A stretch of DNA of 47,106 nucleotides. Origin: Candidatus Parcubacteria bacterium. Lineage in GTDB: Bacteria > Patescibacteriota > Minisyncoccia > Phycocordibacterales > PALSA-1337. Position numbers and translations under genes: made by a program. Below the pieces are notes generated by a model. That model was not told the DNA's origin and did not search any database. It saw nothing but the letters and a program-made list of their open reading frames with translations. The DNA is taken from positions 1-47,106 of the forward strand of contig JAQBQT010000025.1 in NCBI GenBank assembly GCA_028286835.1. The letters are read 5' to 3'. Position 1 is the stretch's first letter. The number at the start of each line of letters is the position of its first letter. Shown in pieces: positions 1-47,106 of the stretch.

Positions 1-5
1 CACTC

Positions 6-1535
6 CTACCTCGCGAATTCCACGGATCTCATTTCACGGATGATGGTCACTTTGATTTCACCAGGGTATTTGAGGTCCTTTTCGATCTTGAGGGCGATAT
101 CGCGGGCCAGGTTCTTGGCCTCCATGTCCCCGATCTCTTCAGGCCGTACGAATATGCGTATTTCACGGCCTGCTTGAAGAGCGTAGGACTTCTCGATGCC
201 TTTGAAGGAATTGGCCAGTGCTTCGAGGTCTCCCAAACGCTTGAGATAGTTCTCTACATTGTCGCGGCGTGCTCCTGGACGGGCGCCGGAGATTGCGTCA
301 GCTGTCTGAACGATGCGTGATTCAGCTGTTTCATACGGATATTCCTCGTGGTGAGCCTGCATAGCTTTCACGACTTCTTCAGGGGCGCCGAACTTCTGGA
401 GGATGCGGCGGCCTATCTCGACGTGCGTACCGGCGACTTCGTGGTCGAGAGCCTTGCCTAAGTCATGAAGGAGGGCTCCTGCCTTGGCGACCTGAACGTT
501 CGCTCCTATCTCTTCGGCGATCATGCCGGCGATATGAGCCATTTCTATGGAGTGCTGGAGCACATTCTGGCCATAGCTGGTGCGGAAATGGAGGCGTCCA
601 AGAATGAGGAGTATGCGCGGATCAAGTCCGACGACTCCGCATTCGTATGCGGCCTGTTCGCCCTTTTCCTTGATGGTCTTATTGATGTCCTGGCGGGCTT
701 TTTCAACGACCTGCTCGATGCGGGCCGGCTGGATGCGGCCATCCTTGATGAGCTCGCGAAGAGCCATCCCTGCGACGTGGCGGCGGACCGGGTCAAAGGA
801 AGATATCGTAATGGCGCCGGGAGAATCATCCACGAGGACTTCCACACCGGTGGCTCGTTCGAAAGCCTTGATGTTGCGGCCTTCTTTGCCGATGATCTTG
901 CCTTTGACGTCATCGCTCGGGATCTCTATGGTCGAGGACATGAAGTCTGACGCGACGGATGAGGCCAGACGCTGAATGGAGATAGCCAGGATGTCCTTGG
1001 CTTTCTGTTCGAGCATTTCTTCGCCCTGCATCTCGAGCTTCCTCATTCGGACCGTGAAATCTTCCTCGTTCTGCTTCTCGAGCATGCGGATTATCTCGGC
1101 CTTGGCGTCTTCTGCAGATAGTCGGGCTGCTTTTTCGAGCGCAGCAAGCCTGTCGTGCTCGAGTTTGTCGGCTTTGTCGCGGATAACCCGTATCTCATTG
1201 GCTTTTTCCTTGATGAGATCGACTTCCTTGTCTATGTCTAACTGGCGCTTGTCGAGGAGGTCCTCTTTCTTGATGAGGCGGTCTTCGGTCTGGCGGATTT
1301 TGTTCTCTTTCTCCTTTATTTCTATCGTTGCTGCATTGAGGGTTTGGGAGGCCTTAGCCTCTGCGTCAGCGGTGATCTTCTTGGCATCTTCTCTGGCGGC
1401 CAAAAGCATCTCTTTGACTTCGAGCTCCATGGACCCTTTCTTGCCCAAGGTGATGAGATAGCGGAGGTAATATCCGATCGCTATCCCGACAACCCCTGCA
1501 ATCGAGAGGAATAGGGCTACTTCTTTTAATGGCAT
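6..1535 (-). CDS. rny: Ribonuclease Y
   Basis: N-terminal TM helix, long coiled coil, KH motif (GKIIGKEGRNIKAFE) and HD domain (HSIEMAHIAG, LLHDLGKALDHE). Confidence 0.97.
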   Translation of the reverse strand: MPLKEVALFLSIAGVVGIAIGYYLRYLITLGKKGSMELEVKEMLLAAREDAKKITADAEAKASQTLNAATIEIKEKENKIRQTEDRLIKKEDLLDKRQLDIDKEVDLIKEKANEIRVIRDKADKLEHDRLAALEKAARLSAEDAKAEIIRMLEKQNEEDFTVRMRKLEMQGEEMLEQKAKDILAISIQRLASSVASDFMSSTIEIPSDDVKGKIIGKEGRNIKAFERATGVEVLVDDSPGAITISSFDPVRRHVAGMALRELIKDGRIQPARIEQVVEKARQDINKTIKEKGEQAAYECGVVGLDPRILLILGRLHFRTSYGQNVLQHSIEMAHIAGMIAEEIGANVQVAKAGALLHDLGKALDHEVAGTHVEIGRRILQKFGAPEEVVKAMQAHHEEYPYETAESRIVQTADAISGARPGARRDNVENYLKRLGDLEALANSFKGIEKSYALQAGREIRIFVRPEEIGDMEAKNLARDIALKIEKDLKYPGEIKVTIIREMRSVEFAR

Positions 1536-1738
1536 ATGCGGTGGCGACCCGCTCTTCGGGAGCTATGGTGATATCAAGATATGATCGTGTCGGGGGTTGG
1601 AATATTTCATACGTTGGGTGTCACGAACTTCAGGAAGGCGGGTCGGAATTTAATATTTGGTAACGCCTCCATGATATACCGCTCTTTACTTTTCCGCAAC
1701 TCCACGATATATTTTTAACCTAATCAACACTACTATAT

Positions 1739-2320
1739 ATGCTTATTCCCACAGTTATTGAAAAATCGAGCTTTGGCGAGCGTGCATATGACATATATTC
1801 ACGCCTTTTGAAGGATAATGTCATCTTTTTGGGCGGCCAGATCGATGATCATATGGCTAACCTTATCATCGCCCAGCTCCTTTTCCTCCAGTCCGAGGAT
1901 CCGAAAAAGGACATCAGCATGTACATAAACTCTCCGGGTGGCTCAGTTACTTCAACATTGGCCATCGTAGATACCATGCAGCACGTCAAGAATGACATTT
2001 CTACTGTATGCGTAGGCATGGCAGCTTCCGGCGCGGCCATGGTTCTCTCCGCAGGAACCAAGGGCAAGCGCATGGCCCTTCCGACTTCCGAAGTGATGAT
2101 CCATCAGCCTCTCGGCGGCGCAGAAGGACAGGCCTCCGATATCGAGATCAGCGCCCGCCACATCCTCAAAATGCGAGCCACGCTCAACAAGATGCTCGCC
2201 AAGAATACCGGCCAGACCCTCGCCAAGATCGAAAAGGACGTCGATCGCGATTTCTTCATGGATGCCGAAGAGGCAAAGAAGTACGGCATCATCGACCAGG
2301 TCGTCGCCTCAAAGAAATAA
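1739..2320 (+). CDS. clpP: ATP-dependent Clp protease proteolytic subunit
   Basis: [37 protein letters not shown]: catalytic Ser and His motifs. Confidence 0.98.
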
Positions 2321-2332
2321 TCCCTGCGCCAT

Positions 2333-3037
2333 ATGCGCCTGCATAGATTTTTTATAGCGGAAACTATCGGCGGCAAGGCCGAGATTTCTGTTTCCTCTGC
2401 AGAGCTCGCTCATCAGATGAGTCATGTTTTTCGCTTGGGGAAAGGGGACCACATCATTTTGTTCGATGGTTCAGGCTCGGACAGTGAATGCGAGATCCTA
2501 GAAATCGGAAAAGAGACATTGAAGTTTCGCGTCGTCTCATCCGAAGCTAGCCGGTATATGCCTTCGCGAAAGGTGTATCTCTATGCCGCTATCGTGAAAA
2601 AGGGTAATTTCGAATTTATTGTCGAGAAGGCTACCGAGCTCGGCGTAACCGATATCATTCCCGTCATGGCCGAGCGGAGCGAAAAGAAATCACTGAATGA
2701 AGAGAGGCTCACAAAGATCGCCGTAGAGGCAAGCGAACAGAGCGGTCGGGGCAGTGTGCCCAAGATCCACGGGATCACGTCTCTGGGAGACTCGATCAAC
2801 CACGCGAAAAAAGAAACGGATACCCAGGAGGCATTTCATACTGAAGGGGAGCCTTTTGACTCTGCAGTCGTTTCAAAGACTGGGGCAGTCGCTATTTTTA
2901 TAGGTCCGGAGGGTGGCTGGTCGCCATCTGAATTGGAGCTGTTTCATGCTCAATGTATCGACGTGGCTTGTCTTGGCGCACAGGTTCTCCGAGCTGAGAC
3001 AGCAGTTATTGCAGCACTTTCAGTTGTCGTATTCTAA
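2333..3037 (+). CDS. rsmE: 16S rRNA (uracil1498-N3)-methyltransferase RsmE
   Basis: SPOUT motifs IGPEGGWSPSE and LGAQVLRAETAVIAAL. Confidence 0.93.
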   Translation: MRLHRFFIAETIGGKAEISVSSAELAHQMSHVFRLGKGDHIILFDGSGSDSECEILEIGKETLKFRVVSSEASRYMPSRKVYLYAAIVKKGNFEFIVEKATELGVTDIIPVMAERSEKKSLNEERLTKIAVEASEQSGRGSVPKIHGITSLGDSINHAKKETDTQEAFHTEGEPFDSAVVSKTGAVAIFIGPEGGWSPSELELFHAQCIDVACLGAQVLRAETAVIAALSVVVF

Positions 3038-3065
3038 AAAGAGCCGATTTACAAGCTCTTTTATG
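3037..3065 (+). terminator. Rho-independent terminator after rsmE
   Basis: AAAAGAGC-N10-GCTCTTTT, perfect 8-bp stem overlapping the stop codon. Confidence 0.75.
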
Positions 3066-3070
3066 TCATA

Positions 3071-3099
3071 TATAAAAATGACGACCATATGATCGTCAT
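3071..3099 (-). terminator. Rho-independent terminator for the minus-strand 3120-3410 gene
   Basis: ATGACGA-N8-TCGTCAT stem, followed on the minus strand by TTTTTATA. Confidence 0.65.
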
Positions 3100-3119
3100 C
3101 GTTGTCTCTGAATGATTAC

Positions 3120-3410
3120 TTATCCTTCGCCCAGCAGATTTTTACCGTCGCGGGTTAATGGGTCAATGAAGCCAATTCCATGAATATGAGTCATTCGTGG
3201 ACGGGAATCGAGATACTCCTTTATCGCTATTCCCGCAACTGCAATTGATGCTTTCCATCGAGCATCGCATTCTGGACACCTGGGCCCTGCTCTCAGAAAA
3301 GGATCGCCGCATGTAGGACAGTGAATTTCCCGCCAAAGTCTATCTTGTTCTGGACTACCAACGCTTGTAATCAAAATTGCATATCCTTGCACAGTATTTT
3401 CGTACGCCAT
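3120..3410 (-). CDS. Small zinc-ribbon protein, hypothetical
   Basis: CPTCGDPFLRAGPRCPECDARWK double CxxC; own terminator downstream. Confidence 0.6.
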   Translation of the reverse strand: MAYENTVQGYAILITSVGSPEQDRLWREIHCPTCGDPFLRAGPRCPECDARWKASIAVAGIAIKEYLDSRPRMTHIHGIGFIDPLTRDGKNLLGEG

Positions 3411-3481
3411 AGTTTTTGTCTCCTTCTAAGAAAGATACTAGCATTAAGGCATGCAAATGCAATTCAGAGCCAAATAATGCC

Positions 3482-4561
3482 TTATTTCCCCGCCTGCGCT
3501 TCCAGAAACTCAAAAACCTTCTCGTTCGTGAGGACCGTCTCTGCGTAGACTGCTGCGCGTTCACGATCGGCGTCCTTATAGTGCTCGACGATGTGATTGA
3601 CTTCGGCTTCGATCTCTTCGGGTTTCGGAGCGATCATTTCAGCCTTTGAGATGGCGTTCAGGATGAGCTGAAGCTTGGCTTTCTTCTCGGCGCTGGGCTT
3701 CCATTCTGCGCGCAGGTCCTCGATAGTTTTCTTGGCATGCTTGAGATAGTCCTCGAGGGTGAGGCCCATGCGCTCGATGTCGGCGCGGAATTGGGCTTCG
3801 GTTCGGCTGAGTTCGCTTTCTATCATGATGTCAGGCAATTCGAGTTTCACAGCTGCGGACAAGGAGTCGGCTATCTGAATGCGGCGCTTCTCACGAGCCG
3901 CGGACTTCTTGTCTTCGGCGAGCATCTCCGACAGCTTATTCCGGAAATCAGGCACGTCATTGAATGTTCCGATCTTCTGTACGAACTCGTCGGTCAGTTC
4001 GGGGAGGTTCTCCATGACTGACTTCTCGTGCTCTTCCGGAGTCATCTTGTCGTGATCGTGGCCTTCATGCGATGCGTGCGTCTTGCGGATGCGCAGGATT
4101 GCGTCCTCGATATCCTTGTCTGTGACGGCCTCTTCTTTCTTCGTGTCAGATTCAGCGAGGGCTTTGGCGGCTAGCTTCTTATAGTCGGGAAGTTCCAGAG
4201 AGGGGACTACGGCGGTGACGGCCTTGAATTCAAGCGCGTTGCCTGCGGCGAGCTTCATCACCTGGATCATCGGCTTGCCGATCGCATCTATATTCTTGGC
4301 CACGAGAACCTCTACATATGCTTTTGGCACGGCCAATTCTGCCATCTCTTCAAGGATAGCCATCTCGCCGACTTTGGCGATAAGGACTTTTTCAGGGATG
4401 TTGCCTTTGCGGAATCCATCTATCGAAACTGAGTCGTTGATGTTCTTCAGGGCCTTGGCACGGAACTTTTCCCATACGGCGGTGGGAATTGATGCGGTGA
4501 TCTCGACGCGGGAGCCGTCGAGCGCTTTCACCGAGGCTTCGGAGGGTGTTTTGTTTTCCAT
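3482..4561 (-). CDS. tig: Trigger factor, apparently lacking the FKBP/PPIase domain
   Basis: N-domain signature DGFRKGNIPEKVL and C-domain LPELTDEFVQKIG; 359 aa. Confidence 0.9.
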   Translation of the reverse strand: MENKTPSEASVKALDGSRVEITASIPTAVWEKFRAKALKNINDSVSIDGFRKGNIPEKVLIAKVGEMAILEEMAELAVPKAYVEVLVAKNIDAIGKPMIQVMKLAAGNALEFKAVTAVVPSLELPDYKKLAAKALAESDTKKEEAVTDKDIEDAILRIRKTHASHEGHDHDKMTPEEHEKSVMENLPELTDEFVQKIGTFNDVPDFRNKLSEMLAEDKKSAAREKRRIQIADSLSAAVKLELPDIMIESELSRTEAQFRADIERMGLTLEDYLKHAKKTIEDLRAEWKPSAEKKAKLQLILNAISKAEMIAPKPEEIEAEVNHIVEHYKDADRERAAVYAETVLTNEKVFEFLEAQAGK

Positions 4562-4576
4562 AAATCGCAGTCTACC

Positions 4577-4894
4577 TTAGAAATTCTGATTGTCCAGGCC
4601 GTTTGTAGAAGCGTCTAGGTCTGCCTGCATTGATTTCACGTCAGTCGAAGTGCTTGTGATGGTTTTGACTGTTGTCGAAGCGGCCTGATCGTCAGTGGAA
4701 GATGCTGTGTCATCGGGAATGACAGGGGAAGTGATGCGAGCCGCAAATAGATAGAGCGCGACGAAAATGAGAACAAGGACGATGATCAGGCTGGCGATGA
4801 TGGGACCGACCTTCTTGTCGCCCTGCGGTTCTGGAGCTGGGGAAGGAGTAGGCGTATACGGGGTGTTTATCGGTGGCTGGTTGCTTGGTTCCAT
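4577..4894 (-). CDS. Single-pass membrane protein, Pro-rich N-terminus, hypothetical
   Basis: Pro-rich leader then VGPIIASLIIVLVLIFVALYLFA TM segment. Confidence 0.65.
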   Translation of the reverse strand: MEPSNQPPINTPYTPTPSPAPEPQGDKKVGPIIASLIIVLVLIFVALYLFAARITSPVIPDDTASSTDDQAASTTVKTITSTSTDVKSMQADLDASTNGLDNQNF

Positions 4895-4939
4895 GAGGCT
4901 AGTGATTTAGTTTTTATAGTATGACAATAATACTATACA

Positions 4940-5689
4940 TTATTCGTGAAGAGAAACTCCGAGGGCTTTTGCGATGGCGATGACGACCTCGTTGAGGGCT
5001 CGGCGCGCATCAGAGACAGCCTTGATCGCATTGCCTCCGATCTCGCGCGGCTTGCCGAGGTCGATCGTGGTAGTGGCGCTAACGCCGGCTGTAGTAGTTG
5101 CTGCAGGTGCAAAAGATTTTAGATCCTGAATGGCCTTGTCGGCGAGGGATATTTTGTCATCGGCGGCTGAAAGGAGGGTTTTTGCCGAGGTCATATCCTT
5201 GCCGTTGCCTGTTTCGAGGGAGATGCGGGCTGAGATGCGGCCGCGGATCTGCTTCAGGTTGTTGAGAGCGTGCGTGAGCTCATCGGTGAGATGGGTGAGC
5301 ATCCGAGCGAATACTTCCTTGTGCACCTGCTCAGAGCGTCCGCGATTTTCATGCTCTTCCGTCGAAGAAGCGAGCTTTCGCATAAAGGCTGGAGGAGCGA
5401 AATGAGTGCTCGTGCCTTCTTCGTGGCGTATCTCGCCTTCTATCTTTGCCTTGAGCAAAAGGGGATGGCTTGGCGCGCCGTCTTGGCCGTCACGAGGCGT
5501 GGTCGAAGCATGCTCTGAGCGCTTTTCCAAGATAGCGTTGCGATAATCCTCGTTATTGTGCACGTTCTCAGCGTATGTCTGGTAGTTCAGCTGCAGTTTC
5601 TGCTTGACTGTTTCGGCGTTGGCGATAAGCGGCAGAGCCATGCTTATGGCAACGGCTGCATATGCGGCAATAAAGGGATATTTTTTCAT
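4940..5689 (-). CDS. Secreted hypothetical protein
   Basis: Signal peptide MKKYPFIAAYAAVAISMALPLIANAE; helical body. Confidence 0.7.
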   Translation of the reverse strand: MKKYPFIAAYAAVAISMALPLIANAETVKQKLQLNYQTYAENVHNNEDYRNAILEKRSEHASTTPRDGQDGAPSHPLLLKAKIEGEIRHEEGTSTHFAPPAFMRKLASSTEEHENRGRSEQVHKEVFARMLTHLTDELTHALNNLKQIRGRISARISLETGNGKDMTSAKTLLSAADDKISLADKAIQDLKSFAPAATTTAGVSATTTIDLGKPREIGGNAIKAVSDARRALNEVVIAIAKALGVSLHE

Positions 5690-5728
5690 AAATGGATTAT
5701 ATCATGGCGGCAGTGGGCCGCCGGGAGG

Positions 5729-6250
5729 CTATTTTTTAGCCTTTTTATAGAGGGCGATGCCTTCCGCGAAGGCTGCTTTGGCTGCCGCGGCGCCTTTGAA
5801 GCCTGATACGGCTACTTTTTTGTTCTGAAGATGCTTGTAGGTCACGTAGAAGTGCTCGATCTCGCGAAGGGTGTGCTCATTCACGTCCGAAATGTCCTGT
5901 ACTTTGTTCCAACGCGGGTCCGAGACGGGAACGGCGATGATCTTGTCGTCTTCGTCACCGGAATCATTCATGCTCATGATGGCGACAGGACGAACCTCGA
6001 CGAGAATGCCAGCGAGAAGAGGGTGAGTGGTCAGAACGATGACATCGAGCGCGTCTCCGTCATGCCAGAGGGTCTGGGGCACGAAGCCGTAGTCGAACGG
6101 GAAATGCTGGGCGGTATGCATGACGCGGTCCAGCTTGATGAGGCCGGAAGCCTTGTCTATCTCGTATTTGTTCGCAGAACCCTTGGGGATCTCAATGATG
6201 ACATTGATAGCTTCAGGGGTGCCTGGCTCCATATCGTGAAGTAGATGCAT
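5729..6250 (-). CDS. ppa: Inorganic pyrophosphatase
   Basis: Family I PPase motifs: EIPKGSANKYEIDK, FDYGFVPQTLWHDGDALDVIVL. Confidence 0.97.
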   Translation of the reverse strand: MHLLHDMEPGTPEAINVIIEIPKGSANKYEIDKASGLIKLDRVMHTAQHFPFDYGFVPQTLWHDGDALDVIVLTTHPLLAGILVEVRPVAIMSMNDSGDEDDKIIAVPVSDPRWNKVQDISDVNEHTLREIEHFYVTYKHLQNKKVAVSGFKGAAAAKAAFAEGIALYKKAKK

Positions 6251-6294
6251 ATGATTGTGTGATTAGCGGATAGAATAGGGAAAGTTTAGCAGAT

Positions 6295-7479
6295 TTATGC
6301 GGCTGCTGGAGCGGTTTCTGTCTTTGTTTCATCCGCATCCTCGTCTTCTTTGTCCTCTTCCTTGTCGCCGCTCGCGGACTTGATGTCGATCTTCCAGCCG
6401 GTGAGCTTGGCTGCGAGGCGCACGTTCTGGCCGCCCTTACCGATGGCAAGAGACTGTTCGTCTTCGGTGACGATGACGATGGCGCGGTGCTGCTCGTCTA
6501 TAAGCTCGAGGGAAACCACTTCGGCAGGAGAGAGAGCCTCTTCGATGAAGAGAGCCGGATCCTCATTCCATTCGACGATATCTATCTTCTCGCCTGAGAG
6601 CTCGCTCGTGACTGTCGAAACGCGAACACCGCGCTGTCCGACGAGGGAACCGATCGGATCGATGTGGGAATCATGAGAGATGACGGCCACCTTGGAGCGT
6701 GAGCCGGCTTCGCGGGCGATAGCCTTGATCTCGACTGTGCCTGCCGCGATCTCCGGTGCTTCGGTCTCGAAGAGCTTGGCCAGGAATTTAGGATGGGCGC
6801 GTGAGAGCTTGAGGACGATGCCGCGAGGAGTTTCCTCCACTGCATAGAGATATGCGCGGATGCGGTCGCCGGTTTTCCAGCGCTCGCTCGGGATCTGCTC
6901 TTCGTACGGGATGACGCCGACTGCGCGGCCCATATCGATATGGACGACGCCGCGTTCGACACGCTCTACGATGCCCGCGACGATCTCGCCCTCTTTCTGG
7001 CCGTATTCTCCCATGACGGAGACTTTTTCGGCTTCGCGGATCTTTTGGATGATGATCTGCTTTGCTGTCTGGGCTGCGATGCGGCCGAAATCAGCCTTCA
7101 TTTCGAGGGGGAATACGAGCTCGTCGCCGATGGCGGCGTCTTTCTTGATGCGGCGGGCGTCTTCTATGAGCATGTGCTGTTCCGGGTTGAAGCGGATCTT
7201 GATGTCTTCGACGGCCGTATCCTTGAGATCGGTCTCGGGCTCCTCGTCGCCTTCCATGATGACCTGGTTGCGGTCTACGACGATCTTCACCTGCCAGAAC
7301 TCTACTGAGCCGCTATTCTGGTCGAATGATGCGCGGACTATCTGGCCTTTTTTGCCGTATTCCTTCTTATAGGCTGTGGCGAAAGCCATGGCGATGGCCT
7401 CGAGGGTCTTGTCGCGGGGGATGCCGCGTTCCTCTTCGAGCTGCTGCACTACTGAATTGATTGTTTTGAGATCAAACAT
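6295..7479 (-). CDS. nusA: Transcription termination/antitermination protein NusA
   Basis: S1 and KH regions (DPIGSLVGQRGVRV, AIGKGGQNVRLAAKLTGWKIDI); acidic C-tail. Confidence 0.97.
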   Translation of the reverse strand: MFDLKTINSVVQQLEEERGIPRDKTLEAIAMAFATAYKKEYGKKGQIVRASFDQNSGSVEFWQVKIVVDRNQVIMEGDEEPETDLKDTAVEDIKIRFNPEQHMLIEDARRIKKDAAIGDELVFPLEMKADFGRIAAQTAKQIIIQKIREAEKVSVMGEYGQKEGEIVAGIVERVERGVVHIDMGRAVGVIPYEEQIPSERWKTGDRIRAYLYAVEETPRGIVLKLSRAHPKFLAKLFETEAPEIAAGTVEIKAIAREAGSRSKVAVISHDSHIDPIGSLVGQRGVRVSTVTSELSGEKIDIVEWNEDPALFIEEALSPAEVVSLELIDEQHRAIVIVTEDEQSLAIGKGGQNVRLAAKLTGWKIDIKSASGDKEEDKEDEDADETKTETAPAAA

Positions 7480-7572
7480 GATATTACGTTGTTATTCTGC
7501 TGTTATTAAGTTGTACGGCCTGGGCCGTTTAACGGACAAATTCGCCTTTCGGGCGAATGTACTAATGGCATA

Positions 7573-7600
7573 AATATACCAGAATCGTATGAAAAAGCAA
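7573..7600 (-). promoter_or_regulatory. Predicted nusA promoter
   Basis: Minus strand TTGCTT-N16-TATATT. Confidence 0.6.
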
Positions 7601-7692
7601 TGTCCACATTGGACACCCTCTTCAGAACGTGGTATTTATTATGTGGATCAAAAACTCGTTACAACCCAAAAAATCAACATTTAGGATCACAC

Positions 7693-8232
7693 ATGTCCGA
7701 TGAAATTAAAGGAAAAGAGGCCACTGTCATGCTCGTGTCGAGAGTTTTCTCTCTTTTTTCCGGAGTCACCACATTCAGGGCGCTGGTTGAAAAATATGTA
7801 CTGAATGACCGGGCGCTTCATGCGCAAGGAAAATGGGATCCTCGTAATCCCAATCTGATAGTTAATAAGATCAAGTCCTGCCTCATTGATATGGACCCTG
7901 TATATCTTCCAGAGGTGCATTCCGATTATCGAGCAGATATCCTCTGGTCTTGGTACCGCAAGGCTATACCATCCGTTTGGATGATGCATGAGTCGATTGC
8001 CGGCGAAAAACACGAGCTCGCCTGCATGTATCTGTCTGAATTGATGCAGATGGAGTGGTCTGCTGATCAAAAGCGCCAACTCGAGCACGCCCAGCTCGCT
8101 CGCATCTGGTTGTTCCTTCATCATGGGGATCATGAAGAAGCAGAGCAGTGGATACCGACCCTGAAGTCCTTGGACCATCAGAAGATGGCACGCGAAGTCC
8201 TTAATTCATCGAATAGGTCGTGCGCAGCTTAG
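7693..8232 (+). CDS. Hypothetical protein
   Basis: ORF open from 7600; the ATG at 7693 is favoured because a predicted promoter (TTGGAC 7609-7614) overlaps the upstream part; terminator follows. Confidence 0.6.
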   Translation: MSDEIKGKEATVMLVSRVFSLFSGVTTFRALVEKYVLNDRALHAQGKWDPRNPNLIVNKIKSCLIDMDPVYLPEVHSDYRADILWSWYRKAIPSVWMMHESIAGEKHELACMYLSELMQMEWSADQKRQLEHAQLARIWLFLHHGDHEEAEQWIPTLKSLDHQKMAREVLNSSNRSCAA

Positions 8233-8258
8233 TCATCAGCTGAATTTTCTCAGTCTCG

Positions 8259-8289
8259 CCCCTCGGTTTCAAACCGGAGGGGCTTTTTT
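8259..8289 (+). terminator. Rho-independent terminator
   Basis: CCCCTCGGTTTcAAACCGGAGGGG stem then CTTTTTTA. Confidence 0.85.
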
Positions 8290-8351
8290 ATTGGTTCAAG
8301 CAAGTTTTCCTCATCTTCGTTGGGCTGCTGCCGTGTTACAATTACCTTAAT

Positions 8352-10100
8352 ATGCTCGTCGAAGACACCCAGCTCTATAAGTTCATTCTCGATTCTGGCC
8401 TCGTGTCCAAGACCGACCTCGAGGATGCCAAGAAAGATGCCGAAAATAAGGGCAAGCGCATCGGCGAGATCCTTGTCACTGCCGGCAAAATGACGCCGGA
8501 CAACCTCCGCCGCATGCAGGCCTACATGCTCGGCATCCCATTCGTGGACCTCAAGGGCAAAAAGATCCCGTTCGAGACCTTGTCGCTCATTCCTGAGCCG
8601 ATTGCCCGCACCCACAACATCGTCGCATTCAAGAAGAACGACGTGTCGCTCGAAGTAGCCATGCTCGATGTGGACGACCTATCCGCCATAGAATTCATAA
8701 AGAAGAAGGTTAACCTGAAGATCCTGCCGCGCCTCACCAATGCAGATTCCATCAAGGACTGCCTCATCCAATATCAGAAATCGCTCAAGGCCGAATTCGG
8801 CGACATCATCCAGAAGGAAACTGAGACCCTGAAGATGATCTCGGACGAGAAGGGTGAGGCCGTGACCGAAGCCGATCTCAAGAAGATCGCCGAGGATCTG
8901 CCGGTGGTGCGCATCGTGGACACGCTTATCAAGCATGCCATCATCCAGGACGCGTCCGACATCCATATAGAGCCGATGGAGGAGCAGGTTCTCGTACGCT
9001 ACCGCATCGACGGTCTTCTTCATGACGCAATGGTCTTACCGCGTCAGGCCGGACCTTCGATTTCCGCACGCATCAAAGTTCTGTCCAACCTCAAGCTCGA
9101 CGAAAAGCGCCTGCCGCAGGACGGCCGCTTCAAGGTGGATATGAATAGCGAAAAGGTTTCGTTCCGCGTATCTCTTCTGCCGACATACTACGGCGAGAAG
9201 ATCGTCATGCGTCTCCTCCGAGAGAGCATTTCTGGTTTCACGCTGGAATATCTGCACTTTCACGGCTCAGGCCTCGAGCGCATCCATAAGGCGCTTAATC
9301 TTACGACGGGCATGATCCTTACGACCGGACCGACTGGTTCCGGAAAAACGACATCGCTCTATACAATGCTTGATATCTTGAACCAGCCGGACGTGAATAT
9401 TTCGACCATTGAGGACCCGATCGAGTATCAGATGGCCCGCATCAATCAGACGGCTGTGCGCCCTGAGATCGGTTTCACGTTCGCGAGCGGCATCCGCACG
9501 CTCGTTCGTCAGGATCCTGACATCATCATGGTGGGAGAGATCCGCGACGGAGAAACTGCTGCGCTTGCCGTGAATGCAGCCCTCACAGGCCACTTGGTGC
9601 TGTCGACGTTGCATACCAACTCGGCTGCCGGTGCCATTCCGCGCCTTATGGACATGAAGGTCGAGCCGTTCCTCCTTGTTTCGACGCTCGACATCGTCAT
9701 TGGCCAGCGCCTCGTCCGCGCCCTCACTGATACCAAGACGCCATATTTCCTCACGAAGGATGAGATCGCCCAGCTCGAGCGCCTGGCCGACATGGATCGC
9801 GTGCTCGAGGCTCTTAAGGCTGAGAAGATAGTAAAGCCAGGCGACACGTGGCCGAAGATCCAATTCTGGAAGCCGACACCCGGTAATGACGACGATGGAT
9901 ATAAGGGCCGCGTTGGCATCCATGAGGTCCTGAAGATGAGCCCGGCCATCCGCGATCTCATCATGAAGAGCTCGACAACAGGCGATATCGAGCAGCAGGC
10001 ACGCAAGGAAGGCATGCTGACTATGCTCGAAGACGGCATCTTCATGTGCGTGCAGGGGCTCACCACCATCGAAGAGGTTTTGCGCGTCGTGTCCGAATAG
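8352..10100 (+). CDS. pilB: Type IV pilus assembly/GspE-family ATPase PilB
   Basis: Walker A GPTGSGKTTSLYT, Asp box EDPIEYQ, Walker B DPDIIMVGEIRDGETA, LSTLHTNSA. Confidence 0.96.
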   Translation: MLVEDTQLYKFILDSGLVSKTDLEDAKKDAENKGKRIGEILVTAGKMTPDNLRRMQAYMLGIPFVDLKGKKIPFETLSLIPEPIARTHNIVAFKKNDVSLEVAMLDVDDLSAIEFIKKKVNLKILPRLTNADSIKDCLIQYQKSLKAEFGDIIQKETETLKMISDEKGEAVTEADLKKIAEDLPVVRIVDTLIKHAIIQDASDIHIEPMEEQVLVRYRIDGLLHDAMVLPRQAGPSISARIKVLSNLKLDEKRLPQDGRFKVDMNSEKVSFRVSLLPTYYGEKIVMRLLRESISGFTLEYLHFHGSGLERIHKALNLTTGMILTTGPTGSGKTTSLYTMLDILNQPDVNISTIEDPIEYQMARINQTAVRPEIGFTFASGIRTLVRQDPDIIMVGEIRDGETAALAVNAALTGHLVLSTLHTNSAAGAIPRLMDMKVEPFLLVSTLDIVIGQRLVRALTDTKTPYFLTKDEIAQLERLADMDRVLEALKAEKIVKPGDTWPKIQFWKPTPGNDDDGYKGRVGIHEVLKMSPAIRDLIMKSSTTGDIEQQARKEGMLTMLEDGIFMCVQGLTTIEEVLRVVSE

Positions 10101-10121
10101 CCGGAAGATTTCCATACATTC

Positions 10122-11345
10122 ATGTCTCACTTCATTTTCAAAGCAAAAAAGCCATCGGGCGAAATATACAAAGGCGAAAAAGACGCCGCTGATCGTTTCG
10201 AGCTCTATAAGATGCTCCGTGAGGCAGGGGAGGAGGTGGTTTCCGTCGAGGAGAAGGCGGCTTCGAAGGGGCTTCATGTCGAGATCAACTTCGGCGGCCT
10301 CTTCGGCAGGGTGAAGACCATCGACAAGATCAACTTCGCCCGCAATCTCGGTCTCATGCTGGAGGCAGGCCTCGCTTTGTCACGAGCCCTTGCCGTTCTC
10401 GAGCGCCAATCCAAGAGCCAGGCTCTGAAGAAGGTCGTGCTCGACGTGGCTGCAAGCGTGAACACAGGCATGACGTTTTCGGATGCGCTGGCAAAGCACT
10501 CCAAGGTCTTTCCGCCCATCTTCATATCCATGGTCCATGCCGGCGAGCAGTCAGGCACCCTCGCAGACTCGCTCAAATCCGTCGGTGATCAGATGGACGC
10601 GAGCTTCACCCTTACTCGCCGCATCAAGGGGGCGATGATATATCCGGGAGTCATCATGGCTGTGATGGTAATCATCGGGATCCTCATGATGATATTCGTG
10701 GTGCCGACCCTCCTGAAGACGTTCACCGAGCTCAATGTGGCCCTACCGCCTGCGACGCAGTTCGTGCTCAACGTGAGCAATCTGTTCCAGCATGACGGCC
10801 TGCTCGTTCTTGCAGTCGTGCTCGTGGTCTCGATCTCGCTCTGGTATTGGGCCAAGCGCGACTCGGGCAAGAAGTTTTTCCATATGCTGACCCTTAAGCT
10901 TCCCATTGTCGGACCTCTTTCGCATGAAGTGAATGCAGCGCGCACGGCTCGGACCCTTTCGTCGCTCCTTTCCTCTGGCGTCGAAGTGGTCGAGTCAGTG
11001 AGCATCACAGCCGCCGTTGTCCAGAACGTCTATTTCCGTGCCGTCCTGAAACAGGCCGAAGAGGCCATCAAGAAGGGCGAGCTCATGTCGAAGACATTCT
11101 CAGCGCACGAGAACCTCTATCCGGCATTCTTCGCAGAGATGCTCTCGGTCGGCGAAGAAACGGGCCGAATCGGCGACATGCTCCTCAACGTCGCGAAATA
11201 TTATGAGAGCGATATCGAACAGAAGACCAAGGATATGTCGACCATCGTCGAGCCGGTCCTCATCGTCATCATCGGCGCGGCCGTCGGCTTCTTTGCGATC
11301 GCCATGATCCAGCCTATGTATTCGCTCGTCGATGCCGTCCATTAA
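10122..11345 (+). CDS. pilC: Type IV pilus inner membrane platform protein PilC/GspF
   Basis: T2SSF repeats: FARNLGLMLEAGLALSRAL, VHAGEQSGTLADSL, LSVGEETGRIGDML. Confidence 0.96.
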   Translation: MSHFIFKAKKPSGEIYKGEKDAADRFELYKMLREAGEEVVSVEEKAASKGLHVEINFGGLFGRVKTIDKINFARNLGLMLEAGLALSRALAVLERQSKSQALKKVVLDVAASVNTGMTFSDALAKHSKVFPPIFISMVHAGEQSGTLADSLKSVGDQMDASFTLTRRIKGAMIYPGVIMAVMVIIGILMMIFVVPTLLKTFTELNVALPPATQFVLNVSNLFQHDGLLVLAVVLVVSISLWYWAKRDSGKKFFHMLTLKLPIVGPLSHEVNAARTARTLSSLLSSGVEVVESVSITAAVVQNVYFRAVLKQAEEAIKKGELMSKTFSAHENLYPAFFAEMLSVGEETGRIGDMLLNVAKYYESDIEQKTKDMSTIVEPVLIVIIGAAVGFFAIAMIQPMYSLVDAVH

Positions 11346-11348
11346 TTC

Positions 11349-13118
11349 ATGAATATAAGCCTGAAAAAGAAAGGCTTCACTCTCGTCGAAATCGTCGTCG
11401 GCACGGCGGTCTTCCTTGTCGTAGCGATATCAGCATATAACGCATATGTGGCGCTCATCAGGCTCGCCAATGCGAGCCAGGCCCGCATCCTCGGCGTTGA
11501 GCTCGCCGACGAGCAGTTCGAGATCATCCGCAATATGCCGTACGTGAATGTAGGCCTCACCGACGGCATCCCGCTCGGGGTATTGCCTCGGAATCAGACG
11601 GTGACTCGCGGCGGCTTCACCTTCAATATCGGATTGGTCGTGCGCAGCCTGGATCTTTCCACGAGCACAGTCCAAGCGTCGACCAAGCAGGTGGAAGTAG
11701 ATATAGATTGCACGAGCTGCACGAATTTCACGACCATCGCCCTTACGGGACAAGTCTCGCCGGCGAATCTCGCCTCTGCGGCAAGCGGGGGAGCTCTCGT
11801 GGTCCAGGTCTTCGATTCTTCAGGCGTGCCCATTCAGGGTGCGACTGTCGTCGTTCAGAGCACGGCTACTTCTTCGGTGACAGATACTGACACCACAAAC
11901 AAAGAAGGCCTTCTCGATATCGTGGGAGTGCCGCCGGGCGCTAACGTATACCGCGTCACGGTGACCAAGGCGGGATACTCGACCGCACGCACGTATCCTT
12001 TGGGCGGAGCGGGAAATCCCAATCCGACATTGCCTGACGTGACCGTCGCTTCCGGCACCGTTACCCAAGTGAGCCTTTCCATAGACAAGCTGTCGACCCT
12101 GAATTTTTCCTCGGTGAATCTTTTATGCGCGGTGGTGCCGAACTTGCATTTTCATATGACAGGCGCGAAGCAGATCGGTGCGAGCGTGCCGAAATATTCC
12201 CAGGACCTGGTGACGGGTGCGAGCGGCGCCCTCAGCCTGCCGTCCATGGAATGGGATACATACACCATCACTCCAACTGATTCGGCATATGACGTGAGCG
12301 GCATCACGCCGTTCAATCCGTTCGCCCTGAATGCTGGTAACACGCAGAGACTGCAATTCATCGCCACGCCGAATAATCCGAGGACGCTCCAGATCGCCGT
12401 CGCGGATAGCGTCACCAAGCTGCCGCTTTCCGGCGCTATCGTCCAGCTTTCCAACGGGGCAGGGTACGACGAGACAAACATCACCGGTCAAGGCTATGTG
12501 AGCCAGACGGACTGGTCGGGCGGATCGGGGCAGACTGACTATTCTGTGGCCAACAGGTATTATTTCGGCGATGGAAATGTGGATACCTCTACTTCTTCGG
12601 GCAGCATCGTCATGTCACAGGCATTCGGGCTCTATAACACGTCAGCCACGGCGACTCTCGAGTCATCGACGTTCGACACGGGTACGACAAGCAATTTCTA
12701 TGCCCTGAACTGGAAGCCCCTGAGTCAGCCAGCTCTTGCCGGTCCGGCGCCGCTCAAATTCCAATTCGCCACTAACCCCACCTCGACTTCGACAGTGTGG
12801 ACCTACCTCGGACCTGACGGCACTCCGAATACATATTTTACCGTGCCGGGAACCCAGGTGAGCGCAACCCATAACGGCAATGAATTTGCGCGCTACGCCG
12901 CATATCTCACGACAGACACGGCAACCATAACGCCGAGCGTGAATGATGTCTCCTTTACCTATACTTCCGGATGCACGCCGCCCGGCCAGGTGATATTCCA
13001 GGGCCTTTCCAGCGGGGCATATACTCTTACGGTCTCTAAGGCGGGATACACGACCTCTGTTACGCCGGTCACTATAAGCGGCAATTGGCAGAATCAGACG
13101 GTGCTGTTGGGGCTGTAG
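11349..13118 (+). CDS. Large prepilin-like protein with carboxypeptidase-regulatory-like repeats
   Basis: Prepilin motif KKKGFTLVEIVVGTAVFLVV; VFDSSGVPIQGATVVVQ and VSKAGYTTSVTPVTI beta-sandwich segments. Confidence 0.85.
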   Translation: MNISLKKKGFTLVEIVVGTAVFLVVAISAYNAYVALIRLANASQARILGVELADEQFEIIRNMPYVNVGLTDGIPLGVLPRNQTVTRGGFTFNIGLVVRSLDLSTSTVQASTKQVEVDIDCTSCTNFTTIALTGQVSPANLASAASGGALVVQVFDSSGVPIQGATVVVQSTATSSVTDTDTTNKEGLLDIVGVPPGANVYRVTVTKAGYSTARTYPLGGAGNPNPTLPDVTVASGTVTQVSLSIDKLSTLNFSSVNLLCAVVPNLHFHMTGAKQIGASVPKYSQDLVTGASGALSLPSMEWDTYTITPTDSAYDVSGITPFNPFALNAGNTQRLQFIATPNNPRTLQIAVADSVTKLPLSGAIVQLSNGAGYDETNITGQGYVSQTDWSGGSGQTDYSVANRYYFGDGNVDTSTSSGSIVMSQAFGLYNTSATATLESSTFDTGTTSNFYALNWKPLSQPALAGPAPLKFQFATNPTSTSTVWTYLGPDGTPNTYFTVPGTQVSATHNGNEFARYAAYLTTDTATITPSVNDVSFTYTSGCTPPGQVIFQGLSSGAYTLTVSKAGYTTSVTPVTISGNWQNQTVLLGL

Positions 13119-13143
13119 TTTTTATCCATGCTAAAATATTCCT

Positions 13144-13755
13144 GTGAATAGAACTTCTCATTCCGGCATGACACTGGTGGAAACGATGATCGCCCTCGCC
13201 CTCTTCGCGGTCGTGATCGTGGCGGTCGGCTCATTCCAGGTCAGCCTCTTCACGAATCAGAAAGTCGTCTCGGGCTCGCTCCAGACCGCGCAGGATTCCC
13301 AGATCATCCTGAAGACCATGCTCACCGAGCTGCGTTCGGCCGCTCCCGGCATGAATGGGGCATACCCTATAGTGTCCGCGGCCACATCGAGCATCATTTT
13401 CTTTTCCGATGCGAACAACGACGGCAAGACCGAACAGATAACCTACAAGCTGGCGAGCACTACTATATATAGAAGCGTCATTCCGCCTACGGGATCCCCG
13501 GCGGTCTATAGCGGCGCGAATCAGTCGACGTCGACCATTCTATATAATGTGCGCAACTCGACATCCACGGCCATATTCCAGTACTTCGATCAGAATTATA
13601 CGGGGACGAGCACGCCGCTTGCATATCCCATTAGCCTCGCATCCGTGCGGCTGGTGCAGATCAGCCTCACGCTCGACGTGAATCCGAACCTCTCCCCGAT
13701 ACCGCGCACGTATACCGTTCAGGCCAGCCTGAGGAATCTCAAGACCAATCTATAA
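13144..13755 (+). CDS. Prepilin-type N-terminal domain protein (minor pilin), GTG start
   Basis: GMTLVETMIALALFAVVIVAV prepilin motif with Glu+5. Confidence 0.85.
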   Translation: MNRTSHSGMTLVETMIALALFAVVIVAVGSFQVSLFTNQKVVSGSLQTAQDSQIILKTMLTELRSAAPGMNGAYPIVSAATSSIIFFSDANNDGKTEQITYKLASTTIYRSVIPPTGSPAVYSGANQSTSTILYNVRNSTSTAIFQYFDQNYTGTSTPLAYPISLASVRLVQISLTLDVNPNLSPIPRTYTVQASLRNLKTNL

Positions 13756-13758
13756 TCC

Positions 13759-15249
13759 ATGAAGCATTTCGGCCTAAAAAATCGCGGCGTGAAAAATAGG
13801 GGTGACATTCTCATTTCTGTCGTGGTCTTTGCAGCGATCACCGTTACGGTCACGATAGGGCTCGTGAATTGGGGAGCGGCCATGCTCGCGGGCATACGCA
13901 CGACGCAGGCAAAAGAACAGGCGTTCCAGATCGCCGAGGCAGGAATAGATTATTATCGCTGGCACTTGGCGCAATTCCCGACTGACTACACCGATGGCAC
14001 AACCGGGCCCTCGCCGTATTATCACGCGGTCACAGACAAGAACGACGTTGTCATCGGCGGATACGCGCTGACCATCACACCTCCGCCTCTCGGCTCGACA
14101 AAGGTCGTCATCACTTCGACAGGAACCACCACGGCCAATCCGAATGTATCCAGGACTGTCCAGGCGACTCTGGCCCAGCCTTCCTTGGCCCAATATGCAG
14201 TCATCGCGAACGACAACCTTCGCTTCGGAGCGGGCACGACCATTTATGGCCCAGTCTCGTCCAATCAGGGCATTCATTTCGACGGTGTCGCATTCAATGT
14301 CGTCTCGAGCGCGCTCGCAACAGATACTGATCCCGACAATTCCTGCACTCCTCAGCCTGCATGCGCGGTCGAATGGGGCGTTTTCACCCAATCCGGCACT
14401 GATGATCCTTCGCCGCCGACGGCCGCGAACAATCGGCCCGATGTCTTTGCGGCAGGAAGGCAATACCCGGTGCCCGCATTCCCGTTCGCCACGCTTGCCG
14501 TGAATCTGTCGAGCCTCCTTACGCTTTCAACGCCGGGCGGCGTGTGCTCGGCTCCGCGCTGCTGGGTATCTTCCGGGGCGCAGGGATACTACATGCATCT
14601 CAATACCAACAATACGTACGATATGTATACCGTGAATACGCTCAAGGCTGCTCCGAGCGGCTGCACGAGCGTCGCCAGCCAATCGCAGTGGGGGACATGG
14701 AGCATCAATACCAAGACCCTCATCGGCGCCGGATATGCGATACCGACGAACGGGATAGTCTTTGTGAAGGATAACCTCTGGATCGACGGACAGATAAATG
14801 GCAGCCGCCTGACCGTCGCTGCAGCGGACATCGGCCAGACGGATCCGACAAAATATCTCAATATCACCGTAAATAACGACCTTCTCTACACTAATTTTGA
14901 CGGCACCGACGTCATCGGCCTCATAGCCCAGAACAATGTGAATGTCGGGCTCTTCAGCGCCGACAGCTTCACCATCGATGCCGCGCTCGTGGCTGAGATC
15001 GGCAGGGTGGGGCGCTTCTATTACAACTCGAACTGCAGGAGCGGCGGCGTGAGCTACTATGACCGCTCGTCGCTTACATTGAATGGCATGATCGCAACTG
15101 CGATCCGCTACGGCTTCGCCTATACTGATGGCACGGGATATACCACGCGCAATATCAATTATGACGGCAATCTCCTCTATAGCCCGCCGCCGTCATTCCC
15201 GCTCGCCTCGACGCAGTATCAGACGATCTCCTGGAAACAGCTGAAGTAG
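13759..15249 (+). CDS. Large PilX/GspK-like minor pilin candidate
   Basis: N-terminal TM RGDILISVVVFAAITVTVTIGLVNWG followed by AFQIAEAGIDYYRWHL; third gene of the prepilin block. Confidence 0.7.
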   Translation: MKHFGLKNRGVKNRGDILISVVVFAAITVTVTIGLVNWGAAMLAGIRTTQAKEQAFQIAEAGIDYYRWHLAQFPTDYTDGTTGPSPYYHAVTDKNDVVIGGYALTITPPPLGSTKVVITSTGTTTANPNVSRTVQATLAQPSLAQYAVIANDNLRFGAGTTIYGPVSSNQGIHFDGVAFNVVSSALATDTDPDNSCTPQPACAVEWGVFTQSGTDDPSPPTAANNRPDVFAAGRQYPVPAFPFATLAVNLSSLLTLSTPGGVCSAPRCWVSSGAQGYYMHLNTNNTYDMYTVNTLKAAPSGCTSVASQSQWGTWSINTKTLIGAGYAIPTNGIVFVKDNLWIDGQINGSRLTVAAADIGQTDPTKYLNITVNNDLLYTNFDGTDVIGLIAQNNVNVGLFSADSFTIDAALVAEIGRVGRFYYNSNCRSGGVSYYDRSSLTLNGMIATAIRYGFAYTDGTGYTTRNINYDGNLLYSPPPSFPLASTQYQTISWKQLK

Positions 15250-15304
15250 GGCCGGAATCCAGATTCCCGGGCATGCGCCGCTCGGCATGTGCTAGAATTA
15301 TTCC

Positions 15305-16090
15305 ATGCCATCGAAATATCTCGTAGTAGGAAACTGGAAGATGCATCCCGCCACCGTGGATGAGGCCAAGGTCATCGCAAAAAAGAGCCGGCTCATCGCC
15401 GGGAAGCTCGTGCGCACCGAAGTGGTGGCATGTCCGCCCTTCGCATTCATCCCGGCCAGCGTTTCGCGTACGCAAGCGGAAAATTTCTCCATCGGAGCCC
15501 AGTCGGTCTCGGGCGATGAGGGCGGCGCACATACCGGGGAAGTGGGAGCCGCCATGCTGAAGAGCCTGGGTGTTTCATATGTCATTGCCGGCCATTCTGA
15601 ACAGCGCGCTGCGGGAGATACGGACGAGATGATCTCGAGAAGGATCGGCCGCGCCCTCGATGCGGGCTTGTCTGTGATCGCCTGCGTTGGCGAGAAGGTC
15701 CGCGAAGAGAGCGGCTCGCACTTTGCATTCATCAAGGAGCAGATCAAGAACAGCCTCGCTAATGTGTCGGAAGACAAGAGAAGCCGCATCATCCTGGCTT
15801 ACGAGCCTGTCTGGGCCATCGGCGCACAGGATGCCATGGCTCCCGAGCAGATATATGAGATGTCTCTTTTTGTGAAGAAAGCTTTTGCTGACGCATTCGG
15901 CCCGGAAGCTGGGCTCAAGGTGAAAGTCCTGTACGGGGGCTCGGTCAATTTCAGGAATGCAGCCGATATCATCGTGCGCGGCAAAGTCGACGGGCTCCTT
16001 GTCGGCCGCGAGAGCGTGAATATGCCGGGATTCAGCGAGCTTCTGAAGGCGGTGGATGGGATCGGAACAGGGCAGGCTCAGACCGCATAG
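15305..16090 (+). CDS. tpiA: Triosephosphate isomerase
   Basis: GNWKMH, YVIAGHSEQRA, ILAYEPVWAIG, VLYGGSVNFRNA, DGLLVGRESV. Confidence 0.98.
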   Translation: MPSKYLVVGNWKMHPATVDEAKVIAKKSRLIAGKLVRTEVVACPPFAFIPASVSRTQAENFSIGAQSVSGDEGGAHTGEVGAAMLKSLGVSYVIAGHSEQRAAGDTDEMISRRIGRALDAGLSVIACVGEKVREESGSHFAFIKEQIKNSLANVSEDKRSRIILAYEPVWAIGAQDAMAPEQIYEMSLFVKKAFADAFGPEAGLKVKVLYGGSVNFRNAADIIVRGKVDGLLVGRESVNMPGFSELLKAVDGIGTGQAQTA

Positions 16091-16111
16091 TTATCCATAT
16101 ACGCCTTACAT

Positions 16112-17248
16112 ATGCCCATGAAATCAATCCGCGACATAGAACATCTTGAAGGCGTGCGCATCCTCGTGCGCGTCGATTTCAATGTGCCCATCAAGAATGG
16201 GGCCATCGCGGACGATATCCGCATCCGCTCGGCGTTGCCGACCATCAACTTCTTGCGCGAAAAGGGGGCGAAGCTCATCCTGATAAGCCATCTCGAAGTC
16301 ATCGAGGGAGAGAGGGCTACCCTCGAACCCGTCGCACGCAAACTGGGGGAGCTCGGCATACCGGTCGCTTTCGTGAAGGACTACGCGAAAGTCGTACAGA
16401 TGCTCGAGCATGAAGTCGGGAACGGCAGCGTCATCCTCCTAGAAAATCTGCGCACATACGAAGGGGAGAAGGAAAATGACCCGAAATTCGCCAAGGAGCT
16501 CGCCTCGCTTGCCGACGTATACGTGAATGACGCTTTTTCCGTGTCGCATCGCGAGCACGCTTCCATCGTCGGGGTACCCAAGCTTTTGCCAGGCTATGCG
16601 GGCTTCCAGCTAGAAAAGGAAGTCACGAATATCGCAAAGGCGTTCGACCCCGACCATCCATTCCTTTTTATTCTGGGCGGCTCGAAGTTCGCCACCAAGC
16701 TCCCGCTCCTCCTCAAATTCATGGAAAAGGCCGATGCCGTTTTCGTGGGAGGCGCTTTGGCGAACGATTTCTTCAAGGCCAAAGGGTATGAAGTCGGCAC
16801 CTCGCTTCTGTCCGAGGGCTCATTTGATTTCAATGTCTTTCTCAATAATCCAAAACTGCTTTTGCCTATAGATGTCGTAACCGAAAAGCACGAGACCAAG
16901 CCGGCGGACGGCGTGGCTGCTGGTGACAAGATACTCGATGTCGGGCCGAAGACTATAGAGATGCTCCGCGAAAAGATTTCCTCAATGAAGTTCATTCTTT
17001 GGAATGGCCCGCTGGGAATGTATGAGGACGGATACACCGGACCGACCCTGGAGCTTGCCCGCATGATCGGCGACGCGACGAGCGCAGATACCGCTACTAT
17101 CGTCGGGGGAGGCGACACCTTGGCTGCAATAGCAGCGCTCGGCATCGAGGATAAATTCACTTTCGTTTCTACGGCTGGCGGAGCGATGCTCGACTTCTTG
17201 TCCAAGGGAACATTGCCGGGAATAGAGGCTCTGGAAAAGTCGGAATAA
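16112..17248 (+). CDS. pgk: Phosphoglycerate kinase
   Basis: RVDFNVPIKNG, ENLRTYEGEKENDPKFAKELA, DAFSVSHREHAS, FILGGSKFATK, STAGGAMLDFLS. Confidence 0.98.
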   Translation: MPMKSIRDIEHLEGVRILVRVDFNVPIKNGAIADDIRIRSALPTINFLREKGAKLILISHLEVIEGERATLEPVARKLGELGIPVAFVKDYAKVVQMLEHEVGNGSVILLENLRTYEGEKENDPKFAKELASLADVYVNDAFSVSHREHASIVGVPKLLPGYAGFQLEKEVTNIAKAFDPDHPFLFILGGSKFATKLPLLLKFMEKADAVFVGGALANDFFKAKGYEVGTSLLSEGSFDFNVFLNNPKLLLPIDVVTEKHETKPADGVAAGDKILDVGPKTIEMLREKISSMKFILWNGPLGMYEDGYTGPTLELARMIGDATSADTATIVGGGDTLAAIAALGIEDKFTFVSTAGGAMLDFLSKGTLPGIEALEKSE

Positions 17249-17263
17249 GCAAGCCGGGAATAG

Positions 17264-17638
17264 CTACTTCAGATTCGCAAGGATCTTTTCCTTGTTGCCG
17301 GCGAAGTCGTTCTTCTCGCCCTTCGTTTCGTTGAGGGGGTACACCCAGATATGGGCGTGCGGCACTTCGTCGCCGAAGATCTTGCTCACCACCCATTCCG
17401 TGCCGAAGGCTTTGCGCTGGGCGAGCGCGATCGTGCGCGCGATCTCGAAATATGCGCCGGCATCCGGCACATCCCATACCCAGCGATGATGCTCCTTGGG
17501 TATGACTTGGACATGTCCTGTCGAAAGCGGATGGATATCGAGGAAGGCCATGAAGTCATCGTCCTCGTATACGATGTGAGCAGGGATTTCCTTAGCGACG
17601 ATTTTGCAGAAGATGCAGTCGGCTGGGGCGTTTTTCAT
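17264..17638 (-). CDS. HIT family hydrolase
   Basis: DCIFCKIVAKEIPA, FLDIHPLSTGHVQVIPKEHH, VPHAHIWVYP. Confidence 0.92.
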   Translation of the reverse strand: MKNAPADCIFCKIVAKEIPAHIVYEDDDFMAFLDIHPLSTGHVQVIPKEHHRWVWDVPDAGAYFEIARTIALAQRKAFGTEWVVSKIFGDEVPHAHIWVYPLNETKGEKNDFAGNKEKILANLK

Positions 17639-17671
17639 ATGGCCATTGTACTACATGATATACTGCATTTC

Positions 17672-19390
17672 ATGCCTGCGTACGCCACCCGCAAACCTCT
17701 GACAGTCGATGAGAAGAACAATCTTTCTTCGCATTCTGACCTTCTTGCACACCTTTTATTTCACCGCGGGATCACTGATTCCGAAGCCGCCGGGAGATTC
17801 CTTGCGCCAGAATATGACCGCGACACTCACGACCCGTTCCTCTTGAAGGATGCAGACAAGGCGGCTGCGCGCATCATCCAGGCCGTCCAGAGCGGCGAGA
17901 AGATCGCCGTGTATGCCGACTATGACGCCGACGGCATCCCTGGCGCCGCGCTTTTCAATGATCTTTTTTCCCGCATAGGCTATACGAATTTCGTCGTGTA
18001 CATTCCGCATCGCCACAACGAGGGCTTCGGCCTCCATGAGGGGGCCATCGATGAGCTCGCCGCTTCAGGCGTGAAGCTCCTCATCACAGTCGACTGCGGG
18101 ATCTCTGACAGGGCCGCGGCCGAGCATGCGCGCGAGAAAGGCATCGAAGTCATCATCACCGATCACCACGAGCCGCCAGGAGAATTGCCGCACGCGGTCG
18201 CAGTCATCGACCCCAAGCAGCCGGGTTGTGTATATCCTGACAAGAATCTCTGCGGCACAGGCGTCGCCTTCAAGCTCATTCAGGCCATCCTCGCCAAGAA
18301 CCGATTCGGCCTCAAGGATGGAATGGAAAAGTGGCTGCTCGATCTCGTGGGCATCGCGACGCTTTCCGACATGGTGCCGCTCACGGGGGAGAACCGCGTC
18401 TTCGCCCACTATGGCATGACCGTCCTCAGGAAAACCCAGCGCCTTGGCCTGAAGAGGCTTTTCACTAAGCTCAAGATCGCGCAGGCGCATCTCACTGAGG
18501 ACGACATCACCTTCATGATCACGCCGCGCATAAACGCAGCGTCTCGCATGGGGGTGCCTATGGATGCATTCCGTCTGCTCGCCGCCCAGGACGAAGCGAC
18601 CGCAAAAGAGTGCGCCGATCATTTGGATGAGATCAATAATGAGCGCAAAGGCGTCGTAGCCGCGCTCGTAAAGGACGTCAAAAAGAAAGTGCGCGAACGC
18701 CACGCCGGTATCATCCCGAGCGTCATCGTGTTGGGCAATCCGGAATGGCGTCCGTCCCTCCTCGGACTTGCTGCCAATTCATGCGCGGAAGAATTCCGTC
18801 GGCCAGTATTTCTCTGGGGACGCGATGGCGAGAATGCGCTCAAGGGATCATGTCGCTCTGAGGGCACGACGAATGTCGTCGAGCTCATGCGCGCGGTCCC
18901 TGCCGGAGTGTTCATGGAATTCGGCGGGCACAAGCACTCGGGCGGATTCAGTGTCGAGAGCGAGGCTGTGCATTTTCTGGAGAAGCATCTGAATGATGCA
19001 GCCGGTGTCGCGAGCGCGGAGAGTGCGAACAGTGCGCCGGACATGGTTGATGCGGAACTGTCGCTCGATGCGATCACGTCGCGCCTCCATGATGACATCG
19101 CCCGCCTTGCGCCCTTCGGCCTCGGCAACCCGAAGCCCCTCTTCGTGTTCAGGAATGTGAAACCCGTTTCTGTGCGGCGATTCGGCAAGGGCAATGATCA
19201 CGTCGAGCTCACGTTCGCGAAGGGGAACGGGTACAAAGTCTCCGCCATTTCTTTTTTCGGAGTGACCGAGGAATGGGCCGCCACGACCGAAGCCGGCATG
19301 AATATCGATCTCATCGCGTCGGTGGAGAAGTCGATGTTCCGCGGCCGGCCGGAATTGCGCCTGCGCGTCGTCGACGTCGTGCGTGCGTAG
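17672..19390 (+). CDS. recJ: Single-stranded-DNA-specific exonuclease RecJ
   Basis: DYDADGIPGAALF, VDCGIS, ITDHHEPP, VIDPKQ, LCGTGVAFKL; start chosen at ATG 17672 within a longer ORF. Confidence 0.93.
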   Translation: MPAYATRKPLTVDEKNNLSSHSDLLAHLLFHRGITDSEAAGRFLAPEYDRDTHDPFLLKDADKAAARIIQAVQSGEKIAVYADYDADGIPGAALFNDLFSRIGYTNFVVYIPHRHNEGFGLHEGAIDELAASGVKLLITVDCGISDRAAAEHAREKGIEVIITDHHEPPGELPHAVAVIDPKQPGCVYPDKNLCGTGVAFKLIQAILAKNRFGLKDGMEKWLLDLVGIATLSDMVPLTGENRVFAHYGMTVLRKTQRLGLKRLFTKLKIAQAHLTEDDITFMITPRINAASRMGVPMDAFRLLAAQDEATAKECADHLDEINNERKGVVAALVKDVKKKVRERHAGIIPSVIVLGNPEWRPSLLGLAANSCAEEFRRPVFLWGRDGENALKGSCRSEGTTNVVELMRAVPAGVFMEFGGHKHSGGFSVESEAVHFLEKHLNDAAGVASAESANSAPDMVDAELSLDAITSRLHDDIARLAPFGLGNPKPLFVFRNVKPVSVRRFGKGNDHVELTFAKGNGYKVSAISFFGVTEEWAATTEAGMNIDLIASVEKSMFRGRPELRLRVVDVVRA

Positions 19391-19437
19391 GTCCGGTATG
19401 ATTATTTTATCCCGCTTTATTTTTTTATCTTACTTCC

Positions 19438-20175
19438 ATGAAAGAATTCCAGACAACTATTTTCACTGACGGATCGTCGCGCGGGAATCCAGGACCAGGT
19501 GGATGGGGCGCGCTCGTCATCGCTGAGGATACAGTTCCTTGCGTGAAGGAGCTCGGCGGCGGAGAGGCTGACACGACGAACAACCGCATGGAGATCAAGG
19601 CCGCCATCGAAGGCCTCCGGCATTCGGATAAGAATTCAAAAATTATCGTGAACACGGATTCGTCATACCTTATAAATGGCATCACGAAGTGGGTGAAGGG
19701 TTGGAAGCGGAACGGCTGGAAAACGAAAACAAAAGACGAGGTGCTCAATCGCGATCTCTGGGAGGAGCTTCACGACCTAGCCGAGGGTCGCACGATCACG
19801 TGGTCGTATGTCGGAGGTCATGTCGGCGTTCTAGGCAACGAACGATGCGATCATATTGCAACGGCCTTTGCTGATGGCCGCGAATTGAAGCTCTACGACG
19901 GCCCGCTCGCCGGCTATGACCTTCCGAATGTACTCGATGTTTCACGCAATGAAATGAAGGCGGTCACAAAAAAATCCAGCTCGTCCCATTCGCGCGCACC
20001 GGCTCATTCATATGTGAGCTCTGTCGGGGGAGTGATAGAGACTCACCGCACATGGGCTGAATGCGAGAAGCGCGTAAAAGGTGCGCGGGGAGCCAGATAC
20101 AAAAAATCCACGAGTGCAGAAAATGAAGCGAGCATCATCGAAGAGTTCGGGGCGTTCGGAAATGAAATTGGGTAG
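19438..20175 (+). CDS. rnhA: Ribonuclease HI with C-terminal viroplasmin/hybrid-binding-like domain
   Basis: FTDGSSRGNPGPGGWG, NNRMEIKA, NTDSSYLI, NERCDHIA; C-term SYVSSVGGVIETHRTWAECEKRVKGARGARYKKS. Confidence 0.92.
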   Translation: MKEFQTTIFTDGSSRGNPGPGGWGALVIAEDTVPCVKELGGGEADTTNNRMEIKAAIEGLRHSDKNSKIIVNTDSSYLINGITKWVKGWKRNGWKTKTKDEVLNRDLWEELHDLAEGRTITWSYVGGHVGVLGNERCDHIATAFADGRELKLYDGPLAGYDLPNVLDVSRNEMKAVTKKSSSSHSRAPAHSYVSSVGGVIETHRTWAECEKRVKGARGARYKKSTSAENEASIIEEFGAFGNEIG

Positions 20176-20184
20176 CGCGTTTAT

Positions 20185-20244
20185 TTTTCTTCACGAAAAA
20201 TTGAATATTTTTTGAAGCGGATTTGAACCGCTTTCGGATAGTAT
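20185..20244 (+). promoter_or_regulatory. Predicted comEC promoter with three TTGAA repeats
   Basis: TTGAA at 20201, 20212, 20223 (11-bp steps); TAGTAT at 20239. Confidence 0.6.
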
Positions 20245-20250
20245 GTGCCC

Positions 20251-21627
20251 ATGCGAAAGGGCACATTTATTTTTTGGAGTCTGTTTGTTGCGGCTGCGGC
20301 GGTGCGCATCGGCATGTCGTTCACGAGGTCGCTTCCGGATGCGGGTGCGTGCCTGATGCATGTCGACTTTGGAACGGGCACCGTTGCTGAAGATCCTGAA
20401 CGCAAAGATTCAGGACAGGTATTCGTCGTGGCTGCGGAAAAAATTTTTGTGATGCCGCAGGATCTGTGCGCGCACGATATCCTCATCCGTATCAAGACGA
20501 AGCTCTATCCGCGGTTCGCGTATGGTGATCGCATCGTTTTCACGGGCAAGCTCTTAGCACCAAGGAATTTTTCTAGTGACAGCGGCCGGGTCTTCGACTA
20601 TCAGGGATACCTCGCGAAGGACGACGTGTTCTATGAGATGAAAAGCGCGGTCGCGGTCATGGCTACAAGCTCAGGAAAGTTTTCTCTGCCGTCATCATTG
20701 TTCACTATCAAGCGACGCTTTGTCGCGCACCTCGAGCGCGCGCTTGGTGAGCCGCATGCGGCTCTGGCAGCGGGGCTTGTCGTGGGGGAGAAGAGCGCGC
20801 TCGGCAAAGATCTTCTTGATGACTTCCGCATCGTCGGGCTCATCCATGTCGTCGTCTTGTCCGGTTTCAATATCACCATCGTCGGCATCGCGCTCCGTCG
20901 GCTTTTGTCGCGGCTGCCACGGGTGTGGGGCATCGCAGTGGGCGGCATCGGGATCATGCTCTTCGGCATCCTCGTAGGAGGAGGCGCGACAGTGGTGCGC
21001 TCATGTTTCATGGCAGGCATCGCTCTCGTCGCCGATCTGATCCGCCGCGACTACAGCGTCCATCGGGCGCTCGCGTTCGCGGCCCTCATCATGCTCATCC
21101 AGAATCCCTTCATCCTGCTTCACGATCCTTCTTTCCAGCTCTCATTCCTGGCGACCGTCGGGCTCCTCCTCTTGGCCGGACCTGTCGAGTCCAAGCTCGG
21201 CTGGATCCCGGATGCGTTCGGCATGAGGGGCACTGTCGCTTCGTGCTTGGCAACGCAGATCTTTGTCTCGCCCTTCATTCTCTATATGATGGGGCAGATC
21301 TCTCTTATCGGTATTCTGGTCAACATCATTGTTCTCCCATTCATTCCCGCCACGATGCTTCTCGTGTTCCTCACTGGCGCGCTCGGCTTTGTTTCATATC
21401 CGCTGTCGCTCGCCGCCGGATGGGGAGCGCATCTTCTGCTGCAGTACGAATTATTCACTGTGACCCATTTCGCCAGGCTCCCGTTCGCCGCAATGCACAT
21501 ACCACCCTTCTCGGGGTGGTATGTGGGCGCATTCTATATTTTGTTTTGTGCCGCGTATCTTTTTAGAGGGAAGCCCCGCTCGCTTTTTGAAAATTCTGCT
21601 CGATCACGGACCAGTTCAGATTATTGA
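20251..21627 (+). CDS. comEC: ComEC/Rec2 competence channel protein without MBL domain
   Basis: DUF4131-like N-region, GLVVGEKSALGKDLLDDFRIVGLIHVVVLSGFNITIV, multiple TMs. Confidence 0.88.
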   Translation: MRKGTFIFWSLFVAAAAVRIGMSFTRSLPDAGACLMHVDFGTGTVAEDPERKDSGQVFVVAAEKIFVMPQDLCAHDILIRIKTKLYPRFAYGDRIVFTGKLLAPRNFSSDSGRVFDYQGYLAKDDVFYEMKSAVAVMATSSGKFSLPSSLFTIKRRFVAHLERALGEPHAALAAGLVVGEKSALGKDLLDDFRIVGLIHVVVLSGFNITIVGIALRRLLSRLPRVWGIAVGGIGIMLFGILVGGGATVVRSCFMAGIALVADLIRRDYSVHRALAFAALIMLIQNPFILLHDPSFQLSFLATVGLLLLAGPVESKLGWIPDAFGMRGTVASCLATQIFVSPFILYMMGQISLIGILVNIIVLPFIPATMLLVFLTGALGFVSYPLSLAAGWGAHLLLQYELFTVTHFARLPFAAMHIPPFSGWYVGAFYILFCAAYLFRGKPRSLFENSARSRTSSDY

Positions 21628-22168
21628 AGAAGTCCTCGATGTAATTCTTCTTGCCGGAAGGCTGGTAGTCTGCGACATACGAATGCTCCCACATATCCAT
21701 GCCGAGGATCATCGTGCAGTTCTGCAGCTGGCCGAGGTGCTGCTCGTCCACCCATGAATTGAGGAGGCGCTTGTCAGCATTGTCATACCAGAGGACCGCC
21801 CAGCCGATGCCGCGCGTGAGGCCGAGCGCTTTGAATTCCATGAGCCACGCATCGAATGAGCCCCATGTTCCGGCGATGAGCTTCCTGAGTTGGCTTGAAT
21901 CGGACAAGGCAGCAGCCCCGCCCTGCAGGGAAGCGAAATACGCTTCATGATTGCGCATGCCGTTGAATTCGAAGCTGAAGCGGCGCATCAGCTCTCCGAG
22001 CGCGTACGCATTTTTTTCGGAGTCCTTCTTGCATTCGTCGATCTTCTCGAAGATAGTATTGGCGTTCTTCACATAGCCCTGATAGAGCTTGAGATGCTCC
22101 TCTATGGTCTTTGCCGAGATGCCCTTGAGGGCGGGGATCGTAAACGTCTGCGCGGTGAATGGTTTCAT
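21563..22168 (-). CDS. sodA: Superoxide dismutase, Fe/Mn family
   Basis: Ligand context: EEHLKLYQGYV, RNHEAYFASL, LGMDMWEHSY. Confidence 0.93.
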   Translation of the reverse strand: MKPFTAQTFTIPALKGISAKTIEEHLKLYQGYVKNANTIFEKIDECKKDSEKNAYALGELMRRFSFEFNGMRNHEAYFASLQGGAAALSDSSQLRKLIAGTWGSFDAWLMEFKALGLTRGIGWAVLWYDNADKRLLNSWVDEQHLGQLQNCTMILGMDMWEHSYVADYQPSGKKNYIEDFFNNLNWSVIEQNFQKASGASL

Positions 22169-22192
22169 GGTTGTATTGGTTATGAATTTAAC

Positions 22193-22252
22193 TTTTCTTC
22201 ATGAAGATTTGAATCTTTTTTGAACACGCCTTGAACTGCTATTTATTATACT
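22193..22252 (+). promoter_or_regulatory. Predicted promoter with three TTGAA repeats upstream of the MBL-like gene
   Basis: TTGAA at 22209, 22220, 22231 (11-bp steps); TATACT at 22247. Confidence 0.6.
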
Positions 22253-22261
22253 CGATTTGTA

Positions 22262-23176
22262 ATGATAAAAGGCGCATCAAAACAAGTCTTCGTACTTGCC
22301 GCCGGAGCAGCTGCTCTGGCCGGGGCGGGAGGCTACGCCTGGTATGAATCGCGCCGTCCGGCTGTCTTTGAGGCATATATCTTCAATACTCCTGGCTCGC
22401 TCTCTGCTTTCATCCGCACGCCAGATGATTCGAGGATCCTTATCGGAGGGGGATCCAATGCGGATATCGTCAGGCGCCTTACCGGCGTTCTACCTTTCTA
22501 CTCCCGCCGCATCGATGCGCTTATCGTCCCCAACACCGATACCAGGAGCGTCACCGGTCTTGCGGAAGTGGTAGGCCGATATGATGTCAGAAAAGTCCTT
22601 ATTCCGAGTTTGACTCTCTTCAGTCTTGGCCTAGTCAGCACACGTGATCCGGCCTACGCCGCTTTTCTGGAAACGGTAGCCGCTCGCCATATTCCCGTTG
22701 AAGAATATTCGGCTGGCACGCATCTTTCATTCGGGACTGTGAATGCGTCAGTTCTATTTCCGATCTCAGAAGATTCATTCAGGTATTCAAAAGCCAGCAG
22801 TCCGGAATTATGCCTGCGCGTATCATATGGAGAGGCGTCACTCCTCTTCATAGGCGCGGCGACTCCCAAGGTTCAGAAGTTTGTCGCAGCCTCCAGTACC
22901 GAAAGCAACGCCCTTATCGTCTCGCAGAGCACTGGTCAAGGAAATATTTCCAGGGAATTATTGGAAGCCGTTCGCCCTGGCTATCTCGTGTATTCCCAGG
23001 CGCTCTCAAAATCCTCTTCGAAGCCGAAGCTCAAATCCGCAGCCAAGACAAATAAAAAAGCGGCGAACAAAAAAGCCGACTCGCTGGCCGGCATTCTTTT
23101 GGATCATCATTTCAATATCAGAGAAAGGGGAGAGGTCAAGATCACCTCGGACGGAACGAGCGTAGAGATTATTTGA
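22262..23176 (+). CDS. Membrane-anchored degenerate ComEC-type MBL-fold protein
   Basis: N-terminal TM; ILIGGGSNADIVRRLTGVLPFYSRRIDALIVPNTDTRSVTGLAEVVGRYDV matches the ComEC MBL skeleton but lacks metal-ligand residues. Confidence 0.72.
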   Translation: MIKGASKQVFVLAAGAAALAGAGGYAWYESRRPAVFEAYIFNTPGSLSAFIRTPDDSRILIGGGSNADIVRRLTGVLPFYSRRIDALIVPNTDTRSVTGLAEVVGRYDVRKVLIPSLTLFSLGLVSTRDPAYAAFLETVAARHIPVEEYSAGTHLSFGTVNASVLFPISEDSFRYSKASSPELCLRVSYGEASLLFIGAATPKVQKFVAASSTESNALIVSQSTGQGNISRELLEAVRPGYLVYSQALSKSSSKPKLKSAAKTNKKAANKKADSLAGILLDHHFNIRERGEVKITSDGTSVEII

Positions 23177-23414
23177 TAATGCCTGCTGTGCGAAGGGCGC
23201 TGAAGGCTCCATTCTTCTCGATGGTGCGGAGGCCGCGAGCGGAAACCGTGAGGACGAATGTCTTCTTCAATTCCGGCACGTAGATGCGCTTCTTCTGAAG
23301 GTTCGGATAGCGGCGTATCTTTCCGCATGGGTTGAACTGGGTAGCACGCGTGCGGTTGGAGTACCGTCCGCCGTTCATTGAGCCCCTCTTTGTTATGTCG
23401 CAGACTTTAGCCAT
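23169..23414 (-). CDS. rpmB: 50S ribosomal protein L28
   Basis: MAKVCDITKRGSMNGGRYSNRTRATQFNPCGKIRRYPNLQKKRIYVPE. Confidence 0.92.
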   Translation of the reverse strand: MAKVCDITKRGSMNGGRYSNRTRATQFNPCGKIRRYPNLQKKRIYVPELKKTFVLTVSARGLRTIEKNGAFSALRTAGIIK

Positions 23415-23477
23415 AAATATAGTTAGAATCGTATGCTATCATAGGCTTATTCCAAGTTCAAGCCTCATCCGCACGCC

Positions 23478-24083
23478 ATGCTCACCATTCTTTCCATAGC
23501 CATCCTCATAGTCTCGGTCATCCTCCATGAAGTCTCACATGGCTATATGGCTGATTTCCTAGGCGATCCGACGGCCAGGCTTTCGGGAAGGCTCACTCTG
23601 AATCCTATAAAACACATAGATCCCATGGGCTCCATTATCGTGCCCTTCATCACCTCTCTGGCAGGTTTCACCTTCGGCTGGGCCAAGCCTGTTCCATATA
23701 ATCCATATAACCTGAAGAACAAGCGGACGGGCGAGTTTCTCATTGCCGCAGCCGGCCCGGCTTCCAATCTGCTCATCGCCCTCATATTCGGCACCGTCCT
23801 CCGTTTCACTGTCACCGATGCAGCGTCCATCACACCGTTCATCACCATCGTTTCATATATAGTCATCATCAATATCGTCCTCGCCGTCTTCAATCTTATC
23901 CCTCTCCCGCCGCTCGATGGCTCCAAGCTCCTATTCTCGATCCTGCCTGCGCAGTACGGCCGTGTCAGATATTTCCTGGAATCATACGAGTCTATCTTTG
24001 CCCTCATTGTGGTTATCTTCCTCTGGCAGTTCGTTTCACCTGTCGTTCCTTATATATTCCAGCTTTTTACGGGCCTGAGGTAG
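23478..24083 (+). CDS. Site-2 protease family (M50) membrane metalloprotease
   Basis: HEVSHGYMADFLGDPTARLSGRLTLNPIKHIDPMG and NLIPLPPLDGSKLL. Confidence 0.94.
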   Translation: MLTILSIAILIVSVILHEVSHGYMADFLGDPTARLSGRLTLNPIKHIDPMGSIIVPFITSLAGFTFGWAKPVPYNPYNLKNKRTGEFLIAAAGPASNLLIALIFGTVLRFTVTDAASITPFITIVSYIVIINIVLAVFNLIPLPPLDGSKLLFSILPAQYGRVRYFLESYESIFALIVVIFLWQFVSPVVPYIFQLFTGLR

Positions 24084-24138
24084 TTATTCACCGGGGTTCT
24101 TTACATTTTGGTTCGTCTGCACTATTCTTTACCACCGT

Positions 24139-24363
24139 ATGCGCGTTATGTTCTTTGTCGGGGCCATGGCGGTTGTTCAGACATACCTGACCTGTCTCAT
24201 CCTTGAGAACTTTTGGGGTTTAATGCACTCTCAGGTTGAGATTGGTCAGCTACCGAACAAAGTATCGGCTGAACAGCTGGCACTGTTAGGTCATAGTCGC
24301 GCCGAGTCAGCGTACGTATATTGGTATCCGTACGACTGGCTCGACGAACCGGCTATTTATTGA
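24139..24363 (+). CDS. Small membrane hypothetical protein
   Basis: 74 aa, N-terminal hydrophobic helix; upstream TTTACA-N17-TATTCT; downstream terminator. Confidence 0.55.
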   Translation: MRVMFFVGAMAVVQTYLTCLILENFWGLMHSQVEIGQLPNKVSAEQLALLGHSRAESAYVYWYPYDWLDEPAIY

Positions 24364-24416
24364 TGGTTTGTGGGGAACTTAAATAAAAGTCCATTTGGGT
24401 TTATTGCATAAAATGC

Positions 24417-24454
24417 GCCGCAGTATCCAGGAAAAGGATTCTGCGGCTTTTTTA
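24417..24454 (+). terminator. Rho-independent terminator
   Basis: GCCGCAG...CTGCGGC hairpin then TTTTTTATT. Confidence 0.85.
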
Positions 24455-24485
24455 TTAAAACACCCACTTGTGTTAAAAGTGGGTG
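24455..24485 (-). terminator. Rho-independent terminator for the minus-strand 24518-25024 gene
   Basis: CACCCACTT-N7-AAGTGGGTG perfect 9-bp stem followed on minus strand by TTTTAATAAAAAA. Confidence 0.65.
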
Positions 24486-24517
24486 GGCAAAAGAAATCAA
24501 CCGTGATTCGATAAGGG

Positions 24518-25024
24518 CTATGCTAAGCCGGCTCTCTCTAGAATAATACTCGCGTATGGGCTAAGTACATTAGGGTGAGTATAGACGTAAGTCGTTTGAT
24601 ACATTTTTGGGTTTTCAATGTGATTCACCGTAAGGGAAAGCTGGGTCTTCATTCCTTCCAGCATATCAATAAGACTTTTAGAGAAGCTTTTTTTATTTAA
24701 ATCCAAACAAAAATCAAAACAATCAGAATTTTCTCTTAGGTCAAGTCCTAAAGGCCTTAGTTTGTTCCACAGGATACCCCTCAGAGTCAGTATTTCCTCT
24801 TTGTTTAATTCTCTGTGAAAATTATAAAGGATATATTTGTATATCCATGAATGAGGGCACTCGGCTACTAGTTCAAACCTACAGAAGGCATCCGGATCAT
24901 TTTCCCGATGTTCCAAATACAGAGATACGATTTGATAGGTGATTTTGTTGGGAAACATCGCAGGAAGTTCCAGGGGGAGCCGTTTAATCCCGCATTTGAA
25001 TGCGGTTGATCTTTTAGTTTTCAT
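24518..25024 (-). CDS. Hypothetical protein
   Basis: 168-aa ORF with its own terminator; no family recognised. Confidence 0.55.
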   Translation of the reverse strand: MKTKRSTAFKCGIKRLPLELPAMFPNKITYQIVSLYLEHRENDPDAFCRFELVAECPHSWIYKYILYNFHRELNKEEILTLRGILWNKLRPLGLDLRENSDCFDFCLDLNKKSFSKSLIDMLEGMKTQLSLTVNHIENPKMYQTTYVYTHPNVLSPYASIILERAGLA

Positions 25025-25154
25025 TATGTTAACGAGTATCCATAGACTTCCAGCGTTATGCTAGAAGTGGTCGATATCATATCGATCCTTTTGGATATTC
25101 TAGGGCCTAGATTAGACTTAAGTATGACTTAAGTCAATTAGTGCGATTCAAAAC

Positions 25155-25184
25155 TTGGACAGGGCAATTTAGGTATGATAAGGT
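25155..25184 (+). promoter_or_regulatory. Predicted rpsL-rpsG promoter
   Basis: TTGGAC-N18-TAAGGT with TGA extended -10. Confidence 0.45.
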
Positions 25185-25303
25185 ACTGCCACGGCCCACA
25201 GGGGCAAAAATTACATTATCAGGCAAGAATGAGTAATCATTCAGGTCCGCTCGGACCGAAAATGGTGAAAACAGTCAGTCTTGCGGCCAATTAAGCATTA
25301 CAA

Positions 25304-25726
25304 ATGCCTACAATCAACCAGCTTACAAAATCATCAAGGAAGCGCTTCAAGAGGAAGTCAAAGTCCATCGCCCTCACGCGCACCTTCAATTCGATCGCGA
25401 ACCGACCGATCTTCTTTCCGGCTCCGTTCAAGCGCGGCGTATGCGTCAAAGTGACGACGAAGACCCCGAAGAAGCCGAACTCAGCCATCCGCAAGATCGC
25501 TCGTGTCCGCCTCACCAACGGCCTTGAAGTCACAGCATATGTTCCAGGCATGGGTCACAACCTCCAGGAACACTCAGTGGTCCTCCTCCGCGGCGGCCGC
25601 GTCAAAGACGTAGGTCTCCGCTATTCAGTCGTGCGCGGCGTTTTGGACTGCGCAGGCGTCGAAGCTCGCAGAAAAGGTCGCAGCCAATACGGTAACAAGC
25701 GTCCGAAGGCCGCTAAGACCGCCTAA
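25304..25726 (+). CDS. rpsL: 30S ribosomal protein S12
   Basis: [50 protein letters not shown]. Confidence 0.98.
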
Positions 25727-25750
25727 CTCAGGTAATTTTCATCTACTACT

Positions 25751-26221
25751 ATGCGACGCAAACTCAACATCAAAAGGGAATTGAAGCCTGACGCGAACTA
25801 CGATTCGCTCAAGCTCGCCAAATTTACGAACTACGTCATGGAATCCGGCAAGAAGACGACGGCCCGTGCCATCGTTGCCGACTGTATGACTGCTATCAAG
25901 GAGAAGGCCAAAGTTGAAAATCCGATGGAAGTCTTCGAGACAGCCCTCAAGAACACGTCGCCTGCCATGGAAGTCCGCTCACGCCGCGTTGGCGGTGCCA
26001 ACTACCAGGTTCCACGCGAAGTCCGCCCGGAGCGCAAGAATGCCATGTCCATGAAGTGGATCATCGAGGCAGCCCGCGCCAAGAAGGGAGCTCCTATGCA
26101 CCTCAAGCTCGCCGACGAGATCATCGCCGCCTCCAAGAATGAAGGCGAAGCAGTGAAGAAGCGCGAGAATGTCCACAAGATGGCCGAAGCCAACAAGGCT
26201 TTCGCTCACTTTGCCTGGTAG
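25751..26221 (+). CDS. rpsG: 30S ribosomal protein S7
   Basis: [32 protein letters not shown]. Confidence 0.98.
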
Positions 26222-26245
26222 CCTCCGCCGAGGATCCTATAGCAG

Positions 26246-26275
26246 AAAACCGACCCTTATCTGGGCCGGTTTTTG
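26246..26275 (+). terminator. Rho-independent terminator after rpsG
   Basis: AACCGACCC-TTATCT-GGGCCGGTTTTTG. Confidence 0.8.
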
Positions 26276-26304
26276 TTTATGTCAGTTTTTGCCCCCCCAT
26301 GTTG

Positions 26305-26778
26305 CTACTTGCTGTCTTTCTTTTCCTTAAACTCCTTGGCTTTGCCTTCGACATCCTTCTTGGCCTTGGAGATGGTCTCTTCGATGTCATCGCCGATCTC
26401 TTCCCAGCGCTCACGGAGGCGGTCTGCCAATGCTGCCATTTCATCCTTGCTCACTCCTTCGAGGTCAGCATATTTCTCTTTGAGCAGGGCAGACATGTCG
26501 GCGTAGACTTCCTTGCTCGCTTCCGTAAGCTCGTTGCCGCGTTCCATCGCCTTGTCTTTGAGGTCCATAGCCTTATCCATGGCACGGTCTTTCATGTCGA
26601 GAGCCTTATCCTTGGCGTTGCCTGCAGCCTTCTTTATCTTTTCGCGCGTTTTGGCTCCGTCCTTCGTGCCATATAGATAGTAGGTGGCTACGGCTGCCGC
26701 AGCTGCTGCAGCGATGCCGACTCCTACGGCTGCGCCCTTTCCTGAAGATTTCTTTTCGAAAAGATGATTTTTGCTCAT
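26305..26778 (-). CDS. YtxH-like membrane-anchored Lys/Asp/Glu-rich helical protein
   Basis: GKGAAVGVGIAAAAAAAVATYYLYGTKDGAKTREKIKKAAGNAKDKA. Confidence 0.7.
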   Translation of the reverse strand: MSKNHLFEKKSSGKGAAVGVGIAAAAAAAVATYYLYGTKDGAKTREKIKKAAGNAKDKALDMKDRAMDKAMDLKDKAMERGNELTEASKEVYADMSALLKEKYADLEGVSKDEMAALADRLRERWEEIGDDIEETISKAKKDVEGKAKEFKEKKDSK

Positions 26779-26799
26779 GGTATTGGTTGGTTATTAGTT

Positions 26800-27060
26800 T
26801 TAGTTATAGCGCGAGATCAATCGACGGACAAACCTGAACAATGCCCGGGCGCCGAACGATTGCGTATGCAGGCGTTCCCGGAGATCGCCCAACTCTTCTA
26901 TGATGAATTCACCCTCTATCCGGGCCTTATCCGTGAGCTTTTTGACATTGGCGAGGATCTTGATGATGTATATCCAGGCGACAATGGCCAGAATCGTAAG
27001 GACTACGATGCAGATGGTCGTTATAAAGAAGAAGATGTCCGCGTGTATAAGGGTATTCAT
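26800..27060 (-). CDS. Small membrane hypothetical protein
   Basis: N-terminal hydrophobic helix IFFFITTICIVVLTILAIVAWIYII. Confidence 0.6.
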   Translation of the reverse strand: MNTLIHADIFFFITTICIVVLTILAIVAWIYIIKILANVKKLTDKARIEGEFIIEELGDLRERLHTQSFGARALFRFVRRLISRYN

Positions 27061-27130
27061 TCAATTGGTGATGACGTTTTGATAAGGGTGGTCTTACAGT
27101 GCCTACTGATAGTATACTACACAGACATTC

Positions 27131-27589
27131 ATGGTAACCCCGGAACTCGTCTCCTATATCTACGCCGAACGCAAAAAGGGCGTGGCGGACCATATCATCA
27201 AAGCTTATCTCGCCACCCAGAATTGGAGCGAGGCGGATTTTTATGAAGCCGTACGAACCCTGCCTCCCCGGGGGAGTACTCCTGTAGGAAAGCCTGATGA
27301 GGCGGCCGAAGGCAAGATAAAAGGCGCCGACCTTCGGACCCTTGATCAGAATGCGGTCTGGCGGACGCCCGACGGCAAGGCAGATATGCCTGCTCGACCG
27401 GTCATCAAGGAACATAAGGGCCTCATTAAGGCCATAGTGCTTATTCTTCTTATTGTTATTTTAGGAGCTCTCATCTACCTATATAAGGACATCCTCTGGC
27501 CCATGATCCTCGGCTATTACGCTGAAGCCAAGCCCTTTCTGGATCAGGCCGTGACCGTCATCAGGATGGCGACCGACTTCAGCCATTAG
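27131..27589 (+). CDS. Single-pass membrane hypothetical protein
   Basis: Helical N-domain, TM segment LIKAIVLILLIVILGALIYLY. Confidence 0.65.
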   Translation: MVTPELVSYIYAERKKGVADHIIKAYLATQNWSEADFYEAVRTLPPRGSTPVGKPDEAAEGKIKGADLRTLDQNAVWRTPDGKADMPARPVIKEHKGLIKAIVLILLIVILGALIYLYKDILWPMILGYYAEAKPFLDQAVTVIRMATDFSH

Positions 27590-27601
27590 AAGCCTGCTTA
27601 T

Positions 27602-27630
27602 TTGATTATTTAGGCAATTTCCTGTATCTT
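27602..27630 (+). promoter_or_regulatory. Predicted fusA promoter
   Basis: TTGATT-N17-TATCTT. Confidence 0.6.
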
Positions 27631-27720
27631 ACCCCTTACCTAAAGCAATCTCTGCTTTTTTAGTTTAGAGCGAGCGTTTGACCAAATTAATAGCAGCATA
27701 TAACAGTATTTAATCATTTT

Positions 27721-29865
27721 ATGAACCGCGATTATCCGCTTGAACGAGTCCGAAACTTCGGCATCATTGCCCACATCGATGCAGGCAAGACGACTACGTC
27801 TGAACGCATCCTTTACTACACCGGCATGATCCACAAGATCGGCGAGGTGCACGAAGGCGAGACCACGACCGACTGGATGGAACAGGAGCGCGAGCGCGGC
27901 ATCACCATCACGGCCGCCGCTATCACATGCTTCTGGAATCCGACCTATATGCCGGCGACAGATCTCTCCAAGAAAGTCCGTTTCAACATCATCGATACTC
28001 CGGGCCATATCGACTTCACTGTGGAAGTGAAGCGCTCCCTCCGCGTCTTGGACGGCGCAGTCGTCGTATTCGACGGCGTTGCCGGCGTTGAGCCTCAGTC
28101 AGAGACAAACTGGCGCTATGCAGACGAAAGCAATGTGCCTCGCCTCTGCTTCATCAACAAGATGGACCGAATGGGTGCCTCATTCGAGCGCTCATACGCT
28201 TCCATTCTCGACCGCCTCAACAAGAGGGCAGTCCGCTTCCAGCTCCCGATCGGTACCGAGAGCTCTCATGAAGGCGTCGTTGACCTCATGCGCATGAAGG
28301 CTTTCTTCTTCGAAGGCGAGAAGGGTATCAATATCATAGAGAAGGAGATCCCGGCAGACATGATGGATGACGCCAAGAAATACCGCGCAGAGATGGTCGA
28401 GAAGATCGTCGAGACAGACGATGCAGCTATGAGCGAGTTCCTCGAAGGCAAGGAGTTCACCATGGACGAGCTCAAGAAGCTCTGCCGCGCCGCAGTCATC
28501 GCCAACAAGATCTTCCCGGTCTTCACCGGCTCAGCCCTCAAGAACGTCGGCGTTCAGCTCGTGCTCGATGCCGTCGTCGACTATCTCCCGTCTCCTCTCG
28601 ATCTTCCTCCGGTCAAAGGCATCAACCCGAACACGGGCGAAGAGATCCTCCGCCATGCGTCCGATGAAGAGCCGTTCGCGGCGCTTGCCTTCAAGCTCCA
28701 GAACGACCCATTCGTCGGTCAGCTGACATTCTTCCGCGTCTACTCAGGCACCATCGAAGCAGGCACATATATATACAACGTCACGACAGGCAAGAAGGAA
28801 CGCCTCGGCCGCATCGTGCGCCTTCAGGCCGACAAGCGTGAAGAGGTCAAGAAGGTCTTCGCCGGCGAGATTGCCGCAGCCGTAGGCCTCAAGGACGCCC
28901 TCACATCTCACACATTCTGCGACGAAGCCAATCCTATCGTCCTCGAAGTCATCAAATTCATGGCACCGGTCGTCTCGCTCCGCATCGAGCCGAAGACAAA
29001 GGCCGACCAGGAGAAAATGGGTATGGCTCTCCGCAAGCTCGGCATGGAAGATCCGACGTTCCATATCTCTTCGAACCAGGAAACAGGCGAGACCATCATC
29101 TCAGGCATGGGAGAACTCCACCTCGAGATCATGGTTGACCGCATGAAGCGCGAGTTCGGCGTTGAAGCCAATGTCGGCGCGCCTCAGGTGGCATATCGCG
29201 AAACCATCCTCAACGAAGCCGAGGCCGAATACAAATATATCAAGCAGACAGGCGGTAAGGGTCAGTACGGCCACGTGCGTCTCTCAGTCCGTCCGATGGT
29301 CCCTCTCGTAGAAGGAGAGAAAGTCCCTAAGAACGTCAAGCGCTACGATGATTTCGAATTCATCAACTCCATCAAGGGTGGCGTCATTCCGAACGAATTC
29401 ATTCCGGCCGTCGAAAAGGGCGTCCGCGAAGCTCTCGATCGCGGTATCGTCGCTGGCTACAAGCTGGTGAATGTTTCCTGCGAGCTCACATTCGGTTCAT
29501 ATCACGACGTCGACTCGTCCGAGATCGCCTATAAGATCGCCGCGTCCCAGGCTTTCCAAGATGCAGCCAAGCGCGCCAAGCCGGTCATCCTTGAGCCGAT
29601 CATGAGGCTCGAAGTGGTCGCCCCTGAAAAATACATGGGTGATGTGAACGGCTCCGTCGCTTCCAAGCGCGGCCAGGTCGAGGGTTCCGAACCTCGCGGT
29701 CAGGCTATCGCCATTCATGCCAAGGTTCCGCTCTCAGAGATGTTCGGATATACGACACAGCTCCGCTCTATGACCTCAGGTCAGGGAAGCGCGATGATGG
29801 AATTCGATCACTACGAAGTGGTTCCGGCCAACGTGGCTCTCGAGATCGCAGAGAAAAGGAAATAA
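27721..29865 (+). CDS. fusA: Elongation factor G
   Basis: AHIDAGKTTTSERIL, ERERGITITAAA, DTPGHIDFT, NKMDRMGA. Confidence 0.99.
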   Translation: MNRDYPLERVRNFGIIAHIDAGKTTTSERILYYTGMIHKIGEVHEGETTTDWMEQERERGITITAAAITCFWNPTYMPATDLSKKVRFNIIDTPGHIDFTVEVKRSLRVLDGAVVVFDGVAGVEPQSETNWRYADESNVPRLCFINKMDRMGASFERSYASILDRLNKRAVRFQLPIGTESSHEGVVDLMRMKAFFFEGEKGINIIEKEIPADMMDDAKKYRAEMVEKIVETDDAAMSEFLEGKEFTMDELKKLCRAAVIANKIFPVFTGSALKNVGVQLVLDAVVDYLPSPLDLPPVKGINPNTGEEILRHASDEEPFAALAFKLQNDPFVGQLTFFRVYSGTIEAGTYIYNVTTGKKERLGRIVRLQADKREEVKKVFAGEIAAAVGLKDALTSHTFCDEANPIVLEVIKFMAPVVSLRIEPKTKADQEKMGMALRKLGMEDPTFHISSNQETGETIISGMGELHLEIMVDRMKREFGVEANVGAPQVAYRETILNEAEAEYKYIKQTGGKGQYGHVRLSVRPMVPLVEGEKVPKNVKRYDDFEFINSIKGGVIPNEFIPAVEKGVREALDRGIVAGYKLVNVSCELTFGSYHDVDSSEIAYKIAASQAFQDAAKRAKPVILEPIMRLEVVAPEKYMGDVNGSVASKRGQVEGSEPRGQAIAIHAKVPLSEMFGYTTQLRSMTSGQGSAMMEFDHYEVVPANVALEIAEKRK

Positions 29866-29892
29866 TCTCAGCACCCTATAGCGCCTCAAAAG

Positions 29893-29918
29893 AAAAGCCG
29901 GCTTCTGCCGGTTTTTTT
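29893..29918 (+). terminator. Rho-independent terminator after fusA
   Basis: AGCCGGC-TTCT-GCCGG then T7. Confidence 0.85.
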
Positions 29919-29973
29919 GCACAGAAACTTTCCACTTGCGCGTACGTCATATAAGCATCACACTATATACCAT

Positions 29974-31476
29974 ATGAAAAAATATCTCATAGCCATCGCC
30001 GCAGTGCTCGTCGTCTCAGTCTCGTATGCCCACGCCCAGAATTACTCATATTCCCGTGATCTCTATATAGGATCATCAGGTCCTGACGTTGCTGCGCTGC
30101 AGAATTGGCTTCTCTCTAACGGATACGACATTCCTGCCTTGCGCGCAGGGATCACGCCTCAAGGCTATTTTGGTTTCCAGACGCAGGCGGCTCTCGCCCG
30201 CTATCAGGCATCAGTCGGCCTGCCTCCTAACGGATATTTCGGTGCGCTCACCCGCGCGCGCATGAATGGCTCTGTCGGGGGTTATCCCGGTACACCAACT
30301 CCAGTCCCTGTTCCCACCGCTTTTATAAGGGTAATGTCACCCAACGGAGGTGAAACCCTTCAGAGGGGAACTTCATATATGATCACTTGGACGAGTACAG
30401 GACTCTCACAGCAATGGCCAGGAACAGGCACCATAGAGCTCCAGCCTGCGCTTCCGGCCTGTGCCGAACCGACCCAGCCCATCCGCTGCATGATCATGGT
30501 GCGCGCTCCGTATCCTATCGCTCAGAATGTGAATCTCGCCTCTCAATCGTATTCATGGAGCGTTCCCGATGTTCTATCTTTGGGTGATCAGCCCCTGGGC
30601 AATCAGCCCATCCAGGCAGCTCCGGATGGCTCGTACAAGATAAAGATCTGTCAGACATCTACGAACATATGTGATACGAGCGATGCGTACTTCACGGTGA
30701 CATCATCTTCTGTTGGCGGAACAACGGGAGGTGCCGGCCCTCTCGCCATCGTCTCACCGAATGGCGGGGAATCATGGCAGAAAGGCAGCATCCAAACTAT
30801 CCGCTGGACCTCGCCGTATTATTTCCAGGCCGCCTATGGCGATATCAGGCTCGTCCGCTATATGCCTCCATGCTCCGGCATATGTCCTATGTATATGGTC
30901 GCTCCCTATACTATCGCAAGCAATATCAGCATAAATCAGAATTCTTACGCATGGACTGTTGGAGATGCGGCTCAGCAGGGCAGCACGAATGGTCAGCGCA
31001 TCACCGTGCCTGATGGTCAGTACACAGTTCAGATCTGCCAGACAGGCTCAGGATCATGTGTTTCAAGCACTGGCCCCTTCACTATATGTGGGGACACGAC
31101 AGTGAATCCTGGCGGACAGTCGCCTGTGATCTCAGGTGTCACCGCCCCTACCAGTCTTTCAATAGGGCAAACCAGTACATGGACTGTACGTGCATATGAT
31201 CCACTGAATGGCTCCCTTACATATTCTGTCGACTGGGGCGATCAGCCCCAGAACAATCCTTATTATCTGAGCGCCGCATCTTCTCCTCAGTTTGCCCAGA
31301 CAAGCTCATTCACGCATTCATATGCCAATCCCGGCACGTATCAGATCACGTTTACGGTCAGAAATGCGAGCGGCATGACCGCTCAGGCCAAAACGACCGT
31401 GAATGTAGGCGGGGTGAATTGCCCTCCAGGATACATGTGCGCCACTCGGTCGCCGTACATGACGCCGTACATATAG
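29974..31476 (+). CDS. Secreted peptidoglycan-binding/PKD domain surface protein
   Basis: Signal peptide MKKYLIAIAAVLVVSVSYAHAQ; PG_binding_1-like LYIGSSGPDVAALQNWLLSNGY; two SPNGGE...W(T/S) repeats; PKD-like DWGD...SFTHSYANPGTYQITFTV. Confidence 0.8.
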   Translation: MKKYLIAIAAVLVVSVSYAHAQNYSYSRDLYIGSSGPDVAALQNWLLSNGYDIPALRAGITPQGYFGFQTQAALARYQASVGLPPNGYFGALTRARMNGSVGGYPGTPTPVPVPTAFIRVMSPNGGETLQRGTSYMITWTSTGLSQQWPGTGTIELQPALPACAEPTQPIRCMIMVRAPYPIAQNVNLASQSYSWSVPDVLSLGDQPLGNQPIQAAPDGSYKIKICQTSTNICDTSDAYFTVTSSSVGGTTGGAGPLAIVSPNGGESWQKGSIQTIRWTSPYYFQAAYGDIRLVRYMPPCSGICPMYMVAPYTIASNISINQNSYAWTVGDAAQQGSTNGQRITVPDGQYTVQICQTGSGSCVSSTGPFTICGDTTVNPGGQSPVISGVTAPTSLSIGQTSTWTVRAYDPLNGSLTYSVDWGDQPQNNPYYLSAASSPQFAQTSSFTHSYANPGTYQITFTVRNASGMTAQAKTTVNVGGVNCPPGYMCATRSPYMTPYI

Positions 31477-31507
31477 GCCCGTTCGTTCTCCCCAAAAGGG
31501 TAATAAT

Positions 31508-31536
31508 TTGCACGTTTCTTTCGCGTATGCTAACCT
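31508..31536 (+). promoter_or_regulatory. Predicted tuf promoter
   Basis: TTGCAC-N17-TAACCT with TGC extended -10. Confidence 0.5.
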
Positions 31537-31587
31537 GAGCTTTACGCGCTTCCTAAGCGTTTTTATTAGTCCCCATTAATAATTTAT

Positions 31588-31635
31588 CTTTGACTCTCGC
31601 TGCTTGGCATCACGCCCAGACAATGCGAGTCAAAG
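31588..31635 (+). promoter_or_regulatory. Structured tuf 5' leader (long stem)
   Basis: CTTTGACTC(T)CGC ... GCGAGTCAAAG inverted repeat. Confidence 0.6.
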
Positions 31636-31653
31636 CACTAAATCAATAATCAT

Positions 31654-32841
31654 ATGGCAGCAGAATTCAATCGCACAAAGCCGCACGTTAACGTCGGTAC
31701 CATCGGTCACATCGACCACGGAAAGTCGACGCTCACGGCAGCTATCGTCGCAGTTCAGGCCCGCAAAGGCATGGCCAAAGAGAAGGCTTACGCCGAAATT
31801 ACAAAGGGTGGTACCGTCCGCGATGCTTCAAAGACAGTCACTATCTCTCTTTCTCATGTTGAGTACGAGAGTAACAAGCGCCACTACGCTCACATCGACG
31901 CTCCAGGCCACGCCGACTATATCAAGAACATGATCACAGGTGCCGCCCAGATGGACGGAGCCATTCTCGTGGTTTCCGCTCTCGACGGCGTTATGCCTCA
32001 GACGCGTGAGCACATCCTTCTCGCCGAGCAGATCGGTGTTCCGAAGGTAGTTATCTTCCTCAACAAGTGCGATGCAGTCGAGGAAAAGGACCTTATCGAC
32101 CTCGTGGAGGAAGAAGTGCGTGACCTCCTTACGAAGTATCACTTTGACGGCAAGAATGTCCCGGTCATCCGCGGCTCAGCCCTCAAGGCCCTCGAGAACG
32201 ATCCAGCATGGAATGCAAAGATCGACGAGCTTATGGATGCTCTCGATAGCTACATCCCTGATCCGATCCGTGAAGTAGATAAGCCGTTCCTCATGCCGAT
32301 CGAAGACATCTTCTCGATCGAAGGCCGTGGAACAGTGGTCACAGGCCGCATCGAGCGCGGTGTTATCAAGGTAGGTGAAGAAGTCGAGATCGTCGGCTTC
32401 CGCGACACCGTCAAGACGACCATCACTGGCATCGAGATGTTCAACAAGTCCCTCAAGGAGGGTATGGCAGGCGACAACGCAGGTCTTCTTCTCCGCGGCA
32501 CAGCCAAGGACGACGTATCCCGCGGTCAGGTTCTCGCCAAGACTGGCTCAGTCAAGCCTCACACAGAGTTCGAGGCCGAAGTATATATCTTGAAGAAAGA
32601 AGAGGGAGGCCGCCACACGCCGTTCTTCACAGGATATAAGCCTCAGTTCTATATCCGCACGACAGACGTTACAGGTGAAGTGACTCTCGCCGAAAAGGTT
32701 GAGATGGTCATGCCGGGTGACACAGTGACCTTCAAGGTGAAGCTCGTCGCTCCGGTCGCTCTCGAAGCCCCTCAGCGCTTTGCAGTCCGCGAAGGAGGCA
32801 AGACAGTAGGTTCAGGCGTCATTACTAAAGTAGTCGCATAA
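31654..32841 (+). CDS. tuf: Elongation factor Tu
   Basis: [52 protein letters not shown]. Confidence 0.98.
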
Positions 32842-32868
32842 AGCACGCTTTACCGCACGCATAATCAT

Positions 32869-33252
32869 ATGGCAGCCGCAAAGGAAACAACAAAGAAAGC
32901 AGCAGCAAAGCCGGTCCGCGCCAAAAAGGCAAAGGCTGAAGGAGCTGCTCCGCACCTCAGGATCCGAGTGCGCGCCTATGAGCACAAGATTCTCGACGCA
33001 TCCCTCCGCCAGATCATGGACACTGCCGCCCGCTACGATGCAGAGATCAACGGCCCTGTTCCGCTTCCGACAGAGATCAAGAAGTACACAGTCAACCGTT
33101 CCTCATTCATCGACAAGAATGCCCGCGAGCAGTTCGAGATGCGCGTACACAAGCGTCTCATCGACATTGTGAACCCGAATCCGAAGGTCATCGAGGCGTT
33201 GACGAACCTCAGCTTGCCTTCAGGCGTGAATATAGACGTAAAAATGATGTAG
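32869..33252 (+). CDS. rpsJ: 30S ribosomal protein S10
   Basis: LRIRVRAYEHKILDASLRQI, GPVPLPTEIKKYTVNRS; Lys/Ala N-extension. Confidence 0.96.
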   Translation: MAAAKETTKKAAAKPVRAKKAKAEGAAPHLRIRVRAYEHKILDASLRQIMDTAARYDAEINGPVPLPTEIKKYTVNRSSFIDKNAREQFEMRVHKRLIDIVNPNPKVIEALTNLSLPSGVNIDVKMM

Positions 33253-33274
33253 ACGAGAGTCTCTCCCCACCGAC

Positions 33275-33886
33275 ATGAAATTCATTACCGGACGAAAACT
33301 GAATATGACTCAGATCTATAGCGAGAAGGGCGAAGCCATTCCTGTCACGGCTGTTGTCGTCCGCGGCAACGTCGTCACCCAGATCCGCACGAAGGACGTA
33401 GATGGCTACGAAGCAGTGCAGATCGGCGAAGGCTCCCGCAATCCGAACCGCATCGCCAAGCCGCAGAAAGGCCAGTTCAAGGATCTCGGCAGCTTCGCCT
33501 TCGTCAAGGAATTCCGCATGGAATCCCCGAGCATGAAGGTCGGCGACAAGATCGAGCTCTCCCAGTTCAAGGCAGGGGACATGGTCGAGGTGAGCGCCAT
33601 CTCCAAGGGCAAGGGCTTCCAGGGCGTGGTCAAGCGCCACGGCTTCCATGGCGGTCCCCGCACTCACGGTCAGAAGCACTCCGAGCGCGAACCGGGCTCC
33701 ATCGGCGGAGGTCTCCGCAACCGCGTGCCGGTCGGCATGCGCATGGCCGGCCGCATGGGCTCAGACCGCATCACGGTGAGGAATCTCAAGGTCGTTCATA
33801 TTGACCAAGACGACAGCATCCTGTATGTTTCTGGAGCGATTCCAGGACGCCGCGGCACTCTCGTAGAGATCGTCGCCGAAAAATAA
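33275..33886 (+). CDS. rplC: 50S ribosomal protein L3
   Basis: GKGFQGVVKRHGFHGGPRTHGQKHSEREPGSIG. Confidence 0.98.
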   Translation: MKFITGRKLNMTQIYSEKGEAIPVTAVVVRGNVVTQIRTKDVDGYEAVQIGEGSRNPNRIAKPQKGQFKDLGSFAFVKEFRMESPSMKVGDKIELSQFKAGDMVEVSAISKGKGFQGVVKRHGFHGGPRTHGQKHSEREPGSIGGGLRNRVPVGMRMAGRMGSDRITVRNLKVVHIDQDDSILYVSGAIPGRRGTLVEIVAEK

Positions 33887-33912
33887 TCCCTATCATCCTT
33901 ACTCCCACTATC

Positions 33913-34566
33913 ATGGACGCCCCTATTTATAATCAGCAAGGCCAGTCAGCAGGCAAAATAACCCTTCCTAAGGGGATCTTCGACCTGAACTGGAATGCCG
34001 ACCTTGTCCACGAGATCATCCGTCTCATGAACTCGAATTCGCGTTCTCCGGTCGCTCATGCCAAGACTCGCGGAGAAGTCCGCGGTGGCGGTAAGAAGCC
34101 ATGGCAGCAGAAGGGTACAGGCCGCGCCCGTCACGGTTCCTCACGTTCGCCTATCTGGGTCGGTGGTGGTACGACCCACGGTCCGCGCAACGAAAAGAAT
34201 TTCGAGCGCAAGATCAACAAGAAGGCCCGCTCCAAGGCTCTCCTCACGATCCTTTCACGCAAGTTCAAGGATGGCGAAGTACTTTTCATCGATTCGTTCA
34301 GCTTCAATGCGCCAAAGGCAAAGGAGGCAAAGACGATCCTCACTTCGCTTTCCAAGATCAAAGGCTATGAGAAGCTCGCCACCAAGAAGGTGAACACGGC
34401 CATGATCACGATGGACAAGAAGTCCGACTCCGTCTCCAAGAGTTTCCGCAATTTCGGAAACATCTCGGTCGAGGAGTTCCGCAACATCAACCCGGTATCG
34501 CTCATGAACCATACGTACCTCATCATTTCCAATCCAGCCGAGTCCCTTAAGACCCTTGCTAAATAA
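33913..34566 (+). CDS. rplD: 50S ribosomal protein L4
   Basis: AHAKTRGEVRGGGKKPWQQKGTGRARHGSSRSPIWVGGGTTHGP. Confidence 0.97.
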   Translation: MDAPIYNQQGQSAGKITLPKGIFDLNWNADLVHEIIRLMNSNSRSPVAHAKTRGEVRGGGKKPWQQKGTGRARHGSSRSPIWVGGGTTHGPRNEKNFERKINKKARSKALLTILSRKFKDGEVLFIDSFSFNAPKAKEAKTILTSLSKIKGYEKLATKKVNTAMITMDKKSDSVSKSFRNFGNISVEEFRNINPVSLMNHTYLIISNPAESLKTLAK

Positions 34567-34573
34567 AACTACC

Positions 34574-35065
34574 ATGCCGATGTTCTGGTCAAAAAAATCA
34601 AAAGCCGACAAAAACTACAGCGAAGCCGCAGCGCCCGCCAAGGCTAAGAACGTAGGTTCTAAGAACGCTCCGGCAAAGGCTCGCGTAGCCAAGTCGACTG
34701 CCGCCAAGGCGGTCAAAGCCCCAAAGAAGTCCCAAGGACGATCTGGGGGATCGGAAGTCGTCCTTTCGACAGGCACTCCTTCCGCCTCGTTCATCGGCGC
34801 AGATGCCATTCTCCGCCCACATATCACCGAGAAGGCCGGACAGCTCGCCCAGAACAACGTGTATACATTCCAGGTCTCCAAGGATGCAAACAAGCCGACT
34901 ATCGCCAAGGCCATCTTCAGCCTCTATAAGGTCAAGCCGACGAAGATCGCGGTCATCAACCTTCCGTCCAAGAATGTCTTCGTGAAGGGCCGCTGGGGCG
35001 TTGTCTCAGGAACCCGCAAGGCCATGGTCACCCTGAAGAAAGGGGACAAGATAGATTTTGTATAA
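34574..35065 (+). CDS. rplW: 50S ribosomal protein L23
   Basis: ILRPHITEKAGQLAQNNVYTFQVSKDANKPTIAKAI; long basic N-extension; start adjusted to ATG 34574. Confidence 0.95.
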   Translation: MPMFWSKKSKADKNYSEAAAPAKAKNVGSKNAPAKARVAKSTAAKAVKAPKKSQGRSGGSEVVLSTGTPSASFIGADAILRPHITEKAGQLAQNNVYTFQVSKDANKPTIAKAIFSLYKVKPTKIAVINLPSKNVFVKGRWGVVSGTRKAMVTLKKGDKIDFV

Positions 35066-35086
35066 TCCCGCATCCATTTAATTATC

Positions 35087-35941
35087 ATGAAAACCTACCG
35101 ACCTACAACAAAGTCCCGCCGCAATATGACGACACTCCCGTTCAAGGAGTATCTCACTGCTTCAGAGCCGTACAAGCCTTTGACGCTCGGCTTCAAGCGC
35201 GACATGGGACGCAATGCGCACGGCCGCATCACGGTCCGCCACAAGGGAGGAGGCCATAAGAAGCTCTATCGCATCATCGATTTCTTGTACGAGAAGAAAG
35301 ATATCATCGCCACGATCAAGACCGTCGAATACGATCCGTTCCGCACCGGCTACATCGGCCTCGTCTCCTATAAGGACGGCGCAAAGCGCTACATCCTCCT
35401 TCCGAAGACAATGAAGGTCGGCAATTCCTTCATCGTTTCCGAGAAAGCTCCGATCGAGACAGGCAACCGCCTTCCTCTCAAGAATATCCCGGTCGGTACG
35501 TTCGTATACAACGTCGAGATCAAGCCAGGCTCAGGGGCCAAGCTCGTACGCTCTGCCGGGTCCTTCGGCCAGGTCATCGCTAACGACGCAGGCTACACCC
35601 ACATCAAGATGCCTTCGACGGAAGTCCGCAAAGTCCACCAGGACGCATGGGCATCAATCGGAGCTGTTTCCAACGAAGAGAATCGCCTCGTCAATATCGG
35701 CAAAGCCGGACGCTCGCGCTGGATGGGTATCCGCCCGACAGTCCGCGGTACCGCCCAGAACCCGGTAGACCACCCATACGGTGGTGGTGAACAGCGCCAG
35801 GGCCGCGGTCTCCGCCGCCTCAAGACCCGCTGGGGTAAGCCAGCCGGCAAGGGCCAGAAGACCCGCACTCCGAAGAAGTACTCCAACGTATTCGTGGTGT
35901 CCCGCCGCCAGCCTGGCCGCCTCATGAGGAGCGGTTCGTAG
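35087..35941 (+). CDS. rplB: 50S ribosomal protein L2
   Basis: GRNAHGRITVRHKGGGHKKLYRIIDF, NPVDHPYGGGEQRQGRG. Confidence 0.98.
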   Translation: MKTYRPTTKSRRNMTTLPFKEYLTASEPYKPLTLGFKRDMGRNAHGRITVRHKGGGHKKLYRIIDFLYEKKDIIATIKTVEYDPFRTGYIGLVSYKDGAKRYILLPKTMKVGNSFIVSEKAPIETGNRLPLKNIPVGTFVYNVEIKPGSGAKLVRSAGSFGQVIANDAGYTHIKMPSTEVRKVHQDAWASIGAVSNEENRLVNIGKAGRSRWMGIRPTVRGTAQNPVDHPYGGGEQRQGRGLRRLKTRWGKPAGKGQKTRTPKKYSNVFVVSRRQPGRLMRSGS

Positions 35942-35983
35942 TCTCTCCGCAGGCCTTTTCGCCTGATCTCCGTCGCGACGCCT

Positions 35984-36106
35984 ATGAGCGATCCGAAACC
36001 ACAACAGAAAAAACTCCGGGAGCACTCGCCTATGATCGGCTTCTTCGTCAAAAGGGTGAAGGCATTCGTCGAATTCCTGATATATTCCATCGTAGGGAAG
36101 AAGTAG
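35984..36106 (+). CDS. Candidate 40-aa microprotein
   Basis: ATG-TAG ORF MSDPKPQQKKLREHSPMIGFFVKRVKAFVEFLIYSIVGKK with amphipathic/hydrophobic C-half in the rplB-downstream gap. Confidence 0.35.
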   Translation: MSDPKPQQKKLREHSPMIGFFVKRVKAFVEFLIYSIVGKK

Positions 36107-36114
36107 CTCTTTCC

Positions 36115-36627
36115 ATGAAGAGATTCAACATCAATTACGCGCATCTAGTCGCCGCCCTGCTTGGCGGGCTTTATTTTTTCTCATGCGCGGTCAATCCCAC
36201 ATTCGGCCACCTCATCGACTATGTCGATCTCGTCATCCATGAAGCAGGACATGTGTTCATGGCCCCGTTCGGCATGTTTATATATATTCTTGGCGGTTCA
36301 GCTTTCCAGGTCGTCGTCCCGAGCCTTTTTGTCGGCTATTTTTACTTCAGGCGTGAATATTTTTCGGCCTCGATGATCCTGTTGTGGGTCGGATACAACA
36401 TCGTGAACATCTCGGCATACATGGGCGACGCAGTATCGACGCAGATGCTCCTATTGGGAGGGGAGGGAGTCATCCATGACTGGAATTATCTTCTGTCGGC
36501 ACTAGGAGTGCTCGACTATACGCATGACCTGGCCTCGATAACGCACGGGTTCGGCATGGCCGTTATGATAGCCGCAGCCGCCTTCTGCCTCAAATTCAGC
36601 TTCAGCAACGAAGCGCATAAGGTATAA
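36115..36627 (+). CDS. Polytopic membrane protein with HExxH (M50-like?)
   Basis: VDLVIHEAGHVFMAPFG motif plus several TMs. Confidence 0.75.
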   Translation: MKRFNINYAHLVAALLGGLYFFSCAVNPTFGHLIDYVDLVIHEAGHVFMAPFGMFIYILGGSAFQVVVPSLFVGYFYFRREYFSASMILLWVGYNIVNISAYMGDAVSTQMLLLGGEGVIHDWNYLLSALGVLDYTHDLASITHGFGMAVMIAAAAFCLKFSFSNEAHKV

Positions 36628-36636
36628 TATCTTTCA

Positions 36637-37050
36637 ATGAAGTATTTTCGCCTCGAGAAGGCCGGCTCGTTCACTACATGGAGGATATTGGTGAATTTCT
36701 GGAGCGTCGTCCTCTTTGCTGCGATAATCTACGATTTCTTTACGACCAATAGCCTTTCCGAGCACGAGATCCTGTTGGCGATCTCAGCCATCTACGGCGC
36801 AGCCCTGGCGATATATAGTGCGGAAAAGGAATTCCGCCGATGGCACCGCATGCATACGTCGCTCCATCCGGGAGAGCTATACGCGGTATTGTGGACGATC
36901 CTTATCGTCGCTCTCATCGTCGGGACCATTGCATATAATCCTTCATACCATCTTCCGGCTGAAGTCAGCGCCGCTTATATCGGCGTGATCGGTATACTCG
37001 CTATCACGCGCGAATCGAAGAACTTCTACAGAAGGCGCGAGAAAAAATAA
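36637..37050 (+). CDS. Membrane hypothetical protein
   Basis: Four hydrophobic segments; ORF directly after the HExxH gene. Confidence 0.65.
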   Translation: MKYFRLEKAGSFTTWRILVNFWSVVLFAAIIYDFFTTNSLSEHEILLAISAIYGAALAIYSAEKEFRRWHRMHTSLHPGELYAVLWTILIVALIVGTIAYNPSYHLPAEVSAAYIGVIGILAITRESKNFYRRREKK

Positions 37051-37089
37051 AACCAAATAAAACCAGCGGAGTAAGGCCGACCGTATCTG

Positions 37090-37872
37090 CTAATTTGCGA
37101 GGGGAAGTATGAGGCTGAATGTGGATCCTTTGCCAACTCCTTCCGAATAGGCCTGGATGCTTCCGCCGTGCCGTTTCATAACACTCTGTGCCAGGAATAG
37201 CCCTACGCCAAGGCCTTCCGTGTCCATGGACTGAGCATCCTTGGTCCGATAGAACTTGCTGAACATGTGCGACAAGTTGTGCGGGTCGATACCTATTCCA
37301 TTGTCCGTGACGGACAGGATGGCCTTGCGCTTGTTCACGGTTATATCTACCGAGATGTTGCGGCCCGGAGGGGTATAGGAGCAGGCGTTCTCCATGAGCG
37401 TGCCGATGACGAAATCCAAACGCGGCCGGTCTGCTTTGACCATGACTTCAGGCTGAACGCTGGTGAGGGACATGAAGAGGTTCTTTTCATGGAATGCGGT
37501 CTTTGATGTTTCCATGATGCTGCGGGCAAGATCGCAGAGATTGAGGACCTCGAAATTATATGTCGAGTGGCCCTTGCCCGCGGCGTCCGTGAGCTCGACC
37601 AGCGTGCCGGTGAGCTTGATGAGATTCTCATTGGATTTTCTCAGGTCATCGAGCTGCTGCTTCTTATATTGGTCCTGCTCTTCAGTGATAAGCCCTTCAG
37701 TGGTCCACTTGATCTGGGTGAGGGGAGTGCGGAATTTATGAGCGATGATGGTGATGAACTCATACTTCAGGCTCTCGTTCTCGCGCAGCTTGCGGTATAT
37801 GATGACTCCGACAAGGCTCGTGACCGCTACGATGACGATTGCTGCGAGAGAAATAAGGATGAGTGTGTCCAT
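37090..37872 (-). CDS. Membrane sensor histidine kinase
   Basis: TM N-term, H-box IIAHKFRTPLTQIKW, N-box LMENACSYTPPG, G1 VTDNGIGID, G2 GLGVGLFLAQSV. Confidence 0.95.
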   Translation of the reverse strand: MDTLILISLAAIVIVAVTSLVGVIIYRKLRENESLKYEFITIIAHKFRTPLTQIKWTTEGLITEEQDQYKKQQLDDLRKSNENLIKLTGTLVELTDAAGKGHSTYNFEVLNLCDLARSIMETSKTAFHEKNLFMSLTSVQPEVMVKADRPRLDFVIGTLMENACSYTPPGRNISVDITVNKRKAILSVTDNGIGIDPHNLSHMFSKFYRTKDAQSMDTEGLGVGLFLAQSVMKRHGGSIQAYSEGVGKGSTFSLILPLAN

Positions 37873-37936
37873 GGAAGATAATGTGAGAAATATATCATTC
37901 AGTATATCACTAGTAGCAGGGAGGACATACCTAAAT

Positions 37937-37965
37937 TTGACGGCCTAAAACCGCTATGCTACGAT
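37937..37965 (+). promoter_or_regulatory. Predicted rpsS operon promoter
   Basis: TTGACG-N17-TACGAT with TGC extended -10. Confidence 0.7.
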
Positions 37966-38001
37966 AGCCCAACAAGCTCTTCGGAGCTGTTTTAATTCAC
38001 T

Positions 38002-38352
38002 ATGCCTAGGTCACTCAAAAAAGGGCCATACGTCGAGGAGATCCTCCTCAAGAAAATTGCCGGCAAAAAGCCAGGCAGTTTGCCTGCGATCAAAACGTGG
38101 GCACGCCGCTCTCAGATTTCACCGGAAATGGTGGGATTCACATTTGGCGTTCACAACGGCAGGCAGCATCTGGATGTATTGGTCACCGAGGATATGGTTG
38201 GACACCGCCTCGGTGAATTTGCGCTTACCCGCAAGTTCGTCCGCCACGGTGGCAAGATGCAGAAGGAGATCGAAATGAAGGCCAAGGAGGCCGAGATCGC
38301 ATCTGCACAGGCCGCCAAGGGAGCCGCTGCTGACGCCTCAGCCAAGAAATAA
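38002..38352 (+). CDS. rpsS: 30S ribosomal protein S19
   Basis: [48 protein letters not shown]. Confidence 0.98.
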
Positions 38353-38361
38353 CATACTCCC

Positions 38362-38739
38362 ATGATCACCGCCTCACTTCAGAACTACAGGATCTCGCCG
38401 CGAAAAGTACGCCTCGTTGCGGATATGATCCGCGGCAAGACCGTTGCTGAGGCCAAGATCATCCTTACGCACGCTTCCAAGAAGGCGCGTCACCCTATCC
38501 ATGACCTCATAGACTCAGCTGTAGCCAACGCCTCGCACAATTTCAAGATCGACAACACAGCCTTGTTCGTGAAGGAGATCCGCGTAGATCAGGGATATGT
38601 CCTCAAGCGCTCGATCCCGATGGCCCGCGGTTCAGCATTCCCGATGAAGAAGCGCACAAGCCACGTCAAAGTGGTCCTTGCTCCGGTCGTCGAGAAGGCC
38701 TCCAAGAAGAAGGCTGTCGCAGCCCCAAAGACCAAATAA
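38362..38739 (+). CDS. rplV: 50S ribosomal protein L22
   Basis: YRISPRKVRLVADMIRGKTV, RSIPMARGSAFPMKKRTSHVKVVL. Confidence 0.97.
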   Translation: MITASLQNYRISPRKVRLVADMIRGKTVAEAKIILTHASKKARHPIHDLIDSAVANASHNFKIDNTALFVKEIRVDQGYVLKRSIPMARGSAFPMKKRTSHVKVVLAPVVEKASKKKAVAAPKTK

Positions 38740-38743
38740 TTTT

Positions 38744-39424
38744 ATGTCACACACCGTACATCCATATTCACACCGCTTGGGCATCATCCGCGATTGGCGC
38801 AGCCGCTGGTTCTCCATGCACAAGAGCTACCGCACGTCTCTCAAGACGGACGTCCTCATCCGCGAATTCCTTCAGGTCGAGCTCCGACCGTTCTATCTCG
38901 GCGGCATCGAAATAGAGCGCACCCAGAAGACGCTCCGTGTCGTCATCAAGACTTCGCGCCCAGGCATGCTCATCGGCAAGACCGGTGACGGCGTCGTCAA
39001 GCTCCGCGCAAAGATCCTCAAGCTTCTCCGCAAGGAAAAGATCGACCTCGGCACCCAGGAGCTCAAGCTCGACATCGAAGAGATCCGCAACCCGGAGGGA
39101 AGCGCCGCCATCATAGGCCTTATGATCGCCGAATCTCTCGAGAAGCGCCTCCCGTTCCGCCGTGTCATGAAGCAGACGATCGAGAAGATCATCGCCAACA
39201 AGGAAGTGAAGGGTGTCCGCATCTATCTCGGCGGTCGCTTGGGCGGCGCTGAGATCGCCCGCTCCGAAGAGATGAAGAGGGGACGCGTTCCGCTTCAGAC
39301 CCTTCGCGCCGACATCGATTTCGCCCGCGAAAAGGCCCACATGACGTATGGCGACATCGGCATCAAGGTCTGGATCTACAAGGGTCAGGTCTTCAAGAAG
39401 GACCAGAAGGATGGCGCCAAATAA
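38744..39424 (+). CDS. rpsC: 30S ribosomal protein S3
   Basis: HPYSHRLGIIRDWRSRWF, KGVRIYLGGRLGGAEIARSE; start adjusted to ATG 38744. Confidence 0.97.
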   Translation: MSHTVHPYSHRLGIIRDWRSRWFSMHKSYRTSLKTDVLIREFLQVELRPFYLGGIEIERTQKTLRVVIKTSRPGMLIGKTGDGVVKLRAKILKLLRKEKIDLGTQELKLDIEEIRNPEGSAAIIGLMIAESLEKRLPFRRVMKQTIEKIIANKEVKGVRIYLGGRLGGAEIARSEEMKRGRVPLQTLRADIDFAREKAHMTYGDIGIKVWIYKGQVFKKDQKDGAK

Positions 39425-39439
39425 TTTTCATATACTCCC

Positions 39440-39865
39440 ATGATTTTCCCCAAAAAAGTTAAATACAGGAAGTGGTTCACCATGCGCCAGCATCCTGATA
39501 AGGAGGCTTCCCATGCAGATACCCGCGGAACGACATTGGCGTTCGGCTCATACGGCCTCAAGGCTGTGAAGTACGCCCGTATCACGTCGAACCAGCTTGA
39601 AGCTGCCCGCAAGGTCATCGCCCACTCCGCAACGAAATCCGGTAAGATCTGGATCCGCGTCTTCCCGGACCATCCGTATACTCAGAAGCCTGCCGAAGTA
39701 AAAATGGGAAAAGGAAAGGGTGATCCTCAGGGCTTCATCGCCGAGGTCAAGCCGGGCCGCATCATGTTCGAGATCGACGGCGTCGAGCCGAAGGTCGCCG
39801 CAGAGGCGCTCCGCAAGGCTGGAACCAAGCTTCCGGTCAAGACCAAGATCATCAGCCGCGCATAA
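39440..39865 (+). CDS. rplP: 50S ribosomal protein L16
   Basis: PKKVKYRKWFTMRQ, FGSYGLKAV, KIWIRVFPDHPYTQKPAEVKMGKGKGDPQGFIA. Confidence 0.97.
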   Translation: MIFPKKVKYRKWFTMRQHPDKEASHADTRGTTLAFGSYGLKAVKYARITSNQLEAARKVIAHSATKSGKIWIRVFPDHPYTQKPAEVKMGKGKGDPQGFIAEVKPGRIMFEIDGVEPKVAAEALRKAGTKLPVKTKIISRA

Positions 39866-39876
39866 TACATACCTTT

Positions 39877-40092
39877 ATGAAGATGAAAGAAATCACAACT
39901 AAGACCTCCACTGACCTGCAGAAGATGCTCGGCGACAAGCGCGAAGCCCTCCGCGTATTCCGCTTCGGCGCCGCCGGTGCCAAGAGCAAGAACGTCAGGG
40001 AAGGCAGGGCTATCCGCAAGGATATCGCACGCATGCTTACGGCTATGACCGCGCAGAAGGCTGCGGCCAAGAGCGCCCCGGCGAAGAAATAA
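39877..40092 (+). CDS. rpmC: 50S ribosomal protein L29
   Basis: Position between L16 and S17; LRVFRFGAAGAKSKNVREGRAIRKDIARMLT. Confidence 0.9.
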   Translation: MKMKEITTKTSTDLQKMLGDKREALRVFRFGAAGAKSKNVREGRAIRKDIARMLTAMTAQKAAAKSAPAKK

Positions 40093-40133
40093 AGTAGACA
40101 AAGCATCAATATTCACGTAGACTCCAAATTCAC

Positions 40134-40397
40134 ATGGCCAACAACACCGTACAAGAGAATAAGACCGAAGTTCGCCGCCAGACATTCACTGGTACGGTGG
40201 TTTCTGCGAAGATGAAGGATACCTGCGTCGTCGAGGTCAAGCGCTACATCAAGCACTCCGTGTACGGCAAGTTCATGAACAAGAGCACCAAGCTCATGGC
40301 TCACGATCCAGGCAACACAAAGAAAGAAGGGGACAAGGCCACGGTCGAAGCATGCCGCCCACTATCCAAGCGTAAGAACTTCAAAGTCATCGCCTAA
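40134..40397 (+). CDS. rpsQ: 30S ribosomal protein S17
   Basis: FTGTVVSAKMKDTCVVEVKRYIKHSVYGKFMNKSTKLMAHDP. Confidence 0.96.
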   Translation: MANNTVQENKTEVRRQTFTGTVVSAKMKDTCVVEVKRYIKHSVYGKFMNKSTKLMAHDPGNTKKEGDKATVEACRPLSKRKNFKVIA

Positions 40398-40418
40398 TAC
40401 GCGATCCATTTCAATACC

Positions 40419-40790
40419 ATGATACAGCCACGTTCTATCGTAAATATCGCAGATAACTCAGGAGCCAAGATCGGCCGCATCTTCAAGGTGCTCGGAGCTT
40501 CCAAGAAGCGCTATGCCGAGCTCGGCGAGATCGTCGTGCTTTCAGTGCAGAAGGCGGAGCCTCGCAAAGCCGTGAAGAAGAAAGACGTTCTCCATGCCGT
40601 CGTCGTCCGCCAGGTCAAGGCTACCCGCAGAAAGGATGGCTCATACGTGCGCTTCGATGAGAACGCAGTCGTCATCATCGAGAAAGGCAAGAAGGAGCCG
40701 ATCGCCGGACGTATCTTCGGCCCGATCCCGCGCGAGATCCAGGAAGCAGGTTTCAAGACCATCGCTTCTCGCGCAGCCGAAATAGTGTAA
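40419..40790 (+). CDS. rplN: 50S ribosomal protein L14
   Basis: MIQPRSIVNIADNSGAKIGRIFKVLG, GSYVRFDENAVVII. Confidence 0.98.
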   Translation: MIQPRSIVNIADNSGAKIGRIFKVLGASKKRYAELGEIVVLSVQKAEPRKAVKKKDVLHAVVVRQVKATRRKDGSYVRFDENAVVIIEKGKKEPIAGRIFGPIPREIQEAGFKTIASRAAEIV

Positions 40791-40811
40791 CCTCCAATTT
40801 TAATTACTACC

Positions 40812-41102
40812 ATGCATATCAAGAAAGGAGATCTCGTGACCGTTCGCTCAGGCGATGACAAAGGCAAGACAGCCAAGGTCATCATGGCTCTTCCGCGCGA
40901 GAACAAAGTCGTCGTCGAAGGCGTTAACGTCATGAAGAAGCACCAGCGTCCGATGGGCCAGGGCAAGAAGGGATCTCTTGTCGAGGTCGCCATGCCTATG
41001 TCGGTCTCCAACCTCATCAAGGCTGACGAGGCTAAGAAAGAGGCCAAGGAATCCAAGGCCGAGGCCAAAAAAGAGCCTAAGAAGGACTCTAAGAAGAAAT
41101 AA
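40812..41102 (+). CDS. rplX: 50S ribosomal protein L24
   Basis: KKGDLVTVRSGDDKGKTAKVIMALPRENKVVVEGVNVMKKHQRP. Confidence 0.97.
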   Translation: MHIKKGDLVTVRSGDDKGKTAKVIMALPRENKVVVEGVNVMKKHQRPMGQGKKGSLVEVAMPMSVSNLIKADEAKKEAKESKAEAKKEPKKDSKKK

Positions 41103-41110
41103 ATACCACC

Positions 41111-41680
41111 ATGACCACCGCATATAAAACAACGCAGGAGCTCAACAAGACTTCATTCAAGGCATTGAAGGATACGCTCGCGCTCGCGAATCCGATGCAG
41201 GCTCCGCGCCTCATGAAGATCGTCGTTTCGAGCGGTTTCGGTTCCATCAAGGACAAGAAGAAGATCGAGATCATCGCTGACCGCCTTGCCAGGATCACTG
41301 GCCAGAAGCCTGCTACCCGCGTCACCAAGAAGGCTATCGCTACATTCAAGACCCGCGTAGGCGATCCTGTCGGCTACCAGATCACTCTCAGGGGGAACCG
41401 CATGAATGAATTCTTCGACCGCTTGGTCCATATCGCCTTGCCTCGCACAAAGGACTTCCGCGGCCTCTCGAGGACTGCCATCGATGATATGGGCAACTAC
41501 ACGCTCGGCATCCGCGAACACACGATTTTCCCTGAAACGGCCGACGAAGACCTCAAGGACGTATTCGGCCTTTCCATCACCCTCGTCACCTCATCCCGAG
41601 ACAAGAAAGCCACATTGGCCTTCCTGGAATACCTCGGTTTGCCCCTCAAGCGCGAAGAAAGCACCAAAAGCTCAAAATAG
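41111..41680 (+). CDS. rplE: 50S ribosomal protein L5
   Basis: ITGQKPATRVTKKAIATFKTRVGDPVGYQITLRGNRMNEFFDRL. Confidence 0.97.
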   Translation: MTTAYKTTQELNKTSFKALKDTLALANPMQAPRLMKIVVSSGFGSIKDKKKIEIIADRLARITGQKPATRVTKKAIATFKTRVGDPVGYQITLRGNRMNEFFDRLVHIALPRTKDFRGLSRTAIDDMGNYTLGIREHTIFPETADEDLKDVFGLSITLVTSSRDKKATLAFLEYLGLPLKREESTKSSK

Positions 41681-41748
41681 GGTATAGTATAAATACAGGG
41701 CAGCGCCTTTCTTATTCATGTAAGAAACCGCCCGTCCGACCGTCATTT

Positions 41749-42309
41749 ATGTCGAACCACGATTCGCTGCAATTAACCTTCGACAAGCTGTTCCAGTCCG
41801 AAGCAGACGCTATATTCAGGTTCTGCGTCTTAAGGGTATCGGATAGGGAACAGGCGCGGGATCTCGTTCAGGAGACGTTCGTACGTCTCTGGCAGACGCT
41901 TCAGAAAGGGACGGAAATGACCAACGCACGGGCATTTCTCTTCACTGTAGCTCACAGGCTCATCATTGACTGGTACCGCAAGAAAAAGGCGGTTTCAATG
42001 GAAAGCCTATCGGACGAGGCCACCGATGAATCATATGATCCGGCAGATGAAGGAACTCTCCCGGACAATCTCGAATTGGGGTCAGAAGGCCGCTTTCTTA
42101 TGAGCAAGATCAAAGAATTGAATGACTCCTATCGTCAGGCGGTATTTTTAAGATATGCGGAGGGGCTTTCTCCACCGGAGATAGGCAAAGTCCTGGGCAT
42201 ATCGGCGAACGCCGCATCAGTGAGGGTCAACCGCGGGATCCAGGAATTGCGGCAATTGACCGGGTACGATATCATGGAGTCCGAACAACCATCTCCTTCG
42301 AATACATAA
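41749..42309 (+). CDS. ECF-type RNA polymerase sigma-70 factor
   Basis: Region 2 SDREQARDLVQETFVRLWQTL...FTVAHRLIIDWYRKKK and region 4 RQAVFLRYAEGLSPPEIGKVLGISANAASVRVNRGIQEL. Confidence 0.95.
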   Translation: MSNHDSLQLTFDKLFQSEADAIFRFCVLRVSDREQARDLVQETFVRLWQTLQKGTEMTNARAFLFTVAHRLIIDWYRKKKAVSMESLSDEATDESYDPADEGTLPDNLELGSEGRFLMSKIKELNDSYRQAVFLRYAEGLSPPEIGKVLGISANAASVRVNRGIQELRQLTGYDIMESEQPSPSNT

Positions 42310-42317
42310 TTTAATAT

Positions 42318-42797
42318 ATGAACAACTCACGTTTTACAACGGCAATCAAGCAATTGCAGTCTATAAGGATGAATCCGGAAGAGAAGAGCGCGCTTCATGC
42401 AAGCATTCTCTCCAAGATACAGAACAAGCAGGCCGGGGGAGCCGCTGAGCCTTTTGTCATAGGCGAAGCAGCGCAGCCGGTTTTGAGCCCATGGTCCATC
42501 CAGTCATTCAGGGAGTGGGGATCAAAGCATCGCATCGCTTCCATAGTGGTTATTGTTCTCGCTGTCGCGACGCTCGATGGAGCGCGCGCCTTTATCACTC
42601 ATGGCACCTTGGACGAGTCAGCGCCGAGGGAGATCCAAGCTTTGGCCGCGCCCGCTACTACTGCCGGGATCAAGTCGGTCAAAACGATCATCAAGGAAAC
42701 GGGAGCAGCTGTAACTGCGGTGAGCAGCGTGCCGACTGCCGACGCAGCCACCACGAGCAAGGCGACTTCAGTGCATTCTCCGTCAAAGGCTCGCTAA
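42318..42797 (+). CDS. Single-pass membrane protein, candidate anti-sigma partner
   Basis: Immediately downstream of sigma gene (8-nt gap); one TM RIASIVVIVLAVATLDGARAFI; no zinc anti-sigma HxxxCxxC motif. Confidence 0.6.
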   Translation: MNNSRFTTAIKQLQSIRMNPEEKSALHASILSKIQNKQAGGAAEPFVIGEAAQPVLSPWSIQSFREWGSKHRIASIVVIVLAVATLDGARAFITHGTLDESAPREIQALAAPATTAGIKSVKTIIKETGAAVTAVSSVPTADAATTSKATSVHSPSKAR

Positions 42798-42800
42798 CGC

Positions 42801-42829
42801 TTGACGCCTTCGCGCGCCTTTGCTAGTAT
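42801..42829 (+). promoter_or_regulatory. Predicted internal spc-operon promoter (rpsN onward)
   Basis: TTGACG-N17-TAGTAT with TGC extended -10. Confidence 0.75.
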
Positions 42830-42836
42830 CACCACA

Positions 42837-42942
42837 CCTCTCAATACCCTGTATTTTCGAGGATGAGCGATTGGAAGCCATGTCCCGCAAGGGCAAGCTA
42901 ACCAATCCCCTTTATTTTTGAAGGAGCAGGGAACGAGGAACT
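42837..42942 (+). promoter_or_regulatory. Structured 5' leader of rpsN
   Basis: AATAC-CCT-GTATT hairpin; GATTGG...CCAATC closing stem with CCC-GCAA-GGG inside; GAGG Shine-Dalgarno-like sequence. Confidence 0.5.
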
Positions 42943-42946
42943 TAGC

Positions 42947-43132
42947 ATGGCGAAAACATCAGTAATAGCGCGATCGAAGAAAAAGCCGAAATTCAAGTCG
43001 CGCGTTGTTCGGCGCTGTTTCCGCTGTGGTAGGAAGCACGGCTATATGAGAGATTTCGATCTCTGCCGCATTTGCTTCCGCGAATTCGCCAACGAAGGCG
43101 TCATTCCCGGCATCAGAAAATCATCATGGTAA
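42947..43132 (+). CDS. rpsN: 30S ribosomal protein S14, zinc-binding type
   Basis: CFRCGRKHGYMRDFDLCRICFREFANEGVIPGIRKSSW. Confidence 0.97.
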   Translation: MAKTSVIARSKKKPKFKSRVVRRCFRCGRKHGYMRDFDLCRICFREFANEGVIPGIRKSSW

Positions 43133-43521
43133 CCGACCTCATAGCAGACCTCATCATCCGCCTCAAGAACGCTTCTGACGCAAAGAAGCCGGTTGTTGAT
43201 ATGCCGTATTCGAAGTTCGCAGAGAATGTGGCCCACGCCCTCAAGAAGGCGGGCTATGTCGATTCAGTCGCCACTTCGGGCAAGCTCTTCAGCCGCAGCC
43301 TCCAGATAGGCCTCATGTACTACGAGGGAACAGGCGCCCGCATCCACGGAGTCGATCGCATCTCGAAGCCGTCCCGCCGCGTGTACCAGAAGTCGAGCGA
43401 CATCAGGACGTACCGCAGCGGTTTCGGAAATACATTCCTTTCAACCCCGAAGGGAGTCATGGCAGACGAGGAAGCCCGCAAGCTCAAGGTCGGCGGGGAA
43501 GTCCTCTTCAAAATCTGGTAA
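43126..43521 (+). CDS. rpsH: 30S ribosomal protein S8
   Basis: DLIADLIIRLKNASDAKK, STPKGVMADEEARKLKVGGEVLFKIW; start ATG 43126 overlaps rpsN stop (ATGGTAA). Confidence 0.97.
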   Translation: MVTDLIADLIIRLKNASDAKKPVVDMPYSKFAENVAHALKKAGYVDSVATSGKLFSRSLQIGLMYYEGTGARIHGVDRISKPSRRVYQKSSDIRTYRSGFGNTFLSTPKGVMADEEARKLKVGGEVLFKIW

Positions 43522-43540
43522 TCATTTTTATACTACTATC

Positions 43541-44077
43541 ATGTCACGCCTCGCAAAAAAGCCCATCACTCTCCCGCCGAAAACTGAAGTTTCATACTCA
43601 GGCGGCATTGTGACAGTCAAAGGCCCTCTCGGCACTCTCACGAAGGCTTTCAAGCCTAATGTGAATATCGTCGTCGAGAAGGACGGAACCATCCAGGTCT
43701 CTCCGGCCAACGAAGCTCCTGAGACAGGGGTCCTCCTCGGCACGTATGTCGCTCATCTCAAGAACATGATCTCCGGCGTCAACAAGCCGTTCGAGAAGAA
43801 GCTCATCGTCGAAGGCATCGGCTTCAAGGCAGACGTGAAGGGCACGACCCTCGCTCTCGCTCTCGGTTTCTCTCACCCGATCAATATGACGATCCCAGCC
43901 GATCTCAAAGTCGTCTCCGAAAAGAACGTCGTCACCATCTCGGGCATAGACCGCGAGAAGGTCGGCCAGTTCGCCGCGAACGTGCGCGCTTTCAAGAAGC
44001 CTGAACCATACCTCGGCAAAGGCGTCCGCTACTCCGACGAAGTCGTGAGAAGGAAGGAAGGCAAGAAGGCTGCATAA
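43541..44077 (+). CDS. rplF: 50S ribosomal protein L6
   Basis: VTVKGPLGTLTKAF, LIVEGIGFKADVKGTTLALALGFSHPI, PEPYLGKGVRYSDEVVRRKEGKKA. Confidence 0.97.
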   Translation: MSRLAKKPITLPPKTEVSYSGGIVTVKGPLGTLTKAFKPNVNIVVEKDGTIQVSPANEAPETGVLLGTYVAHLKNMISGVNKPFEKKLIVEGIGFKADVKGTTLALALGFSHPINMTIPADLKVVSEKNVVTISGIDREKVGQFAANVRAFKKPEPYLGKGVRYSDEVVRRKEGKKAA

Positions 44078-44083
44078 ACCATC

Positions 44084-44434
44084 ATGAACATCCTACAGAA
44101 AAAACAAGCAATATTCGCCCGCAGGAAAGCCCGCATTCGTGCCAAGATCACTGGTACGGCAGAACGCCCGCGCCTTACGATCTTCAAGTCGCACAAATAC
44201 ATCTACGCCCAGATCATCGATGACACCAAGGGCCACACTCTTCTCTCGACGGATACCAAGAATGCCAAGGGCAAGACTCCTGTCGATCGCGCCAAGGAGG
44301 TCGGCATCGAGGTTGCCAAGAAGGCAAAAGCGGCTAATATAACCAAGGTCGTCTTCGATCGCAACGGATACCTGTACGCAGGTAAGATCAAGACGGTCGC
44401 CGACGCAGCCCGCGAAGGAGGCCTGGAATTTTAA
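44084..44434 (+). CDS. rplR: 50S ribosomal protein L18
   Basis: RRKARIRAKITGTAERPRLTIFKSHKYIYAQIIDD. Confidence 0.97.
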   Translation: MNILQKKQAIFARRKARIRAKITGTAERPRLTIFKSHKYIYAQIIDDTKGHTLLSTDTKNAKGKTPVDRAKEVGIEVAKKAKAANITKVVFDRNGYLYAGKIKTVADAAREGGLEF

Positions 44435-44440
44435 ATATAT

Positions 44441-45133
44441 ATGAACGAACAAGAAACAAAGCCGAATACAGCCGCAGCAGCCCCGACAGAGGCAGCTGTT
44501 TCTGCTCCTGCCGCAGCTCCGGCCGGCAAGGTCACTCCAGGTCGCAGGATGCGCGACTCAGCAGCAGGCGCCAGCTCCCGCGGTCCTCGCACAGGCGGAG
44601 CACCGGGCCAGCGCTCTGGAGGCAGGGATAGCAGGGGAGGCGGCCGTGGCGGAGAAAACCGCGAGCGCGTCAAGCCTGAGTTCGATTCCAAGATCATCGA
44701 TATCCGCCGCGTTACCCGCGTCACATCAGGAGGCCGCCGCATGAACTTCAGCGTTGCTGTCGTCGTAGGCGACCATAAGGGCCGCGTAGGCGTCGGCTTG
44801 GGCAAGGCTACCGATACGGCCCTTGCCGTCGAGAAGGCGACCCGCGAAGGAAGGAAGCACCTCATCAAGGTCCCTCTTTCTGCTCAGATGACCATCCCTC
44901 ACGCCGTCGAAGCCAAGTGGGGCAGCGCCAAGATCAAGATCTTCCCGGCACGCGGTTCAGGCGTTGTCGCTGGATCCTCGGCCCGCGCCGTCATCGAGCT
45001 TGCAGGCATCAAAGATGTCTGCGCCAAGTACCTTTCAGGCAGCAAGAACAAGCTTAACAACGCCCGCGTAGCCATTGCCGCCCTTCAGAAACTGATCACG
45101 ATGCCTCGCGCAACCCTCAAACTCAAGAAATAA
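44441..45133 (+). CDS. rpsE: 30S ribosomal protein S5 with RG-rich N-extension
   Basis: VTRVTSGGRRMNFSVAVVVGDHKGRVGVGLGKATD. Confidence 0.97.
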   Translation: MNEQETKPNTAAAAPTEAAVSAPAAAPAGKVTPGRRMRDSAAGASSRGPRTGGAPGQRSGGRDSRGGGRGGENRERVKPEFDSKIIDIRRVTRVTSGGRRMNFSVAVVVGDHKGRVGVGLGKATDTALAVEKATREGRKHLIKVPLSAQMTIPHAVEAKWGSAKIKIFPARGSGVVAGSSARAVIELAGIKDVCAKYLSGSKNKLNNARVAIAALQKLITMPRATLKLKK

Positions 45134-45134
45134 C

Positions 45135-45716
45135 ATGCAGATCAACTCCCTTACACGCGTCCACCCGAACAAGAAGCGAATGACTGTCGCCCGCGGCGGC
45201 AAGCGCGGCAAGACCTCCGGTCGCGGAGGCAAAGGCCAGAGCGCCCGTGCCGGTAACAAGCGCCGCCCAGAATGGCGCGATATCATCAAGAAGCTTCCGA
45301 AGCTTCGCGGCCGCGGCAAGAACTCCAACAAGACCGTCGTCACGAACGTGCAGAAGCCTGCGATCGTCAACCTCGGCGCTTTGCAGGGAGCCTTCAAGGC
45401 AGGTGCTTCGATCACCCCAGCCATCCTCGTCGAGAGCGGAGTCGTCTCGATCTGGTCCGGCAAGATCCCTCGCATCAAGATCCTCGGCGACGGGGAACTC
45501 ACGATCGCCCTCAAGATCTCAGGCTGCGATGTTTCCGAAACAGCCAAAGCCCAGATCATGAAGGCCGGCGGCACCATCGAGCCTGTCCGTCCTGAAGTAG
45601 AAGAGAAAGTCTTCGTTCAGGCTCCGAAGCCAGCAGCGAAAGCGGCTGAGCCGAAGGCTCCAAAGGCCAAGGCTCCGAAGGCAGCCTCTGAAAAGAAGCC
45701 CGCCCCAAAGAAATAA
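45135..45716 (+). CDS. rplO: 50S ribosomal protein L15 with Ala/Lys/Pro C-tail
   Basis: KRGKTSGRGGKGQSARAG, RIKILGDGELTIALKI. Confidence 0.96.
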   Translation: MQINSLTRVHPNKKRMTVARGGKRGKTSGRGGKGQSARAGNKRRPEWRDIIKKLPKLRGRGKNSNKTVVTNVQKPAIVNLGALQGAFKAGASITPAILVESGVVSIWSGKIPRIKILGDGELTIALKISGCDVSETAKAQIMKAGGTIEPVRPEVEEKVFVQAPKPAAKAAEPKAPKAKAPKAASEKKPAPKK

Positions 45717-45722
45717 GCATCC

Positions 45723-47015
45723 ATGCAAAACTTTTTCGGAAAAATCATCATCGCCTTCAAAGACCCGGTCCTCCGGAAGAGGATAGGCTTTACGATAGGC
45801 GCTCTGATCGTATTCCGCCTTCTCGCCACCATTCCGATACCGAGCGTCAATCCAGCCACGCTTGCCCAGCTTCTCACGACAAGCCAGTTCTTCGGCTTCC
45901 TTAATATATTTTCCGGTGGCGGTCTTTCAAATCTTTCCATTGTCATGCTGGGCGTCGGTCCTTTTATCACGGCATCCATCATCATCCAGGTCTTCACCAT
46001 GGTCTTCCCGAAGTGGAAGGCTCTCATGCATGAAGAAGGGGAGGCTGGCCGCTTGAAGCTTTCTCAATACTCACGCCTCCTCGCCGCACCGCTCGCCATC
46101 CTCCAGGGTATCGGCTATATCGTCCTTTTCCAGTCCCAGAACGTCATCCCGCATCTGGCGCCTTTCGCATATGCTCTCACGCTCATCGTCATCGCCGCGG
46201 GATCCATGCTCCTCATGTGGATCGGCGAGCTCATCTCTGAATTCGGCATCGGCAACGGCGTATCCCTCATCATCTTCGCAGGCATCATCTCGCGCCTGCC
46301 GATCTCGATCGTGCAGAACTACCAGAAGCTCGTCGCCAGCGGCTTCGCCAATCTGCCGTTCTACATATTTGTGCTCGCTCTCGCCATCCTAGCTGTCGCC
46401 GGCGTCATCTATGTGACTGAGGCTGAACGCTCGGTTCCAGTCACATATGCCAAGCAGGTCCGCGGCAATAAGGTATATGGAGGCGCTTCCACATACATCC
46501 CGCTCCGCCTCAACCAGAGCGGCGTCATTCCGATAATCTTCGCCCTTTCCATCCTTTTGTTCCCTCAGATCATCTTCAACGCTCTCGCTAAGTGGGCAGC
46601 ACATCCGTCCCTCGCCGCCTGGTCGCAGTCGGCTGCGGTTCTCCTTACTCCTCCGTCCTGGATCTACGGCGCGCTCTACTTCGTCATGGTGGTCCTCTTC
46701 ACGTATTTCTACACGGCAGTCACGTTCGATCCTCAGATGATCTCCGAGAACCTTCAGCGCTCAGGCGCGTTCATCCCAGGCGTGCGCCCAGGCGAACATA
46801 CCCGCGATCATCTCGGCAACATCGTCACCCGCATCACGCTCATCGGCGCTCTCTTCCTCGGTTTCGTCGCCATCCTCCCGCTCATCATCCAGGCCTTCTC
46901 GCCGGACAATACCCAGTCCTTCGCAGTCGGCGGTACAGCCCTCCTCATCGTCGTGTCAGTCATGCTCGATCTCCTGAAGAAGATAGACGCCCAGGTAGCG
47001 ATGCGCGAATACTAA
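45723..47015 (+). CDS. secY: Protein translocase subunit SecY
   Basis: IPSVNP, ISEFGIGNGVSLIIFAGI, LRLNQSGVIPIIFA, ENLQRSGAFIPGVRPGEHT. Confidence 0.98.
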   Translation: MQNFFGKIIIAFKDPVLRKRIGFTIGALIVFRLLATIPIPSVNPATLAQLLTTSQFFGFLNIFSGGGLSNLSIVMLGVGPFITASIIIQVFTMVFPKWKALMHEEGEAGRLKLSQYSRLLAAPLAILQGIGYIVLFQSQNVIPHLAPFAYALTLIVIAAGSMLLMWIGELISEFGIGNGVSLIIFAGIISRLPISIVQNYQKLVASGFANLPFYIFVLALAILAVAGVIYVTEAERSVPVTYAKQVRGNKVYGGASTYIPLRLNQSGVIPIIFALSILLFPQIIFNALAKWAAHPSLAAWSQSAAVLLTPPSWIYGALYFVMVVLFTYFYTAVTFDPQMISENLQRSGAFIPGVRPGEHTRDHLGNIVTRITLIGALFLGFVAILPLIIQAFSPDNTQSFAVGGTALLIVVSVMLDLLKKIDAQVAMREY

Positions 47016-47042
47016 TAGATGTATCCCAGGTGTGGCGAATAA

Positions 47043-47068
47043 AAAACAGCTTCCTAAGCTGTTTTTTT
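47043..47068 (+). terminator. Rho-independent terminator after secY
   Basis: AACAGCTT-CCT-AAGCTGTT then T-run. Confidence 0.85.
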
Positions 47069-47106
47069 GTGCTAGTATCCGAACAGGTTATTTAACAAAA
47101 GGACAT

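Follow-up and report, generated by a model that had tools for sequence, protein, structure and literature searches.

The 11-bp-periodic arrays that precede both parts of a split comEC in a Candidatus Parcubacteria genome (GenBank GCA_028286835.1) are probably tandem direct-repeat operators through which a PhoB/CiaR-like response regulator, for which the protein encoded on contig C21 is the best candidate, activates a competence regulon. They were first seen in a 47,106-nt stretch of contig JAQBQT010000025.1, analysed as a whole and referred to here as the window. To that earlier, sequence-only reading we add a candidate regulator and a genus-wide regulon, using pattern and model searches of the whole genome plus short stretches of it. 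The result predicts from sequence how this lineage of uncultured, very small bacteria switches on DNA uptake.

Probable operator arrays at a split comEC

The comEC channel gene (20251–21627, + strand) encodes DUF4131 and Competence (PF03772) domains and no metallo-β-lactamase (MBL) domain; it is directly preceded by recJ and an RNase H gene (17351–20175). Its missing domain appears to be encoded by a separate gene, mbl (22262–23176, + strand). TTGAA starts at 20201, 20212 and 20223 before comEC and at 22209, 22220 and 22231 before mbl, and all six positions, the 11-bp step and both −10 hexamers, as reported earlier, were exact on rechecking. The hexamers, TAGTAT (20239–20244, +) and TATACT (22247–22252, +), each begin 16 nt past the start of the last unit. 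No TTGACA-like hexamer is found 16–18 nt upstream of the −10 at either gene, in agreement with the claim that a good −35 is absent. The last repeat reads TTGAAC in both arrays, as had been noted, and so does the middle mbl repeat. The description of three TTGAA per array holds for exact units; the arrays themselves are longer and belong to a type with 4–10 degenerate TTNAW units. A TTCAC at 20190 extends the comEC operator to four units (TTCAC-N6-TTGAA-N6-TTGAA-N6-TTGAA, 20190–20227, +), and TTTAA at 22187 and TTCAT at 22198 bring the mbl operator to five 11-bp units (22187–22235, +). The identity of 28 out of 32 bases between the flanks (20185–20216 versus 22193–22224) was reproduced exactly. 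An Fe/Mn superoxide dismutase gene (21563–22168, − strand) diverges from the mbl array and is a possible, unproven second target.

The MBL-like protein gave no match in Pfam or NCBIfam. Its AlphaFold prediction (pLDDT 85.6) has as its best PDB match in Foldseek the β-lactamase-like domain of ComEC (9ic4, E 3.5e-18), and structure prediction thus settles the fold as that of a metallo-β-lactamase. The protein is a detached ComEC C-terminal domain with an N-terminal membrane helix and without the metal ligands: the HxHxDH motif is missing (PNTDTRSVTGL stands in its place), as it is in the 14 aligned relatives, 15 of 15 sequences in all. ComEC C-terminal domains with metal-dependent nuclease activity are described in PMC8579336. 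Because the motif is lost, the MBL-like protein is probably not an active nuclease.

Arrays of this kind are rare. With up to three mismatches the triple occurs 13 times in the window, compared with 1.23 ± 0.99 in shuffled sequences. The exact pattern TTGAA-N6-TTGAA-N6-TTGAA is confined to the two window sites in the whole 698-kb, 96.6% complete genome, where a reversed control pattern has no match and about 0.002 exact triples are expected given how often TTGAA occurs in the window. The worry that the array might be frequent at random sites was thereby answered, and chance or a common background pattern is ruled out by the shuffles, the reversed control and the expected number. When the −10 was included and three mismatches were allowed, nine places were found (control zero), seven of them beyond comEC and mbl. 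A sequence-only model built from an alignment of eight sites gave ten matches at E < 1e-6 in the same genome. These correspond to nine array regions, the long array on contig C25 having been matched in two parts. As eight of these regions had served to train the model, finding them again is no independent evidence, which comes instead from the pattern searches and from the relatives.

Outside the window, arrays lie upstream of rpsF-ssb-recA (in this gene order), of a small reading frame followed by scpA-scpB, of an LCAT-like secreted lipase and of a short gene whose product starts MSLEQKDIELL. Others are found in the region before a D-Ala-D-Ala carboxypeptidase gene (contig C26), immediately 3′ of the contig C21 response regulator gene, and upstream of small reading frames that follow two tandem histidine kinase genes (contig C15, 1–3139). 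The two kinase genes are directly upstream of that array, which has eight units.

Conservation in relatives and the genes that carry arrays

The relatives compared were Candidatus Taylorbacteria and other Parcubacteria, the genome studied here being of the Taylorbacteria type. We scored 11-bp-periodic TTNAW units against dinucleotide shuffles of each sequence and called an array at p < 0.01. Genes for ComEC are present in 116 of 119 genomes of the order. Within the genus, 22 of 28 comEC loci carry an array in the upstream 130 nt, or 21 of 28 when 600 nt are searched, and none of the 28 comEC gene bodies used as a control does. Conservation upstream of comEC in close relatives, the footprint that the earlier proposal called for, is thus seen, and the comEC genes of some members (G008 and G014, for example) have no array above threshold. 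In other genera and families of the order the array was called at one of 20 comEC loci, that of G030. This genome belongs to another family, and its array, the lone one upstream of comEC outside the genus, is in phase.

The mbl gene is preceded by an array in 12 of 14 named relatives. comM, located by its own family model independently of the arrays and passing the TIGR00368 cut-off, has one at 24 of 30 loci (23 with an in-phase −10); the comM family model has no match in our own genome. Starting from the arrays instead, a PilB/GspE/ComGA-like ATPase recurs as a target in about eight genomes; it scores well on the GspE, PilB and ComGA models and passes no equivalog cut-off. The same survey returned rpsF-ssb (about eight genomes), LCAT-like lipases (about ten) and the MSLEQ protein (about eight), and less frequently pilins (three), PemK-like proteins (three) and RmuC (one). 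In G044 and G047, genes for PemK-like, LPD3 and Gp49-like proteins have array promoters, some in several copies.

The operator is accordingly common to uptake and recombination genes across species, namely comEC, comM, ssb-recA, the pilus ATPase and pilin; dprA, comFC and comEA are not among the genes recognized beside arrays. Its targets outside competence include scpAB, the D-Ala carboxypeptidase, the LCAT-like lipase and toxin-like genes. The co-regulated DNA-uptake module proposed from the window is thus supported, and ssb-recA, comM, the pilus ATPase and pilin join it. Since rpsF, scpAB, the lipase and toxin-like genes carry the same kind of promoter, "dedicated" was too strong a word for its activator, whose regulon would be wider than DNA uptake.

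The breadth of this list leaves room for a different reading, in which the same regulator governs a general envelope, DNA-stress or life-cycle response and the comEC genes are only some of its targets. The rpsF-ssb-recA, scpAB, D-Ala-D-Ala carboxypeptidase, LCAT-like lipase, PemK and Gp49-like genes would all fit such a response. However, comM (24/30) and comEC (21–22/28) are among the most consistent targets, and the pilus ATPase, pilin and ssb-recA suit uptake and recombination. We regard the general response as a possible, though clearly less probable, account than a competence regulon.

Promoter anatomy is shared across the set. Of 63 arrays, 43 have a TANNNT hexamer that begins 15–16 nt past the first base of the last unit, where about 1.7 would be expected at any single offset, and 17 further TANNNT at 4–5 nt mark the same place if array detection overran by one unit. 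Array length varies from 4 to 10 TTNAW units across genomes, with only TTNA near-invariant. The start codon falls 6–9 nt past the −10 at 17 of 19 comEC loci and 23 of 28 comM loci; in the window the ATG follows 6 nt past the −10 for comEC, a near-leaderless arrangement, and 9 nt past it for mbl. Transcription usually starts about 7 nt past the −10. If it does so here, the comEC and comM mRNAs would be leaderless or nearly so.

A palindrome, ATGTGCCC-ATGCGAAA-GGGCACAT, surrounds the comEC start codon (20243–20266). It has a p value of 0.01 in our genome, and p is below 0.05 at seven of 26 loci; similar but differing inverted repeats occur around the comEC start in some relatives. Part of its 5′ arm would fall upstream of the expected transcript start.

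The candidate regulator, the adjacent hairpin and operator likeness within genomes

Outside the window, contig C21 encodes a response regulator that is the genome's sole PF00486 protein. It combines a receiver domain (PF00072, 9.5e-23) with a winged-helix Trans_reg_C domain (PF00486, 4.1e-25) and passes no PhoB or PhoP equivalog cut-off. An array lies 3′ of the orthologous regulator gene (SNTVEAHIRN type) in 21 of 24 genus genomes, whereas none of six non-orthologous OmpR-family regulators of the same genus has one downstream. Four genomes, all incomplete, lack a PF00486 match; one of them, G045 (87% complete), has many arrays. Since the unit sequence is loose, the identification of the regulator rests on anatomy, adjacency and uniqueness, and on these grounds the operator switch is most likely worked by the cell's only OmpR-type response regulator. 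The earlier suggestion of an OmpR/PhoB-type activator encoded outside the window is strengthened by this candidate, to which binding and activation may be ascribed. The regulator gene has no adjacent kinase. Three histidine kinases are candidate partners for the orphan, two on contig C15 and a small one in the window (HisKA and HATPase_c, 37090–37872, − strand) in a ribosomal protein region.

We propose that the phosphorylated C21-type regulator would occupy successive TTNAW half-sites, 11 bp apart, as dimers lined up along one helix face. The last half-site ends 10 nt upstream of the −10, and the last dimer would cover the position of the missing −35 and take its place, bringing in RNA polymerase in the manner of a class II activator. 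Transcription would begin at the start codon or a few nucleotides from it. In this way comEC and the detached MBL-like domain would be induced along with rpsF-ssb-recA; comM, the PilB/GspE/ComGA-like pilus ATPase and pilins would join them in relatives to form a competence regulon of the Taylorbacteria genus. The array 3′ of the regulator gene would drive a small structured RNA, probably a post-transcriptional arm or feedback of the regulon. We infer each element of this scheme (the identity of the regulator, binding, activation, leaderless transcription, expression of the RNA and physiological competence) from sequence.

The arrays might instead be bound by another protein, a helix-turn-helix activator or repressor that has the regulator locus as merely one of its targets. 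The specificity of OmpR-family proteins is unreadable from sequence, and arrays of up to ten units would also suit a cooperative repressor or a nucleoid-type protein. Yet 11-bp direct repeats 10 nt from a −10 that lacks a −35 are the class II layout of the OmpR family, the genome has a single such regulator, and arrays follow its orthologues and not the other OmpR regulators (21/24 versus 0/6). We consider a different binding protein unlikely, and the C21 regulator remains the preferred candidate.

Just after the −10 of the regulator-adjacent array is a hairpin with a GUCGA-type loop that is common to genus genomes (positions 1855–1910 of locus L013 on contig C21, 3′ of the response regulator gene; equivalents in L111–L138). 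Its stem covaries, with 20 cells changed on both sides and none of 500 shuffles reaching as high a value, and pairing is possible in 87.5% of cells against at most 48.4% when the alignment is slid. A CATCTTCC-like pyrimidine stretch follows the hairpin in many genomes. Searched against Rfam, the sequences gave only tRNAs at gathering thresholds; the hairpin itself matched no RNA even when E values up to 1 were admitted, and no Rfam element was recognized in the window. Run on 249 genomes of the order, a model of the array end, −10 and hairpin picked out the sampled genus members with hardly any other match; outside the genus it had one borderline match, in G219, under the stricter filters of that search. 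The same model still found arrays of our own genome that have no hairpin, though weakly. These data suggest that the hairpin region is probably a small RNA; the alignment of its middle and 3′ part is too poor to define its length.

Within a genome, operators that belong to different genes share 66% identity; between genomes, the operators of a given gene share only 51% (permutation p 0.0005), suggesting concerted evolution or operator copying. In G023, G004, G044 and G047, for instance, near-identical operators stand at different genes with differing flanks. Such likeness is expected if all sites track the drifting specificity of one regulator or if operators are copied within a genome, and it accounts for the 28/32 match between the window arrays. 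We reject a recent duplication of one promoter carrying no regulatory information as highly improbable: the near-identical flanks and the general likeness of arrays within a genome would fit it, but identity drops to 51/77 when the comparison is extended to 77 nt, and in relatives both comEC and the MBL gene keep arrays that differ in sequence and agree in period and −10 phase.

The most specific form of our proposal is that an OmpR-family regulator acts as competence master through long arrays that co-evolve within each genome, near-leaderless genes and a new small-RNA family encoded 3′ of its own gene. We judge the chances of this full combination to be about even.

Comparison with known systems

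In the open-access papers searched we found no description of a competence regulator for these Patescibacteria. In Saccharibacteria, likewise patescibacterial, ComEC-dependent transformation has been demonstrated (PMC10633639), and we found no wording on regulation or a response regulator in that paper. Naming a candidate regulator, its putative operator and its genes opens the control of DNA uptake to experiment, also in a heterologous host, and could show when transformation of these uncultured cells is possible. The interest of the conserved RNA and of the operators' concerted evolution, genome by genome, extends to how regulation evolves in reduced genomes generally.

ComK, ComX and TfoX with CRP each turn on uptake and recombination genes together, and the proposed regulon would likewise place both under one switch. 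To our knowledge, none of them is an OmpR-family response regulator that uses 11-bp arrays. As for the target itself, the window protein shares its predicted fold with the C-terminal metallo-β-lactamase domain of ComEC (PDB 9ic4) and differs from that domain (PMC8579336) in being a separate membrane-anchored protein whose metal-ligand motif is lost.

The promoters resemble the class II boxes of PhoB and PhoP, which are also 11-bp direct repeats over the −35 position about 10–12 nt before the −10; the PhoP box lies about 12 nt upstream (PMC3335776). PhoB and PhoP usually have one or two boxes of another sequence, whereas the arrays here are long and stand at near-leaderless genes, with competence genes among the targets. 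The closest parallel is CiaR and the csRNAs of Streptococcus (PMC3091779, PMC4507080). The CiaR site, TTTAAG-N5-TTTAAG, has an 11-bp period and ten nucleotides to the −10 (PMC3091779), and an OmpR-family regulator, a direct repeat of this period and this spacing would be common to both systems, as would small RNAs in the regulon and a connection to competence, both of which are inferred here. CiaR sites have two units with an invariant final G, unlike the 4–10 TTNAW units of our arrays, which do not conform to the CiaR motif NTTAAG-N5-TTTAAG: in the comEC set the base after the five-base core is C at a frequency of 0.57 and G at only 0.05. The csRNAs pair with comC and repress competence, whereas the arrays described here sit at comEC and comM, and the putative RNA has no Rfam match. 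The parallel with CiaR is one of mechanism, not of membership.
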